Made by a program: the position numbers and the translations under genes. A stretch of DNA of 59,019 nt from Lachnospiraceae bacterium. GTDB taxonomy: Bacteria; Bacillota; Clostridia; Lachnospirales; Lachnospiraceae. The DNA lies in contig CAJTEM010000031.1 of assembly GCA_910575255.1 (NCBI GenBank), positions 1 through 59,019 on the forward strand, in the 5' to 3' direction. This document shows positions 1-59,019 of the stretch, piece by piece. Positions within the stretch are counted from its first letter, which is position 1, and each line of letters opens with the position of its first letter. The notes under the pieces were generated by a model that saw only the letters and a list, made by a program, of their open reading frames with translations, did no database searches and was not told the origin of the DNA.

Positions 1-112
1 AAACTCTTAGCTCGCAGGAATCTGCGTCAGTGTCAAAAATACAGCTGTCTGAGCGAAGCGAGTTCTGTATTTTTGACACTGCTTTTAGCAGATTTCTGCA
101 AGTTTAGAGTTT
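1..112. repeat. Long imperfect palindrome downstream of metH
   Basis: Two arms face each other. The inner arms at 29-44 and 65-80 are a perfect 16-bp inverted repeat (AGTGTCAAAAATACAG), and outer arms at about 1-26 and 88-112 pair imperfectly. The loop contains GAGCGAAGCGAG at 51-62. It lies beyond the 3' end of metH, so it may act as a terminator or be a dispersed intergenic repeat. The palindrome at 6942-7181 has the same loop word. The element may extend left of the window. Confidence 0.75.
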
Positions 113-191
113 CCGCATCCGAAACTCGCAAGCCGGGGAACCCTTTTTCCAGAGCGTACCTCTCGGCCCCCCTGTGAAAAGCAGCAACCCC

Positions 192-2702
192 TCAGCGTCC
201 CCCGAAAACTTCCTCCGCATAATTCACGGAAGCCATGGCATCCCGGCAGTAGCAGTCTGCTCCCATGGAATCTGCGTATTCCTTTGTCAGTACGGCTCCT
301 CCCACCATTACCTTTGCCCAGGGCGCTTTTTCACCAAGCTGGGCAATCGTCTTCTCCATACTGGGGACTGTGGTTGTCATCAGTGCACTCAGGCCTACCA
401 GCTGTACCCTTCGCTCAATGGCCGCATCCACAATCCGCTCCGGCGGCACATCCTTTCCCAGATCCAGCACCTCATAGCCATAATTCTCCAGCAGAACCTT
501 CACGATATTTTTCCCGATGTCATGGATATCTCCCTTCACGGTCGCCAGAATCACGGTTCCCTTTTTCTCCTGTTCTGTGCCGGATGCCAGCAGGCTCTCA
601 CGAACCACCTCGAATGCCGCCTTGGCCGCCTCTGCACTCATCAGCAGCTGCGGCAGGAAAACTGTCCCTGCCTCAAATCCCTTTCCCACGCGGTCCAGGG
701 CCGGGATCATCTCCGAATTAATCAGATCCATGGCTTCCCGGGTCTTTAACAGCTCGCGGACGGCATACGCTGCCTGCTCTTTTAATCCCCGCTCAATGCT
801 TATTGCCAGCCCGGATCCTTCTCCCTTCCTCTGGTTCTGTCCGGAAACAGAGTCTTTTGCGGCTGCCATGCCTCCGGCCGTGTCCGTTTTGGGCATGCCG
901 GATCCGGCCGCACCGGCTCCGGCCTTATCCGCCGCTTTTCCTGCCGACGCAGCTGCCTTTCTTCTGGCCTCCTCCCCGGCATATGCCTGGATATAATCCT
1001 CACAGCGCCCGTCTAAGGCTGTCAATGCCCGGAAGCTGTGGTACACTCGCATCATGGCCTCTGAATTCGGATTGATAATGGCCGCGTTCAGCCCGTTCTG
1101 CAATGCCATGGCAAAGAACACCGCATTGATATTTTCCCGTACCGGAAGGCCGAAGGAAATGTTGGAGACTCCGAGGATGGTTCTTCCGTGCAGCTTCTCT
1201 TTTACCTGCCGTACGGTTTCCAAAGTAGTAATGGCTCCCTGGCTGTCCGAGCTGACCGTCATGCATAAACTATCAATCAAAATATCTTCCGGACCTATAC
1301 CATATTCCGCTGCCGTACGGTAGATCTTCTCCGCCACCCGAATCCTTCCATCTGCGGTTTCGGGGATACCATTCTCATCCAATGCCAGAGCCACCACCAC
1401 CCCGCCGTATTTTTTTACCAGGGGAAATACCCCATGCATGGATTCTGCCTTGCCGTTGACCGAGTTGATCAGCGGTTTCCCGTTATACACCCGCATCGCC
1501 CGCTCCATGGCCGCTAAGTCGGAGGTATCAATCTGCAGCGGCAGGTCTATAATACTCTGCAGCTCTTTTACAACCTCTTCCATCATCGACGGCTCATCAA
1601 TCTCCGGCAGCCCGACATTTACATCCAATACATGCGCCCCGTGATCCTGCTGCGTCACTCCCTCCCGGAGAATATATTCCAGATTGTGCTCCCGCAAAGC
1701 CTGTTTGAACTTCGGCTTTCCTGTGGGATTGATGCGCTCTCCGATCAAAACCGGGTCTTTTCCGATCTCCAGCGCCTGGGCAAAAGAAGAAATCACTGTC
1801 CTCGTATGCTTACAAACAGGCTGAGGCCGGATATCCCTGCAAAGCCTTACCATCCGGCGGATATGATCCGGCGTGGTTCCGCAGCAGCCCCCGACCACCC
1901 GCGCTCCCATGCGGGCAATCTCTTCCATCACGGCGGCGAATTCCTCTGCGTTAATATCATAGACGGTCTGTCCATTCTCGCTTCGCGGCAGACCGGCATT
2001 CGGGTTGACGATCACCGGAACCGAAGCCAGCTTAAGCACCTCTTTTAAAATACCCTTCATCTGTACCGGTCCCAGCCCGCAGTTCATTCCCAGCGCATCG
2101 ACGCCAAGCCCTTCCAGCATGGCGATTACGGAGGCCGGATTGCCGCCTGTGAGAAGCTTTCCCCGCTCGTCAAAGGTTACTGTCACAAAAACCGGCAGAT
2201 TGCAGTTCTCCTTGGCTCCCAGCACTGCTGCCTTGGCCTCGTAGCTGTCGCTCATGGTCTCAATCAGAATCAGGTCCGCTCCCTCTCTGGCACCAATCGC
2301 TGCCACCTGTCCGAACAGACGCACCGCATCTTCAAAATCCAGATCTCCCAGAGGCTTAAGAAGCTTTCCGGTCGGACCGATGTCAAGCGCAACAAACGCC
2401 TCTTTCCTGCTCTGGCGGATCGCCTCACGCCCGTTGCGCACCGCTGCCACAACCACGTCCTCCACCGGGTATCCCAGCTGTTCGTTGTATTTCAGCCCGT
2501 CTACCCCAAAGGTATTCGTCGTCACAATATCCGCCCCTGCCTCCAGATATGCCCGGTGGATCTCCACCAGAACCTCCGGATGTGTGACGTTCCAGATCCC
2601 CGGCAGTTCTCCCGGCTTTAATCCCTTTGCCTGTAAGAGACTCCCCATACCACCGTCACAAAACAAAATACGCTCTGCCATTGCCTTTCTGATGTCCGTC
2701 AT
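192..2702 (-). CDS. metH: Cobalamin-dependent methionine synthase without activation domain
   Basis: This enzyme moves the methyl group of methyltetrahydrofolate to homocysteine through bound cobalamin, in the cytoplasm. It has 836 residues. The homocysteine domain (about 10-290) carries the zinc ligands C208 and C273/C274 (GGCCGTT). The pterin domain is at about 310-575, the cobalamin cap and binding domains at about 632-836. The B12 motif is GDIHDIG with D725, H727 and G730. The C-terminal AdoMet activation domain of long MetH is absent, and the next gene upstream supplies it. Residues 577-632 are an Ala/Gly/Lys-rich low-complexity linker, longer than expected. A GGAGGACAG site precedes the ATG. 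It is the last gene of a likely metF-reactivase-metH operon. Confidence 0.95.
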   Translation of the reverse strand: MTDIRKAMAERILFCDGGMGSLLQAKGLKPGELPGIWNVTHPEVLVEIHRAYLEAGADIVTTNTFGVDGLKYNEQLGYPVEDVVVAAVRNGREAIRQSRKEAFVALDIGPTGKLLKPLGDLDFEDAVRLFGQVAAIGAREGADLILIETMSDSYEAKAAVLGAKENCNLPVFVTVTFDERGKLLTGGNPASVIAMLEGLGVDALGMNCGLGPVQMKGILKEVLKLASVPVIVNPNAGLPRSENGQTVYDINAEEFAAVMEEIARMGARVVGGCCGTTPDHIRRMVRLCRDIRPQPVCKHTRTVISSFAQALEIGKDPVLIGERINPTGKPKFKQALREHNLEYILREGVTQQDHGAHVLDVNVGLPEIDEPSMMEEVVKELQSIIDLPLQIDTSDLAAMERAMRVYNGKPLINSVNGKAESMHGVFPLVKKYGGVVVALALDENGIPETADGRIRVAEKIYRTAAEYGIGPEDILIDSLCMTVSSDSQGAITTLETVRQVKEKLHGRTILGVSNISFGLPVRENINAVFFAMALQNGLNAAIINPNSEAMMRVYHSFRALTALDGRCEDYIQAYAGEEARRKAAASAGKAADKAGAGAAGSGMPKTDTAGGMAAAKDSVSGQNQRKGEGSGLAISIERGLKEQAAYAVRELLKTREAMDLINSEMIPALDRVGKGFEAGTVFLPQLLMSAEAAKAAFEVVRESLLASGTEQEKKGTVILATVKGDIHDIGKNIVKVLLENYGYEVLDLGKDVPPERIVDAAIERRVQLVGLSALMTTTVPSMEKTIAQLGEKAPWAKVMVGGAVLTKEYADSMGADCYCRDAMASVNYAEEVFGGR

Positions 2703-2744
2703 TTTCTGTCCTCCGTTTTTCCTCCTGCACTCTCGGAAACGCTC

Positions 2745-3500
2745 TCATCTGCGGTAACTGCAATCCATCTTGTCGCATGCTTCACAGCCCTGTATGCTGC
2801 AGATCCGGGACTTCCTGCTCAGCCCCATCACTGCTGTCACGGATTTGGACGGTGCCATCAAAAGACTGTCTGTCAGTGTCACGCCAATCCGCTTATTCAG
2901 TTCCAGAGCCGCCGCTATCCCTCTCTGGCATTCCAGAGGGAAATCCCCGTATCCCGGGCTGAATCTGGGCCGCATATACCAGCCTTTTTTCTGATACTCC
3001 TGCCGTAATTTTTCGTTCTTCCAGTCACAATAAGTCTCTAGCATCGCCGCGGATGCTGCCTGCAGAATCACTGCTTTACTCATCTGCAGATGTCCGTACC
3101 GATGCAGCAGGATATCCACCCCGCTGCCCAGAGTCGCACCAAATACCACAATCTGTCCGCAATCTTTGAGATTGCGCTCCAGATTCCTGCTTCTGGTCTG
3201 AAGACAAACCATATCCAGTACATGTTCCCGGACAGTGAGCGGGTACTCCCTCCACACTGCCTTAGGCGCCGCGGCCTGCTCCAGCTTGCGGCAGCACTCG
3301 CAGATCAGCTCTTCTACATTTACCGGAATCTCCTGCCCGCGATACCCCAGATACCTCAGGATCTCCTTCTCGTTCCAGGGAAACCCTTCCCCAGACTCCA
3401 GCCATCTTTCCATTCTGTCCGTCACTGTCGCACCACCTGATGCCCCCTCACGTTCGTTTGGCGGCATGTCGTCGGAAGGCAGCTTGAAAATGCTTTGCAT
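2745..3500 (-). CDS. Free-standing MetH reactivation (AdoMet-binding) domain protein
   Basis: This 251-residue protein resembles the MetH activation domain, which re-methylates oxidised cobalamin using AdoMet and an electron donor. The best marker is RPRFSPGYGDFPL at about residue 175-190, matching the AdoMet-binding RxxxGY region of the family. The C-terminus carries a cysteine cluster (CSIQGCEACDKMDC), common in these split proteins. An AGGAGGA site lies 6 bases before the ATG. It sits 42 bp upstream of metH and 11 bp after metF, so the three are probably co-transcribed. That it acts on the neighbouring MetH is inferred from the missing domain there. Confidence 0.88.
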   Translation of the reverse strand: MQSIFKLPSDDMPPNEREGASGGATVTDRMERWLESGEGFPWNEKEILRYLGYRGQEIPVNVEELICECCRKLEQAAAPKAVWREYPLTVREHVLDMVCLQTRSRNLERNLKDCGQIVVFGATLGSGVDILLHRYGHLQMSKAVILQAASAAMLETYCDWKNEKLRQEYQKKGWYMRPRFSPGYGDFPLECQRGIAAALELNKRIGVTLTDSLLMAPSKSVTAVMGLSRKSRICSIQGCEACDKMDCSYRR

Positions 3501-3511
3501 TTGTCTTCCTC

Positions 3512-4369
3512 CTACTGCAGAATCTCTGACAGGCTCTCCCGAATCCGTGCTGCCACATCCGGCTTGTTCATGGAATAGATATGGATCCCCTTCACTCCGT
3601 TGGCAATCAGATCAATGATCTGTTCCGTGGCATAAGCAATTCCCGCCTGCTTCATTGCCGCCGGCTTCTCCCCGAAGCGGTCTACAATCGCCTTAAACCG
3701 TGAAGGCAGGTACGTCCCTGACATAGAACAGATCCTTTGGATCTGCGCGGCATTCGTCACCGGCATGATTCCCGCAATCACCGGCACCGTCACCCCGGCC
3801 TCACGGATCCGATAGAGATAATTATACAGAATATTATTATCAAAAAACATCTGTGTAGTTACAAAGTCACAACCAGCCTCCACTTTCTCCTTCAGATGCC
3901 GGATATCTGCTGTCTTATTCTCCGATTCCACATGCCCTTCCGGATAGCAGGCGGCTCCGATACAAAAATCCCCGGTTCTCCGGATCTCTGCAATCAGCTC
4001 GGAAGCATAACGATAATCCTTTTCTACCTTTTTGTCTGCCGGAATGTCTCCCCGCAAAGCCAGAACATTCTCGATCCCACGTGACTTAAGCTCCTTAAGA
4101 ACTGACCAGACCTTCTCCCGTGTGGAAGACACACAGGTCAGATGGGCCAGCGGCGTCACCCCGCAATCCTGAATATCCGACGCGATATCCGCCGTATAGC
4201 GGCTGGTTCCCCCGCCTGCCCCGTAGGTCACACTCATAAATGCCGGCTTCAGCTTCGCAATCTCCCGTGCCGCCCTCTCCACGGAATCATATTTATCTTC
4301 TGTCTTGGGCGGAAACACCTCAAAAGAAAGAATCGGTTCCCCTTTTGAAAGAATTTCTCTGATCTTCAT
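3512..4369 (-). CDS. metF: Methylenetetrahydrofolate reductase
   Basis: This is a flavin-dependent TIM-barrel enzyme that reduces 5,10-methylene- to 5-methyltetrahydrofolate, the methyl donor for MetH. It has 285 residues, the usual bacterial MetF size. Family features visible are FEVFPPKTE near the N-terminus, SVTYGAGG, ALRGDIP, and the C-terminal GIHIYSMNKP. The GAGAGGGAC ribosome site supports the ATG at 4369. It begins 21 bp after the upstream membrane-protein gene and ends 11 bp before the MetH reactivase, which suggests one transcript for methyl supply and use. Confidence 0.95.
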   Translation of the reverse strand: MKIREILSKGEPILSFEVFPPKTEDKYDSVERAAREIAKLKPAFMSVTYGAGGGTSRYTADIASDIQDCGVTPLAHLTCVSSTREKVWSVLKELKSRGIENVLALRGDIPADKKVEKDYRYASELIAEIRRTGDFCIGAACYPEGHVESENKTADIRHLKEKVEAGCDFVTTQMFFDNNILYNYLYRIREAGVTVPVIAGIMPVTNAAQIQRICSMSGTYLPSRFKAIVDRFGEKPAAMKQAGIAYATEQIIDLIANGVKGIHIYSMNKPDVAARIRESLSEILQ

Positions 4370-4390
4370 TTTCTGTCCCTCTCGCTTTCC

Positions 4391-5572
4391 TTATTCTGCC
4401 ACATCGATAGAAATCCAACATCTGCCATCCTCCTCAGGAATACCCGATATCCAGACATCCTCGCTGGCCCAGTCATACCACTCTCCGTTTTCCATCTGTG
4501 AGAGCATTTCCTGACGAACGTTTTTTGACCAGAGGCCATCCTTCCGGCCGCATTCCTTTTCGATCTCTTCCAGAATTCCGGCTGCCATTTCTATCGCCCC
4601 CTCTTGGTTCTGCATAAGAATCTCCACTGCATGCAGCTCACCGCTCACCGTGTCATAATCCACAACCACATGATCCACGTACAAAATCCCGCGATCCCGG
4701 ATCAGGGAAAAGTCAGCCTCCGTGGAGAAAAAGGAATTCATACACTCTCCGTCCTCTCTCAGATATGCCCTGTTACTGGAATCCTGCCTGACCACGACCT
4801 CCTGACATCCCTGCTCCCTGGAAATCCGGCGGATCGCTTCCTCCAGCTCCGGGCCCTGCATGGTGAAATGCCTGTCTCCCTGGCAGGTCATCCCCAGCGC
4901 AATCGCTTCCTCATCCGTCAGTTCCCGAGGCTCTAATTGCCACCATTCCTCCTGCCCCGGTTCCCCCTCTTCGTCGTTCCACCAGTCCTCTATGCCCGGA
5001 TATTCGCCTTCTATATCCCACCAGTCCTCTCCGCCCGGATACCCCTCCTCATAATCTCCCTCCATCTCCCAGGGATTCGCCTCTTTGTCATAGGCAAAGG
5101 TATCCTTCCCGGCAAGCTGTGAAAAAATCTGTCTTCTTGCAAAGCCCACACCTGTCTGGAAAAGAAAAGCCGCCAGTATCACCGCTACGATAATAGCTGC
5201 TGCCCGAAGTACCGGATTGCCGCTTTTGTGACTCTGGTTTCTGTAACCTGCTCCATCCGGGATATCCCTCCGGACAAGGACATCACCGGCACCGCTTCCT
5301 TTGGCTTCCCGGGCAATCCATCCTGCTGTATTTCCCGTCACCTGCGATCTTGCGTATGTCGATGCCGTCCTTTTGTCCGCCTCTGTCCTTCCTCTGTCTT
5401 CTGGCATTCCTCTCCCATGGTAGCTGCAAGCCGTCTCATTCTCCGGATGCCGTTCATTCAGATAATAAGTTACTTCTCGCTCAAAAGGCTGCCGCACCCA
5501 GCTTCTGCAATTCCTGCAATAATGCGAATGCTTCATCACCTGATCACAAATCGGACAAATCCTCTGTACCAT
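4391..5572 (-). CDS. Zinc-ribbon single-pass membrane protein with acidic Trp-Trp repeats
   Basis: This 393-residue protein of unknown function starts with a zinc ribbon (CPIC and CRNC within the first 25 residues). A hydrophilic linker and one transmembrane segment at about residues 125-145 (AAIIVAVILAAFLF) follow. After the membrane segment lies an acidic stretch with three copies of a (G)EYPGxEDWW-like unit, then a folded C-terminal part. The ribbon would be cytoplasmic and the C-terminal part extracellular if the topology is N-in. It is first in the metF run, but its own promoter side faces the PTS gene. A role in methionine metabolism is not shown. Similar zinc-ribbon membrane proteins are common uncharacterised proteins in Clostridia. 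Confidence 0.75.
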   Translation of the reverse strand: MVQRICPICDQVMKHSHYCRNCRSWVRQPFEREVTYYLNERHPENETACSYHGRGMPEDRGRTEADKRTASTYARSQVTGNTAGWIAREAKGSGAGDVLVRRDIPDGAGYRNQSHKSGNPVLRAAAIIVAVILAAFLFQTGVGFARRQIFSQLAGKDTFAYDKEANPWEMEGDYEEGYPGGEDWWDIEGEYPGIEDWWNDEEGEPGQEEWWQLEPRELTDEEAIALGMTCQGDRHFTMQGPELEEAIRRISREQGCQEVVVRQDSSNRAYLREDGECMNSFFSTEADFSLIRDRGILYVDHVVVDYDTVSGELHAVEILMQNQEGAIEMAAGILEEIEKECGRKDGLWSKNVRQEMLSQMENGEWYDWASEDVWISGIPEEDGRCWISIDVAE

Positions 5573-5713
5573 CCCCTGATTCCTCCTTTTGTCCCAAGAG
5601 TGTGTTTGTCATTCGTTATAGTATAGCACACTTTATCCGATATTTCCATGCCGCTGTCCATTGGTTAATTTGATATTTTTTTAACAATCTCGACTGTTTT
5701 TTTTACTTTTTGC

Positions 5714-5741
5714 TTGCATTTTCAAAATCTTATGGTAAGAT
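5714..5741 (+). promoter_or_regulatory. Predicted sigma-A promoter of the PTS-like gene
   Basis: TTGCAT (5714-5719) and TAAGAT (5736-5741) are separated by 16 bp and lie about 140 bp upstream of the start at 5879. The divergent minus-strand gene starts at 5572, so this gap holds both promoters. Confidence 0.5.
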
Positions 5742-5878
5742 AACAGACAACTGCTTTGACCTGGGACGTCAAATGTGTGTCTTATCCCGATTTGCTGCGT
5801 TGTCCGTTTCATTTACCGCAGCCATTGTTCCCCGGAACCCTTTCCCGGGAGACTATCATTCAAAAAGGAGAAACCATC

Positions 5879-6901
5879 ATGGCACACATTACCTGTAAAG
5901 AATTTCTGAAGAAAAAGGGCGTCAATATTACGGTCAGAACTTATCTCATCGACGCACTGGGCGCTATGGCTTTTGGCCTGTTTGCCTCTCTGCTGATCGG
6001 CACCATCTTCGGCACCCTGGGAGAGAAAACCCAGATTACCCTTTTCAATACCATCGCAGAATACTGCAAAAGCGCTACCGGCGCCGCACTGGGAGTATCG
6101 ATTGCCTATGCCCTGCATGCCCCCCAGCTGGTGCTTTTTTCTGCTGCCACAGTCGGTATTGCCGGCAACGCTCTGGGCGGCCCTGTAGGCGCTCTGGTAT
6201 CCACGGTCATTTCCACAGAGCTTGGCAAGCTGGTATCCAAGGAAACCCGTGTGGATATTCTGGTGACTCCCGGCGTAACCATCATTTCCGGTGTCCTGAT
6301 GGCTCAGTTCGTGGGGCCCGGCGTATCGGCCTTCATGACCGCATTCGGTAATCTGGTTAAGACTGCCACCGAGATGCAGCCTTTCTTTATGGGGATTCTG
6401 GTCTCTGCCCTGATCGGCATTGCCCTGACTCTTCCGATCAGCAGCGCTGCCATCTGCATTATGCTAAGCCTTGACGGCCTTGCCGGAGGCGCTGCCACTG
6501 CCGGCTGCTGCGCTCAGATGATCGGCTTTGCTATCCTGAGCTTTGGTGAGAACGGCATCGGAGGCCTGCTCGCCCAGGGGCTGGGGACCTCCATGCTGCA
6601 GATGGGTAATATTGTCAAGAACCCCCGCACCTGGATTCCTCCGACCCTGGCTTCCATGGTTACCGGCCCTGTCGCCACCTGCCTTTTCCGTATGGAAAAT
6701 ATTCCCGCTGGATCCGGCATGGGCACCTGCGGTATGGTCGGCCCCATCGGTGTCTATACCGCCATGGGAGGCGGCGCCTCCATGTGGCTGGGGATTCTGC
6801 TTGTGTGCTTTCTCCTGCCTGCCGTGCTGACCTGGATATTCGGAGAAATACTCAGAAAGCTTCAGTGGATCCGGCCTGGGGATCTGAAGCTGGATCTGTA
6901 G
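5879..6901 (+). CDS. PTS EIIC-like membrane permease (PTS_EIIC_2 type)
   Basis: This 340-residue, very hydrophobic protein has about eight to ten membrane segments and many Gly/Ala-rich helices (GNALGGPVGALVSTVIS, GGGASMWLGILLVCFLLP). It matches the stand-alone phosphotransferase EIIC family often annotated as a PTS sugar transporter subunit IIC. No EIIA or EIIB gene lies next to it, so substrate and energy coupling are unknown. The start at 5879 is chosen because AAAAAGGAG lies 8 bases upstream. A longer reading to 5756 has no such site and a non-membrane N-terminus. The 240-bp palindrome at 6942-7181 follows directly. Confidence 0.8.
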   Translation: MAHITCKEFLKKKGVNITVRTYLIDALGAMAFGLFASLLIGTIFGTLGEKTQITLFNTIAEYCKSATGAALGVSIAYALHAPQLVLFSAATVGIAGNALGGPVGALVSTVISTELGKLVSKETRVDILVTPGVTIISGVLMAQFVGPGVSAFMTAFGNLVKTATEMQPFFMGILVSALIGIALTLPISSAAICIMLSLDGLAGGAATAGCCAQMIGFAILSFGENGIGGLLAQGLGTSMLQMGNIVKNPRTWIPPTLASMVTGPVATCLFRMENIPAGSGMGTCGMVGPIGVYTAMGGGASMWLGILLVCFLLPAVLTWIFGEILRKLQWIRPGDLKLDL

Positions 6902-6941
6902 GATTGAGGTTGCTGCGGGAGGAAAGGTTCCAGGAGATACG

Positions 6942-7181
6942 CTCTGGAAAAGGAGAAGTGCGGCCCCTGGAATGGTCTGCTGCTTTTTCCAGTTTCGAGA
7001 TTAAGAATTCCTAAAATTCCCGATTTTTGCTGAATGCGAAACGGAAATCCACAAACTCGCTTCGCTCAAACAGTGTGGATTTTCGTTTCAACGCAAAACC
7101 CGGGACTTTAAGGACTTTTAAATCTCTGCAAAGTCAAAAGCAGCAGACCATTCCAGGGGCCGCACTTCTCCTTTTCCAGAG
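6942..7181. repeat. 240-bp palindrome with perfect 46-bp outer arms
   Basis: Positions 6942-6987 and 7136-7181 are exact reverse complements over 46 bp. A second inner pair is near-perfect (about 7038-7053 against 7074-7089). The central loop holds CTCGCTTCGCTC (7056-7067), the same word as in the palindrome at 1-112. It lies between two convergent genes, so it could terminate both, but it is far longer than a normal terminator. Confidence 0.9.
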
Positions 7182-7223
7182 CTGGTATCTGCCAGCCTTA
7201 AGAAAATCATTCCCTTAAAAATT

Positions 7224-8570
7224 TTATTTCTGTTCTTCCCCCAATACCTCCAGTGCCTTCTGTATCTGGTTATCTCTCTCGAGCGGCACCTCAAAAGCTT
7301 CCTTTAGATCTTCCGGGACTTCCATCTCAATCTCCACATCCGGATCCAGGCCTTTCTTGTGCAGATCTGCACCGCCTGGCGTGTAGTAATGGGATATGGT
7401 CATTTTCACCGCGGATCCGTCATCAAGCTGTACCAGGCTCTGGACAATCCCTTTTCCAAAAGATGTTGTTCCGACCAGTTTTGCACATCCGTAATCCTGC
7501 AGAGCCCCGGCAAGTACCTCCGACGCACTGGCTGAATTGCCGTTGATCAGTACCACCATGGGAATATCCAGCTCATGCCCGTCCTTTTTCGGATATCTGG
7601 GATCCTTCTGACCGGAATCCGAGGCAAAACAGATTTTTCCGCCTTCGCTGTAATACCGGTCACCTTTTCCGTTCTTATCAGAAGTGGAAACAATCATTCC
7701 ATCCAGCGTATCCTCCGGAAGAAGGTAAGCCGCCATTTCCACCACTGCATCCAATACTCCGCCGGGATTATCCCGCAGGTCAATAATCAGGCTCTCCATT
7801 CCCTGCTGATTTAAAGAATCCACCGCCTGCTTGAACTGTTCCCCGGTCACCAGTTCAAACTGTGTTACCTGGATGTAGCCCACCTGGTTTTCCAGCATCT
7901 GTGACTCTACGGTCGTCACTTCCACAATCCTTCTCTGGATATGCAGCTTCTTCTCCTCCCCGTCACGGATCACGGTAATATCCACATAGGTGCCCTCTTC
8001 CCCGCGGATCTTTTTCTGCACCAGGACATCCAGCTCCATCTCGGACGCCTCGGTATCTCCTACTTTATAAAGGATATCCCCCTTTTTCATCCCTGCCTCC
8101 TCGGCAGGGGAACCCTGAAACACCCGCAGCGCCGTAATGACTCCTGAAGAAATATTCTGACTTACCAGCACACCGATTCCGCAATAGACCCCCTCGGTCT
8201 CTTCTGTCAGAGACTCGTATTCCTCCGGGGTATAGTAAACCGTATAGGGATCTTCCAGGCCGGCAAGCATTCCCTTGTAGATTCCGGCCTCCAGCTTCTC
8301 GGAATCGATATCTTCCTCAAATAAGAAATTATAATCCACTAGGTGCTTAAGCGTATTCAGCTTCTGATTGATGGTGTCCAGATCCAGCCCTGTCTGTCCA
8401 TCGGTATCTGCCTCCACCTGCATCTGCGCCTGATTATCCATCACCGTCTGTCCGATGAGGTTAATCCCCGCCGCGATTCCGACAATGATCAGCCCGACAA
8501 ATGCTGTCACCAGGGAGCCTACCAGTACTCCCTTCCAAAATTTACCCTTTGTTCTGATCTCGTTTTCCAC
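7224..8570 (-). CDS. S41 C-terminal processing peptidase (Ctp family)
   Basis: This is a membrane-anchored serine protease that trims or degrades envelope proteins, usually gated by its PDZ domain. It has 448 residues. There is one N-terminal membrane segment at about 12-35, then a helical N domain, a PDZ domain (about 120-205, with GSPAEEAGMKKGDILYKV) and the S41 core. The catalytic serine lies in NGNSASASEV and the lysine in TTSFGKGIVQ. It is last in the ftsE-ftsX-M23 run and starts 27 bp after the M23 gene. By analogy with Ctp proteases acting on murein hydrolases, it may process the M23 protein, but this is inference. Confidence 0.93.
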   Translation of the reverse strand: MENEIRTKGKFWKGVLVGSLVTAFVGLIIVGIAAGINLIGQTVMDNQAQMQVEADTDGQTGLDLDTINQKLNTLKHLVDYNFLFEEDIDSEKLEAGIYKGMLAGLEDPYTVYYTPEEYESLTEETEGVYCGIGVLVSQNISSGVITALRVFQGSPAEEAGMKKGDILYKVGDTEASEMELDVLVQKKIRGEEGTYVDITVIRDGEEKKLHIQRRIVEVTTVESQMLENQVGYIQVTQFELVTGEQFKQAVDSLNQQGMESLIIDLRDNPGGVLDAVVEMAAYLLPEDTLDGMIVSTSDKNGKGDRYYSEGGKICFASDSGQKDPRYPKKDGHELDIPMVVLINGNSASASEVLAGALQDYGCAKLVGTTSFGKGIVQSLVQLDDGSAVKMTISHYYTPGGADLHKKGLDPDVEIEMEVPEDLKEAFEVPLERDNQIQKALEVLGEEQK

Positions 8571-8597
8571 AATAGACTCCTTTGTTGTTCTTTTCCT

Positions 8598-9815
8598 CTA
8601 TGGACTGACATAGCTGCCTGGATTCACGTATTGCCCGTTCGCACGAATGCCAAAGTGAAGATGCGGCCCGGTGGAATATCCCGTGGATCCCACCTTCGCA
8701 ATCGTCTGTCCCTGCATCACGGACTGTCCCTCCGAAGCCAGCAGCTGTGAACAATGCATATAAACCGTATACACCCCTCCGCCGTGGTTAATCATGATAT
8801 AATTCCCCGCCGAATAGCTGTATGTAGCAATCACCACCGTGCCCGAGGCAGCAGCCAGGACAGAGCTGCCCGAAGCAGCGCCGATATCAATTCCCTGATG
8901 ATTGACAGATGCCCCCTCTGTCGGGGAGCTGCGTTTCCCGAAGCCGGAAGTGATCCGGCTGCTGGCAGGGCAGGGCCATATAAACCTAATATTCCCAAGG
9001 CTGACCGTATTATACGTCTTTCCGGCTGCTTCTGCGGCCTTCCGGGCCTCTTCTTCCTTGCGCTTAATCTCCGCCTCGAGCTGCTTTACCTTATTCTCCT
9101 GAGCCTTTATATCTCTCTCATACTCACTGATCTGCCCCTGAGCCGTATCGATCTGACTCTCAAAATTCTTAAGCTCCTGATTCTTCTTTGCCAGCAATGT
9201 CTCCACCGACTGCTGCTTGGCCTCGGTCTGCTCCTGAAAATCCAGAAGCCTCTCATGCTCCTGATTCAGCTGCTTCTCGCGGGCCGCCACTGCCTCCCTG
9301 GCTGCCTCATACTCTTCCATCTTCCGACGGTCATATTCTGATATTTTTTGAATGTACTCCGCCCGGTTTATCAGCTGCAGCATACTCTTTGACTGCAGCA
9401 GCATGTCGAGATAGCTGGTCTCTCCACGCTCATACATATATTTTATGCGGAGCTTCATGGACTCATACTGCCCTGCCTCCACTTCCTTTGCCAGAGCAAG
9501 CTCCTGCCCGGCTGCTTCAATATCAGCCTCTTTTTCTGTAATCTGTTCTCCCAGCTCCTCCAGCTCTGCATTCAGAGTGCCCAGGCTTGCGTCCAGCTCC
9601 CGCACATAAGCAGCAGCATCCTGCTTTAAACCTTCGAGGTTTTTAAGCGTTGCCTCTACCTTCTTTTTCTCGGCCTCCAGCGTTCCGGCCTTCTTCTTCG
9701 CGTCCTCGACATCCTTTTTTGTGGCATAGGCCGGACTTACCACTGCCAGAAGCAAACCAGCGGCCAGCCAAAAGACGATGCCGCCTCTGGAACCTCGTTT
9801 CCTTTGCACCTTCAT
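8598..9815 (-). CDS. Coiled-coil M23 (LytM/EnvC-type) murein peptidase
   Basis: This secreted 405-residue protein has a signal peptide (hydrophobic stretch at about 12-30 ending near AYA), a long coiled coil (about 35-265), and a C-terminal LytM domain (about 285-405). The zinc ligands look complete: H and D in NHQGIDIG, and HLHF near the end. The LytM domain may therefore be a real peptidase rather than only an activator like EnvC. It follows ftsX by 13 bp. FtsEX in many bacteria opens a coiled-coil hydrolase or activator at the division site, so this is the likely partner. Confidence 0.93.
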   Translation of the reverse strand: MKVQRKRGSRGGIVFWLAAGLLLAVVSPAYATKKDVEDAKKKAGTLEAEKKKVEATLKNLEGLKQDAAAYVRELDASLGTLNAELEELGEQITEKEADIEAAGQELALAKEVEAGQYESMKLRIKYMYERGETSYLDMLLQSKSMLQLINRAEYIQKISEYDRRKMEEYEAAREAVAAREKQLNQEHERLLDFQEQTEAKQQSVETLLAKKNQELKNFESQIDTAQGQISEYERDIKAQENKVKQLEAEIKRKEEEARKAAEAAGKTYNTVSLGNIRFIWPCPASSRITSGFGKRSSPTEGASVNHQGIDIGAASGSSVLAAASGTVVIATYSYSAGNYIMINHGGGVYTVYMHCSQLLASEGQSVMQGQTIAKVGSTGYSTGPHLHFGIRANGQYVNPGSYVSP

Positions 9816-9828
9816 TCCGATTATCCTT

Positions 9829-10737
9829 CTATGCTTTCATGTATTTGCGGATCGTAAAATGACTTCCGAAAAAGCCGATTCCCATCCCCAGACACATCGC
9901 TACTGCCACCATGACCGGATAGATCTCCTCCATCGGCAAAAACAGAAATACACTCGACAGCACCTCAAAACGCTCCGTCAGATAGGCCACTGACCGGGTA
10001 TACAGAATATAGATCCCTGCCAGAGGAATCCCCGCGCCGATCATGCCGATCAGCACTCCTTCCACCACAAACGGCGCCCGAATCATAAAATCCGTCGCGC
10101 CAACCAACCGCATAATCTGGCTTTCCTGTTTTCGAAAGGCAGCAGCCACAGATATCGTATTGCTGATCAGAAACATCGCCACCAACAGCAGAACACTGGT
10201 AATCACCAGGGACAGAAGCCCCACCACCCGGTTAAAGCCGGAAAATCCGGCTGCCACTGCACTGGAATAATTCACCTGACGCACCCCGTCCATTGCCTTC
10301 AGCCAGGCAACCATTTTCTCCTGATCCCCGATATCATAAAGATGGATCTCATAGCTGGCAGAACCCGCCAGCGGATTATCTTCGGCAAAACCTGCCGCCA
10401 GTTCCTCATGACCAGCAAAATAATCCTTCTGAAAAGAATCCCATGCCTCTTTTGCCGATACATAAATCATATCCTTTACTTCACTGCGCCCGCCGATCGC
10501 TGCCCCCATTGCCAGGATATCTGTCTCGCTTAAATCTTCTTCAAACAATACCGTAATCCCCACCGTACTCTCCATATTTTTAATCATAAAGCGTATATTA
10601 CTGATTATGGAGAAAAACAGACAGAACAAAAAAACACAGGCAGAAACAGTTGCCACGGATGCCAGGGAAAACCAGATATTCCTGCCTATATTTTTCAGCC
10701 CCTGTCTGACACAGTACCACAGCACACCAATCCTCAT
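9829..10737 (-). CDS. ftsX: Cell division protein FtsX
   Basis: This 302-residue inner-membrane protein is the permease-like half of the FtsEX complex. It has one N-terminal membrane helix at about 22-45, an extracellular loop of about 120 residues that normally contacts the murein hydrolase, and three C-terminal helices. The start overlaps the ftsE stop by four bases, the usual translational coupling. With ftsE and the M23 gene it forms a septal or sidewall hydrolase control unit. Confidence 0.95.
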   Translation of the reverse strand: MRIGVLWYCVRQGLKNIGRNIWFSLASVATVSACVFLFCLFFSIISNIRFMIKNMESTVGITVLFEEDLSETDILAMGAAIGGRSEVKDMIYVSAKEAWDSFQKDYFAGHEELAAGFAEDNPLAGSASYEIHLYDIGDQEKMVAWLKAMDGVRQVNYSSAVAAGFSGFNRVVGLLSLVITSVLLLVAMFLISNTISVAAAFRKQESQIMRLVGATDFMIRAPFVVEGVLIGMIGAGIPLAGIYILYTRSVAYLTERFEVLSSVFLFLPMEEIYPVMVAVAMCLGMGIGFFGSHFTIRKYMKA

Positions 10738-11414
10738 TCCTGATATCCGTCCCTTATCTCATCTTCAATCATCTGCCCCCGATCCAGGGTAATCACTCTT
10801 CCGCCCATCTGCTCCACAATCTCCTCGCTGTGCGTCACCACAATCACGGTAGTTCCCATCTGGTTGATATCCCACAAGAGATTCATAATCTCGGCGGCAT
10901 TCTGATGATCCAGGTTGCCTGTAGGTTCATCCGCCAGCAGAATCTCCGGCTGGTTGACCAATGCCCGTGCAATTGCCACCCGTTGCTGCTCTCCGCCGGA
11001 GAGATGCTGCGGCAGTGATTTGTATTTGGAAGACAACCCTACCAGCTTTAACATCTCCGGCACAGATTCCCGGATTGCACGCGAAGAGGCCCCCACCACC
11101 CGCTGGGCGAAGGCCACATTCTCGAATACATTGCGATCCTTTAGCAGACGAAAATCCTGAAACACGATTCCGAAATTCCGGCGGTAACGCGGAACCTGGC
11201 GCCGACGCATCCTTTGCAGCTCTATCCCATTGACTATGATCTCCCCGGAGCTTGGTTCCTCTTCTTTAATCAACAGACGCAGAAGCGTGGTCTTGCCGGA
11301 TCCGCTTCGCCCCATAATAAACACAAACTCTCCATCCTCGATGGTGATATTGATATCCCGCAACGCCCGGTTTCCCGTTCCGTAAGCCTTGCAAACGTCT
11401 AAAATCTCTATCAT
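10734..11414 (-). CDS. ftsE: Cell division ATP-binding protein FtsE
   Basis: This 226-residue ABC ATPase works with FtsX. Motifs are the Walker A GRSGSGKTT (about 35-43), signature LSGGEQQR, Walker B ILLADEPTGNLD and the switch histidine in VVTHS. It begins 9 bp after the upstream regulator gene, so all five genes from 12512 to 7224 may share a transcript. Confidence 0.96.
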   Translation of the reverse strand: MIEILDVCKAYGTGNRALRDINITIEDGEFVFIMGRSGSGKTTLLRLLIKEEEPSSGEIIVNGIELQRMRRRQVPRYRRNFGIVFQDFRLLKDRNVFENVAFAQRVVGASSRAIRESVPEMLKLVGLSSKYKSLPQHLSGGEQQRVAIARALVNQPEILLADEPTGNLDHQNAAEIMNLLWDINQMGTTVIVVTHSEEIVEQMGGRVITLDRGQMIEDEIRDGYQE

Positions 11415-11423
11415 ATTATTTAC

Positions 11424-12512
11424 TCAGAAATCCTGGTTCTCCATGTACTTCATATACTTGACAACCATCAGCGCAATCTTAAAGGTAATGGCATCCTCAA
11501 AGACCCGCAGATCCAGCCCCGTGCTCTTCTGAAGCTTGTCCAGACGATACACCAGTGTATTCCGGTGGATATAAAGCTGTCTGGAGGTCTCTGACACATT
11601 CAGACTGTTCTCAAAGAACTTGTTGATCGTCGCCAATGTCTCCTCGTCGAAATCATCCGGGGATTTGCTCTCAAACACTTCCCGGATAAACATCCGGCAC
11701 AGCGGCAACGGCAGCTGATAGATCAGACGGCCGATCCCCAGATTGCTGTAGGCCACCACGTTCTTGCCGCTGTAGAAGATCTTCCCCACATCCAGGGCCA
11801 TCTTTGCTTCCTTATAAGAGCGGGACACCTCCTTGATATCGCCCACAATCGTACCAAAGGAAACATGAACCTTGGTCATCGCTTCGGTATTCAGCATATC
11901 CAGTATCATGTTGGCGGTCTTCTCCAGATCGTCATAATCCTCCATGGGCTTTACTTCCTTCACCAGGATGATATTCTTCTCATCCACAGCCGTAATAAAG
12001 TCCTTGGTCTTGGCCGCAAACAGGCTGCGGACCGTCTCCAGTGCATTTCCATCCTTTTCATGCTTGGTCTCAATCAGAAAGACCACCCGGCGCACATTGG
12101 TCTCGATATGCAGTTTTTTCGCACGATTATAGATATCTACCAGAAGCAGATTATCCAACAGCAGATTCTTGATGAAATTGTCCTTGTCGAAACGCTCCTT
12201 ATATGCCACCAGAAGATTCTGCACCTGGAATGCCGCCAGCTTGCCCACCATGTATACATCATCGCTTCCGCCTCTGGCAAGCAAAATATATTCAAGCTGA
12301 TGCTCATCAAAAACCTTGAAAAACTGGTAGCCCTGAATCACCTGGCTGTCTGCCGGCGAATCTACAAAAGACAGGATGGAGCTCTCATATTCTTCTGCCT
12401 CGGGAAATGTTGAGGCAAGCACCTTGCCCTCTGTGTCACAGATGCAAAGATCAATTCTGGTAATTCCCTTCAAACCTTCGATAGTCGTCTGAAGAATCTG
12501 ATTTGAAATCAT
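11424..12512 (-). CDS. PucR/CdaR-like transcriptional regulator
   Basis: This 362-residue protein ends in a PucR-type helix-turn-helix (NVSETSRQLYIHRNTLVYRL, near the C-terminus). The N-terminal half looks like a small-ligand sensor domain. The middle part contains the GGDEF-like module common in CdaR proteins. It is placed directly before ftsE and after a terminator for the msmK-type gene. What it senses is not visible. Its tight spacing to ftsE (9 bp) suggests co-transcription rather than necessarily control of ftsEX. Confidence 0.85.
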   Translation of the reverse strand: MISNQILQTTIEGLKGITRIDLCICDTEGKVLASTFPEAEEYESSILSFVDSPADSQVIQGYQFFKVFDEHQLEYILLARGGSDDVYMVGKLAAFQVQNLLVAYKERFDKDNFIKNLLLDNLLLVDIYNRAKKLHIETNVRRVVFLIETKHEKDGNALETVRSLFAAKTKDFITAVDEKNIILVKEVKPMEDYDDLEKTANMILDMLNTEAMTKVHVSFGTIVGDIKEVSRSYKEAKMALDVGKIFYSGKNVVAYSNLGIGRLIYQLPLPLCRMFIREVFESKSPDDFDEETLATINKFFENSLNVSETSRQLYIHRNTLVYRLDKLQKSTGLDLRVFEDAITFKIALMVVKYMKYMENQDF

Positions 12513-12571
12513 AGTATACGCTCCTTCTTCAAATATTGGTCACCCTCTCCTATATCTTAATGCAAACTGAT

Positions 12572-12604
12572 AAAAAAAGCAAGCGAGTATCACTACCCGC
12601 CTGC
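12572..12604 (-). terminator. Rho-independent terminator of the msmK-like gene
   Basis: On the minus strand an 11-bp stem (GCAGGCGGGTA with TACTCGCTTGC, including G-T pairs) closes a GTGA loop and is followed by a run of seven T. It lies 29 bp past the stop of the gene ending at 12633. Confidence 0.88.
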
Positions 12605-12632
12605 CTGTTTTTACAAATTTATTGGTGTTTCT

Positions 12633-13745
12633 TTAGTTTGTAATTACCTGCTCGGTCTCCTTGTCGAATACATGAATCTTGCTCAGATCCATCGCCAGCT
12701 TGATGGTATCGCCCGGTCTTGCCGTGGTACGCGGGTTCACACGTGCAGTACAGTTGGTCTCCTGCAGATCAAAGTACAGATATACCTCAGCACCAAGCAG
12801 CTCGTATACACGAACCGTAGCAGAGAATACGCTGTCGGGAGAAGCCTTCAGATAAGCGTCCTCATCATGCAGATCCTCCGGACGGATACCCAGGGTAACT
12901 ACCTTGCCTACATAACCCTTCTGCTCCAGAGCTTTACCCTTCTCCTCCGGCAATGTGATGGTATTGCCATCGAAGGTCAGGGTCACACCGCTTCCGGCCT
13001 TGCCAACTGTAGCGTCTACCAGGTTCATCTGCGGAGCGCCGATGAATCCAGCCACGAACTTGTTGCAGGGCTTATCATACAGATTCTGCGGGGAATCTAC
13101 CTGCTGAACGATACCGTCTTTCATAACAACGATTCTGGTACCCAGAGTCATAGCCTCGGTCTGGTCATGAGTAACGTAAATAATGGTTGCCTGCAGTCTC
13201 TGATGCAGCTTGGAAATCTCAATACGCATCTGGCCTCTCAGCTTGGCATCCAGGTTGGACAGCGGCTCGTCCATCAAAAACACTTTGGGGTTACGTACGA
13301 TAGCACGGCCCATAGCCACACGCTGTCTCTGACCACCGGACAGAGCCTTCGGCTTACGGTCTAACAGATGAGACAGATCCAGAATTCTTGCAGCTTCCTG
13401 AACCAGCTTATCGATCTCATCCTTCGGAACCTTTCTCAGCTTCAATCCGAATGCCATGTTATCATACACGGACATATGCGGATACAGAGCGTAGTTCTGG
13501 AATACCATCGCAATATCTCTGTCCTTCGGCTCCACGTCATTGACCAGCTTGCCATCAATGTAAAGCTCACCGGAAGAGATATCTTCCAAACCGGCAACCA
13601 TACGCAGAGTGGTGGACTTTCCGCATCCGGACGGTCCTACGAAAATAATAAACTCTTTATCTGCAATCTCCAGGTTGAAATCCTTTACTGCTACAAATCC
13701 ATTGGGATACGACTTTGTAACATTCCTCAGTGAAAGACTAGCCAT
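12633..13745 (-). CDS. Sugar ABC transporter ATPase, MsmK/UgpC type
   Basis: This 370-residue ATPase powers carbohydrate ABC importers and in Firmicutes is often shared by several of them. It has Walker A GPSGCGKST, Q-loop MVFQNYALYPH, signature LSGGQRQR, Walker B VFLMDEPLSNLDA and the switch His in VTHDQTEA. The C-terminal TOBE/OB regulatory domain is at about 240-370. No permease or binding-protein gene lies next to it, which fits a shared, unlinked ATPase. The start is supported by AGGAGGAAAAAG just upstream. Confidence 0.93.
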   Translation of the reverse strand: MASLSLRNVTKSYPNGFVAVKDFNLEIADKEFIIFVGPSGCGKSTTLRMVAGLEDISSGELYIDGKLVNDVEPKDRDIAMVFQNYALYPHMSVYDNMAFGLKLRKVPKDEIDKLVQEAARILDLSHLLDRKPKALSGGQRQRVAMGRAIVRNPKVFLMDEPLSNLDAKLRGQMRIEISKLHQRLQATIIYVTHDQTEAMTLGTRIVVMKDGIVQQVDSPQNLYDKPCNKFVAGFIGAPQMNLVDATVGKAGSGVTLTFDGNTITLPEEKGKALEQKGYVGKVVTLGIRPEDLHDEDAYLKASPDSVFSATVRVYELLGAEVYLYFDLQETNCTARVNPRTTARPGDTIKLAMDLSKIHVFDKETEQVITN

Positions 13746-14082
13746 TTCTTTTTCCTCCTGATAATAAACTCTGATTTTTGATTAACCGGAAAGCCATTCC
13801 CAGACACCCCGGTCCTGTTACTTTTCTTATCATACCGTAATCAGACTTTTTCTGCCATATGGCAAATAACCAAAAACCTGTTTTTGATTTTGTAACATCT
13901 GTCTATCAGCAAAAAAAAGTGCTTGAAATCACAAAAGCGGGTACAAAAGTACCCACTTTTCCCACACAACTTCATAAATCTTCACAAAAAATCGGCATCC
14001 GGCAAACTCTTAAAATAAAACCTTGTGAATCTTGCCCAACTTCCACTTCTTTTCTTGTCGAAAATCTTTCGAAAACTCTGCC
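13746..14082. other. Intergenic region upstream of the msmK-like gene
   Basis: This 337-bp AT-rich stretch holds no credible gene. On the minus strand a TATGAT box (within about 13830-13840) could be the -10 of the msmK-like gene, but no good -35 is seen. Short runs of T and A occur and no repeat was recognised. Confidence 0.4.
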
Positions 14083-14667
14083 CTAAGAGGTCTTTTTTGC
14101 CAGCACATTCAGCCAGTGATCTTCCGAATTCCGGTTTACATCATCCGTTTTCCAAAGCTTCTTCAGCTCCAGACGGCCGGTCTCCTTAAGTATCCTCTCC
14201 AGCTTCTCTTCCGTATATTCACAGAAATACTGCTCTCCCTGGAATCCCTCAAAATCCCCCTCCCGGAAGGATAAGAACAGAATCCCTCCCTGACACATGG
14301 AATCAATCACTCTTTCCAGGATTCCTTCCAGTTCATCCTCTGGCACATGGACCAGCGCCGCACAGCCCCAGACACCATCGAACACCTCATCAAAGGCCAT
14401 GTCCTCATACAGCATATGCAGCACCTCAATGCCGGTATGTATCTCTGCCAGCTTGCACATTTCCTCGGACGCATCCAGTGGCGTCACGTCGTACCCCATC
14501 TCATAAAAAGCCAGACTGTCCCTTCCGGAACCACATCCCAGATCCAGGATGGTATCCCCCTCTTCCAGATATTTTAAGAATCTGCTTCGCAGCTCTTCTG
14601 TATCCAGTTCCGCCGTGTCCTCAAAAATCTTTGCTGCATACTTATTATAATATTCGATCGTGTCCAA
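14083..14667 (-). CDS. Class I SAM-dependent methyltransferase
   Basis: This 194-residue Rossmann-fold methyltransferase has motif I ILDLGCGSGRDSL at about 42-55, an acidic motif (TPLDASEEM) and VHVPEDEL. The substrate is unknown, though small-molecule or tellurite-resistance-like members look similar. A TTG start at 14667 is chosen because AGGAGG lies six bases upstream and the protein then begins MDTIEYYN, as homologues do. An ATG at 14745 would add a basic 26-residue leader overlapping the cvfB end. Confidence 0.85.
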   Translation of the reverse strand: MDTIEYYNKYAAKIFEDTAELDTEELRSRFLKYLEEGDTILDLGCGSGRDSLAFYEMGYDVTPLDASEEMCKLAEIHTGIEVLHMLYEDMAFDEVFDGVWGCAALVHVPEDELEGILERVIDSMCQGGILFLSFREGDFEGFQGEQYFCEYTEEKLERILKETGRLELKKLWKTDDVNRNSEDHWLNVLAKKTS

Positions 14668-14731
14668 AACAATCCTCCTGTTATGTCTGGCTGGCTTCCG
14701 TTTTGGTGACTTGTTACTGTTCTTTAACCAG

Positions 14732-15565
14732 CTAAATCCGTTCAATAGTTTTCTCCGTAATCCGGATCCTTCCCTCTTTCAAAAGCCGCCCTACCGCACG
14801 TTTGAAAGCATTCTTGCTCATCTTCATCTCCCGCAGGATAGTCTCCGGCCGCGCCTTGTCATTAAAAGGAAGTACACCGCCGAACTCCTCTACTGCCTTC
14901 ATCACCAGATGCGCATCGGTATCCATCTGCATATATGCCTTCTGGCGCGGACTCAGATCCAGCTTCCCGTCATCCCGCACCTTAACAACCCATACCTCCA
15001 CCGTATCCCCCGGATGAAAGTCTCCGTACATCTCTCTTTTGGGAATCAATCCATAATATTGATTGTCCACTGCTACGAAAGCACCCAGATTTTCATTGAT
15101 TTCATAGATAATGCCGGTCACCCGGTCATCCTTTTTGTAAGGAGATTCTGCACTCATATAGGAATAAACATTCATGGTAGCAGCCAGCCTTTTACTCTTA
15201 TCCACATACAGAGCCACCAGGCACATCTCTCCTTCCTGAACCTTGTGGTTCTGCTCCTTAAAAGGCAGAAGAAGATCCTTTTCCAGCCCCATGTCCAGAA
15301 ATGCTCCTACCTTCGCCACATCCTTCACCTGAAGCAATGCAACCTCACCCACCTGCAGCTTCGGCTTTCCGGTAGTCGCAATCAGCCGATCCTCCGAGTC
15401 CTTGTAAATAAAAACCTCCAGCACGTCTCCGGGCTTCGTCCCTTCCGGAACCTGTTTTTTTGGAAGCAATACGGAGCTTGATTCATCTCCCGTCTCTCCA
15501 AGATACACGCCGAAGCTCTTTGTTCTCTGAACAACCAGCTTTTGAATTTTTCCTAATTCAATCAT
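14732..15565 (-). CDS. cvfB: CvfB/YitL-like S1-domain RNA-binding protein
   Basis: This 277-residue cytoplasmic protein has tandem S1-type OB folds (about 1-60, 65-135 and 140-210) and a C-terminal winged helix (about 215-277). CvfB proteins of Firmicutes have this layout and influence virulence and RNA metabolism. ATG 15565 is favoured by AGAGAG just upstream, over an earlier ATG at 15601. It lies 64 bp before the methyltransferase start and may be co-transcribed with it. Confidence 0.9.
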   Translation of the reverse strand: MIELGKIQKLVVQRTKSFGVYLGETGDESSSVLLPKKQVPEGTKPGDVLEVFIYKDSEDRLIATTGKPKLQVGEVALLQVKDVAKVGAFLDMGLEKDLLLPFKEQNHKVQEGEMCLVALYVDKSKRLAATMNVYSYMSAESPYKKDDRVTGIIYEINENLGAFVAVDNQYYGLIPKREMYGDFHPGDTVEVWVVKVRDDGKLDLSPRQKAYMQMDTDAHLVMKAVEEFGGVLPFNDKARPETILREMKMSKNAFKRAVGRLLKEGRIRITEKTIERI

Positions 15566-15721
15566 TGAAATCTCTCTTTCCCTATCTATAGGTATCTGCA
15601 TCTCTGCAGCAACTGTCCCTTTATCCTGCCATCCGCCCGGCGGACTCCTCTTTCCTCCCGCTCTCTGTCATTCACTAGCGCCCCTGCGCTTTCTTCTGCC
15701 GTTCATCGGCCGTTCGGCATT

Positions 15722-16438
15722 TTATTCTGCCGTCTTCATCCACACTACGGCATAGATTGTATCCTCCCGACTGCACAGCACGACCGTACAGGCATTCTCC
15801 TCCCGGCTGATCCGGGGGATCAGCACATCGCCCAATACCGCTGCCTTCTTGTATTCCGCTCTTATCTCGCGAATCCTCAGTTCCTCCGGCAGAGCCTCCC
15901 TCGCAATCGCCACATACTGTGCGTTATTCACATGATGGTTCGTGTCCAGATGATGCCGGACCACTTCCACCGCTCTTCCTGTCTGATAAACCTCCGGCAA
16001 ACCAATCCTTCTGGGTGCATACTCCATATCCAACTTTTCTTCTTTTCCTGCTTGGTACCCCCGTATATCCCTCTCCTCAACCTTGACCGGCCGCCCGGCC
16101 GCTGTATCAAACAAAAACCAGACAGAATTTGCTTTTACCAGACAGACTCCCTGACTGTCCCGAATCGTAAAATTCCGGTAACCGTACATGCCTTTAAAAT
16201 CATAAGGCCAGGTACTGACTACAATCTCCTCCCCCAGCTGCGGACAGCGCTCAATCACGATCTGCCATGACGACAGCCACCACGCCCGCCGGCTCTGCTC
16301 CAGATACTCAATCCCCATCTTCAAATCCTCTGACTGAAAGGTCGAGCAATCCTGCAGATAATTCACTATTCCCGGTATCGACAGCCTGCAATCTCCTCCC
16401 ACCTCGCTGTAACGCACCCGGGCATGAAACGAATACAT
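15722..16438 (-). CDS. Acyl-ACP thioesterase (FatA/FatB-like)
   Basis: This 238-residue double-hotdog enzyme would release fatty acids from acyl carrier protein. The family signature is HLDTNHHVNNAQYV at about 160-175, containing the Asn and His of the active region. The N-terminal half has the first hotdog fold (YSEVGGDCRLSIPGIVNYLQD). ATG 16438 is chosen because AGAGGG lies six bases upstream. The longer reading to 16573 has no ribosome site and an atypical Cys/Arg-rich leader. Confidence 0.9.
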   Translation of the reverse strand: MYSFHARVRYSEVGGDCRLSIPGIVNYLQDCSTFQSEDLKMGIEYLEQSRRAWWLSSWQIVIERCPQLGEEIVVSTWPYDFKGMYGYRNFTIRDSQGVCLVKANSVWFLFDTAAGRPVKVEERDIRGYQAGKEEKLDMEYAPRRIGLPEVYQTGRAVEVVRHHLDTNHHVNNAQYVAIAREALPEELRIREIRAEYKKAAVLGDVLIPRISREENACTVVLCSREDTIYAVVWMKTAE

Positions 16439-16646
16439 ATTATCCCTCTTTTCAGGCAAAATCCAAGTGTAATTATATAGTATTTCCGGGATGTTGTCCA
16501 GATAATTCTGACAAAAGCGCCCCGCCTCGTTCAACACGCAGCAGGAGCGCCTCTGAAAGCATTTCTTCATCACTTCAAAGCGGACTCCCGCCCTATCTCC
16601 GGAATCTTTTATCGCAGCCGTTACGATATCTCCGAACGGTCGCCTC

Positions 16647-17111
16647 TTACTTCTCCTTAATCTTCACAACCACCTTTTTGACAAAGGATGGAACCCCATT
16701 CGCCGCTTTGGGCTTATGCCCGTCCCATGGGAAAAAGATCATAAAATCATCCGCATTGCAGATCACCTGCAATCCCGGATTGGCATTGTCAAACTTGATA
16801 ACATCCTTCTCAGCGTTATATTCTCCGTCCGGATTCAATGCTCTGACAGGTGCATAAGTCATAATCTCTGTTCCGTCGATCACATACTGGATATCCGTAT
16901 AATTCTCATGCGCCTCATATTTGGCCTCTTCCCACGGCAATGTGGTATAAGTCATCACATTGGCATATACATTCTTGCCGTCAATCTCATACTTCCCGTT
17001 CTCAAGCTCTGACAGGTTATTCGCCTGCAGCCACTCTATCGCTTTTGCGTAACGTCCTTCGATTCCCAGGTTCTTGTAAAAATCCAGATTCTTAGCCTGA
17101 TCCAATATCAT
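16647..17111 (-). CDS. YhcH/YjgK/YiaL family protein (DUF386)
   Basis: This 154-residue cupin-like protein is of the family found in sialate and uronate catabolic operons, including the former EbgC beta-subunit. Family features are HENYTDIQYVIDG, the PGLQVICNADDFMIFFPWDGHKP segment in which histidines bind metal, and the basic C-terminus. It starts 32 bp after kduI and is probably in the same operon, which supports a role in opening or isomerising sugar acids. The exact substrate is unknown. Confidence 0.9.
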   Translation of the reverse strand: MILDQAKNLDFYKNLGIEGRYAKAIEWLQANNLSELENGKYEIDGKNVYANVMTYTTLPWEEAKYEAHENYTDIQYVIDGTEIMTYAPVRALNPDGEYNAEKDVIKFDNANPGLQVICNADDFMIFFPWDGHKPKAANGVPSFVKKVVVKIKEK

Positions 17112-17143
17112 ATGCCTGTCCTCCTTAATCTGTCTGCGGTCTT

Positions 17144-17986
17144 TTAGCGAAGCTCGGTAGTCGGAATGGTATCCATATCATCAAAGGCCTGATTCTCTCC
17201 GCCCATGGCCCAGATAAATGTATAATTGCTGGTGCCGGCTCCGGCGTGAATGCTCCAGGATGGGCTGATCACTGCCTGTTCATTCTGCATCACAATATGG
17301 CGGGTCTCCTGTCCCTCTCCCATCATATGGAAGACCACATTATCCTCCGGGATCTCAAAATACATATATACCTCCATGCGTCGCTCATGCGTGTGAGCCG
17401 GCATGGTATTCCAAACGCTTCCTGGATCCAGCACAGTCATGCCCATGGACAGCTGACAAGTCTCCAGAACATCCGGGTGGATAAACTGATTGATCACCCG
17501 CTTATTCGAGGTCTCCATCGCTCCCAGCGGCTTCTTCGCCGCCTTCTCGATCGGAATAAAGGTGGTCTTGCATGCTTTGTGGGCCGGTGCACTAACCATA
17601 TAGAACTTCGCCGGTTTCGCGGAGTCATCGCTTGAGAAGGTTACCTCCTTTGTCCCCTTTGTAATATACAAACAATCCTTGTATCCCATATGGAAGGTCG
17701 CTCCATCCGCCTGAATCACACCGGCTCCGCCGATATTGAAAATGCCGATCTCCCTTCTCTCCAGAAAATAATTCGTGCCGAAATTCTTCCAGATATCAAT
17801 TCCCTTGTCAATGGATACCGTCTCCTTCACAGGCATGCATCCCAGGGTAACCATCCGATCCACATGAGAATATACTGCTACCACCTCGTCCGCCACATAG
17901 AGATTCTCAATCAGAAACTCCTTTCTGGTCTCTTCTGTGGTGTAACGCTTGAAATCTTTTTGATTTGCCGAATAACGAATGTCCAT
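17144..17986 (-). CDS. kduI: 5-keto-4-deoxyuronate isomerase
   Basis: KduI converts 4-deoxy-L-threo-5-hexulose uronate to 2,5-diketo-3-deoxygluconate in pectin and glycosaminoglycan breakdown. The 280-residue length is typical. Zinc-site residues are visible in MPAHTHERRMEVYMYFE and in HAGAGTSNYTFIWAMGGENQ. The start is set at 17986 (MDIRYSANQKDF) because GGAGGAGG lies eight bases upstream. An ATG 11 codons earlier overlaps that ribosome site. A promoter lies at 18039-18066. The yhcH-like gene follows. Confidence 0.95.
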   Translation of the reverse strand: MDIRYSANQKDFKRYTTEETRKEFLIENLYVADEVVAVYSHVDRMVTLGCMPVKETVSIDKGIDIWKNFGTNYFLERREIGIFNIGGAGVIQADGATFHMGYKDCLYITKGTKEVTFSSDDSAKPAKFYMVSAPAHKACKTTFIPIEKAAKKPLGAMETSNKRVINQFIHPDVLETCQLSMGMTVLDPGSVWNTMPAHTHERRMEVYMYFEIPEDNVVFHMMGEGQETRHIVMQNEQAVISPSWSIHAGAGTSNYTFIWAMGGENQAFDDMDTIPTTELR

Positions 17987-18038
17987 TTTGTCTGCCTCCT
18001 CCATAATGAAAACGCCCAGTTGTTTCACTTCAAATATT

Positions 18039-18066
18039 ATTATAATAGATTTCCAGAAATATGCAA
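18039..18066 (-). promoter_or_regulatory. Predicted sigma-A promoter of kduI-yhcH
   Basis: On the minus strand TTGCAT (18061-18066) and TATAAT (18039-18044) are 16 bp apart, about 52 bp upstream of the kduI ATG. Confidence 0.65.
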
Positions 18067-18171
18067 GGGTTTCGTAACAGGCTGCCGTTAACATTCAGCC
18101 TAGTACAGCCTTGCCTAAATTCCGGTGAATCAATCACCTGCTATCAGCGCTTGATATTTTCGCAATGCAGT

Positions 18172-18339
18172 ACTAGTATAACCCGTTTTAAATAACCTTC
18201 CGTTTCGCCAGTCTGCTTTCCCGATAGCACAGAGGGAAAATGCTCAACGTAGCCCCACTACGCCTCCGCTTTTCCCTCTGCACTCTCGGAAAAGTATCCT
18301 TGCCGAAACAGAAAGGTATTTAAAACGGGTTATACTAGT
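18172..18339. repeat. 168-bp MITE-like palindrome
   Basis: The ends 18172-18207 and 18304-18339 form nearly perfect inverted repeats beginning ACTAGTATAACCCG. Inner arms include GAGGGAAAA with TTTTCCCTC and GTAG with CTAC. The terminal GTTATACTAGT also occurs at the right edge of the IS630 transposase region (31673-31683), so it may be a non-autonomous relative using a TA target. The last bases supply the stop codon of the neighbouring 827-residue gene. Confidence 0.7.
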
Positions 18340-20818
18340 GCCATCCCACACCAGCCACCGCGCAGACAAAATCATTGCCTCTGGCCCGGAAGAATTCCGT
18401 ACTGTCATTGAGTCCTACCTTATAAGTATCCCGAAGCTCCGGATCATAGACTGTCACATTGTACTGGTCAAAGCCGCACAGCAGCAGATAGGATCCCTCC
18501 TGGGTATATCCGATCACCGGAATCCCCTGATCGATAAAATACAGCATCTGCGGCAACGTACAGCCCCTGGCATCCAGTATCGTCAGCTCATCCCCATAAC
18601 TTCTGCTGACAGAAAAGCTGTCCAGACGTCGCTCTATTGCAGCAAAGACCGTCAGAGGATCCGAAATGTTCCGGATACTGCCGCGGTTCACTCTCCCCCA
18701 CAAAATCTGCTGATTCTGATCCGTTACAATTCCCATACGTTCATATGCAAGCGCCACAGCATCAGAAAAATCCGAGGTGCCTCCCAAAAGGCGTCCTCCT
18801 CCATAGGCATAAAACCAAAGACCCTGATAAGAAGAATTCGATTTCAGTTCCAGCACCCCTGCTGTATCTGTCCCGATTTTTTCTGGTGAACTCGTACGGA
18901 TTCCCCGACTGCCACGAATCTCCTGATCCATCTGTACAAAATACACCCGGCCTTTTTCCTGAGAAGCAAACCATCCGATCCCTTCCAGCTTTCCCGGTCC
19001 CATATCCACATTGCAGACAATCGTATCCTCCTGTGCATTTGCATATCGATGTTCCCCTGTCTTGGTCATCCGTTTCAGGTGGATCCGACTGTCATCCACA
19101 GTTACCTCATCCACATAATATCCCTCTTTCTCATAACGGGTCTCTACCTGGTTCTCATCATTTAAAATCTCCACGGCATACATCGGAAATCCTGCCTGCC
19201 TGCCGTTGATGATCCACTGATCTCCTGTTCTCGTTATACCATAGACCAGATCTCTCCCCACAAAGCCAAGCGTCCTTACATACTCGTTCTCTCCACCCCG
19301 GATGTCATGTTTTTCCCCACTTTCCAGATCCAAAACATGCAGTACGGACGATTCAAAACACTTTCCGCCCTCCTGCCAGGCAATCCTTGCCTTGTCCATG
19401 CTGACGGCATAACTGTTCTCCTCCAGGCCATCCGCCACCACCATACTCTCATTGCTCTTTTTGTCAATCCCGTATATGGCATGATTCAGATACAGATACA
19501 GCATATCTGAATCCGACTGGTAGGTCAGCTGTTCCAGATCCCCGGCCAGCTGATCAAAAGATGCCTGTACCGGTATATAAAACCGCTCCTGCAAAACATT
19601 ATTCTCTTTTTCAAAATGATAGCCCACAATTCCAAACAATCCCTCATAATTTCCGCGGTTCTGGTATCCGTAGACCAAAAAATCCACATCCCCGTTATCC
19701 TCTGTCTTCAAAATGCGGATGTCATGCTGGCTGTAATTATTCTGCATATTCTGGCGGTCCTTGTCACGAAAGGAAAACACCTGCGTTCCCTGGCGCTCCT
19801 TCTGATCATAGCTCCACAAATCCCGGTTCACCCGATAAGCAATGATGTTCCCGTCCTCGCTTTTCCTGGCCTCCACCTGATCGTCATTCGTAATCCCCAG
19901 AAGAATCCGCTTACCGGAATAATCGTCCCTTTCTCCGGAAAATATCTGATCCGTCGTCCGCTCATAATCCATCAGATAAGTACGGATCTCGTTCCACTTC
20001 ATAGTGAAACTCTCTTCCACCTGATACAGCTCCTCCTCGTTCGAATCTTCCCGAGATGCAAGATAGGTCAGGTTGACACATCCCATAAGCCCGTCCAGTT
20101 CCTTTAAAGTCACCTGGGCTTCTCCCTTCCGTTGCATCTTTAATCCCCCCCAAGTCAGATGGGAAAAGCTCGAATGAATGCAGGTATGTCCAAAAGAGCT
20201 GTTGTCCTCAGTACTCGTAGGCTCCATATAGGTGACCAACCCCTGTGCCTGATCATAATGAAAGGTCCGTTCCGAAAAATCCACCGCCAGATCAATCATG
20301 GTCTGCGCTTTGGTATCCTCTGTCCACATAATGCGGGTATAATAGCAGACGGTTCCCATTGTCTGGGTATCCACCTCCAGCCGGAGCAGATATTCCCGAT
20401 CCGCCGCAAGCAGGTTCTGTATGGGAAGCACCGCCCGGATCCCCTCCTCCTGCTCTTCCCAGGAATCCAGTCTGGTGTTCTCCACCAGACGCTGTAAATC
20501 CAGGCTTCGGATCTCATAACGAATTCCCAGAACACTTTCACTGCCACCATTTATGTGCACCGGAAGTGCCCGGTTCTGCGGCAGAATCGTCAGACTCTCC
20601 CTGGCAACAGCATTTCCCATATCCTGCCGGTAGCCGTACATCGGATTCATCTTCCTGCCATACATCTCCACGTATACCACTGGCAGCCTGGCCTTTTCAA
20701 AAACCAGATACTCCAGCTCTTTCTGCGCCCTCCACTCCTGGCTTCCCGCCAGATATACAATCAACACTGCTGCAAATATCGCTGTTAAAATTCCGACCTT
20801 TTTTATCGTACGATTCAT
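18335..20818 (-). CDS. Large exported protein, beta-propeller-like with C39-like C-terminus
   Basis: This 827-residue protein of unknown function has a single N-terminal membrane anchor at about 8-25 and an extracellular remainder. The middle contains repeated short beta-rich units (DNGDVDFLVYGYQNRG, LYLYLNHAIYGIDKK) suggesting a propeller. The last 130 residues (PLTVFAAIERRLDSF, LYFIDQGIPVIGYTQEGSYLLLCGFD, VTVYDPE) resemble the C39-like papain fold. The histidine expected in the GHxVLV position is Ser here, so it is probably not an active peptidase. Its TAG stop lies inside the adjacent MITE-like repeat, so the original C-terminus may have differed. Confidence 0.7.
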   Translation of the reverse strand: MNRTIKKVGILTAIFAAVLIVYLAGSQEWRAQKELEYLVFEKARLPVVYVEMYGRKMNPMYGYRQDMGNAVARESLTILPQNRALPVHINGGSESVLGIRYEIRSLDLQRLVENTRLDSWEEQEEGIRAVLPIQNLLAADREYLLRLEVDTQTMGTVCYYTRIMWTEDTKAQTMIDLAVDFSERTFHYDQAQGLVTYMEPTSTEDNSSFGHTCIHSSFSHLTWGGLKMQRKGEAQVTLKELDGLMGCVNLTYLASREDSNEEELYQVEESFTMKWNEIRTYLMDYERTTDQIFSGERDDYSGKRILLGITNDDQVEARKSEDGNIIAYRVNRDLWSYDQKERQGTQVFSFRDKDRQNMQNNYSQHDIRILKTEDNGDVDFLVYGYQNRGNYEGLFGIVGYHFEKENNVLQERFYIPVQASFDQLAGDLEQLTYQSDSDMLYLYLNHAIYGIDKKSNESMVVADGLEENSYAVSMDKARIAWQEGGKCFESSVLHVLDLESGEKHDIRGGENEYVRTLGFVGRDLVYGITRTGDQWIINGRQAGFPMYAVEILNDENQVETRYEKEGYYVDEVTVDDSRIHLKRMTKTGEHRYANAQEDTIVCNVDMGPGKLEGIGWFASQEKGRVYFVQMDQEIRGSRGIRTSSPEKIGTDTAGVLELKSNSSYQGLWFYAYGGGRLLGGTSDFSDAVALAYERMGIVTDQNQQILWGRVNRGSIRNISDPLTVFAAIERRLDSFSVSRSYGDELTILDARGCTLPQMLYFIDQGIPVIGYTQEGSYLLLCGFDQYNVTVYDPELRDTYKVGLNDSTEFFRARGNDFVCAVAGVGWH

Positions 20819-20968
20819 ATATTCATTCCTTTATCTTTTTACCCTTGACCGTTATACAAGCCCCTCGCGTCTGTTCACCGGACTATTCTTTTATTTTATC
20901 TGTTTTTCTGCCAAACTACAACCGGTTCTTTCAGTTTTCACAAATTTTCATTTTTCTTTTATTTTCTC

Positions 20969-20997
20969 TTGTCAAATCTTTGGGAATCCGTTATAAT
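20969..20997 (+). promoter_or_regulatory. Predicted sigma-A promoter of the DUF5688 gene
   Basis: TTGTCA (20969-20974) and TATAAT (20992-20997) are 17 bp apart, about 110 bp upstream of the start at 21107. The minus-strand exported-protein gene begins at 20818, so the gap is divergent. Confidence 0.75.
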
Positions 20998-21106
20998 AAA
21001 TATGCCATTATCTGGTGTTCCGGCATTCTCAGGTCTGTCGTTTCTTCTCAGAATCATGTCCCCTGATCTATGTCAAACAATTCTATATCGTCTAGGAGGT
21101 ATCTTT

Positions 21107-22036
21107 ATGGATTACGCAACATTTCTTGAAACAATCAGACAGGCATTACAGACACGACTGGGAGAAGACCTTCAGCTGGTTATCCGTCCTGTTCCCAAGA
21201 ATAACGGCGTCCTGATGGACGGACTGAGCATTCAGTCTTCGGACTCCTCTCTGGCACCTACCGTTTACTTAAACCCTTATTACACACTTTACCGGGATGG
21301 CATGTCAACAGAAGCGATCTGCTCCGATATTCTCGGACTGTTTCAGAGCAGCCTGCCGTCCGACCCTTTTCACGAAAAAGATCTCAATAATTTCCATGAT
21401 ATGAAATCCCGGATCATGATGCGCCTGATCCACACGGATTCCAACCAGGAGCTTCTCCAAAGCATCCCACATGTTCCTTATCTGGATCTTTCGATTGTAT
21501 TCTATCTGTTTTTAGACCGTACCTCTTCCGGACAGATGACCTCTCTGATCCATAAAGATCTCCAGGAGCGCTGGAAGGCAGAGACCTCAGAACTCTTGCG
21601 TCTTGCTCTCCGGAATACGCCAAGAGAATACCCAGACGAGCTGAAAAGCATGTCAGAGGTAATGAAAGATATTGCCCGCCAAAATCTTGGCAGTGATTAT
21701 AATGAGGATACTCTGGATCTGCTTCTGGAGGAAGAAGCGAACTTCTCCCCCCTCTATGTTCTGTCCAATTCCTCTGGTATTTACGGGGCCTGCTGCATGT
21801 TGTATAAAAATACATTAAAAAACTTCGCAGACAGCCTGGGGTATGATCTGATCATCATTCCCTCCAGCATCCACGAAGTCTTGCTTGCACCTGATAATAA
21901 TAACATGTCTTTTGAGTATCTCAATTCCATGGTGATGAATATCAACCAGTCCGAGGTGCCAAAAGAAGACCGGCTCTCTGACCATATCTATCTCTACACC
22001 CGTGCCGACGACTGCATCCGCATCATCCAGTCATAA
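21107..22036 (+). CDS. DUF5688 family protein
   Basis: This 309-residue soluble protein is of a family seen mainly in Lachnospiraceae. The conserved look is a short N-terminal helix (MDYATFLETIRQAL), VLMDGLSIQ, and the final part NSSGIYGACCMLYKNTLKNFADSLG with a later NMSFEYLNSMV. Function is unknown. ATG 21107 is preceded by AGGAGGT at good spacing. It ends 10 bp from the convergent feoB stop. Confidence 0.8.
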   Translation: MDYATFLETIRQALQTRLGEDLQLVIRPVPKNNGVLMDGLSIQSSDSSLAPTVYLNPYYTLYRDGMSTEAICSDILGLFQSSLPSDPFHEKDLNNFHDMKSRIMMRLIHTDSNQELLQSIPHVPYLDLSIVFYLFLDRTSSGQMTSLIHKDLQERWKAETSELLRLALRNTPREYPDELKSMSEVMKDIARQNLGSDYNEDTLDLLLEEEANFSPLYVLSNSSGIYGACCMLYKNTLKNFADSLGYDLIIIPSSIHEVLLAPDNNNMSFEYLNSMVMNINQSEVPKEDRLSDHIYLYTRADDCIRIIQS

Positions 22037-22046
22037 CTATTTGGCA

Positions 22047-24044
22047 TCAGAAAAACCTGCTTCCTATCTGGAACACGGCTACTGCTGCCAGCCAGGCAAT
22101 GAGAATCTGAAATCCCATTATCCCCAGTGTGAATTTCCAGGATCGGGTCTCCCGGCGGATGGCGCCGATCGCCGCTACACACGGCGTGTACATCAGACAG
22201 AAGATCATCAGCGCATAGGCATTGACCCCGCCAAACCCCATCGATGCCAGGCTTGCCGAAAGCTGGCTCATCCCTGCCTGCGAATTGATGTTGCTGATTC
22301 CATACAGTACAGAAAAGCTGGATACCACCACTTCCTTTGCCGAAAGCCCTGAGATCAGAGCTACCGCGATCTGCCATGTTCCCAGTCCCGCCGGCCTCAG
22401 TGCCGGAACCAGCGCTCTTCCGAACATGGCAGCAAAGCTATCCGTCACATCCGGAATATAACCGGACGGGCCGAAGTTCAGCACAAACCACAGAACAATC
22501 GATGCCACAAAGATTGTTGTCCCTGCCTTTGACAGATAATCCTTTATCTTATCCCACACGTAGATCCATACAGTACGGGCATTCGGTGTCTTATATTCCG
22601 GCAGTTCAATCAACAGGGTATCTCCGGCTCCCTTGTCATCCAGCTTATGTGCAAAGAATGCAATCAGAATTGCCAGCACCAGACCGATCAGATAAAGAGA
22701 ATACGCTACTAAAAGCGCATGCCTGGCGAAAAACATCTCTGCAAAAAGCACATAGATCGGAAGTCTCGCTGAACAGGACATAAACGGCGTGACCAGGATG
22801 GTGCGTCTTCTGTCTCTCTCACTGGGCAGTGCCCGGGAAGCCATTACTGCCGGCACTGTACAGCCAAATCCCAGCAACATAGGCAAAAATGCCTTGCCCG
22901 ACAGACCCACACGCCCCATCACCTCATTCATCACGTAAGCCACCCTCGCCATATAGCCACTGTCCTCCAGAAATGCCAGCGCCAGAAACAGGATGAAAAT
23001 ATTAGGCAAAAAGGTCAGGATCCCTCCCACACCTGCCACAATACCGTCCACTACCAGGGAGATCATCCAGGAAGAAGCCTGAATCCTGGTCAGGAATGCG
23101 AACACTACAGCAGAAAACCAGTCCAGTCCTATCTCAAAATACCCCTTGAGGAAATCTCCCACCGTAAAGGTAAGGAAGAATACCGCCGCCATGATACCCA
23201 GAAACAAAGGGATTCCCCATACCGGATCCGTCAGCCAGCCGTCAATCCGATCCGTCATTGCCGCCCGTTCCTGCTTATTGAACAAGCATTCCTCGATGAC
23301 CGCTTCAATGTAATCGTATTTCTCATTGATGATTCTCTTCTCAAAGCCATTACCGACAATCTCATCTACATCCACCGGATGATCATTCTGCACCTCCTTG
23401 TCCCGCTCCAGAAGCTTCACCGCATGCCATCGTATATTTTCCATCTCACCGTATCTGTCGCGTAAGATCTCCTCAATCCGGTAGATCTTTCCCTCCAGCT
23501 CCCCGTCATAGCAGACCACCACTCCCTGTGGCTCCTCCTCATAGTGGTGAACTACTGCATGCATCAGCACATCCAGCCCTGTCCGCTTTCTGGCCGATAC
23601 CGGCACCACCGGAATCTGTCCCAACATCTCCGGAAGCCGGTGCAGATCAATCTCCATGCCCCGCTCCTCTACAATGTCCATCATATTCAATGCCAGAATG
23701 ACTGGCTTCTTCAGCTCCAGAAGCTGCAAAGTCAGATACAGATTACGCTCCAGGGAAGAGGCATCCACCACGTTGATGATGACATCTACCTCGCCCTCTT
23801 CGATACACCGCCTGGTTACAATCTCCTCAATCGTATAAGAGGTCAGGCTGTAGATCCCCGGCAGGTCAATGACCCGGATTGGCCTGCCCTTATAACTGGT
23901 GTGGCCTTCCACCCGTTCTACGGTCACTCCCGGCCAGTTCGCCACCTTCAGGCTGGCGCCGGTAAAGGCGTTAAACAATGTAGTCTTGCCGCAATTTGGA
24001 TTGCCTACAAAGCCTACACAGATCTCGTTCTGATTGTCAGCCAT
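22047..24044 (-). CDS. feoB: Ferrous iron transport protein B
   Basis: FeoB is the main Fe(II) importer, with a cytoplasmic G domain fused to a membrane permease. This copy has 665 residues. G motifs are GNPNCGKT (G1), DLPGIYSL (G3), LNMMD (G4) and VSARK (G5). The polytopic permease begins near residue 255, with paired gate domains. ATG 24044 (MADNQNE) is chosen because GGGGGTGG precedes it. A longer frame to 24143 would overlap most of the end of feoA. It overlaps feoA by eight bases, indicating coupling. Confidence 0.96.
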   Translation of the reverse strand: MADNQNEICVGFVGNPNCGKTTLFNAFTGASLKVANWPGVTVERVEGHTSYKGRPIRVIDLPGIYSLTSYTIEEIVTRRCIEEGEVDVIINVVDASSLERNLYLTLQLLELKKPVILALNMMDIVEERGMEIDLHRLPEMLGQIPVVPVSARKRTGLDVLMHAVVHHYEEEPQGVVVCYDGELEGKIYRIEEILRDRYGEMENIRWHAVKLLERDKEVQNDHPVDVDEIVGNGFEKRIINEKYDYIEAVIEECLFNKQERAAMTDRIDGWLTDPVWGIPLFLGIMAAVFFLTFTVGDFLKGYFEIGLDWFSAVVFAFLTRIQASSWMISLVVDGIVAGVGGILTFLPNIFILFLALAFLEDSGYMARVAYVMNEVMGRVGLSGKAFLPMLLGFGCTVPAVMASRALPSERDRRRTILVTPFMSCSARLPIYVLFAEMFFARHALLVAYSLYLIGLVLAILIAFFAHKLDDKGAGDTLLIELPEYKTPNARTVWIYVWDKIKDYLSKAGTTIFVASIVLWFVLNFGPSGYIPDVTDSFAAMFGRALVPALRPAGLGTWQIAVALISGLSAKEVVVSSFSVLYGISNINSQAGMSQLSASLASMGFGGVNAYALMIFCLMYTPCVAAIGAIRRETRSWKFTLGIMGFQILIAWLAAVAVFQIGSRFF

Positions 24045-24336
24045 GAACGCCACCCCCTTTTCCTGTCCTGCTGCCGGCTTCTTTTCTCTCATGGGTCTCA
24101 CCGGCAGCATCTGACGACGGCTCTCTGATGAAAATATTTTCACTGATTCGCTTTCCCACAGCCAGACGGGTTCCCCGCACCTTGAAAATGACCGATCCGC
24201 TACCCTTTTTATTCAGTATCGCCACTGGTGTCATCTCATTCACTCCCAATGCCTCCAGGCGGCGCGTAATCGCTTCATCTACCATGACGCTGTCTACCAG
24301 GTAGGTGCCGCCGATCTTTCCCTCGTTTAATTTCAT
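24037..24336 (-). CDS. feoA: Ferrous iron transport protein A
   Basis: FeoA is a small SH3-like partner of FeoB in Fe(II) uptake. This 99-residue protein has the core KIGGTYLV...RRLEALGVNEMTPVAILNKKGSGSVIFKVRGTRLAVG at about 6-72. A charged C-terminal tail of about 25 residues, longer than usual, follows. ATG 24336 has GGAAGGAAGG upstream. It is the first gene of feoAB under the promoter at 24387-24418. Confidence 0.92.
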   Translation of the reverse strand: MKLNEGKIGGTYLVDSVMVDEAITRRLEALGVNEMTPVAILNKKGSGSVIFKVRGTRLAVGKRISENIFIREPSSDAAGETHERKEAGSRTGKGGGVHG

Positions 24337-24386
24337 TCCAGATGCCTTCCTTCCAGGCACATTTTGATTCCCACATGCCAGTGAAA

Positions 24387-24418
24387 ACTATACTCTTATT
24401 GAGAATGTTTGTCAATAA
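24387..24418 (-). promoter_or_regulatory. feoAB promoter with perfect palindromic operator
   Basis: On the minus strand TTGACA (24410-24415) and TATAGT (24387-24392) are 17 bp apart. A perfect palindrome TTATTGA-N9-TCAATAA covers 24396-24418, overlapping the -35 box and the spacer, so a bound repressor would block RNA polymerase. An iron-responsive Fur or DtxR-family regulator is the obvious candidate, but the sequence is not a textbook box for either. Confidence 0.75.
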
Positions 24419-24488
24419 TGAGCACCGATTTTCGGCAGAATTCTCTCTTTGGCAGTTACTGTTCACAGGCAATGTCATGATTCTTCTG

Positions 24489-26492
24489 CTATCCCTCCTC
24501 TATATCCAGGAGCATCTTTTTTACCTGCAGCATCCGGTCACGCAAGATCGCCGCCTCCTCAAAGTTCAGCTCTGCAGCTGCCTGATTCATCTTCTTCTGC
24601 AGCTCTCTGGCCAGCTTACCAAGTTCCTTGGCATCCATGGATTCCGGATCTTTTTCCATGCTTCCGGCATCTGCCTCTGCTGCCTTGGAGATGGCGATCA
24701 GGTCACGGACTGCCTTCCTGATTGTCGTCGGCGTGATGCCGTGTTCTTCATTATATTTCTGCTGGATCTGCCGGCGCCGGTTCGTCTCCTCAATCGCTGT
24801 CCGCATGGAATCGGTGATGACATCTGCATACATAATCACATGACCATCCGCATTTCTCGCTGCACGCCCTATGGTCTGAATCAGAGATGTCTCGGACCGC
24901 AAAAAGCCCTCCTTATCCGCATCCAGTATGGCAACCAGGGTAATCTCCGGAATATCCAATCCCTCTCTCAGCAGGTTAATTCCCACCAGCACATCAAAAA
25001 CATCCATGCGCATATCGCGGATAATTTCCGCCCGCTCCAGCGTGTCAATATCCGAGTGGAGATATTTTACCCGGATTCCCACCTCCCGCATATAGTCTGT
25101 CAGATCCTCTGCCATCCGTTTAGTGAGTGTGGTGATCAATACCTTATTGTGGCCCTCCACCTCTTTATTGACCTCAGAAACCAGATCATCGATCTGCCCC
25201 TCCACAGGTCTCACAAAAATCTCCGGATCCAACAGCCCCGTAGGCCGGATAACCTGCTCCACCCGCATCAGCTCGTGCTCTGCCTCATATACATTAGGCG
25301 TTGCAGAAACGAACATCATCTGGTCAATCTTGCTCTCAAATTCCGTAAAATTCAACGGCCTGTTGTCCAGTGCCGAGGGCAGCCGGAAACCAAAGTCCAC
25401 CAGTGTCTGTTTGCGGGAGCGATCTCCGGCATACATCCCCCGCACCTGCGGAAGCGTAATATGGGATTCATCAATAATAATCAGAAACTCGTCCGGAAAA
25501 TAATCAATCAGAGTCCACGGCGGCTCTCCCGGTTTACCAAAAGTCAGATGTCGGGAATAATTCTCAATTCCGGAACAAAAGCCGGTCTCCCGCATCATCT
25601 CCACGTCAAAATTCGTGCGTTCCGCGATCCGCTGTGCCTCCAGAAGCTTGTCCTCGCTCTTAAACCAGGCCACCCGCTCCTTCATTTCCTCCAGGATATT
25701 CTCTGTAGCCAGCTGCAGCTTATCCTTGGGAACCACATAATGAGAGGCCGGAAAGATGGCAACATGTCCCAGCTGCAGCTTTCCTTCACCAGTCAGTCCG
25801 TCAATCTCCGTGATCCTCTCCACCTCATCGCCAAAAAACTCTACACGATACGCCTCACTGCCGGAATAAGCCGGGAATATCTCCAGTACATCTCCCCTCA
25901 CCCGAAAGGTTCCCCGGTGAAAATCCATGTCATTGCGGGTGTACTGAATATCGATCAGCTTGTGAATGATCTCATCCCGATCCCGAACCATCCCCGGCCG
26001 CAGGGAGATCACCATCTCCTTATAGTCAATGGGGCTTCCCAGCCCATAAATACAAGATACCGAAGCCACGATGAGCACATCCTTCCTCTCGGAAAGCGCT
26101 GCTGTAGCAGAATGGCGCAATTTGTCGATCTCGTCGTTGATGGCAGAATCCTTTTCGATGTAGGTGTCGGTGGAGGGGACGTAGGCTTCGGGCTGGTAGT
26201 AGTCGTAGTAGGACACAAAATATTCCACTGCGTTACTCGGAAAATACTCTTTGAACTCACCATAGAGCTGTGCCGCTAATGTCTTATTGTGCGCTATTAC
26301 CAAAGTCGGCTTGTTCAGCTGTGCGATCACGTTGGCCATGGTAAAGGTCTTGCCGGAGCCCGTAACACCCAGTAAAGTCTGGAATTGATTGCCTTCCCGG
26401 AACCCACCCACCAGGGCTTCTATGGCCTGGGGCTGGTCGCCTGTGGGCTTGTATTCGCTGTGAAGTTCGAAGATTTTTTGTTCATTTTGCAC
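24489..26492 (-). CDS. uvrB: Excinuclease ABC subunit B
   Basis: UvrB is the damage-verifying helicase-like subunit of nucleotide excision repair. This copy has 667 residues. Landmarks are Walker [11 protein letters not shown] at about 41-50, the beta-hairpin [21 protein letters not shown] at about 90-112, helicase motifs including DESH, and the C-terminal UVR domain ([18 protein letters not shown]). The start is the ATG at 26492, with GAGGTGAGC upstream. A LexA/DinR-like box and promoter about 200-250 bp upstream suggest SOS control. Confidence 0.97.
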
Positions 26493-26543
26493 AAATGCTC
26501 ACCTCTGATTTCATAGTAAAAAAAGACGCCTATTAGGCAAAAA

Positions 26544-26612
26544 TTCGTCGTGGAACATTTTATTTTCGTCGTGGCATTTACTCAAATTGGAGAAAAACAG
26601 GCCCACGACGAA
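26544..26612. repeat. Three TTCGTCGTGG copies in the uvrB leader
   Basis: TTCGTCGTGG occurs at 26544-26553 and 26565-26574, and its reverse complement at 26603-26612. They lie in the predicted 5' leader of uvrB and also just beyond the 3' end of an integrase remnant, so they could be leader hairpin arms or relics of an attachment region. Confidence 0.6.
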
Positions 26613-26694
26613 TCCCGTTCACAATTTGCTGTTTTTGCAACTTGGCGCACCTCTGTAATTCCATACGGACGTGGCAGCACCAAAGAGCCTTTTT

Positions 26695-26747
26695 ATCTTA
26701 CCACAAATCGTTAAATTTGTATAGATACAAAATCGAACTTTTGTTCT
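26695..26747 (-). promoter_or_regulatory. LexA/DinR-like box and -10 element upstream of uvrB
   Basis: CGAACTTTTGTTCT at 26734-26747 fits the Gram-positive LexA (DinR) consensus CGAAC-N4-GTTCG except for the last base. A TAAGAT -10 element lies at 26695-26700 on the minus strand; the -35 is weak. The box is about 240 bp upstream of the uvrB ATG, with a leader of about 190 nt. Confidence 0.6.
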
Positions 26748-26761
26748 TTTTATCCTTTCTC

Positions 26762-27271
26762 TCACCCTGCATCCGGAAGAAATTCTTTTACATCTACAAC
26801 AATCTCCAACAGTTCCTTTTTAAAACTTTCTATCTCTCTCAGGTTCGGTAAATCCTCCTTCATATATTGCTCAATTTCCGGCACCCCATCCGCTATGATA
26901 CCTTTATTATCGGCGTAAACGTCCATAGTTATGAGTTCCTTGGCATGTCCCATAAGCTTCGATACCGCTTTGGGGTTGAATGCCTCTTTTAGCAGGAGCG
27001 TGCAGTATGTACTGCGCAAATCATGCCAGCGGATGTCCGGCAAGCCATTTTCAGCAAGAAGCTGTTTATAATACCTGCAATGGAACCCTTTGCTCCTTGC
27101 TTTGCCATAGTTGGAACAACAGATATAATCCATATCCTGAAACTCTCCCTTTCTGCGGTTTCTGTTTCTCTCATAAACCTGTCGTTCCTTTAAGATTGCC
27201 TCAAAAACATAATCAGGAATCGGAATCTCTCTGTAACTGGATTTTGTCTTTAATCCCACCTTCTTTATCAA
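26762..27271 (-). pseudogene. Tyrosine integrase, N-terminal part lost
   Basis: The readable 169 residues match the C-terminal half of phage-type tyrosine recombinases: YREIPIPDYVFEAIL, the H-x-x-R box in RWHDLRSTYCTLLL, LMGHAKELITMDVYAD with the second His and the catalytic Tyr. The N-terminal arm and core-binding domains and the first catalytic Arg are missing. The reading runs directly into the DUF3800 gene upstream, so a deletion or recombination removed about 200 residues. It should be inactive. It marks a former mobile element next to uvrB. Confidence 0.85.
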
Positions 27272-27968
27272 TAATCAATGAATAGTTCTGTATATCTTTT
27301 TCTTGCAGATACTTATTGAATCCATCAAAAGACATATGATAATCCCAATCAAGCTCTGGGACATCTGAAATCTCATCTAATACGAGTAAAATATCTTGAA
27401 ATGCCATCGTCTCTGCTTGCTTCAATTCTGGATTGTTTTTATTGTATTCAATCCTATCTTGAAAAAACCTCTTTAGTTCCTCTAAAAAGTCTTCCGGCGA
27501 TCCATACAGGCATTTAATGATTTCATGCGGACGATATACAACGAGAGCCTTTGTAATAGAATACTTCATTAAGTCTGCATCAATGAGAAAACTGTTTCTG
27601 TACCCTTGAAAAAGCTGTAATACAAGGTATTCTATTTTGCTGGAAACAGAAAAATAAATATGAATATCCTCGTCAAAAAGCGATAGGAAATCATTTAAAA
27701 ACTGAGTGTTCTGCTTGTTGAGGGAGGCAAAACCATACTTAAATTGTTTTTGCGGAAACATGGTACTTTTGATTTCACCATTACGATCTTTTCTATCTGC
27801 GTATCTGGTCTCAAAAGCAGCATGCTGTTGCAAAATATCATTCTTTTCGGCTGACCATCCCACAATCATGGTTACGAAATTATCATAATAATTAGAGGCA
27901 CTTACCGTCTTGTAGTTGATTTTTCGGCTATGCTCAGACTCATCGTAGTAGAAATTATATTTAGACAT
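27213..27968 (-). CDS. DUF3800-like protein, truncated at the C-terminus
   Basis: The start has the family hallmark YNFYYDESEHSRKI, an acidic DES motif of a predicted RNase-H-like fold often found in mobile or defence loci. The 251 readable residues end in a tail (GGIKDKIQLQRDSDS) that comes from the integrase remnant read in another frame, overlapping it by 59 bp. The native C-terminus is therefore probably lost. ATG 27968 has AAGGAGG nine bases upstream. It lies 104 bp after the AbiEii-like gene. Activity is doubtful. Confidence 0.75.
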   Translation of the reverse strand: MSKYNFYYDESEHSRKINYKTVSASNYYDNFVTMIVGWSAEKNDILQQHAAFETRYADRKDRNGEIKSTMFPQKQFKYGFASLNKQNTQFLNDFLSLFDEDIHIYFSVSSKIEYLVLQLFQGYRNSFLIDADLMKYSITKALVVYRPHEIIKCLYGSPEDFLEELKRFFQDRIEYNKNNPELKQAETMAFQDILLVLDEISDVPELDWDYHMSFDGFNKYLQEKDIQNYSLIIDKEGGIKDKIQLQRDSDS

Positions 27969-28072
27969 TTTGTAACGCCTCCTTCGTATAAATGATAATT
28001 TATAAGCTACTGCCCATAAGTCATTTCCCACTGGAAACATGTCCCAAAAAGGAAAATATTTTATTAAATTCA

Positions 28073-28993
28073 TTAAAGATTACTGAAATATCCTCTTCTA
28101 ATAATTTCCTTTATACCACTAACGACCGTTTCGTAAGGAACATATGTAAATAAAAGCTTGCCAGTAATCGTTTCATAATCTTGCCGATATATTTCTTTAT
28201 CCACAATCTCTGCCAGAACGTCATTGACACATACCCCTGCTTTCGCGGACGGACAAACCGGAAGAGGTTCCCGTAGGTTCCGAACTTCCTGAACAAGCCC
28301 CAATAAAGATGCATCTGGCTTAGTGTATTCCATAATCTTGTAGATATCATATAAATGCCGGGAATGCCGGTCAATCTTATCTGACAAATAATAATCACAG
28401 ATGGCAAAGACCTTATCAATCAGAGTCCGCTCAATCGCCTGCGTTGTGATCTCAAAGGGCATGATGTCAAATTCTTCTGCCAGTTCTTCCTGTTCCGTCA
28501 TTTTCAAGAAACGGTATATATAATTATCGGCCATGCGGTTTACTGTCGGAAAGGGCAATAGGGCAATATAGGTTTCAATGAGCAATTCTGGTTTTAATTC
28601 CAACAGCGGGGAATAAATACTGGGATAACCAGCCCTGTAACAGTTATAACTGCGCCGGCTACGGGTTTCTTCGAGGTTTGTAACAGAGAACCCCAGAGAC
28701 TCTATGGAAGAAATAACTGCCTTTTTTAGCTGCCGCTTACGACTTTCGCCAGGAACGCCTTCTGATGCGGCATAGGAAATATCTATATCTTCCGAAAAGC
28801 GATCCAAAATCTGATAGCATTTTGTCAGAGAGGTGCCGCCTTTAAAAACCATCCACTTTACCCTGGAGGCCAGCTCCTTGAGAGCAAGCGTAACATAATA
28901 ATCCTTTTCAATAATTCCGGGAGGTATATGCAGTTCGTTAGAAGCAGCGATGATAAATTCGCTAAATACTTCGTGGTCATGATGTAAATTCAT
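28073..28993 (-). CDS. AbiEii-type nucleotidyltransferase toxin
   Basis: This 306-residue protein has the nucleotidyltransferase core FKGGTSLTKCYQILDRFSEDIDIS at about 45-70, with GGTS and the DxD pair, and a C-terminal helical part. AbiEii-like toxins modify tRNA or other targets and give phage-abortive infection or type IV toxin-antitoxin behaviour. It overlaps the antitoxin-like gene upstream by 17 bp, as in abiE operons. ATG 28993 is preceded by GGGGA at usable spacing. An ATG at 29011 is a less likely start. Which target is modified cannot be read from sequence. Confidence 0.88.
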   Translation of the reverse strand: MNLHHDHEVFSEFIIAASNELHIPPGIIEKDYYVTLALKELASRVKWMVFKGGTSLTKCYQILDRFSEDIDISYAASEGVPGESRKRQLKKAVISSIESLGFSVTNLEETRSRRSYNCYRAGYPSIYSPLLELKPELLIETYIALLPFPTVNRMADNYIYRFLKMTEQEELAEEFDIMPFEITTQAIERTLIDKVFAICDYYLSDKIDRHSRHLYDIYKIMEYTKPDASLLGLVQEVRNLREPLPVCPSAKAGVCVNDVLAEIVDKEIYRQDYETITGKLLFTYVPYETVVSGIKEIIRRGYFSNL

Positions 28994-29603
28994 AAATAAT
29001 TCCCCATTCAATCAGTTTTTTTGCAGTAGGACCTGTAATGCCAGACAATACGCTGGAAAGAAGTTCCTTACTATAATTTTGTTGTTTTGCATAGTTTCTC
29101 AGAAGATTCCCGGTTTCTAAAGCAGAAAGCTCAGAATACTTTTCTGCCTGGGAAACGGCATCCAAAAGCTGGAGCAATGCAGCGTTTTCCGATGTTATAG
29201 TCGTAGCGGGCCGTTTCAGCCGGATAGCTTGGGAGCCTACGGTAACTGTACGCCCCTTTGTTGATTCTTTTAATGTGATGATCTCCAACATTGCCGGCAT
29301 CTGGGTTGTCAGACCGATCTGATTGGCAAAAGTAGCTCCGGCGAAGTATCCGTAGATTTCTGTTGTACTTTGGATATATTTGCGTATAATGACTTTCATG
29401 GGATCTAAATAACTTTTTTTCAGCAGCCGTGACGCTTTGGGGAGATAATAAATCCCTGTGTCAAAACGAGCCAGGTCGCCTGACTTGAGCATCCGTTTGA
29501 AATACTGGCGCAGGGCATTATCATTAAGCCCATCCAGCTGAATCTCGTTTATGAAAATCGGTTCGTTGTAACCATAGTTTTTTTCCAGATATTCCTTCAG
29601 CAT
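28977..29603 (-). CDS. AbiEi-type antitoxin/regulator (DUF6088-like)
   Basis: This 208-residue protein has an N-terminal winged helix (FINEIQLDGLNDNALRQYFKRMLKSGDLARFDTGIYYLP at about 18-57) and a C-terminal domain. That layout fits antitoxins paired with AbiEii, which repress their own promoter. ATG 29603 (MLKEYLEKNYG) is preceded by AAGGAG. The next gene is the toxin, overlapping. The upstream AT-rich 29605-29700 stretch should hold the operon promoter. Confidence 0.83.
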   Translation of the reverse strand: MLKEYLEKNYGYNEPIFINEIQLDGLNDNALRQYFKRMLKSGDLARFDTGIYYLPKASRLLKKSYLDPMKVIIRKYIQSTTEIYGYFAGATFANQIGLTTQMPAMLEIITLKESTKGRTVTVGSQAIRLKRPATTITSENAALLQLLDAVSQAEKYSELSALETGNLLRNYAKQQNYSKELLSSVLSGITGPTAKKLIEWGIIYEFTS

Positions 29604-29799
29604 ACAGGTATCCACTCCTTCCACCTCCATACTACTATATTTATACCTAAAAGGTCAATAGATATGTCAAAATATAGTTTGTATGTTTTTTTCAGAATTA
29701 TGCAGAGAAGATAAAAGAGCGGATACCTTTAGCTGTCTATAAATCTATATGTTTTCGTATATACCCAAAAGCATACATTGGTTAGGCAGCAGAAACTTT

Positions 29800-30324
29800 T
29801 TACCGTTCTCCGCCTGGCTGGTCATATCTCAAATGCCCCTGTGCCACTTTTGCATGGTTCAGAATCCGAATAAAAGACTTGTCCTGACTCTCCAACGCCT
29901 TTTTATATCCCACTTCTGTCAGAAACAGCCGCATCCTATGCCCTTTATCTCCTATGGGGGATTCTCTCGAAAACACATCAAATATAATCATATGCTTCAC
30001 CTCCGGGCCAAAGCGTTCCAGCGCCATGATGTCATGCCCTTCCAGCTTCTGGGCGCCGGACTCCTGCCGGGCCACAGCAATCATCTCTCCAACAGTCTTT
30101 GCTTTCCGAGGCAGATGATAATTTTTCTGAATATCACAAATCAGCTCCCTACAGTCATTTTCTGAGAGTTCACGGAGTTTCTTTAACAGATTTTCGGCAA
30201 TGTTCCTTTTGTCATGGTCACGGGTATACTGGCAGAACACAGCAATCTCCTGTATCGCATCATACCTGTTGCAGCCTTCCAGCTGAAATACCATCCTCTT
30301 TTCATTCTCGGTCAATGCTATCAT
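29800..30324 (-). CDS. Conserved-looking hypothetical protein
   Basis: This 174-residue soluble protein is not recognised as a named family. It is rich in charged helices (LTENEKRMVFQLEGCNRYDAIQEIAV, RNIAENLLKKLRELSENDCRELICDIQKNY). Similar proteins turn up in integrated elements of Clostridia. ATG 30324 has GGAGG seven bases upstream. A bidirectional hairpin terminator lies 30 bp upstream, and the abiE genes are downstream on the same strand with a 196-bp gap. Confidence 0.6.
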   Translation of the reverse strand: MIALTENEKRMVFQLEGCNRYDAIQEIAVFCQYTRDHDKRNIAENLLKKLRELSENDCRELICDIQKNYHLPRKAKTVGEMIAVARQESGAQKLEGHDIMALERFGPEVKHMIIFDVFSRESPIGDKGHRMRLFLTEVGYKKALESQDKSFIRILNHAKVAQGHLRYDQPGGER

Positions 30325-30353
30325 ATATTTCCTCCAATCCGACCTGATCACCT

Positions 30354-30394
30354 AAAAAAATGGGCCGAGGGGTGAACCTCTGGCCCGTTTTTTT
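30354..30394. terminator. Bidirectional hairpin terminator
   Basis: A GGGCCGAGG stem pairs with CCTCTGGCCC around a short loop, with a seven-A run on the left and a seven-T run on the right. It separates the hypothetical gene from the IS630 transposase. Confidence 0.8.
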
Positions 30395-30472
30395 CGCGTC
30401 CAGCCGGACGCGCGGGGGTGTTGCGATAAAGGGGCGGAAATTAAATTGCCCTATTGAAAGGAGTATCGCATC

Positions 30473-31666
30473 ATGAATACACCAAAACCTTTGTTACTTG
30501 CAGCCGAACACAAGGAAAAACTCGAAAAACTTGTAAAATCCGGCATGACTCCTGCGATCATTGTACAACGCGCAAAGATATTGATTTTAAAAGCAGATGG
30601 CCGCTCAAACGATTCCGTTGCAGAGGAACTTGGCATAAACAAGAGAACAGTTCTTCTTTGGACCAAAAAGTATCGCAACCGCTCCGCCAATGAAACACTG
30701 GATGATATCTTAAGCGTTTCTGAGGGCAGAGGCCCCAAAGAGGAAATCTCCGGTGAGGCCAAAACCTGGATAACAGGTATTGCCTGCCAAAAACCGAAAG
30801 ACCTTGGCTATGCAGCTGAAACATGGACGAATTCAGCATTGACCAGACATATCCGTCAACACACTGCGGCCGCAGGTTACCAACGTCTTACAACGATTTC
30901 GGAAAGCAGTGTGTTTAAAATTCTTTCAAAAAGTAACATTAAGCCATTCCGTGTTCAGTATTACTGCGGGCGGCTTGACCCGGACTTCGACAGCAAAATG
31001 CATAATGTCCTTCTCGTGTACAAGCAGATCTTGCTTCAGTTTGATAAGGAAGGTAAGCGGATCCCGTTTGAGGGTCAGGCAACACACGTCCTTTCCTATG
31101 ATGAAAAACCCGGGATCCAGGCCATTGCAACAACCGGAGAGGATCTCCTGCCTAATGAGGGCCATGGCACCATAAAGCGTGATTATGAGTATAAGCGGCT
31201 TGGTACAGTATCGCTGCTTGCGGGAATAGACCTCCAGACAGGTGAAGCGATTCCTCTAGTAAGTGATACGCATAACAGCAGAGATTATATCGCTTTTCTT
31301 GAGAATTTGAATAACAAATATCCCTAGGAAGATAAGATCCGCCTTATCCTCGATAATTTAAAGGTGCATTCATCTGCAGATGTACAGGAATATCTATCAA
31401 CCGTACCTGGCAGATTCGAGTTTGTGTTCACGCCAAAGCATGCATCATGGCTCAACCTTGCAGAAGGTTTCTTCAGTAAAATGACAAAACAGATGCTGAG
31501 AAACATACGGGTCAAAACAAAGGACGAATTAGTAACTCGCATCTACAAATATTTTGATGAAATCAATGAAACTCCAGTGGTTTATCATTGGACGTGGAAT
31601 TTGGGCGACATTGATGCATCTGAAACTGTGGTTACTGAAACATTTTCAAAAAGTGTAACTAATTAA
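30473..31666 (+). pseudogene. IS630-family transposase with in-frame amber stop
   Basis: The frame reads an N-terminal helix-turn-helix (DSVAEELGINKRTVLLWTKKY), then a DDE core with LSYDEKPGIQAIATTGEDL and the next Asp in IRLILDNLKVHSS, and ends at 31666. A TAG at 31325-31327 (after ENLNNKYP) splits it into 284 and 113 codons in the same frame. A single AAG-to-TAG change would explain this. AAAGGAG precedes the ATG. The right edge near 31673-31683 has GTTATACTAGT. No matching left terminal repeat was found, so the IS may be truncated. It should be inactive unless the stop is suppressed. Confidence 0.85.
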
Positions 31667-31683
31667 AAAGTGTTATACTAGTA

Positions 31684-31869
31684 TCTAATTCATGGACTGG
31701 AACATCAAGTGTAACAGATAAAATTATATTCTGTGAGAAATTGCTATCTGAAATATCCGGAGTGCAATTTCTGAAACATAAAAAACGAATCAAAGACGAG
31801 ATTGCAAAATGGAAAGCAGTTAGAAATAATGAAGAAGTGGAAGAAATTCTTATGAAAATGTACCAATAA
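31684..31869 (+). pseudogene. C-terminal remnant of a gene cut by the IS630 element
   Basis: An open stretch of 61 codons with no start runs from the edge of the IS to TAA at 31867-31869. It reads as a normal soluble protein end (ISGVQFLKHKKRIKDEIAKW, then EEVEEILMKMYQ). No family is recognised. The N-terminal half was not found left of the IS, so that side was lost or replaced. Confidence 0.5.
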
Positions 31870-31933
31870 ATAACTGGCAATGTTTGATGAAAATGTTGTC
31901 ATATTAAAAAGCCGGATTTACTCGGACTCAAAA

Positions 31934-32069
31934 CGTTTGCGGAAGGATTCGAACCTTCGGTGCGTTGCCGCACACCGCCTTAGCAGGTCGCAGGATGTCC
32001 GGGGGACATCCGCTTTGCGACGACCGAAGTGGAACGGAGAGGCACCATAGACCTCTCGGACACACAAAC
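31934..32069 (-). tRNA. tRNA-Ser(GCU)-like gene interrupted by a 53-nt insert
   Basis: The acceptor GTTTGTG (from 32069) pairs with CGCAAAC (31935-31941), G73 follows, and the T arm (GAAGG, TTCGAAT, CCTTC) and long variable arm are intact. The anticodon loop CTGCTAA has anticodon GCT at 31982-31984. The 5' strand of the anticodon stem, expected CCGCC, is replaced by a 53-nt structured insert at 31988-32040. Without it the gene would be about 88 nt, normal for serine. Whether an RNA is matured from it is unknown. Confidence 0.75.
31988..32040 (-). repeat. tRNA-embedded hairpin element, Ser copy
   Basis: Read on the tRNA strand it has CCGTTCCACTTCGG, then outer stem GTCGCA/TGCGAC, a 4-nt bulge AAGC, inner stem GGATGTCC/GGACATCC and a CCC loop. 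The His copy (opposite orientation) and a diverged Lys copy share this plan with base-pair-preserving changes. Confidence 0.8.
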
Positions 32070-32075
32070 GGAAAG

Positions 32076-32158
32076 TGGATGGGGCAGGACTCGAACCTGC
32101 GGTGTTTCTTTGTGACGGATTTACAGTCCGCTGCCCTCGCCACTAGGCATACCCATCC
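32076..32158 (-). tRNA. tRNA-Tyr(GUA)
   Basis: This 83-nt gene has acceptor GGATGGG pairing with CCCATCC, D arm, anticodon loop CTGTAAA with GTA, a variable region typical of tyrosine tRNA, and T loop TTCGAGT. Discriminator A is followed by no encoded CCA. It is the only intact tRNA of the cluster. Confidence 0.93.
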
Positions 32159-32162
32159 ATGG

Positions 32163-32284
32163 GGTGACCAGGGGGAATCGGTCTCCGCTCCGCTTCGGTC
32201 GGCGCAGAGCAGATGTCCCCCGGACATCTTGCGCCCCCATAAGCAGAGCCACAATCTGCCGGACTACCATTGTCCTATAGCCAC
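32163..32284 (-). tRNA. tRNA-His(GUG)-like gene with a 58-nt T-loop insert
   Basis: Acceptor GTGGCTA pairs with TGGTCAC over seven positions with two wobble pairs. The anticodon stem GCAGA/TCTGC holds loop TTGTGGC (anticodon at 32250-32252), C73 is present, and CCA is encoded at 32160-32162. The T stem is GGGGG/CCCCC, but the T loop, normally seven bases, is a 58-nt stretch (32176-32233) that keeps CGATT at its 3' end. It lacks an encoded G-1. It starts 1 bp upstream of tRNA-Tyr after the CCA. Confidence 0.75.
32176..32233. repeat. tRNA-embedded hairpin element, His copy
   Basis: In the orientation opposite to the tRNA it reads CTCCGCTCCGCTTCGGTC, outer stem GGCGCA/TGCGCC, bulge GAGC, inner stem AGATGTCC/GGACATCT, loop CCC. 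About 85% of bases match the Ser copy, and stem differences are compensated. Confidence 0.8.
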
Positions 32285-32288
32285 AGTA

Positions 32289-32410
32289 GCTCCTGCGGGG
32301 TGCTGTGGTCCGGTGGACCACGTTTAGCACGGACCGGAACGAAGTGGAAACCTCGGACCCATGGCCACTCTATTAAAAGTCGAGTGCTCTTCCATCTGAG
32401 CGAATGGAGC
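32289..32410 (-). tRNA. tRNA-Lys(UUU)-like gene, T arm disrupted by a ~57-nt insert
   Basis: The 5' half is normal for lysine: acceptor GCTCCAT, D arm GCTCAGATGGAAGAGC and anticodon loop CTTTTAA with TTT at 32375-32377. After ATGGG the T loop is replaced by about 57 nt (32301-32357). CCCC and GGAGC then allow only partial T-stem and acceptor pairing, with four mismatched positions. The total of 122 nt equals that of the His gene. It looks more decayed than His and may be a pseudogene. Confidence 0.6.
32301..32357 (-). repeat. tRNA-embedded hairpin element, Lys copy
   Basis: It contains TTTCCACTTCG, outer stem GTGCT/AGCAC, bulge AAAC, inner stem GTGGTCC/GGACCAC and loop ACC. It has the same architecture as the Ser and His copies with different bases in both stems. 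Confidence 0.75.
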
Positions 32411-32412
32411 AT

Positions 32413-32448
32413 AAAAAATACCGCCTACCTCATACAAGATAAGCGGTA
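32413..32448 (-). terminator. Hairpin terminator between a small ORF and tRNA-Lys
   Basis: On the minus strand TACCGC and GCGGTA form a stem followed by six T, ending three bases before the tRNA-Lys 5' end. This would end the transcript of the upstream small gene and leaves little room for a tRNA promoter. Confidence 0.7.
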
Positions 32449-32504
32449 CATAAATCCATGTTCTATTCCTGTCAGGCATCCGTACAAAATCTGCCGTCCA
32501 GGTA

Positions 32505-32648
32505 TCACACAGTTTTTCGCCTTTTCCTTACCTTACATGAGCGCATCTTAACCAGACTCTGTTCTTTTTCTTTACTGAACAGTGCCTCATAATGTTCGCT
32601 ATGCAGATAATATGCGAAAGCCTTCGCAGCGAAATTAACTGTTGCCAT
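32505..32648 (-). CDS. Small basic hypothetical protein, 47 residues
   Basis: An ATG at 32648 with AAAGGAA seven bases upstream opens a 47-codon frame. The product begins MATVNFAAKAFAYYLHSEHY and has a very basic end. No family is recognised. Its own terminator lies at 32413-32448. The left attachment repeat of the 18-kb element is about 75 bp upstream, so integration probably changed its promoter region. Confidence 0.5.
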   Translation of the reverse strand: MATVNFAAKAFAYYLHSEHYEALFSKEKEQSLVKMRSCKVRKRRKTV

Positions 32649-32723
32649 GATCATTTCCTTTCTGGACTCATTCGGTCCGCTTTTTTCTTAACTGTAATTA
32701 CTATAACACCAATTCACGAATTT

Positions 32724-32744
32724 GTCATTATACCAATAATATAA
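32724..32744. repeat. attL: left 21-bp direct repeat
   Basis: The 21 bp starting GTCATTATACC and ending AATATAA is identical to 51091-51111. The integrase gene ends 200 bp inside, so this is the probable attL core. Confidence 0.85.
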
Positions 32745-32944
32745 AGTTGTTCCTTTTATCATTTTTTATCTTTATTCATCGCCATGCTCAAAAACCTTGA
32801 TTCTATCGGACTTATTTAATGTCAATCCCTCTATTTCATTTTATCTTTGTTTATCATGATTCAATGTCTACCCCACGGAAAAGGGGTGGAAATTGGGGTA
32901 TTACTGGGGTAACGAAAAGGGCGGTCACAATGCCGCCCCTGCTG

Positions 32945-34051
32945 CTATATCACAATTTTTAGATTGTCCATTTCCTTTTGTTTTGTATTGGGCAAAACGT
33001 GGCTGTATAAGTCCATCGTCATTGCAAGGCTGCTATGCCCCAGGATGGTCTTCAAGGTCTGGGGGCTCCCTCCCTGCTCTATATACCGTGTCGCAAAGGT
33101 ATCCCTTAAAGCGTGTGCTGTGAAATGCTCCATTGGTCTGCCCTGCTCTTCCAGTCTGGCCAGTGCGTCACTGATTGCCCGGTTTATTGCGTGGTTATGT
33201 ACTATGCCGCCATATACGGATGCAAAAATCCTGTTGTCATTCATCGGCAGAACATTCCCAAGCTTTTTCCGCTGGTCTGACAGAACCCCCTTGATTGTAT
33301 CATTTAACGGAATATCCCTCTTCCCCGCTTCGCTTTTGGGGCTCCCTATTGCCATGGTGCCATTCTCATTGAAAGTGACGGTCTTCGTTACATGAATAAC
33401 ATTCTGCCTGTAGTCGATATCGCTCCATGCCAGGGCGGCGGCTTCACCAATCCTCATGCCCGTGCATAAAAGAAGCAAAACAAACTCGTAATAATAATCT
33501 TTCGCCATCTCCTGCATGAAGTCCTTTTGCTCCTGTTCTGACAGCGCCCTGTGGTATGTTTCCGTAGCCTTGTCCGTCTCCTTTAAAGCCTTAATTCCAT
33601 CCGCAGGGCTTTTGAGAATAATATCATCATGTACAGCATCATTCAGGACTACTTTTAATGTCCTCATTACCCCATTGCAGGTAGTTGCTGCCAACCTCTC
33701 GGAAATATCCCTCTGCATGTTCAAAATTTCCCTGCGTTCAAGTTGCTGTACTTTTCTGCCGCCAATCTGCGGAGATATATGCTTGTAATAATAGCTTCTA
33801 TATGTTTTCAGGGTGTTACCCTTTGTTCCGTTCCTCTTCCCGGTCAGCCATTCAGCAAAATACTGGTCAAGCGTCAGATTCCGGTTATCCGTGTATATCC
33901 CGGCTTCAATCTTTTTCCTGATCTCCTGTTCTTTCTGCGAAATCTCCTTTGTATTCTTCCCGTAAATGCTGTACCTCTTGCCGTCTATGGTAAACCGCTT
34001 CTCCAGTGTGCCGTCTGCACGTTTCCTTGTACCGGCTCCCAGTCTTGCCAT
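32945..34051 (-). CDS. Tyrosine recombinase/integrase of the 18.4-kb element
   Basis: This 368-residue integrase has an N-terminal AP2-like arm domain (RFTIDGKRYSIYGKNTKEISQKEQ), a SAM-like core-binding domain (about 60-160) and the catalytic domain. Catalytic residues are seen in CTGMRIGEAAAL (Arg), HALRDTFATR (His, Arg), LGHSSLAMTMDLYSHV (His, Tyr). It resembles Tn916/ICE and phage integrases. ATG 34051 has AAAGGCGG upstream. It is last in a run of small overlapping genes from 35783, so excision may depend on that transcript. Confidence 0.95.
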   Translation of the reverse strand: MARLGAGTRKRADGTLEKRFTIDGKRYSIYGKNTKEISQKEQEIRKKIEAGIYTDNRNLTLDQYFAEWLTGKRNGTKGNTLKTYRSYYYKHISPQIGGRKVQQLERREILNMQRDISERLAATTCNGVMRTLKVVLNDAVHDDIILKSPADGIKALKETDKATETYHRALSEQEQKDFMQEMAKDYYYEFVLLLLCTGMRIGEAAALAWSDIDYRQNVIHVTKTVTFNENGTMAIGSPKSEAGKRDIPLNDTIKGVLSDQRKKLGNVLPMNDNRIFASVYGGIVHNHAINRAISDALARLEEQGRPMEHFTAHALRDTFATRYIEQGGSPQTLKTILGHSSLAMTMDLYSHVLPNTKQKEMDNLKIVI

Positions 34052-34124
34052 AATAAGCACCGCCTTTCTATAATGTGGGACAGGGCAGCAGTCATAAAAG
34101 CCGCCGCCCGCTCCCTTATTCCCT

Positions 34125-34265
34125 TTACCTGAAAATCAATACTGCTGCCTGGATGATATTCCCGGCCAGTGAGATAATAAGCGCAACTCTGCATCTGGTA
34201 AGCTGTCTTTTCATGTCGCCTAAAATCTCCGTTGCAAGGTTCATCCGCTCTTTGCCCTTTGCCAT
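34125..34265 (-). CDS. Small membrane protein, 46 residues
   Basis: The ATG at 34265 overlaps the stop of the previous gene (TAATG) and has GGAGG nine bases upstream. The product begins MAKGKERMNLATEILGDM and ends with one membrane segment (VALIISLAGNIIQAAVLIF). Translational coupling makes it credible despite its size. Function unknown. Confidence 0.7.
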   Translation of the reverse strand: MAKGKERMNLATEILGDMKRQLTRCRVALIISLAGNIIQAAVLIFR

Positions 34266-34543
34266 TATGCAGCACCTCCTTTCATGATTTCTCTAAATTC
34301 CCAGTCCTCTATATAGATTCTCTCGTCCACATTTTCCATCAATGGGTCATTGTTGGGTGGCGTGTACTCTTCCCGGAGATAATTCTTGCAGATAACCGTT
34401 TTCAGCCCGATAAAGATAAGCAAGGAATTATATCCCCTCGAAGCTGCTCTATCATACAAAAGCGTTATTCCACGTTTTGTTATGGGTGTTCTTTCTGCAT
34501 ACTGCTGCATTATCTTCCTGATAACCTCATGCCGCTGCATCAT
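34265..34543 (-). CDS. Hypothetical protein of the integrase operon
   Basis: This 92-residue soluble protein has no recognised family. It has a basic N-terminal helix (MMQRHEVIRKIMQQYAERTP) and an acidic C-terminal half. Its ATG overlaps the stop of the upstream ParB-like gene by four bases (ATGA type), and its own stop overlaps the next start, so it is part of a tightly coupled run leading to the integrase. Confidence 0.65.
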   Translation of the reverse strand: MMQRHEVIRKIMQQYAERTPITKRGITLLYDRAASRGYNSLLIFIGLKTVICKNYLREEYTPPNNDPLMENVDERIYIEDWEFREIMKGGAA

Positions 34544-35262
34544 GGCTTTTTCCTCTTTACCCTGATAACCATTCTAAGCGGCTCCGGCCCATTCCCGGCG
34601 CATTCCTCGACTGCCGTTACAATAACCGTTCTAACGCCCCTCTCCGTGCGCACAACCGTCCTGTCCCCGGCAGATACCCGGTCAATGAGGAGCCCCGGCA
34701 GTTCCCAGGAATACAGCTTGCCGCCGGGTTTGTGGGATGCCCTCACAATCTGCCGTCTGCCGTACCGGACCGGAACACACTGGATGCCGTGCGCCCTGGC
34801 CACCAAATAGCTTGTGTAACCGTCTACCAGATTGCCCTGGCTGTCAAGGATAATCTGTGACTGCAGGAGTCCGGTTTCCTCGAAATACCGCTCTTTCCTC
34901 TGCATCTTCTCCGGCTCCGGCTCATGCGCCGCAAAGCAAGGATAAATCTTTACTTCATCAGTGGGAATGTCCACCACTTCCCCGGATGCTCTCACACCCT
35001 GCCGCCATGCTTCATTCGCATATTCTGTATAAATGTCAAATAACATATTGCTTTCCTCACTTTCACACATACTATGATACTCTTTCTCGTACCATCCTTT
35101 TACCATACCAACCGTAAAACAAAAGCCGCTGTTTTTCACTCTCCTGCCTTTTTCATAGACATTATTTATTGCATTGATAAAGGCCGTGATAAATTCCTTG
35201 CCGATACCCCTTTCAAATTCCGAGTACTGGAACTGCTCTATTGTCAGTGGGTATTGCATCAT
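34540..35262 (-). CDS. ParB/sulfiredoxin-fold-like protein
   Basis: This 240-residue protein contains a segment ILDSQGNLVDGYTSYLVARA at about 140-160 that resembles the ParB/Srx fold, in which a conserved G-x-x-R/Y turn binds nucleotide. The N-terminal half is helical and not recognised. The last 60 residues form a separate beta-rich piece. Four-base overlaps join it to both neighbours. A role in partition or DNA modification is possible but unproven. Confidence 0.6.
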   Translation of the reverse strand: MMQYPLTIEQFQYSEFERGIGKEFITAFINAINNVYEKGRRVKNSGFCFTVGMVKGWYEKEYHSMCESEESNMLFDIYTEYANEAWRQGVRASGEVVDIPTDEVKIYPCFAAHEPEPEKMQRKERYFEETGLLQSQIILDSQGNLVDGYTSYLVARAHGIQCVPVRYGRRQIVRASHKPGGKLYSWELPGLLIDRVSAGDRTVVRTERGVRTVIVTAVEECAGNGPEPLRMVIRVKRKKP

Positions 35263-35783
35263 GCCGCACCGCCTTTCCGGGCAGAAATTCCCCTTTTCGT
35301 GGGTTCAGGTCTTGCAAAAAGAATATAATCAGATAGCTGCCTTTTCGCTCCCAAATAGTGAATGTATGAAAGTTTATTGATATGCGCCGCTTTAAGGAAC
35401 TTCTGATTTTCCCGGTCAGCCCATTCTAAATATTTTTCTGCTTTCTGATTGCCCTCCCTTGCCATGCACTTTAGCCGGATATACAGGTTGTTTACTTCGG
35501 CAACCATCTTCCTGTGCCTTCTCCTGCCCATGTCCAGCATAATCACTTTCGGGCAGGTCAGAACCGATAGCGGTATGCCGTTATAACGTGCCACTCTCCG
35601 TATTTCATCAGCGGTCAATTCTTCCTCGCCCCGGAATGCCGCCAGTACCAATTCATTTGTTACGTTTGCGAAATATCCAACATACAGACAGCTTTGTTTC
35701 TGTACTTCAATCAAGTTTGGGTACTTGTACCCTTTATATAGTCCTGCTCCTTCTTCTCTAAGGAACTGCAAATACCAATCCAA
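35259..35783 (-). CDS. Hypothetical protein, first gene of the integrase run
   Basis: This 174-residue protein has no recognised domain. It contains a helix-rich middle (ELTADEIRRVARYNGIPLSVL) that could be an XRE-like helical unit, then a long charged helix (RRRHRKMVAEVNNLYIRLKCM). The start is TTG 35783 with GAGGAA nine bases upstream. Its stop overlaps the ParB-like start. Confidence 0.6.
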   Translation of the reverse strand: MDWYLQFLREEGAGLYKGYKYPNLIEVQKQSCLYVGYFANVTNELVLAAFRGEEELTADEIRRVARYNGIPLSVLTCPKVIMLDMGRRRHRKMVAEVNNLYIRLKCMAREGNQKAEKYLEWADRENQKFLKAAHINKLSYIHYLGAKRQLSDYILFARPEPTKRGISARKGGAA

Positions 35784-35909
35784 GATAATTTCCTCTACTT
35801 TCTTTACAGAGGGCAGCAGGCGTGTTACAATACCTGCATACCCCCCAATTTGCTTAGTTGTCGGGTTACTTGCCCCTATCAGACTGCTACTCTGGTAAGG
35901 GCATTTTCT

Positions 35910-36347
35910 TTATACTGCTATGTTAATCAGTGCGCCCAGACTCTCTTTCCATCCATAGCCGCCGATAATCTGCATCAGGGTAGCCTTTACCTGAATACCC
36001 ATATCAAGCACTTTGGAAAGCTCCCTTGCCAGTTTTGACGGAACGTACCCGATAACTGTTCTCCGGCGAATCGGCTTGATATGCACAACTATCTGAATAG
36101 CGTTACTATCAAACTTATTTTCCTTTTCTCTTTCCAGTGTTACGGTCAAATCCTCCGGCTTGAACTGCTGCAGGAATGCCAGCCGCTCTTGTCTGTTCTC
36201 GAATGTCACGCCAACCGCCTTGACTGTCATTGACATCTTTACCCTCTGCCATGCCTTTTTGAAAGCATCTTTGAGAGAGTACCCGGCTTTCCGTAACTGG
36301 TTAGCCATTGCGCACACGGTTTTTCTTACTTTGGTAATCTGTTTCAT
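35910..36347 (-). CDS. HIRAN-domain protein
   Basis: This 145-residue protein has the HIRAN fold at about 42-140: VKAVGVTFENRQERLAFLQQ, LEREKENKFDSNAIQI, then VIGYVPSKLARELSKVL. HIRAN domains bind DNA ends or damaged DNA and often accompany helicases or nucleases; here it is nearly alone, with a basic N-terminal helix. It is divergent from the ribbon-helix-helix gene, and the two share the repeat-containing control region at 36392-36485. ATG 36347 follows AAAGGAG. Confidence 0.82.
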   Translation of the reverse strand: MKQITKVRKTVCAMANQLRKAGYSLKDAFKKAWQRVKMSMTVKAVGVTFENRQERLAFLQQFKPEDLTVTLEREKENKFDSNAIQIVVHIKPIRRRTVIGYVPSKLARELSKVLDMGIQVKATLMQIIGGYGWKESLGALINIAV

Positions 36348-36391
36348 GTGGTGTTGCTCCTTTCATCTCTTGATAGGTCTATTATATATCT

Positions 36392-36485
36392 ATTTACACC
36401 AATAGTCTATTGACATTTTATATATATTTACACCAATATATTTGTCTAATTTGTATATTTACATCAATAGACTTTTTGCTATAAT
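36392..36485. promoter_or_regulatory. Divergent control region with three ATTTACACCAATA repeats
   Basis: Repeats lie at 36392-36405, 36426-36438 and 36457-36470 (last one ATTTACATCAATAG), spaced 34 and 31 bp, about three helical turns. The third overlaps a plus-strand promoter TTTACA (36458-36463), 16 bp, TATAAT (36480-36485). The neighbouring ribbon-helix-helix protein is the likely ligand, giving autoregulation and control of the HIRAN gene. Confidence 0.7.
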
Positions 36486-36558
36486 TTTGGTATGGTGGAG
36501 AAAGTATCTCTATGTATAACTGCCCACTGGAACAAATCAAAAGAAAGAAGGTGTCTGC

Positions 36559-36768
36559 ATGTCAGAAGATAGTAAAATTAGTAAAGCACAACAAAAAGCC
36601 GTTAATAAATATGTAAAGAACAACTATGACCGTATCAACGTAACTTTCCCTAAAGGCCAAAAAGAAAAATTAAAAGAACACGCACAAAAACAGAATGAAA
36701 GTGTTAATGCCTTTATCGTTCGTTCTGTGTCTGAAACAATGGAGCGCGACAACCAAAACAAGAAATAG
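36559..36768 (+). CDS. Arc-type ribbon-helix-helix protein
   Basis: This 69-residue protein has the RHH pattern: a short strand YDRINVTFPKGQKEKLKEHA, turn KQNES, then helix VNAFIVRSVSETMER. Such proteins act as small repressors or partition and relaxosome accessory factors. A GAAAGAAGG site precedes the ATG. The three-repeat operator upstream (36392-36470) probably binds it. Confidence 0.85.
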   Translation: MSEDSKISKAQQKAVNKYVKNNYDRINVTFPKGQKEKLKEHAQKQNESVNAFIVRSVSETMERDNQNKK

Positions 36769-37590
36769 CGTTCTCTGCTCCTGATAGTGGAAAATCATTT
36801 TCAAGGTTCCCTGACTGGGGACAAAATCCCCAAAATCCCCAAAACCACCTATCAGGTAAAGAGCAAATGTCCGTCAATGTAGTTATTATGAAACTATCAG
36901 CAGTAACCACATAAAGGATATGCCGACAAGCTGGCACAAGTGGGGGTGCCGATAATTATGGGGTAGGGGGTAAATCCCAAATGGGCTTGTGCATCCGGCA
37001 GGAGTACAGCGGAATTTTCAGCCCCATTCTTCATCCGTGAGGAATGAAACACACTGGCAACCAAAAGGTTGTGACCGCCGCCATTCAGAACCGCCCTAGC
37101 AAGGTTCTATCTGCCCCATACCGGGCTTGTACTGCCTTACCTGATAGAAATACCGTCTACGCCGTTATAATCCAAAATAGGGGCTTGTGGCGTGTTGCTA
37201 TCGGGTTTACCGATTTCAAATCAAGAAACTACCGCTCGGCGCAATTTTGCGCTTACCTGATACAATCAGTCCTCCGATTTCAAATCGGGATATTGCCGCC
37301 AGGGGCTATCCAGTAATTTCAGGGTGGGGGCAAATCAGATCCCCCTTTGCTCATTCCAAAAGAGGAAAGCCGCATATATTCCCCCGGAAAATCGGGGTTA
37401 TGTCTGTCCGGTTTCAAATCTGCTCCAGGAAAATTCCGGGTACTGGCCGGGCGGTTCTGTGTTTTGGTAACGTCTGATAAAAAGCAAGACGGCAGCAGGA
37501 TAGCGCACTTTTACGCTTTCCCCCATTTGTGGGGGATTCCCTTTTTCCTGCTGCCAGTCTGCATACTTTCCCGGTATCTGCATATAATAT
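36769..37590. other. Gene-poor 0.8-kb region with short repeats
   Basis: No gene with a ribosome site was found. At 36817-36844 is a 28-bp sequence identical to part of the DUF3987 coding region (48064-48091, other strand). Short repeated words include GGGCTTGT (three times), TACCTGATA and CGATTTCAAATC. The stretch may be an origin, a non-coding RNA, or decayed DNA. Base use is unlike the flanking genes. Confidence 0.45.
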
Positions 37591-37591
37591 C

Positions 37592-37654
37592 TACGTAAAA
37601 TACGTATATTTTTTGTGTTTTTCTCTTGACAATACGTAAAATACGTGTTATTAT
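37592..37654 (+). promoter_or_regulatory. hicAB promoter with two TACGTAAAATACGT operators
   Basis: TACGTAAAATACGTA (37592-37606) and TACGTAAAATACGT (37633-37646) are palindromic copies 41 bp apart. The promoter is TTGACA (37626-37631), 17 bp, TATTAT (37649-37654). The second operator lies in the spacer, so binding would repress, as expected for HicB. Confidence 0.78.
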
Positions 37655-37677
37655 ATAATTGTAAGGAGGAAACATAC

Positions 37678-37857
37678 ATGAGATTCAGAGAAGCCGACCG
37701 GATGCTAAAGGATGATGGATGGTACGTGTCAGACATAAGCGGCTCACATTACCAATACAAACACCCAACAAAGCCCGGAAAAGTAAGCGTTCCGAATCAT
37801 CCCGGCGACATCCCGAAAAGTATTGTTAAATCCATACTCAAGCAGGCGGGGCTGTAG
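37678..37857 (+). CDS. hicA: HicA-type mRNA interferase toxin
   Basis: This 59-residue protein has the YcfA/HicA double-stranded-RNA-binding-like fold: RFREADRMLKDDGWYVSDISGSHYQYKHP, with the catalytic His in GSHYQYKH, then VPNHPGDIPKSIVKSILKQAGL. HicA cleaves mRNA when free of HicB. It starts with ATG 37678, preceded by AAGGAGG. The antitoxin gene follows 54 bp later. Confidence 0.93.
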   Translation: MRFREADRMLKDDGWYVSDISGSHYQYKHPTKPGKVSVPNHPGDIPKSIVKSILKQAGL

Positions 37858-37911
37858 CAAGCCCCTGCCCCTTGCAAATTATATAGATTACACGGAAAGG
37901 AGCAATGATTT

Positions 37912-38340
37912 ATGAATTATGTGTACCCGGCTGTTTTCTATGAGGAAGAGGGCAAAATATCAGTCATTTTCCCCGATTTGGGAAACCTCGCAACTTTTGG
38001 GGATAATGTGGCGGACGCTATGCGCATGGCTCAAGATGCCTGCGGCCTGCATCTGTTTACTGCTCTGCGTGACGGCGATCCCCTACCGGCTCCCAGTTCA
38101 TTAGGCGAAATCAATCCTGCTGCCATCCTGAAAGATTTTGAAATGGAATCCGCTGTGGAAAGTGCTTTCGTCAATATGGTACTGGTGGATATGACCGAAT
38201 ACGCAAGGCAGCACAGCGACAAGGCAGTAAAAAAGACTTTAAGCATCCCCATGTGGCTGAATACTCTTTGTGAGGAAAAAAGCATCAACTTTTCAAAAGT
38301 GTTGCAGGATGCCCTACTGACAAAAGTACAATCACTATAA
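37912..38340 (+). CDS. hicB: HicB-type antitoxin
   Basis: This 142-residue protein has a partial RNase-H-like N-terminus (YPAVFYEEEGKISVIFPDLGNLATFGDNVADAMRMA) and a C-terminal helix pair (LSIPMWLNTLCEEKSINFSKVLQDAL) of ribbon-helix-helix kind for DNA binding. It would neutralise HicA and repress the operon at the two upstream palindromes. A GGAAAGGAG site precedes the ATG. Confidence 0.93.
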   Translation: MNYVYPAVFYEEEGKISVIFPDLGNLATFGDNVADAMRMAQDACGLHLFTALRDGDPLPAPSSLGEINPAAILKDFEMESAVESAFVNMVLVDMTEYARQHSDKAVKKTLSIPMWLNTLCEEKSINFSKVLQDALLTKVQSL

Positions 38341-38383
38341 ATGGCAGCAGTCCCAAACAGAATATGCTTTACCTGACAAGAAC

Positions 38384-38422
38384 ACCGCCCCGACACTCGC
38401 CAAAGTACAAAGGGCGGTTTTC
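38384..38422 (+). terminator. Terminator after hicAB
   Basis: ACCGCCC (38384-38390) pairs with GGGCGGT (38412-38418), followed by TTTTC. It lies 44 bp after the hicB stop. Confidence 0.75.
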
Positions 38423-38545
38423 TCTGTCTATTCACGTTTTAAAAGCCTATTTTGCCCTTTTATCCTCTTACCCTTATATTTCTACCCTTGCGCCATTTCA
38501 AGCCGAATTTGCCCCTTTTCAAGCCCTACTACAAAGCATTTAAAA

Positions 38546-38998
38546 CTATTTCCGCTTGAACCTCTCCGCTATCTCTCTCCGCTGTTCCTCTGAAAGCTGT
38601 TTTGTAGGGTTTATCTTTATCCATGCGACCGGGATATGTGCGCACAAGCTGCCGTCCTGATTCTCCGCTACTATCTCGCATTCCTCCGGGCGTTCTGCTG
38701 CCAGTTTCTTAATGCGGCTCTTATACCGCCCCTGGCAGAAAGTGACTGCTGCCCTCTCGCTGTCCTTTACGAACTCAATCACATTCTCCACATTTCCAGT
38801 GATTTCCGGCAGCAGGATTTCCCCCACCGTCAGGCCGACTGCATCCGCTATCCGTTCCGCTGCGTCCTCGGATGCAAAGCCATCTTTTACAATCCACTGG
38901 AAAGACTTCTGATAAAGCCCCGTCCTGCTGCATACCGTTTCTTCTGTCAGGCTCTTTTCCTCCATGACTTCCACAATTCTTTTACCGTTCAATCTCAT
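38546..38998 (-). CDS. HTH-type putative regulator
   Basis: This 150-residue protein starts with an XRE-like helix-turn-helix (MRLNGKRIVEVMEEKSLTEETVCSRTGL, then ASEDAAERIADAVGLTVGEILLPE). A C-terminal region of unknown fold rich in Glu/Lys follows. ATG 38998 has AAAGGA upstream; a longer reading to 39106 has an unlikely Cys/Lys-rich leader. It converges on hicB, with repeat-like non-coding DNA between. Confidence 0.7.
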   Translation of the reverse strand: MRLNGKRIVEVMEEKSLTEETVCSRTGLYQKSFQWIVKDGFASEDAAERIADAVGLTVGEILLPEITGNVENVIEFVKDSERAAVTFCQGRYKSRIKKLAAERPEECEIVAENQDGSLCAHIPVAWIKINPTKQLSEEQRREIAERFKRK

Positions 38999-39221
38999 AC
39001 TGCGTCTATCCTTTCCCGGCATAGTGCCGTTACAATAACCGTTCTCTTTTTTGTGTACTGTTTTGTACGATTTACACCGCAAAACTCTATATGGCAGCAG
39101 GCGCATAATTCCCGGAAATACTAAGTTTTGCAGAGAGCGGCAGGACTATAAAGCTATTCTTTAGGCCACTTACCAATGATTTTTGACGCAAAATGGCAAA
39201 ATTTCTGCGTAAGAAAAATAC

Positions 39222-39782
39222 CTATGCCAATGCCGGTACAAGCACAAGGTTCCTAACAGTAAGTCCTGCGGCAATGATTTCTTTTCCGTAAGCTGTAGCA
39301 AAGTATTTATAAGTACCCTGTGCCCGCTCGATGATTCCATGGAGACGGAGCCGTTTAAAGATTCGGGACATGGCTGACGGACTGATATTTTCAAGATGCT
39401 GGCGGATATCCTTTCCCTGCATTCCAAAAGTCATGTATTCGCCCCGGCTAATAGCTTCCAGCACCTGTAGGTCACGCTCCGCAAAGAAATTCAGTCCGCG
39501 GTAAGAGCGCCCCTTGTCCACAACGGAATCGGTAACCTTTGTAAGGTTTTCCTTCCCGCCACTGTGGTCATCAAAGGATGAGATAAATTCCAGGTATCGG
39601 TAGTTTGCTGCTTTCATAATCGTGAACAGCTGGTAAAGGCTATAAATGCTTTTTTTCAATGGAGCCTTTTGTTCCGATGAGCTGCCGTCCCTGTGCTCCA
39701 CTTTTCGTTTTACCCGGAAAGCCCCAATGTTATTGCAGGTGCTTTCTATCCGTAAGACATGGCCAAACTTATCATACATTTT
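39222..39782 (-). pseudogene. 3' part of a gene interrupted by the RIT element (wHTH end)
   Basis: The frame from 39782 continues the gene whose 5' part is at 43287-44228. It reads KMYDKFGHVLRIESTCNN and ends with a winged-helix-like part (MSRIFKRLRLHGIIERAQGTYKYFATAYGKEII). A start on GTG at 39794 would be an artefact of the insertion. The full-length family (about 500 residues) is frequent in mobile DNA and sometimes labelled MarR-like regulator or transposase-like. Confidence 0.85.
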
Positions 39783-39807
39783 GATCGTTACCACCAGCTG
39801 GTGATAA

Positions 39808-39898
39808 CGATCATTATCACCTGATAAGAATTATCACCAGTTACCAACAACAAACATTGATTATAACTGGTATACACTTCCTTTTACTGGTGATAACA
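39808..39898 (+). repeat. RIT left terminal inverted repeat
   Basis: Starts CGATCATTATCACCTG. The first 41 bp equal the reverse complement of 43251-43291, and the remaining 50 bp match at about 70-80% and end in TTACTGGTGATAAC. Confidence 0.9.
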
Positions 39899-39961
39899 CT
39901 TGGCTGATGCCATAAATACCTTTAATATATTTGTTTATCAAATCATATGAAGGAGGTATTT

Positions 39962-41158
39962 ATGCAAGTATTACAATTAATCCAGGACACTGAAGGCTGG
40001 ATGTATCGCCAGGGGTTCAGCAGAGCAACAATCACTCTCGGATACCGGCCGCATTGGAACAAGTTCAGGAGACTGGTTGGAGAGGAGACAGATTTTTCAA
40101 AATGCAATCTATCCCAATCTGTCAAATCCATTTATGGAAAAGACATATTTTCCACGGATCCCTATAGATTATCAAAGACGGAATCCAATGCAAGGAAGGC
40201 GTTTTGTGCACTCAGGGAATTTAACAGCAGCGGCCGTGTATCCAGACGGCCACGGAGCGGGGTATCCATAGAAAAACCTCTGACCGCCGAAAGCAGCCGT
40301 ATCCTCAATGGATATGAGGGCCATCTCCTTGGGCGCGGGCTTACAGAAGCAACCACCAGAAACAACCTGCAGGTCATCCGCCGCTTTCTGGCGGAGTGCC
40401 CGGCCGAAGACATTACCAGGGAAAACGTCCTGGGGTATGTCAACGGGTTCGGCAAATACCGCAGGCTGACGGCAGCAACATACAGGAATGTCCTGCAGCG
40501 TTTTTTTGCATTCTGCAGCGAAAACGAAGGCCTTCCTATGGATATCCAGGAATGCTTTTTACCATATAAAAAACGTCAGGGAGCTGAGATTGCAACCATA
40601 TATATACCAGAGGAACTCTCCCTGCTGCTTAAATATGTCAGTTCACACGGAAAAACCCCTGCCCGAAACTATGCCTTAGTTCTCCTTATCGCTGTCTTTG
40701 GGCTCCGGGCAAAAGATATTTCCGACCTTACATTAAGCTCTATCGACTGGGAAAAGGGAACCTTACGGATCGTCCAGTCCAAGAACCAGAAAGCCCTGGA
40801 ACATAAGCTTACGGATCTTACGGCCAATGCGCTGGCGCACTACCTGCTGGATGAAAGGCCTGAATCAGAAGACATCCATGTATTCCTGAAACAGGATGGG
40901 ACAAAGCTTGCCGACAGATCCGTGTCACCTATGGTGGCGTATGCATTTATCTGCAGCGGTATTGAGCTTAAGGGAAGAAAGCATGGCAGCCACAGCATCC
41001 GCCATTCACTTGCGTCAAACATGCTTGCCGCCGATGTTGATATTTTGACGATATCAAAAGTGCTCGGCCATTCGTCTGTCGCTACAACCAAGGCTTACGC
41101 CAAAGTTGACATCCCCCATCTGCGCCTTGTAGGACTGGAGGTGCCGGACTATGAATAA
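39962..41158 (+). CDS. RIT tyrosine recombinase A
   Basis: This 398-residue recombinase is the first of the trio. The catalytic domain is about 215-398, with Arg in VFGLRAKDIS, HSIRHSLASN (His, Arg), LGHSSVATTKAYAKV (His, Tyr). The N-terminal third is an extra domain. ATG 39962 has GAAGGAGG five bases upstream. Its end overlaps the next ATG by eight bases. Confidence 0.92.
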   Translation: MQVLQLIQDTEGWMYRQGFSRATITLGYRPHWNKFRRLVGEETDFSKCNLSQSVKSIYGKDIFSTDPYRLSKTESNARKAFCALREFNSSGRVSRRPRSGVSIEKPLTAESSRILNGYEGHLLGRGLTEATTRNNLQVIRRFLAECPAEDITRENVLGYVNGFGKYRRLTAATYRNVLQRFFAFCSENEGLPMDIQECFLPYKKRQGAEIATIYIPEELSLLLKYVSSHGKTPARNYALVLLIAVFGLRAKDISDLTLSSIDWEKGTLRIVQSKNQKALEHKLTDLTANALAHYLLDERPESEDIHVFLKQDGTKLADRSVSPMVAYAFICSGIELKGRKHGSHSIRHSLASNMLAADVDILTISKVLGHSSVATTKAYAKVDIPHLRLVGLEVPDYE

Positions 41159-42191
41159 ATCCTATTCCTGCGACTCCAGTCAGTTTTCAAGTTATCTGGC
41201 CGAAGCGTTTTCCAGATTTGTTGAATATAAGGTAAATGCTTGTGGATATATCCCTGACTCATATCTCCAGCCTTTAAAGCTTTTTGATGCCTACTGCTGT
41301 GGCTGTCCGCAGGGCCATATCTCCCTGGAACCAGAAGTGGTTCTTGGATATGTGGACAGCCTCCATGTAAACAACGCTACGGCAAGGAGATACCTGTCTG
41401 CTATCAGGGCATTCAGCGAGTATCTCATCCTTGTTGAAGGCATTGATCCGGCTGAGGTGTATGTCCCTGCCAGGGTTGTCAGGCGCACAGGCAGGACATT
41501 CCGTCCCTATGTGTTCACAAAAAATGAGGTGGCGTCACTGCTCCGGGCGGCAGAACAGTATGAACCAGCAAAGCGCGGCCAGCCCACGACGAACCTTCCG
41601 AACTGTATGCGCTGTATCATGGCGATGCTGTATTGTACCGGGATGCGGGCGGGCGAAGTTTCCTGTCTTCTGGCATCTGAGGTTGACACTGATAACGGGA
41701 TTATCCATATCAACCATGCAAAGAATGATAACCGTCGGATTGTTACAATGTCCCCTTCTCTTGTGGATGTCTGCAGGGATTATACCAGGCTCTCTAGCGG
41801 GCACCGTTCATCCGGCCTGTATTATTTCGACACAGGGGCGGAACTGAATGACGGACGGGTGCTGACAAAAACAATCTACAAGTATTTCCGGCGGTACCTC
41901 AAAATAGCCGGTATCGAGCATAAAGGCCGGGGCTGCGGCCCAAGGCTCCATGACCTGCGCGTGACTTTCGCCGTCCATTCCCTCCAGCGCCTTACGGAAA
42001 ACGCCATAGATGTAAACGCATACCTTTACTATCTCCAGACATATATGGGGCATGCCTCGCTGCGTGAGACACAGGATTACCTCTGGCTTACGGGCGAATC
42101 ATTCCGGCCCATTTTGGAACGGATGGAAAACTGCGCTCCCTTCATCCAGACGATTTTCGAGGAAAAGGAGCGTGACCCGGATTATGAATAA
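41151..42191 (+). CDS. RIT tyrosine recombinase B
   Basis: This 346-residue recombinase has all catalytic elements: CTGMRAGEVSC (Arg), RLHDLRVTFAVHS (His, Arg), MGHASLRETQDYLWL (His, Tyr). It starts inside the end of A (ATGAATAA) and ends the same way over C. The three proteins probably act together on the element ends. Confidence 0.92.
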   Translation: MNKSYSCDSSQFSSYLAEAFSRFVEYKVNACGYIPDSYLQPLKLFDAYCCGCPQGHISLEPEVVLGYVDSLHVNNATARRYLSAIRAFSEYLILVEGIDPAEVYVPARVVRRTGRTFRPYVFTKNEVASLLRAAEQYEPAKRGQPTTNLPNCMRCIMAMLYCTGMRAGEVSCLLASEVDTDNGIIHINHAKNDNRRIVTMSPSLVDVCRDYTRLSSGHRSSGLYYFDTGAELNDGRVLTKTIYKYFRRYLKIAGIEHKGRGCGPRLHDLRVTFAVHSLQRLTENAIDVNAYLYYLQTYMGHASLRETQDYLWLTGESFRPILERMENCAPFIQTIFEEKERDPDYE

Positions 42192-43200
42192 ATCATTCAC
42201 AGGAATTCTTTCAGACTATGTGCTGATACATGTCAAAGGCGAGGCTGGACAGTCAGGCGCAACGCTGCGGTCATACTACACGGCCATTGACCAATACACA
42301 GAATGGTACACAAGGACACACAAAACCAAACCTGAGGCAATGGACGCATCGTCATTTGCAAAAGACGACGTGCGCGCATTCCTGAACCATCTGGAAGATG
42401 ACAACGGGGTGTCTGCCAGCACCCGCAACCTGCGCCGTGCGGGGATTGTGTCATTCCTTGAATTCGCAAGGCAGGTCAGTCCTGTATATACACAGGCTTA
42501 TTTGGACGTGCGTTCCATAAAGGCAAAAAAAGCGCCTAAGCCTGAAAAGAGTTTCCTTACCATTGGAGAGTACAAAGCCATGCTCGAATGCATTGACATA
42601 ACAAGGCGGAATGGCTTCAGTCACTATATCCTGGCCAGCATCCTTTATGATTCTGCCGCGCGTGTGGATGAGGCAGTGAACATGGACTTCGAACATTTTA
42701 ACCTGTCCGCTGATGCCACGGTAACTATTTTGGGGAAAGGATCAAAATACCGTACCGTTTATCTTACCAGCCAAAGCGCAACGCTTATCCGTAAGGCAAT
42801 GGAACGCTATGGCCGAAAAACAGGGCCTGTATTCCTGAATAAATCAGGTGGGCGGATCACAGATTCCGGCATAGATTATATTTTGAAAAAATATGCCGCC
42901 CTTGCAGCCGAAAAGGAACCAACATTAGGAAACAAAGCAGTTTCACCACATACCATGCGCAGGTCAAAGGCAACCCATATGCTCCTTAACGGTTCAAGCA
43001 TTGCCACAATCCAGAGGTTCCTTGGTCATGAAAACATCCAGACGACCGAAGAATACCTGGACCTTGGCAGCGAAGCGATGATCCATGCGGTTGCGGAAGC
43101 AGAAAAAAGCCTGAAGGCACACGGGATAGGAAATGAGCCGATCACAACGAACTGGAAAGATCCAGATATCATGAACAGGCTCAAAAAGCTGGCAAAATAA
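42184..43200 (+). CDS. RIT tyrosine recombinase C
   Basis: This 338-residue XerC/D-like recombinase has an N-terminal SAM-like core-binding domain and catalytic motifs YDSAARVDEAVN (Arg), SPHTMRRSKATHM (His, Arg), LGHENIQTTEEYLDL (His, Tyr). ATG 42184 lies in the same ATGAATAA overlap as between A and B. Its stop is the last base before the right terminal repeat. Confidence 0.92.
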   Translation: MNKSFTGILSDYVLIHVKGEAGQSGATLRSYYTAIDQYTEWYTRTHKTKPEAMDASSFAKDDVRAFLNHLEDDNGVSASTRNLRRAGIVSFLEFARQVSPVYTQAYLDVRSIKAKKAPKPEKSFLTIGEYKAMLECIDITRRNGFSHYILASILYDSAARVDEAVNMDFEHFNLSADATVTILGKGSKYRTVYLTSQSATLIRKAMERYGRKTGPVFLNKSGGRITDSGIDYILKKYAALAAEKEPTLGNKAVSPHTMRRSKATHMLLNGSSIATIQRFLGHENIQTTEEYLDLGSEAMIHAVAEAEKSLKAHGIGNEPITTNWKDPDIMNRLKKLAK

Positions 43201-43291
43201 CGTTATCACCAGTAATAGGAACTACATACCAGTTACCATCAAGGCTTGCCGTTGGTAACTGGTGATAATTCTTATCAGGTGATAATGATCG
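43201..43291 (-). repeat. RIT right terminal inverted repeat
   Basis: Reverse complement of the left repeat, beginning immediately after the recombinase C stop. The outer 41 bp are identical. Confidence 0.9.
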
Positions 43292-44228
43292 ATACATCAC
43301 CCATATGGTGTTTGATCCTCGTTCCGAGAATGCGCTGGTTATAGCTGGTGCCGATTTCTTTCTTACAGTTATAGGTAATACGCTGTCCCAAGAAGGTGGC
43401 GATGTTGTCCGGCTTTACCGTAAAGATCGCCGTCCGGATAATCTCGTCATAAAGTGGTTCCAGGTCACCCGGCTGTTTGAACATGATGTCTGTTGCGCAC
43501 TCGATCTGCTGGACAGTCCATGTGTAGCCGAGACCGAGTGTTTCAGGGGCTGGAGAGTAGCGTTTTGCGAAAGCATCCAAAACCTTATGGAGGTCTTCCG
43601 GGTTGATCCTGTCAGAGAGCTTTTGGGCGGCTTCCACATCTGAGATTTCCAGGAAAGCATTATCGTGCATGCGGTAAGTGATTTCTTTCTTCTGCAGTTT
43701 ACTGGCAAGGAGATTGTGTCCATTCATATAGAACTGCAGACGGAAAGGCGCCCAGGTAGGGACACGGAGGTAACAGAGCCCAAGTTCTTTGTCAATGAAA
43801 TAGAAGTAATAGTGGAGGCATTTGCTCTGGTTAAATTTAAGGAATGTCTTCCCCGTGGCCTTGTCATGCCATGGCTTATAAGTATTGCACTGTTCCATGG
43901 CAGAAAAGATGTGGACCAGCCCTTCGGTCTTTCCGGTTTTCTGGATGATTTCCTGAATCCGGTCATCCTTGCGGAAAGCACGCAGTTTACGGATGAACTC
44001 AATTTCAATGCTATTTTCATCTGCAATACGCTGGGCGTTTGTACGAACCTGTTCGGTAAGGGGCTGGGAGAAATTTGAAAAATCAAAAATACGGATGTTG
44101 TTGGCATTCAGGTAGCCGGTCATGCCTTCGGCATGGCTCCATCCGGGGATATATCCCTGGATGATCATACGGTCATAGCAAGTGATCGTACCATAAATCT
44201 TGTCAGCGTATTTATCCATAAGTAACAT
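43287..44228 (-). pseudogene. 5' part of the gene interrupted by the RIT element
   Basis: The frame opens at ATG 44228 (MLLMDKYADKIYGTITCYDR), with GGAGG eight bases upstream, and runs 314 codons to the GATCG repeat. Conserved-looking blocks are FIRKLRAFRKDDRIQEI, GLVHIFSAMEQCNTYKPWHD and LGLCYLRVPTWAPFRLQ. After the RIT, 187 codons including the stop continue at 39782. Family function is unknown; it recurs in mobile elements. The present protein would stop within the RIT terminal repeat after GDVSIIIT. Confidence 0.88.
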
Positions 44229-44296
44229 GAATACATCCTCCAATGTTTTCTTTATTGTACTTGAAACGTGGAGGAAATGCAAAAAAACTTTTCCGG

Positions 44297-45110
44297 TTTA
44301 TCCGGGTTAGGGATATTTAGGGTTAAAGGTTCAGGTTCTTTCAGGTTCTATGTACCGGGAAATAACAGGTTTTCACAAGTTCCACACCCCCGGAAATATT
44401 AGGTTTTGTTAGGTTCTGCCGGCTGCTCTCTGCTCCCTTTTAGGGTGTAAGAAATGTGAGGATACAAGCCCCTTTTATGGTATCGGAAATGTCGGGTTAC
44501 TTTTTTATGACTGCCGGAACTGCCGATTGCGCGCCGCCCTTTTAAGGTCTTGGGAATCTCGGCATACTCTTTTTATGGACTCCGATAACCCCGAATACTC
44601 TTTTAGGGGATGCGGAATCTGCAATATCTTTTTAAGGACTAAGAAAATAAAAGATACTGCTGCAGCTTGCCCCGGTGTCCTGCCGATCTGCTCCGGCACT
44701 CACCCTATATGGTGAATATTAGTATTTTTTAGTAATCTGCTTTTTAGGGTGTCCGATATGTCTTGATGCACATTCTTTTTTAGTGTAACTTTTTGTAACT
44801 TTTCTCCTGCGCGCGTATCGTGTCCACTAATTCAGTTTTGCCCGGAAAATCAAGGCTTTTCCCTTGCTCCTATACCGTGTCATTAAACTTCTTTTTTTGG
44901 TGTGCATTTCTGTGCATTTTTGCACTTTTCCTCTCGCACGTGTATCGTGTAAAGAAACTCTTTTTTTGCTCGAATTTTCTCGAACTTTCCTCCTGCGCAT
45001 TATCGTATTACAAAACTCTTTTTTATTCCACTTTTCGCAACATTCAGCGAATAAAACTCTTTTTTGTGCGCATTTTATGTATTTTCCCCTCTGCTGCCTT
45101 TTGCTGAAAA
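44297..45110. repeat. Array of duplicated 9-10 bp words with A/T-rich constant spacers
   Basis: No gene was found in this 0.8 kb. Instead about fifteen units each contain a word repeated once at a 9- or 10-bp step, for example AGGTTCTTTC then AGGTTCTATG, CTCGAATTTT then CTCGAACTTT, GTAACTTTTT then GTAACTTTT. From 44440 to 44790 units are about 31-33 bp with a constant part like CTTTTTATGG. From 44790 on, a constant part like CTCCTGCGCG-TATCGTGTC appears about every 60 bp. The array lies between the J-domain gene and the RIT-interrupted gene. Confidence 0.7.
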
Positions 45111-45135
45111 ATCAGGGAAAAACCGTTACAAAAAC

Positions 45136-45972
45136 CTATACTCCCCAATCGCTTTTCAGGCGGTTCAGCATCTTCATTTCCTCGCTTGTGTCTTTATCCG
45201 GGTTGCTGTCCGGGTGAAATGCCTTTGATAATGTGCGGTAAAACTTTTTCAGCATGGCCTTGTCAACTTCATTGTAGTTACTGGCAGCAGTACCGCAATA
45301 ACTACCGCCACTATATCCTCCGTAGTTACTACGGAAATTCTCATAATAACTACGGTACTGCTCCCGGCTCCTGCGCTCATATTCTTTTCTTGCCTTAAAA
45401 TCTGCCTTAATCTTTTTCAGGTATTCAGGATTGCGCAATTTGCCGAACACATCATAGCAGCGGCTATAATATTCGCCATCCACGCCGTATTTTTCCCGGA
45501 ACGCATCCACACGCTGATTATGCTCGTTAAGTATGCGCCGATTTTCCTCTTTTCTCTTGTGTTCCTCTGTCTGCTGAAACTCTGCAAGTACCCGGTCAAC
45601 AATAGGCTGCCATTTCCCATAAATCAATTCATAAAGCGCATCTTCTGTAAGCCCCAGTATATCCGCTTTCGCTTTCAGCCCCCCAGTGATAAAATCTCCA
45701 ATCCAACCGCCCCAGTCCACAATATCATAATACCCGACTGTACAAATTACGGTCTGTTTCTTCTTGACTTTCCCATTCTCCCGGTAACTCTCATGTACGC
45801 TTATGCGGTATGATTTCCTGATAGGGCGTTCAAACCGTTCACTGGCATAATGATAGCTGTATTTGGTATATCCTTCCCCATCCCATGTAATCTTTGTTTC
45901 ATCCACTACAAAGCCCTTTGGCTCTCCTGCCGGAACTGTCTTTACTTCCACTTCCTGAATAACACAAAACAT
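45136..45972 (-). CDS. Protein with C-terminal J domain
   Basis: This 278-residue protein has an uncharacterised N-terminal region (about 1-160), a charged coiled middle, a Tyr/Gly/Ser-rich linker (YYENFRSNYGGYSGGSYC), and a short J-domain-like end (MLKKFYRTLSKAFHPDSNP) with the HPD motif intact. J domains recruit DnaK. Phage and plasmid J proteins do so for replication or assembly, but the partner is unknown here. The ERCC4 nuclease gene lies 128 bp upstream on the same strand. Confidence 0.78.
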   Translation of the reverse strand: MFCVIQEVEVKTVPAGEPKGFVVDETKITWDGEGYTKYSYHYASERFERPIRKSYRISVHESYRENGKVKKKQTVICTVGYYDIVDWGGWIGDFITGGLKAKADILGLTEDALYELIYGKWQPIVDRVLAEFQQTEEHKRKEENRRILNEHNQRVDAFREKYGVDGEYYSRCYDVFGKLRNPEYLKKIKADFKARKEYERRSREQYRSYYENFRSNYGGYSGGSYCGTAASNYNEVDKAMLKKFYRTLSKAFHPDSNPDKDTSEEMKMLNRLKSDWGV

Positions 45973-46099
45973 AATATTTCCTTTCCGTAGTTACTGCGCC
46001 ACGTTACACAATAACCACATATCCCCTGCCGATAATTCCGCTGCGCCCCTGCCGCTGAATAGATGCACCCTCTTTTCAAATGCGGCCTACTGCCACTGG

Positions 46100-46630
46100 C
46101 TATTTCAATACCTCCCGGCAGAAATAGGAAAATGTGCTGTATATGAAATATCCGCTGTACTGGCTATCTATGAACTGCACATTGCATCCGAAACGGCTCT
46201 CCCACGTTTTCAGGCTTGACATAAAAGAAAGGGGCGTAAGCTGTGTATTATACTTGTGGGAAATGATAGAGGAATAGCCGCCCATATCCTCAACCATCAA
46301 ATATATTTTCGCTCCGGCGTTCCTGGCTTTCAAAAATTCCGCTTCAAACTGCTGCCGTTTCTGTGCCAAGTTGCCGGATAATTCTTCTAAACTGGCTTTT
46401 CGTTCAATCACAATCGAATCATGGAAATATATATCTCCCTGCCCGGTTGCGGCAGAGGGCAGCAGAAAAGTATAATCCCCAAAATCCAGTTTTTCTTTTC
46501 GGTATGTAATCCCTTGCTTATCGAAATATGACAATATGTGTTCGTTCCGCTTTTCCCTCGTATCAATCAGAACAACCATTTGTTTTGTCAATTTCTTTAT
46601 GCTCTCAATATCAAATTTGTATGACTTCAC
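46100..46630 (-). CDS. ERCC4/XPF-type nuclease domain protein
   Basis: This 176-residue protein has the ERCC4 fold with motif residues VVLIDTREKRN, KLDFGDYTF and IVIERKASLEEL, that is GD...ERK with a following acidic residue. Such small nucleases cut branched or flap DNA and occur in phage and plasmid replication modules. The downstream J-domain gene and the upstream hypothetical gene (1-bp gap) are in line with it. Confidence 0.87.
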   Translation of the reverse strand: MKSYKFDIESIKKLTKQMVVLIDTREKRNEHILSYFDKQGITYRKEKLDFGDYTFLLPSAATGQGDIYFHDSIVIERKASLEELSGNLAQKRQQFEAEFLKARNAGAKIYLMVEDMGGYSSIISHKYNTQLTPLSFMSSLKTWESRFGCNVQFIDSQYSGYFIYSTFSYFCREVLK

Positions 46631-46631
46631 G

Positions 46632-46967
46632 CTATGCGCCCCTTTCTTTCAGTTCCTTATCCAGATTAGCGAAAAACCGCCGCCTGCAAGAATAAAAATC
46701 AGTCCTGCAAAATGGCGGCTTTTCTATCTCCCCCAGTTCCCACCGCACCGCCAGGGTGTCAAAAGACTTGCCCTGTCTGACAGATAGCAGAATCCACGGC
46801 GAAATAGCTTCAAGCCCTCTGCATGCCGCTTTCAGGATTTCAGGGGGATATATCCCGGTTCTGCATCCGCTTTGTAATTCTTCAAGCCGCTGCCGCTCAA
46901 TGCCGTACTCCGCATAACTCCGGCGTTGCATTGTGTTTGTACCATTCCTGCGCTTTCTTCTTGACAT
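46632..46967 (-). CDS. Hypothetical protein, phage-regulator-like
   Basis: This 111-residue protein has a basic N-terminus (MSRRKRRNGTNTMQRRSYAE) and a helix-rich rest (PEILKAACRGLEAISPWILL, then SFDTLAVRWELGEIEKPPFC). The layout vaguely resembles phage late-gene regulators of sigma-region-4 type, but no assignment is made. ATG 46967 has GGAGGG upstream; the longer frame to 47186 lacks one. Confidence 0.6.
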   Translation of the reverse strand: MSRRKRRNGTNTMQRRSYAEYGIERQRLEELQSGCRTGIYPPEILKAACRGLEAISPWILLSVRQGKSFDTLAVRWELGEIEKPPFCRTDFYSCRRRFFANLDKELKERGA

Positions 46968-47134
46968 TTCAAGCCCTCCAATCTTATGATTGTTATAGGC
47001 GTTCGGGGCTTGTCTGCATGGGCAGGCTCTTTTTTTTGGTGGCATTTTGCGGCATTCTCCGGCTGTAAGACTGCTGCCGGATAAAAGCAATATGGCAGCA
47101 GGGTTATCATTAATTTGAGGTGGAAATGCAGCTC

Positions 47135-47455
47135 TCATGGTGAGTCCTTTATTTTGTCCGCATACTCTTCCATAAGGCTGTAACATTCTTTCAGGCTTTC
47201 CTCATAGGTCTGCCGGATGCAGGCAATAATTTTATCAGCAAATTTTCCGTCAGGAATAGGAAACGCAACATCCCTTATTATCGCTTTAACTCCATTACCA
47301 GAATAATTCCGTTCATTGGGTATAATGTACTGGATTCTGATATTATCAATACACTCCACATCCTCCCTGCTGATTGCGTCCAGACTTTCCTCAATCCTTT
47401 TAATATTACCTGCAAGTTCTTCCATCTGCTGTACTATCTGCAATTTCTCTTTCAT
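47135..47455 (-). CDS. Hypothetical coiled-coil protein
   Basis: This 106-residue acidic protein begins MKEKLQIVQQMEELAGNIKRIEESLDAI, a likely coiled coil, then a beta-rich middle. ATG 47455 overlaps the stop of the next upstream gene by four bases. Unknown function; it belongs to the replication run of the element. Confidence 0.65.
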   Translation of the reverse strand: MKEKLQIVQQMEELAGNIKRIEESLDAISREDVECIDNIRIQYIIPNERNYSGNGVKAIIRDVAFPIPDGKFADKIIACIRQTYEESLKECYSLMEEYADKIKDSP

Positions 47456-48000
47456 TGCGTCCGCTCCTTTGCTTTCCCATAAATGGGAATAATTGATTTC
47501 ATTCGGTCCCTGGTGGATACATCCCACCGTAACGGCCAATCCGGCAAGTCAAAATACTCAATGTATGTATCATTCGACATTACAAGCACCATATCCGTAT
47601 TATACGGATAGTAGAAGCTGTATTTCTTATCACAAATGACGTAAATCAAATTTCGCTCATTGCACCATTCTTCAAGCTTCGCCCTATCAAAACTGTATGG
47701 CTGATTCACATACACTATCTGGCTTGTCCTGACTTTCTTAAACAGTAGTCCGTGGTCATGCTCCGGCACGTTCTCCGGCTCCTTCCACCCATGCGGATAA
47801 TAACAGCTATTCGCCACATTGTTATAACTATGCCTGCCATAAAGCAACCGCTCATAACTTCCGACACTTTCAGCCCTTGCCATCCGGTCAAAACCGAAAT
47901 ACGTTACAAAATCATCAAATAATTTAGTCCGCTCTTCCCATTCCGTTCTATTCCATTTCCTCATCCAATCCCAAGGAAAATACAGTTTCTCCCACTTCAT
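47452..48000 (-). CDS. Hypothetical protein coupled to the helicase-primase
   Basis: This 182-residue aromatic-rich protein (MKWEKLYFPWDWMRKWNRTEW, then many Tyr and Trp) has no recognised domain. Its ATG overlaps the DUF3987 stop by four bases and its stop overlaps the next ATG, so its production is tied to the helicase-primase. Confidence 0.65.
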   Translation of the reverse strand: MKWEKLYFPWDWMRKWNRTEWEERTKLFDDFVTYFGFDRMARAESVGSYERLLYGRHSYNNVANSCYYPHGWKEPENVPEHDHGLLFKKVRTSQIVYVNQPYSFDRAKLEEWCNERNLIYVICDKKYSFYYPYNTDMVLVMSNDTYIEYFDLPDWPLRWDVSTRDRMKSIIPIYGKAKERTQ

Positions 48001-49640
48001 TTCTGCTCCTTCTGCTTGATATATTCTGGATTGACATAGATGATTTCTGATGGTCTGCCGCCCTTTTGGGGATTTTGGGGATTTTGTCCCCCTAATCGTT
48101 CTTTGTTTACTCGAATATATCCATGCTCTATCAGACATTTAATGCCGGGCAACATGCCTTCCCTTATTTCCATGCCAGTCCTGCCTTTACACAATTTCTG
48201 TAAATCTCTCAATTTAATCTCCGCCAATCCCGTAGAATCAATACGTTTCATCAGGTATTTAGCATCCCTTACCTCCGGCGAATCCATAAGTCCCATAATG
48301 TTATAGGCTGCTTCTGCGTGTGCCTTAAAGTATCGCCCCATCTCTATGGCATTTTTCATTGTTTCACCGCTTATCTTGTGTTCCCCGGATTCCTCAATGT
48401 ATTCCAGACAGTGTAAAGAAAGTGCTATCCGCATAGTAGTACCGTGCAATTTTCCAAGCCATGCCTTAAACTCTGGTGAAGCATCCCCCATCTCTTTTTC
48501 AATCTCATAAAAGAAAGATTCTGCAAGCCTGTCCGCTTCTTCGTCCAGTTCTATTATCTTTGGCTTGTCTGGAACGGGTATTGCAAAAAGCCGCTTCATA
48601 ACGCCGATGTACTCCATTCTTTCCGTATCAGGAATTTTCATTACTCTATATCTCCTTTTCCCAATTGTTGACGGCGGTATGCTGTATAAAAATCTCGCAT
48701 TCAATCCACGCCCAACAAATTCGCTGTTCTCCATAACTTCCTTGATTATGATAGGCTGCACATAAAGCAGCATTGTTATCAGGGGACTGTTAAGCGTCTG
48801 CCCTTTCCTGCCAAGCCTGTCCTGTGAAAACCTGTCCCCGGAATATGCTTTCAAAACAATATCTATAACTGTCTTATCGCTGTATCTCCCGGCAAGGATA
48901 TTGAATATGCCGCCCTCTGTTGACATTATCCCTATACGCTCTTTGTTCTGCTCCAACAGCTTTCCAAGCACTTCCATAGTCACATCATCCACGGCAAGCC
49001 TGACCGGGGCAACCTCTTCCAGTTGGTTCAGTTCATTTTGGAATGTGTCTAAATCTCCCATGTCAAGGTACTTTTCATCACCCTTTTTCTTTCCGCTTTT
49101 TGATAAGCTGTTTATAGTGTTCCTTATCCTGTTTTCAAGGACTTCTTTCTTTGCCTTATATGTTGCAATCTCCGGGGCAAGCCTTTCATTTTCCTCTGCT
49201 TCATACTCGTATACTGGCTGCATAAGTACATTCATGGTAGGGCTTTTTCTCTCTGATGGTTCCGCTATGACAGCCATATAGAGGTTTGCCGTTTCCTCCC
49301 AATCTTCTGTTGGGCGCACATTATATTTTTTCTGTATCCCTAATGCTGATATCGCCATAACTGCAGGAGCAACCATTCCAGTGTTTACTTGCAGACTTTC
49401 ACATAAAGATTTTGAAAATATTCTTGCTTTGCAGGGTAAAAGGTCAAGATTAAACAATGGTAGCTTATTTGCGGCACACTCTCCAAAATCCCCAAAATCG
49501 GCAAAATCAGAAGAATACGAAATCCCGTCACCACTGACTGCCCCAATAAAGCCTTGTCTTTCTCTATTCAATTCAGCATCTGCAATAAGCCCAATAGCTC
49601 TCTGTCGTTCTTCTGGTGTAAGTCCTGCATTATTCTCCAT
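47997..49640 (-). CDS. DUF3987/YfjI-like helicase-primase
   Basis: This 547-residue protein is of the DUF3987 family of plasmid and phage replication ATPases. A Walker-A-like stretch is AEPSERKSPTMNV (about 135-148), and an acidic Walker-B-like part is VRLAVDDVTMEVLG, followed by STEGGIFNILAGRY. The C-terminal region is a winged helix (LRDLQKLCKG) and a tail GGQNPQNPQKGG. DNA coding for that tail and for SDFADFGDFGEC near the N-terminus consists of GGGGATTTT repeats. It is probably the replication protein of the 18.4-kb element. Confidence 0.87.
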   Translation of the reverse strand: MENNAGLTPEERQRAIGLIADAELNRERQGFIGAVSGDGISYSSDFADFGDFGECAANKLPLFNLDLLPCKARIFSKSLCESLQVNTGMVAPAVMAISALGIQKKYNVRPTEDWEETANLYMAVIAEPSERKSPTMNVLMQPVYEYEAEENERLAPEIATYKAKKEVLENRIRNTINSLSKSGKKKGDEKYLDMGDLDTFQNELNQLEEVAPVRLAVDDVTMEVLGKLLEQNKERIGIMSTEGGIFNILAGRYSDKTVIDIVLKAYSGDRFSQDRLGRKGQTLNSPLITMLLYVQPIIIKEVMENSEFVGRGLNARFLYSIPPSTIGKRRYRVMKIPDTERMEYIGVMKRLFAIPVPDKPKIIELDEEADRLAESFFYEIEKEMGDASPEFKAWLGKLHGTTMRIALSLHCLEYIEESGEHKISGETMKNAIEMGRYFKAHAEAAYNIMGLMDSPEVRDAKYLMKRIDSTGLAEIKLRDLQKLCKGRTGMEIREGMLPGIKCLIEHGYIRVNKERLGGQNPQNPQKGGRPSEIIYVNPEYIKQKEQK

Positions 49641-49930
49641 TTCCGTTTTTCATCACCTCCCATCTGCTTTTTCTGCCATTGCTTTTCGCATTCTTCTCTG
49701 TACCATGCCGCCACTTCTTTCATTTCTTCATCATGCTTTTTCTCGTACTCCGATACGGCTTTATTGTAATATTCCCTTGCCCTGCTGCACCCTGCATCAT
49801 TCAGGGCTTTTATAGCTTCATCTGCAAAACCGGGGAAAGATATTTCGTAACCGTACACTTTCATGAAAAAAGCCTTATCCAGTATCATTTTTGGATGGAT
49901 GCCTTGCAGCAGTTCCTCACGGCTCGCCAT
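49568..49930 (-). CDS. Hypothetical charged protein between excisionase and primase
   Basis: This 120-residue protein is rich in Lys/Glu helices (EYEKKHDEEMKEVAAWYREE). Its 3' end overlaps the primase start by 73 bp in another frame. The start is at ATG 49930, with GGGGCGT upstream, almost touching the excisionase stop. Function unknown. Confidence 0.6.
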   Translation of the reverse strand: MASREELLQGIHPKMILDKAFFMKVYGYEISFPGFADEAIKALNDAGCSRAREYYNKAVSEYEKKHDEEMKEVAAWYREECEKQWQKKQMGGDEKRKWRIMQDLHQKNDRELLGLLQMLN

Positions 49931-49931
49931 A

Positions 49932-50126
49932 TTACGCCCCATATACCGTTTCGATATAATCAAAGAAAACCGACTTCTTGATACGGTAACTCTTTCCAAT
50001 TTTACGCACCGCCCCGGCTTCATCAGCCAACCGCCGCACTGTACTGCTCCCTAAATTGGATTCTGCACAAGCCTGCTGCAATGTAATAAGTTCCCCATTC
50101 TGATTTCTGTTTTTTGCAAGATTCAT
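49932..50126 (-). CDS. Excisionase-like helix-turn-helix protein
   Basis: This 64-residue winged-helix DNA-binding protein (LITLQQACAESNLGSSTVRRL, then VRKIGKSYRIKKSVFFDYIE) matches small excisionase/MerR-like proteins. It would bend attachment DNA to drive excision with the integrase at the other end of the element, which becomes adjacent in the circular form. ATG 50126 has AAAGGAGA upstream. Confidence 0.85.
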   Translation of the reverse strand: MNLAKNRNQNGELITLQQACAESNLGSSTVRRLADEAGAVRKIGKSYRIKKSVFFDYIETVYGA

Positions 50127-50278
50127 TATGTTTATCTCCTTTCGTTTTTGTTTTGTAAAATATGTTGTTTTTCGTCTTGATATAAGTATATCCAAGTGCT
50201 ATAATATATTAAATCAACATATAACATGGGTTTTAGATAAATTATATGTCTAAACAGTATTTTATATAGGAGTTTAAC

Positions 50279-50950
50279 ATGAATAGAATAAATTCAACTG
50301 AAAAAGAACTCAATGAAAAGATATTTGACACACTTGATAACTGGATGCGTGAAAACAAAATAAAAAATGATGCAGACATTCTAAAAAGAATAAGTGAAAA
50401 GTTTCCAGATTGTGGCATTGAACAGGGGCGCTTCTCTCTTTTGCGAAATTGCAAAGCACGCATCAAATTAGATGAAGCAATAATGATAGCTGAATGTTTA
50501 GGAATTTCCATTGACAGGTTACTGCAAAGAGATATTGAACCTCAAGATAATGATGATGACGATAACACCGCAGCGGATGTGTTAAAGCCAATTTTTGATT
50601 TGCATAAAATTATAGATTTTTCTTTCACAAAGCATAGGATACGGGAAGATGATGGAGAAATCAAAGATTTTACAGGAATTTATTTTGATAATTATATTGT
50701 GGTTAAAAAGTTTCGAACATTTGTAGAATATTTTATAAATGACACACTGGAAAATTGGCAAAAAATTATTGATTCCATTTCTTCTTTGCCAAGGAGTGAA
50801 CAGAAAAAAATATTGCAAGATTGGGAACGTTCCAAACTCGAAACTGCGCAAGATATATTTTTGGACTATCCTATGTATGAATATGATTTTGATACAGAAA
50901 AATATAAAAAGTCACTTCCTGAAAGCAGAAAAACACCCGATACCAATTAA
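50279..50950 (+). CDS. Putative repressor with HTH, divergent from excisionase
   Basis: This 223-residue AT-rich gene encodes an N-terminal helix-turn-helix (about 25-80: NDADILKRISEKFPDCGIEQGRFSLLRN) and a C-terminal effector region of unknown kind. Its divergent place against the excisionase gene suits a switch controlling excision and replication. A TATAGGAG site precedes the ATG. A terminator follows at 50969. Confidence 0.72.
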   Translation: MNRINSTEKELNEKIFDTLDNWMRENKIKNDADILKRISEKFPDCGIEQGRFSLLRNCKARIKLDEAIMIAECLGISIDRLLQRDIEPQDNDDDDNTAADVLKPIFDLHKIIDFSFTKHRIREDDGEIKDFTGIYFDNYIVVKKFRTFVEYFINDTLENWQKIIDSISSLPRSEQKKILQDWERSKLETAQDIFLDYPMYEYDFDTEKYKKSLPESRKTPDTN

Positions 50951-50968
50951 GGCATTGAGCGTCACCAC

Positions 50969-51003
50969 AAAGCCCCTCATGGCAGCAGTCATAAAGGGGC
51001 TTT
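50969..51003 (+). terminator. Terminator after the repressor gene
   Basis: AAAGCCCCT (50969-50977) pairs with AGGGGCTTT (50995-51003); the loop is about 17 nt. Confidence 0.7.
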
Positions 51004-51090
51004 AAATATATAAAAATGGGGTATTTATTGGGGTAAAATATCTTTCAGAGTAGCCATAAACCGCATAAATAAAGGCTTTTTAGGCAATCC

Positions 51091-51111
51091 GTCATTATAC
51101 CAATAATATAA
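51091..51111. repeat. attR: right 21-bp direct repeat
   Basis: Identical to 32724-32744. It stands between the repressor terminator and the Rpn gene. Just inside both ends lie related GGGGTATT-N2-TGGGGTAA words (about 32894 and 51018), possible integrase arm sites. Confidence 0.85.
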
Positions 51112-51159
51112 TTTGTGGTTAATCACTCTCTGACAAAATCTGTCATATTAAAAGTCAAA

Positions 51160-51196
51160 AAATCCAAAACCACATTTTATAGGCGGTTTCGGATTT
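51160..51196 (-). terminator. Hairpin terminator after the Rpn gene
   Basis: On the minus strand AAATCCGAAACC pairs with GGTTTTGGATTT, flanked by A and T runs, about 25 bp beyond the stop of the gene ending at 51222. Confidence 0.7.
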
Positions 51197-51221
51197 TTAT
51201 AATCAAATGCTCACAATTCTG

Positions 51222-52103
51222 TTAAACCTTGACAAATCCAAGCCACTGTTCCACGGTCTCTACAGTGACCTGACATGCCTTTGCAATATCCTGTAGAGAA
51301 ATCCCCATTTCATGCAGTCTTTGAGCTGTTCCTATTTTGGCTTTTTCGAATGCTTCCTTTTCCCTGCTTTCCACATAAGTCTTTAAAATATATTCCTCAT
51401 TAAACAATGTCATCATAATATCCACAACCTCCTTTTCACGCCCTGACAAATACTCGCTCAGTACATTCTGATCCTTGCAGATACGAATCGTTTCCAGAAC
51501 CGCTTCTCTGGTCCTTCCATGCAGTTTCACCTGTTCATTATATATCTTTGTAAAGGCTACATACTGATTTATGATATCTCCCTCTTTCCCATCATAGATC
51601 ATTTTGACTTTTACATCAAGCACACTGTCATCCCCGCCAAAAAACTCCTTCGACAGATACAGATACTCCGGCCTCGTCTTTCTGTTTCCTGTGTAAATGA
51701 CATACATTTCCGGTTTTGGAAGCTCCAGTTTTTTACTCCCATACACATTTTGTTTTGTGCTCTCAAAATACTCCTGATAAGTCTGGGCAAGATATAACAG
51801 ACAGCGTACCACGATATTGATGCTCCAGCTCGATTGCTGCTCTACCAGAATGACGATCTTTTCCCCGATCTGAAAACCCACATCATTATAATACTGGTCC
51901 AGCAGTACATTTGTGATCGTCACATTTTTGATGCTGTCCTCCGTTGCCTCATGGTCTTCCGGATGCAGCGCCTGATATAACTGCAGAAGATATTTCGGCT
52001 CCCGGAAGAGTGAAGTGAACACGCTGTCCTTTGCGGTATATTTTGCCACCTGTTCCGACCTCTTTTCAGCATCAGATGATATAGTTTTTACTTCCTGATC
52101 CAT
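51222..52103 (-). CDS. Rpn family PD-(D/E)XK nuclease/putative transposase
   Basis: This 293-residue protein begins with the Rpn signature DSVFTSLFREPKYLLQLYQALHP and shows the nuclease core ITNVLLDQYYNDVGFQIGEKIVILVEQQSSW, with Asp and a (E)xQ variant of ExK. Rpn proteins promote RecA-independent recombination or act as defence-like nucleases. The C-terminus ends in a HTH-like piece (GISLQDIAKACQVTVETVEQWL). It stands alone between the two mobile regions with its own promoter. Confidence 0.88.
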   Translation of the reverse strand: MDQEVKTISSDAEKRSEQVAKYTAKDSVFTSLFREPKYLLQLYQALHPEDHEATEDSIKNVTITNVLLDQYYNDVGFQIGEKIVILVEQQSSWSINIVVRCLLYLAQTYQEYFESTKQNVYGSKKLELPKPEMYVIYTGNRKTRPEYLYLSKEFFGGDDSVLDVKVKMIYDGKEGDIINQYVAFTKIYNEQVKLHGRTREAVLETIRICKDQNVLSEYLSGREKEVVDIMMTLFNEEYILKTYVESREKEAFEKAKIGTAQRLHEMGISLQDIAKACQVTVETVEQWLGFVKV

Positions 52104-52177
52104 TCTATGCAGACATCTCTATCCTATTGTTTCCATTTTTGTCTATCCTATTTGCAACGCAGTCTTTCTTATTTCCT

Positions 52178-52206
52178 ATCTTACCATAAATTTGTTCAAT
52201 ATTCAA
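52178..52206 (-). promoter_or_regulatory. Predicted promoter of the Rpn gene
   Basis: On the minus strand TTGAAT (52201-52206) and TAAGAT (52178-52183) are 17 bp apart, about 75 bp upstream of the ATG. Confidence 0.6.
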
Positions 52207-52320
52207 TGCTATGCAAGGCGTGAAACCCCTTGATTTTACGGTATTTCAATATATAATGCTCTGTTGGAATCCATAGGATTTCAGGAGTATTTGTAACAAA
52301 TTCGCAACACTAAAAAGCGC

Positions 52321-52665
52321 TTATTTTGTCAATTCACCCAGCCGAGAAAGGGCAATAATAAACCATTCCCGATCCGGGGCAGAACAAGCCCAGTGTGTGA
52401 AATACCGCCATTGTGAAAAGACGGCGTTCCCCAATATCTGAACATCCCATACCCGGTTGATATTCCTTTCCAGTGCGGCAGCACATGAAAACGCATCCGA
52501 ACCATAAGCAGCTTTGAAGGATTCCCCGCAATCCATTCCAAAGCCCAATGAAATACAACCGCTGGCAAACCCTTCTTCCAGTTCGCCGTCTGGCGTTTCC
52601 CGGTCTTGGTATTTTTCCAGCCAATGGATTGCAAAATCATGTATTTTTTCCTTATCCACGCTCAC
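52321..52665 (-). CDS. Hypothetical protein at the end of the capsid cluster
   Basis: This 114-residue protein has no recognised family; it reads as compact and soluble with many Trp and Cys (GFGMDCGESFKAAYGSDAF). The start is GTG 52665 with AAGGGGG upstream. A terminator at 52776-52798 separates it from the head-closure gene, so it has its own promoter or none. Confidence 0.55.
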   Translation of the reverse strand: MSVDKEKIHDFAIHWLEKYQDRETPDGELEEGFASGCISLGFGMDCGESFKAAYGSDAFSCAAALERNINRVWDVQILGNAVFSQWRYFTHWACSAPDREWFIIALSRLGELTK

Positions 52666-52775
52666 GCACCCCCTTCCATTGTCCCCATTCTATCACGTTT
52701 TTTTGTGCGCCACAACTCATATAAGCCCCATATAGCCATTGAAACACATTTCTTGATAGAGGGATAGGCCAAAGA

Positions 52776-52798
52776 GAAAAGCCGCCTAAAACGGCGGC
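52776..52798 (-). terminator. Terminator after the head-closure gene
   Basis: On the minus strand GCCGCC and GGCGGC form a stem with loop GTTTTA, followed by TTTTC. It is just past the stop at 52803. Confidence 0.85.
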
Positions 52799-52802
52799 AT
52801 AT

Positions 52803-53190
52803 TCAAGCCCAACTTTCAAACAATCCTAACATGATTTCCTGATGCGTTGCATATACAGCCGGAACGCCACTGGAAGCGTATTCCGTTGTTGTCCCGTTTT
52901 GGGTTACTGTGATCTTGCTCCCCGGATTGATTGTTACATCAGGGGAAATAAACAGCTTGACCGCTTGTGAAATAGTGGCGGCGATTTCTGTTTGGATCGC
53001 CGTTGTGACAGTTTCAAAGGACAGCTTACAAGGCTGGTTCTCCAAAACAACGACTTCCTGATAATCTGTAAAATGTGTTCTGGGATCTTCTACTTCCTGA
53101 TACTCCGTTATGGTTGCAACACCCACCCGTATAGCCCCGTTCAATGGCTTTCCGTGCGGCTTTCTGTGCTGCCTGAATTGCTTTACTCAT
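52803..53190 (-). pseudogene. Phage head-closure/adaptor protein with a 1-base frameshift
   Basis: An ATG at 53190 reads MSKAIQAAQKAARKAIERGYTGG, then the frame is lost. The rest (VATITEYQEVEDPRTHFTDY, and so on to 52803) continues in the neighbouring frame. Dropping one G of a GGG run near 53120 joins them to a protein of about 128 residues with the usual TITEY...TSFETV...INPGSKITVTQNG look of head-closure proteins. It may be a real mutation or a sequencing error. The start ATGAGTAA overlaps the stop of the DUF1492 gene. Confidence 0.7.
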
Positions 53191-53629
53191 ATGATATACC
53201 TTCCTTCTCCAAAATGTCCTTATTCACCATTTCAAACGCTTTCAGGGCTTTTCCGTGCATCTCTATCATATAGCGGTATGACTTCCCTATATCCTTTCCA
53301 ATGGCATCCAGCCCCCTGCATTGGATATACCTTCCAAAGAGGGCTTGCATATGTGCCGCACTGTCAAGCCCGTGGATCATGTTTATAATCTCATGCCGCT
53401 TGTAGGCAATATCCACCATATCATTTTGAATCTCCGCTTCCAGATCCACGATTTTCCCCACCATGTCCCCGATCCGGTCTGCCGGGCTGCTGGCCTGAAC
53501 CTTTGCCGGGTTCATCCGTGCCGAAGATACACTGGTGATTGCATGGCGGTATTCTTTAACCCTATCCCGTTTATGTTCAATCATTGTTTGAAGTCTTTGA
53601 ACTTCTGAAAGATATTCCTTTGCGGTCAT
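53183..53629 (-). CDS. DUF1492/ArpU-like phage protein
   Basis: This 148-residue helical protein matches phage DUF1492 proteins: MTAKEYLSEVQRLQTMIEHK, KIVDLEAEIQNDMVDIAYKR, LFGRYIQCRGLDAIGKDIGKSYRYMIEMHGKAL. The last part resembles a sigma-factor region 4. These proteins are thought to regulate late phage genes. Here it lies after the capsid gene and a terminator, so it may have its own transcript. ATG 53629 is chosen over GTG 53638. Confidence 0.83.
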   Translation of the reverse strand: MTAKEYLSEVQRLQTMIEHKRDRVKEYRHAITSVSSARMNPAKVQASSPADRIGDMVGKIVDLEAEIQNDMVDIAYKRHEIINMIHGLDSAAHMQALFGRYIQCRGLDAIGKDIGKSYRYMIEMHGKALKAFEMVNKDILEKEGISYE

Positions 53630-53648
53630 TTGCCCCACCTTTCCAAAA

Positions 53649-53684
53649 ATGCCCCGACAATCAGAGGATAGAAAGCCGGGGCAT
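53649..53684 (-). terminator. Terminator after the capsid gene
   Basis: On the minus strand ATGCCCCGG and CGGGGCAT form a stem, followed by TTTTTGG. It lies directly after the capsid stop and overlaps the leader of the next gene. Confidence 0.75.
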
Positions 53685-53697
53685 CTTTATCAAATTT

Positions 53698-54546
53698 TTA
53701 TTTGCTGGCTGCTGGCTGTTCCTGATAATACAATGCCTTGACCTTGTTATCCAGAACAAAGGCATCATAAGCAATGCGCCCTTCCACCAGTGATCCGCTG
53801 ATACCGGGCGGGTCCTCATGGATTTTGTAATCTTCCAGTTTGGTAGGCGCAACCGTGGCGCACGGATGGGCGATCATGAAGCCGAAGTTCTTGGGAAGAC
53901 GGTTAGCGGGCACTTTGATAACCATAGCCCCGTCAAGGTTGGAAATAACGCCTTTCAGCCTTAAATCATTGCCTATATCGGTTTCCATTGTAATATCCTT
54001 GCACTGCTTCATCAGTACATACACATCAGGCGTAACAACGATAATACGCCCCGTTTCCGGCACTTCCTCATTGTCAAGGGCATTGTTGCCCGCAAGGATT
54101 TCAAGATAGATATTCTCTTTGGTAAGTGCCTTTGCAGCGGGTTTCTGTCCGGCATTGGTACACATTACGCCGTATGTGTAAGTGTCCACTTCCGGGATCA
54201 CCACTTCCCTGACCTGCCTTTCCAAAGCAGAAGCAGCCTGCAAGTTCTGCGCTGTTTCGTCCGTGTCCAGCTTGTCAATGACGAAAGTGAAGGAACGGTC
54301 TTTCTTCAAAGTGAACTCTTCCGTGGTTGCATCCAGGTCTTTCACCTCGCCGTACCGGGAACCCGTCATTCCTTCCGGGGTGTTCCGCTTATAGTCGTTC
54401 ATCTGGGAAGTGCTGACCTTATACACCTTTACAGTGTGCGCCCCCGTCCAGTCGAAGTCCTGATTGGTCAGGAGTGATTTCTTGCTTTCCGTGCTGAATT
54501 TTTCATCAACATACGGTAGAAATTTTGTCGCTAAATTGATAGCCAT
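53698..54546 (-). CDS. Phage major capsid protein
   Basis: This 282-residue protein resembles HK97-fold capsid proteins of Clostridia phages that lack an N-terminal protease-cleaved arm. It starts MAINLATKFLPYVDEKFSTES and has VKVYKVSTSQMNDYKRN, SFTFVIDKLDTDETAQNL, IIVVTPDVYVLMKQC, and HPCATVAPTKLEDYKIHEDPPG near the end. It follows the scaffold gene by 19 bp. Its presence next to a VapE-type replication gene, with no packaging genes, is unusual for an ordinary prophage. Confidence 0.9.
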   Translation of the reverse strand: MAINLATKFLPYVDEKFSTESKKSLLTNQDFDWTGAHTVKVYKVSTSQMNDYKRNTPEGMTGSRYGEVKDLDATTEEFTLKKDRSFTFVIDKLDTDETAQNLQAASALERQVREVVIPEVDTYTYGVMCTNAGQKPAAKALTKENIYLEILAGNNALDNEEVPETGRIIVVTPDVYVLMKQCKDITMETDIGNDLRLKGVISNLDGAMVIKVPANRLPKNFGFMIAHPCATVAPTKLEDYKIHEDPPGISGSLVEGRIAYDAFVLDNKVKALYYQEQPAASK

Positions 54547-54565
54547 GTTTTACGCTTCCTTTCTG

Positions 54566-55006
54566 TCAGGTGCGAAGCCCCATAGCCTTTCTGATTTCCA
54601 GATCACCAGCCGCCCCGGCATCCGGCACTTTGCCGCTTGCCCCCGGCTGGAAGCCCTTGAACCTTATATTGCTTGTGGCTTTCGCCTTATACTCATTGAA
54701 TATTTTTTCTACTGTTGCAATGCTCTTTTCCATTGTTTCCTTGTCGGTGCAGTTGAGAGCATCAAAAAGCTGCACGGGCAAGCCCTTTTCTGATAACAGT
54801 TCCTTTGCGGTCATGTGTAGCTCCCGCCGCGCAAGTTCCTGTTCCCTTTTCGCAAGATCAGCTTCGCCGCTGTTCTTTGCCTTCTCTTTGGCAAGGCGTT
54901 CCCCAACAATGCGGTTCACGTCCTCCTGCGTGAAAGTCTTTTCCCCCGCTCCCTGATTGGCTGCCGGGTCCGTGTTCTGATTCTGGTTGATGTTGTTATC
55001 TTCCAT
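54566..55006 (-). CDS. DUF4355-type capsid scaffolding protein
   Basis: This 146-residue protein has a disordered acidic start, a coiled-coil middle (FTQEDVNRIVGERLAKEKAK, ADLAKREQELARRELHM) and an end GDLEIRKAMGL typical of DUF4355 scaffolds. Scaffolds guide capsid assembly and set its size. The ATG at 55006 has AAGGGAG upstream. Two leader hairpins precede it at about 55023-55107. Confidence 0.87.
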   Translation of the reverse strand: MEDNNINQNQNTDPAANQGAGEKTFTQEDVNRIVGERLAKEKAKNSGEADLAKREQELARRELHMTAKELLSEKGLPVQLFDALNCTDKETMEKSIATVEKIFNEYKAKATSNIRFKGFQPGASGKVPDAGAAGDLEIRKAMGLRT

Positions 55007-55059
55007 AGCCTGAAAATCTCCCTTCTTTTTACGCCCGAAGTGGGCTATTCCAAATGAAA

Positions 55060-55107
55060 AAGGCATGAGCAACAACCAGCCGTCAGGCTGATCATTTCCC
55101 ATGCCTT
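55060..55107 (-). ncRNA. Leader hairpin/attenuator upstream of the scaffold gene
   Basis: On the minus strand AAGGCATG (55100-55107) pairs with CATGCCTT (55060-55067), enclosing a second stem CAGCC-TGA-GGCTG, and TTTTTC follows. This looks like a terminator within a 211-nt leader. A further stem GCCCACTTCGGGC follows before the ribosome site. Confidence 0.5.
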
Positions 55108-55217
55108 GAAACCAAGACTAACCCCATAGGGCGGTACTCATGCCGTATTTCATTCTATTGTCTATCCTACTACATATAGGGGGTATTGTCAATATACATC
55201 TTTTATCTTGCGTAACC

Positions 55218-55379
55218 TTAGGTTTTCTTAGGCTTCGGCACTGTCAAAACCGTATGCAGAAAACCGTCCTTTGCGGCGGTTTCTTTCACTACGGCATCAG
55301 AAAACAGACGCTTCACCGCCCATTCCAGGAGCCGCTTCTTCTCCCTCTCATCCTCTGTATATGCAACCCTGATTTTCAA
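55218..55379 (-). CDS. Small hypothetical phage protein, 53 residues
   Basis: A TTG start at 55379 (MKIRVAYTEDEREKKRLLEW) has AAGGCGG upstream; a longer TTG at 55412 has none. The product is basic and helical, with a short beta strand first. Unknown function. It lies between the replication and capsid parts. Confidence 0.55.
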   Translation of the reverse strand: MKIRVAYTEDEREKKRLLEWAVKRLFSDAVVKETAAKDGFLHTVLTVPKPKKT

Positions 55380-55669
55380 TCCATCACCGCCTTTTTGAAA
55401 GTTTATTTTCAAAATTCAATTTCGTTAAACATTTCTTTGAACTCTAGTTTTCACTAGTTCTCCCGTGCGTGTAACCATGTCCCCTTATTCCCTCACGCGC
55501 GTAACCGTGTCAACAAATGTTAAGTTTTGATAAGTCCTGACGCTCATATAAGCCCATATAGCCGTTTTAAATAGGGGGGCTTGATAAATACGCCGCCGCA
55601 TGATAAACTTGCCTTGCTGGGGCTGTGTGTTTATCATGCGGCTTGTCCCTTGCTTGCTCCCTGACCGGA
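55380..55669. other. Non-coding gap with 10-bp duplicated words
   Basis: No gene was found. Doubled words of the kind seen at 44.3-45.1 kb recur here: CTAGTTTTCA then CTAGTTCTCC near 55445, TTAAGTTTTG then ATAAGTCCTG near 55520, and GCGCGTAACCGTGTC-like blocks at about 55464 and 55496. Confidence 0.55.
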
Positions 55670-55957
55670 TCAGGCAAGGGGCTTTTCATTTTCCAGAAGG
55701 GAATCACACCTTGCGATCAGTCCCGCATACTGGGAGTAACTTTCAAAGTGGATGGCAACGCCCAGCCCCAATGAACGGAGGAAATTATTGCAGTTATGTA
55801 TCTGGAAGCCGTTTGACAGAGGGAAGATATAATATTCCGCTTCGGTTTCCGCTATCATACATGGTTCATTGTCCACATTCCCCCATATGCCAAGGGAACG
55901 TATTTCCGTGACGCTGACTTCCGGCATCTCCATACCTACAAATATCTGTCCTATCAT
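55670..55957 (-). CDS. Hypothetical protein of the satellite-like cluster
   Basis: This 95-residue soluble protein (MIGQIFVGMEMPEVSVTEIR, YYIFPLSNGFQIHNCNNFLR) has no recognised family. AAAGGACGG lies before its ATG. It is in line with the small genes below the VapE gene. Confidence 0.55.
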   Translation of the reverse strand: MIGQIFVGMEMPEVSVTEIRSLGIWGNVDNEPCMIAETEAEYYIFPLSNGFQIHNCNNFLRSLGLGVAIHFESYSQYAGLIARCDSLLENEKPLA

Positions 55958-55982
55958 ACCTATAAACCGTCCTTTCTTTGAA

Positions 55983-56075
55983 TTACAATCCTAAAAACGC
56001 CTTGATGAAATGATATAACCGCCTGATTTGGGTTTCTGATGCCCCATCTAATAATGCAATAATCTGTTCTTTCAT
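55983..56075 (-). CDS. Very small protein, 30 residues
   Basis: ATG 56075 has AAAGGAG seven bases upstream and opens a 30-codon frame (MKEQIIALLDGASETQIRRL, ending IKAFLGL). Amphipathic helices of this kind are common small products in Clostridia mobile DNA. It lies 13 bp after the previous small gene. Confidence 0.55.
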   Translation of the reverse strand: MKEQIIALLDGASETQIRRLYHFIKAFLGL

Positions 56076-56088
56076 GCGTTCTCCTTTC

Positions 56089-56259
56089 TCATACCTGAAA
56101 ATCTATATTTTTAATTGTCTGTTCCAGTGATTCAACGCTTGTAACCACATCTTCCAGCTTTTCCACCAGACCAGGAAGCGAAGCAATGCAGCACTCGCCA
56201 TTTTTGAACCAAGCACAATCTACCGTGCAATCTTCCCTTGTCAACGGGCATTTTGCCAT
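56089..56259 (-). CDS. Small Cys-rich protein, 56 residues
   Basis: ATG 56259 with AAGGTG upstream opens a frame beginning MAKCPLTREDCTVDCAWFKN. Five cysteines in the first 25 residues (CPLTREDC, DCAW, ECC) suggest metal binding, followed by a coiled helix (LVEKLEDVVTSVESLEQTI). It lies just after the probable origin. Confidence 0.65.
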   Translation of the reverse strand: MAKCPLTREDCTVDCAWFKNGECCIASLPGLVEKLEDVVTSVESLEQTIKNIDFQV

Positions 56260-56280
56260 TTAATCACCTTCTTTCTCTTT

Positions 56281-56486
56281 GGGGGTATGTGGGGTAGGTG
56301 TAATTATGCTATGTATATAGACTTACATTTTATAAGTTGGTTACAAGTAACTACTTTTTATGAAAATGTATTTTATTCACATACCCCATGTACCCCAGTT
56401 ATCAATTTTTCCTGATTCAATACGGTTTTCTAGGGGGGTATGTAGCCCATTTTTCACCTACCCCTACACCTACCCCACATACCCCC
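56281..56486. repeat. Candidate replication origin: inverted iterons flanking AT-rich DNA
   Basis: A perfect 22-bp inverted repeat (56281-56302 and 56465-56486) consists of GGGGTATGTG and GGGTAGGTGT words. More copies stand at about 56379-56397 and 56434-56446, and a further GGGGTAGGTG at about 56457-56466 (reverse strand). The middle is strongly AT-rich. Iteron sets around an AT-rich core beside a Rep/VapE gene is how satellite origins such as those of SaPIs are built. The right arm overlaps the VapE stop codon. Confidence 0.65.
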
Positions 56487-58402
56487 TATTCTTTATTCCT
56501 GAATCTGTCAGTCCCCTCTATCGCAGGGGGAACAAACCATTTTCGTATTCCATGCCGCTTTCCGGGACGCATTAAAGGAAAATCTTTTGCTATCTTTGCC
56601 AATGCCGTCCCTATTGTCTTTGCATCATACCTCATAACATCAGCAAATTCAGGTAAATTCTTTAATGCGGAGGGCTGCACCCAGAACCATTCTGATTCAG
56701 GGGCTTCAAAGTCCAGCCTTAACCGAAGTTCATCTTCTGCCGGGAGCATTTCCATGACGGACTTGTTTCTTTCTTCCAGTTCTGCAAGTTCATCTTCCGA
56801 CAGTCGAAAACACTGTGGGTTTTCCGTGTTCGCCCGGTAACACTGCGCCCAAAACTGGCTTAAATTTTCAGGTGTCACAAATTCATCCAGATTAATCTTT
56901 CCGGGGATATGTACCACCCACCAACGGCGGGAACCCGTTTCATCATTCAGGAATTCCGCTTTGTTTGTAGTCCCGCAGATGGAAGTTGTCCTTGCCTTTG
57001 TCACTGGTTCCCTTGCGTATGGCTTGCGGATTTTATCCTTTTCAGCGGTCATAAAGGACTTTAGATCAGACCGCCGCTCCGTGAATGTGCGATCAATCTC
57101 CCCAATCTCTGTTATCCATGCCGAAAGCGTTTCAATCAGTGTATCCTTGTTTTTAGTTGACATTGGTTTATCAAGGCTTGTGAACCAAAGTGGATTGACC
57201 GCCATTCTGCGGAAAAAACGTGTTTTCCCTATCCCTTCATCACCTTGCAAAATCAATACCCCTTCCGGCTGGATCGGTTCTTCCAGTGTATTGAACGGGA
57301 GTGCCGCCGACTGGTAAAACCATTTTTTGATTAAACTTTGTTCAAAATCGCTTTGAACTCCCAAAACTTCAAACAGTTCCGGGAAACGGTCTTTCCCGTC
57401 CCACCCTACACCCTGCAAGTAATTTTTCACGGGATTGTATGAGTTTTTATCAGCTTCCAGAGAAATCAAGTCAACTGTCTGCTGCTTGCCGATATTTTTC
57501 AACCCGGTATATTTCCGATAGGCATATTGTAAAGCCGTGGGCATCTGGTTTTGAATGTCCCTTATGTTCTGAAATTCCAGTTCGTCCGGGATATTCCCAA
57601 ATTCGACAATGTTCAGAAGTTCGTTGTACTGAATGAACATCCCCTTTTCGGTCAATAGCCGTTTGAAGGTTTCCGGGCTTACCTCTTTCCTTTGGATGGT
57701 CTTTTCCGCTTCCTGCAATTTTTTCAATGTGCTTTCGTTCAGAATCTCCGCTTCCAGCGTCTTATCTGGTATTGGATTTTCAAACACATATCCGTTCATC
57801 ACCCGGACAATCTGGAAAGCCTGATCCCCGGTGAAGCCTTTGTTCACCAAATGGAATAGATACGCCCCTAGTTTTTGTGTCCTCTCACCTTCCGGGAACT
57901 CTACTTTGAATTTGGCATTGTCCATTTGTAATGGGTACAGAAACGGCGGCAGTTCGTCTATATCCTCATTGGTTATCGAACCCTTGAAAAATTTCCGCTC
58001 TACGCCGTTGATTTTCAGCGGTATATGATCATCTGAAGCCGGGAACTTCCATTCACACTTGATACCCAAAGGGCATATCCAGCGCGGCCCCCGGTTCTTT
58101 TGCTCCATCCATTCAGGGACACGGAAAAATAAATGCTTCCCGTGTTCCGTGGCTATGCCATTGTAACGGATTCCCAGAGAATCCAGTATTGCAACTATGG
58201 CATCACTCCGGGGCTTGCCATGAATCGGTTCTTCAATTTCCCCGGTCTTATGGCTGAAATCATCAATATCCACTTTCAGGAACTCCGGGCTATAGGAAGC
58301 CCCATAGCTGATCCAGTTCTTCCGGGGCTTATCCGAATACTGCCGTTTTTCCTTTGTGGCGGCTGGATGCTTCCCGTTGAACTCAACATATTTTGGTTTC
58401 AT
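56486..58402 (-). CDS. AEP primase-VapE helicase replication protein
   Basis: This 638-residue protein has an N-terminal archaeo-eukaryotic-primase-like part (DxD in LKVDIDDFSH, and TEHGKHLFFRVPEW) and a VapE ATPase part from about 330. Walker A is LQGDEGIGKTRFFRR, Walker B AWITEIGEID, sensor-like CGTTNKAEFLNDETGSRRWW. Such proteins initiate replication of phage satellites and plasmids. Its stop lies in the iteron repeat. ATG 58402 has GGAAGGTGG upstream. Confidence 0.9.
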   Translation of the reverse strand: MKPKYVEFNGKHPAATKEKRQYSDKPRKNWISYGASYSPEFLKVDIDDFSHKTGEIEEPIHGKPRSDAIVAILDSLGIRYNGIATEHGKHLFFRVPEWMEQKNRGPRWICPLGIKCEWKFPASDDHIPLKINGVERKFFKGSITNEDIDELPPFLYPLQMDNAKFKVEFPEGERTQKLGAYLFHLVNKGFTGDQAFQIVRVMNGYVFENPIPDKTLEAEILNESTLKKLQEAEKTIQRKEVSPETFKRLLTEKGMFIQYNELLNIVEFGNIPDELEFQNIRDIQNQMPTALQYAYRKYTGLKNIGKQQTVDLISLEADKNSYNPVKNYLQGVGWDGKDRFPELFEVLGVQSDFEQSLIKKWFYQSAALPFNTLEEPIQPEGVLILQGDEGIGKTRFFRRMAVNPLWFTSLDKPMSTKNKDTLIETLSAWITEIGEIDRTFTERRSDLKSFMTAEKDKIRKPYAREPVTKARTTSICGTTNKAEFLNDETGSRRWWVVHIPGKINLDEFVTPENLSQFWAQCYRANTENPQCFRLSEDELAELEERNKSVMEMLPAEDELRLRLDFEAPESEWFWVQPSALKNLPEFADVMRYDAKTIGTALAKIAKDFPLMRPGKRHGIRKWFVPPAIEGTDRFRNKE

Positions 58403-58445
58403 ATTTCTTTTTTCTTCACCACCTTCCTTTCCGGCATAGCAGCCC

Positions 58446-58648
58446 TTTTATAAAAATTGTCTATTGTCAGCACCTTGTAAAACTTTGGGAAGGTCTTGCC
58501 CTATCAGGTTTCGCCCTAAAGCCTGAAAACTTGCTATCCAACAAAGGGATTTTTCAAGCGTTCTTTCCCTTGAACCGCTTCCCCATTTTCTCATTAAAAA
58601 CCGGGCGAAAACTTGTTGACCGACACACAATAGACAATTCTTATAAAA
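58446..58648. repeat. Large imperfect palindrome between XRE and VapE genes
   Basis: TTTTATAAAAATTGTCTATTGT-like arms at about 58446-58467 and 58627-58648 are inverted with one mismatch over 22 bp. Inner pairs include GTTTCGCCC with GGGCGAAAAC, and AAGGGA with TCCCTT. No gene with a ribosome site was found here. It could be a regulatory RNA, an operator region or part of an origin. Confidence 0.6.
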
Positions 58649-58680
58649 AGACTGCTACTTAATTCTGCTTTTCGGAATCC

Positions 58681-58896
58681 CTATTTGCCATCATCAGCCG
58701 TTGCAGCGGCATCACAGATAATAGCGGTTACATCCACACCTAACGCAAGTGCAATTTTACCAGCCGTTTTAGGTTTTACTTCCATCCCCCGGCGAATCCG
58801 AAGAAACGTTTGAGGGGAAGTTCCGTTTCTTAAATCCCTTTCGGACATACACGCCCGCGCAAGATGCAATTCAAGTTTCTTTGGATCAATAAGCAT
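58681..58896 (-). CDS. XRE-family small regulator
   Basis: This 71-residue Cro/CI-type helix-turn-helix protein (SPQTFLRIRRGMEVKPKTAGKIALALGVDV) starts at 58896 with GGGAAGGTGAGG upstream. It stands before the VapE gene and probably controls replication of the cluster. The divergent side lies outside the window. Confidence 0.85.
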   Translation of the reverse strand: MLIDPKKLELHLARACMSERDLRNGTSPQTFLRIRRGMEVKPKTAGKIALALGVDVTAIICDAAATADDGK

Positions 58897-59019
58897 TTCC
58901 TCACCTTCCCTATTTAGTCAAGTCTTTTTTCCTTATTTTTCAAGGAATTTTTAGTTTCATATCTCAGATGAATGAGCCGGGAAGATGGACATCTCTCTGT
59001 ATCTGGTACGAAAATAGAG

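Follow-up and report, generated by a model that had tools for sequence, protein, structure and literature searches.

Copies of a short hairpin repeat within the tRNA genes of an accessory array in Lachnospiraceae

REPs, the palindromes of the REP/RAYT system, have a GTAG-type guide. Rickettsia palindromic elements (RPEs), in the passages of the source devoted to them, are repeats of 105–146 bp with copies also in tmRNA and RNase P RNA (PMC2229807), and the Dada transposons of fish are described in excerpt as inserting into tRNA or other multicopy RNA genes (PMC8869645). In Anabaena, according to the relevant portions of one report, a spare tRNA operon and rtcB are held under one repressor and released by translational stress (PMC10272220). 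The locus described here, a tRNA cluster in a 59,019-nt stretch of Lachnospiraceae DNA (GCA_910575255.1, contig CAJTEM010000031.1; hereafter the window), resembles the RPE case in having palindromic repeats inside RNA genes, and differs from it, as far as the quoted source goes, in that the element is 53–55 nt long, belongs to Lachnospiraceae, and lies inside tRNA genes. We consider it probable that these inserts are copies of a non-autonomous, REP/MITE-like hairpin repeat of Lachnospiraceae, inserted in redundant tRNAs, with fusion, loss, and decay following.

The interrupted cluster and the hairpin element

Positions 31934–32410 hold, on the minus strand, pieces of a tRNA-Lys, pieces of a tRNA-His, an intact tRNA-Tyr, and pieces of a tRNA-Ser, the Tyr gene being the sole tRNA of the cluster called by ARAGORN and by Rfam at the gathering threshold. 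An earlier note on this DNA had claimed that related structured inserts occupy the Ser, His, and Lys genes, with the His copy oppositely oriented and the Tyr gene clean. All of this was borne out: a covariance model (R1), built from 15 copies with 14 pairs and trained on a set including the window His and Ser copies, not the Lys copy, found exactly three copies in the 59-kb window, all in the tRNA cluster. The inserts lie where they had been placed, with R1 bounds of 31987–32041, 32181–32235, and 32299–32351 replacing the 31988–32040, 32176–32233, and 32301–32357 given before. The parts of the cluster are as follows (L numbers denote loci used for comparison, G numbers genomes).

32505..32654, minus strand: short ORF of 49 aa, leader-like, upstream of the array; a related ORF occupies the same place in L256, and a different short ORF in L297
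32413..32449, minus strand: hairpin with T run, terminator-like, just upstream of the Lys part; a similar stretch occurs in L256, L266, L297, and L298
32352..32410, minus strand: tRNA-Lys(UUU) 5′ part, to the T loop (blastn and reading against sister loci)
32299..32351, minus strand: hairpin element, 53-nt type, in the former tRNA-Lys T loop (R1 match 52.3 bits, E 8.4e-13)
32286..32298, minus strand: tRNA-Glu(CUC) 3′ end joined to the Lys element; the Glu(CUC) genes of L007 and L078 end in the same sequence
32234..32284, minus strand: tRNA-His(GUG) 5′ part
32181..32235, plus strand: hairpin element, 55-nt type, in the tRNA-His T loop, opposed to the tRNA direction (R1 match 81.3 bits, E 8.6e-21)
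32160..32180, minus strand: tRNA-His 3′ part, T loop without its leading TT
32075..32158, minus strand: intact tRNA-Tyr(GUA) (ARAGORN; Rfam RF00005, 56.5 bits)
32042..32069, minus strand: tRNA-Ser(GCU) 5′ part
31987..32041, minus strand: hairpin element, 55-nt type, within the anticodon stem (5′ strand) of tRNA-Ser (R1 match 74.5 bits, E 6.7e-19)
31934..31986, minus strand: tRNA-Ser(GCU) 3′ part, anticodon loop onward

Elsewhere in the window, an AbiEii toxin gene and a DUF6088 (AbiEi-like) gene lie near the array at 28073–29630, and AbiE-like genes are also found near the array in L079, L080, and L084. A tyrosine integrase at 32945–34060 lies some 500 bp away from the Lys part and may mark an integrative element beside the array, and a transposase split into two ORFs at 30473–31666, with HTH domains and a DDE_3 match below the curated cut-off, is presumably IS630-like. 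A GA-cis RNA (RF02987, 50.4 bits) lies at 3432–3516 on the minus strand.

The element copies, 53–55 nt long, form one homologous family with a common plan: a 20-nt head, a 5–6 bp outer stem, a 4-nt 5′ bulge, a 7–8 bp inner stem, and a 3-nt loop. In the 15-sequence alignment, 97.6% of cells were paired, and two-sided changes were found in 10 of the 14 pairs, with none of 500 shuffles reaching the observed value in either measure; the common plan with compensated stems proposed earlier is thereby upheld. Searches of Rfam gave no match for the element, and no published description was found in a literature search judged on titles, abstract openings, and selected passages. No group I or group II intron was matched by Rfam in the region, where the inserts measure 53–55 nt. 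Terminal inverted repeats are absent: the arms span the hairpin only, leaving the consensus 20-nt head unpaired.

Insertion sites, empty sites, and dispersal

Most copies within tRNA genes occupy the T loop toward its 3′ side (TTCRAG-element-CC) or lie at about nt 25–31; one is in a variable arm, and none was read in an anticodon loop or acceptor stem. Contrary to what had been supposed, the insert does not replace the T loop: forward copies keep the first six loop nucleotides (mostly TTCRAG; TCCGAG in the window Lys and many other Lys genes), with 1–2 nt lost before the 3′ stem strand relative to empty sites. The oppositely oriented His copy comes after AATCG, and the T loop there lacks its leading TT. 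That the Ser insert stands in the 5′ strand of the anticodon stem holds against empty sites, with the loss now fixed at the 4 nt CACC between GGTGC and CTGCTAA. Comparison of filled and empty tRNA sites revealed no target duplication, a few nucleotides being lost instead. In L204, from another genus, a different copy occupies the same Ser site, which supports mobility, and a reverse copy lies in a Glu gene between the D stem and anticodon stem.

Flanks were also read at 36 hand-picked, non-redundant sites, a set meant as non-tRNA in which one site (L215) lies in a tRNA-Met 3′ fragment. The left flank has C in 19/36 and G in 21/36, and the right flank C in 26/36, Y in 32/36, and Y in 26/36. The element may have a G-NN-CYY-like target preference, which tRNA T arms would match on both strands. 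A tendency of non-tRNA copies to sit at a palindrome apex is not claimed, because the effect was slight and varied with the length of flank used (18 of 2000 permutations with a 14-nt flank, 347 and 337 in two runs with 20 nt, and 102 with 30 nt). Other hairpins were noticed in tRNA genes as well. In L256 (G345:C23), the second array of A. muris, the Lys (about 1321–1414) and His (about 724–812) genes, both on the minus strand, carry short non-R1 hairpins before or in the anticodon stem, and in L055 (about 2001–2038) the T loop of a Glu(CUC) gene beside RtcB and XRE holds another unrelated hairpin of about 36 nt.

The sister clusters run in the order Lys, XRE ORF, Glu(UUC), Glu(CUC), His, Tyr, Ser. 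The comparison of sisters for empty sites, as suggested in the earlier note, yielded insert-free Lys (L079, L201, L202, L205, L208, L227), His (L010, L011, L079, L080, L096, L227), and Ser (L007, L010, L011, L079, L080, L084, L095, and others) as well as Glu and Tyr genes, such that each of the six cluster tRNA genes is insert-free in some locus and interrupted in another. Five of the six are interrupted in L078, Lys, Glu(UUC), and Glu(CUC) among them, and the Tyr gene of L208 is interrupted twice. The Lys gene of L096, from the cultured isolate Acetatifactor muris DSM 23669, is interrupted as well.

The window gene previously read as Lys-like fuses Lys to Glu(CUC): the 3′ end of tRNA-Glu(CUC) supplies its final 13 nt (32298–32286), and its 5′ part holds an anticodon-stem mismatch relative to the sisters; because of the fusion, the equal length of 122 nt noticed for the His and Lys genes is a coincidence. 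Lys/Glu(UUC) fusions are present in L008 and L009, and in each case the element lies at the fusion point. Recombination between two elements best explains the window fusion, and L078 still carries both of them: those of Lys and Glu(CUC) would have recombined, with deletion of the XRE ORF and Glu(UUC), in a presumed order of events, and the fusion in L008 would have arisen likewise from the elements of Lys and Glu(UUC).

L011 Lys and L013 His hold deletion-like remnants that look like later loss of the hairpin, and decay is visible in the window Lys, L266 Lys, L096 Ser (truncation), and L091 (acceptor mismatches); damaged intact genes also exist (L205, L075, L203). Stem damage was counted over 28 cluster loci, some of them near-identical, with 33 interrupted genes, 62 intact genes (Tyr apart), and 22 intact Tyr genes, and with nine genes lacking a clear 3′ partner (the window Lys among them) and the L013 His remnant (0/18 pairs broken) left aside. 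Broken pairs numbered 7/617 in interrupted genes, 4 of the 7 coming from the Lys/Glu(UUC) fusions L008 and L009, 10/1119 in intact genes, and 0/396 in intact Tyr genes. Decay is seen in single cases, with no clear excess in interrupted tRNA genes, and tRNA function of these genes is therefore not disproved. The idea of a new kind of functional tRNA insert is not supported, several interrupted copies being fused, truncated, or decayed, although selection on others is possible.

Beyond the cluster, the covariance-model search proposed earlier did return further copies: at least 35 in the source genome (150 of 1320 first-look candidates scored), 3 of them in the window cluster, and matches in 27 of 61 genomes (the source and 60 relatives), with at least 93 copies in one genome. 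Blastn of junctions against 224 tRNAs gave tRNA flanks at 0 of 32 source-genome copies outside the cluster and recovered 17 of 19 known tRNA sites as a positive control; it was used in place of joined flanks with ARAGORN, which missed two of three known tRNA sites. Several of the non-cluster copies belong to larger repeats with common flanks. Among 29 relatives' sites assumed to be non-tRNA, three touch tRNA sequence in this test: the L067 copy adjoins an intact tRNA-Pro; the L022 match seems to be just element sequence within a library tRNA call; and the L215 copy (about 1490–1566) lies, with the place and orientation seen in His, at the T loop of a tRNA-Met 3′ end present as a duplicate next to the intact tRNA-Met. 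This duplicate with its element may be an attachment-site remnant. A pattern with the T-loop 5′ flank retrieved 36 stretches in named genomes, some tRNA genes and some not, with titles mostly of Lachnospiraceae and otherwise of Clostridia, Clostridiaceae, Oribacterium, Acetatifactor, and similar. In viral contigs, no stretch had the T-loop insertion and five matched the general head pattern; in phage and plasmid records, the query matched in pieces only, and of 14 such records 11 did so in the Tyr part. In L170–L172 and L043–L051, a longer repeat with termini CTAGTAC...GTACTAG extends about 200 nt on either side of the element and looks MITE-like. Overall, the element copies are homologous and structured, are scattered in either orientation through the genomes of gut bacteria, and are lacking at the corresponding tRNA genes of relatives. 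The earlier suggestion of a small, possibly mobile hairpin element is supported by these dispersed copies, the empty sites, and several separate insertion sites.

The XRE–RtcB–tRNA array

The cluster is an accessory array, with a plan of short ORF, hairpin with T run, tRNA-Lys, often an RtcB ligase, an XRE regulator, and then tRNAs. Units with varying tRNA sets after XRE recur in Lachnospiraceae, as at L227 (1066–1329, minus strand) and L284 (230–1351, plus strand), and the recurrent unit looks like an RNA-repair and spare-tRNA operon. The short ORF and the hairpin with T run precede the array in the window, L256, and L297, an arrangement suggesting that the array may be under attenuation.

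A survey blind to the element was made with an 87-aa XRE protein (HTH_3) as query, which matched 120 of 397 genomes at E 1e-12 or better; 30 loci were taken. ARAGORN called tRNAs in 17 of these, and a Leu remnant is present in one more (L273). R1 copies occur in six, three of which (L268, L269, L291) are the same places as L208, L010, and L204. The earlier claim that the element targets tRNA genes is half right: it holds for all nine copies in these arrays, each in a tRNA gene or remnant, and fails for the dispersed copies of the source genome. Five of the nine lie in T loops (of Tyr, Glu(CUC), Leu, Lys, and a tRNA with anticodon AGA), and the others at the D/anticodon junction of Tyr, in the variable arm of the AGA-anticodon tRNA, and at nt 25–31 of Ser and Glu(UUC); the Leu, Lys, and AGA-anticodon hosts were assigned by reading the flanks, with blastn support for Leu and Lys and no ARAGORN call. 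A binomial calculation on an earlier 7-site set gave p 0.017 for 7/7 in tRNA genes and p 6e-6 for at least 5/7 in T loops; 9/9 is the better figure because that set was partly fetched by the T-loop pattern. RtcB (PF01139) adjoins the XRE gene in 16 of the 30 loci (within 1.5 kb on each side) and lies beside interrupted tRNAs in L098, L110, L273, L274, and L284, the L098 locus being from an Oribacterium with an element-bearing Lys followed by RtcB and XRE; no RtcB was found in the window or, over the short flanks examined, in window-type cluster loci.

As to redundancy, G346, the genome of L078, has 66 tRNA matches, and for each isotype interrupted there, namely Lys(UUU), Glu(UUC), Glu(CUC), His, and Ser(GCU), an intact gene is present at another place. 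The earlier note had called for a count of other copies in the source genome, and these exist for His and Ser(GCU), whereas no second Lys(UUU) or Tyr gene was found in the draft of 106 contigs (150 of 190 candidates scored in one search). The assembly is likely incomplete, since other expected tRNAs and anticodons are also absent.

Readings of the inserts and known systems

For a mobile repeat, a DNA-level machinery would insert the hairpin at G-NN-CYY-like sites, with few target bases lost and no duplication. The insertions would persist because the array is a redundant, probably stress-induced RtcB–XRE–tRNA operon with working tRNA copies presumably elsewhere; insertion probably silences the host genes, which would then fuse, lose the hairpin, or decay, most of them being or becoming pseudogenes. 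Against this reading stand the lack of a transposase partner, of target duplication, of a clear damage excess, and of a second Lys(UUU) or Tyr in the assembly. Y1_Tnp numbers compared by eye with element numbers bear no obvious relation, and ten Y1_Tnp loci gave no significant R1 match (best E 0.24). A single mobile family also does not explain why unrelated hairpins occupy these tRNA regions in L256 Lys and His and in L055 Glu. Transfer between tRNA genes by gene conversion or recombination via similar T arms, rather than transposition, would account for the common GTGGTCC inner stem of the L078 Lys, Glu(UUC), and Glu(CUC) copies, a subtype found in 3 of 397 sampled genomes and always in Lys or Glu of this array; however, the heads differ among these three copies, the His, Ser, and Tyr copies are of other subtypes, including the reverse orientation, and the shared Ser site holds a different copy in another genus, all of which leaves gene conversion with slight probability.

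Most of the sequence evidence is against splicing or functional retention. That the interrupted tRNAs are functional, with the hairpin tolerated as an extra arm of the mature tRNA (at the 3′ side of the T loop or the D-stem/anticodon-stem junction), fits the retention of TTCRA and the 3′ T-stem strand in forward copies, the lack of a clear excess of stem damage, and the concentration of insertions at few places outside the anticodon loop and acceptor stem. However, the His T loop has lost TT, the Ser insertion removes the 5′ anticodon strand, and in five minimum-energy folds the T stem is missing from the Lys genes, the cloverleaf from His, and the anticodon stem from Ser; with decayed and fused copies besides, we regard an extra arm as unlikely. 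Bacterial tRNA introns, cut by an endonuclease and sealed by the RtcB of the same array type, are less probable still. They would agree with RtcB beside XRE and beside interrupted tRNAs in the loci named above and with the net lengthening by exactly 51 nt seen in 31 of the 33 interrupted genes scored in window-type clusters, a constancy rejected as a sign of splicing on account of other values elsewhere (+53 in L208 Tyr and L088 Ser). Introns are unlikely because copies occur in both orientations within tRNAs and mostly outside tRNAs, and because removal of the His insert, the loop having lost its leading TT, cannot restore TTC; the window Lys is a fusion, and removal of forward T-loop copies would restore a canonical tRNA, or nearly so. 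Moreover, no RtcB accompanies the window-type clusters (short flanks), and RtcB arrays also contain uninterrupted tRNAs. The position of RtcB beside interrupted tRNAs keeps processing alive as a long shot: it is conceivable, at very low probability, that RtcB–XRE–tRNA operons hold insert-bearing tRNAs on purpose, with hairpins processed (cut and resealed with RtcB, or kept as an extra arm) to resist or report a tRNA-cleaving attack. If such tRNAs proved to be processed, bacterial RtcB would have a splicing-like substrate in nature.

On the mobile-repeat reading, short hairpin repeats of a further family, one that Rfam does not match, have entered tRNA genes again and again at a few structural spots, which would explain how spare tRNA operons lose and fuse genes. 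This reading also carries a warning for annotation, in that ARAGORN misses the interrupted tRNAs of the window and apparent bacterial tRNA introns can be mobile repeats.

Among known systems, the Anabaena trn operon with TrcR and RtcB is alike in being a spare tRNA array whose repressor also controls rtcB, and the Lachnospiraceae array may by analogy play a similar role; there, however, the chromosome carries rtcB and a plasmid the array, and the portions of that report on the operon do not mention hairpin inserts (PMC10272220). Dada transposons share insertion into tRNA genes but are eukaryotic DNA transposons, likened here by their description (PMC8869645) and not by homology. Bacterial MITEs are similarly small, non-autonomous, and dispersed, and some element copies lie inside the CTAGTAC...GTACTAG repeat; unlike MITEs, the element shows no target-site duplication at tRNA sites and no terminal inverted repeat around its 20-nt head. 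REP/RAYT palindromes differ in being mainly extragenic, whereas the element enters tRNA genes repeatedly, shows no GTAG-type guide, and has no Y1/RAYT gene beside its copies in ten loci tested; they share with it a short imperfect hairpin, a bulge, an asymmetric 5′ head, many dispersed copies, and compensated subtypes. Set beside these systems, the element looks like a new family within a familiar class of small mobile repeats, and not like a novel type of intron.
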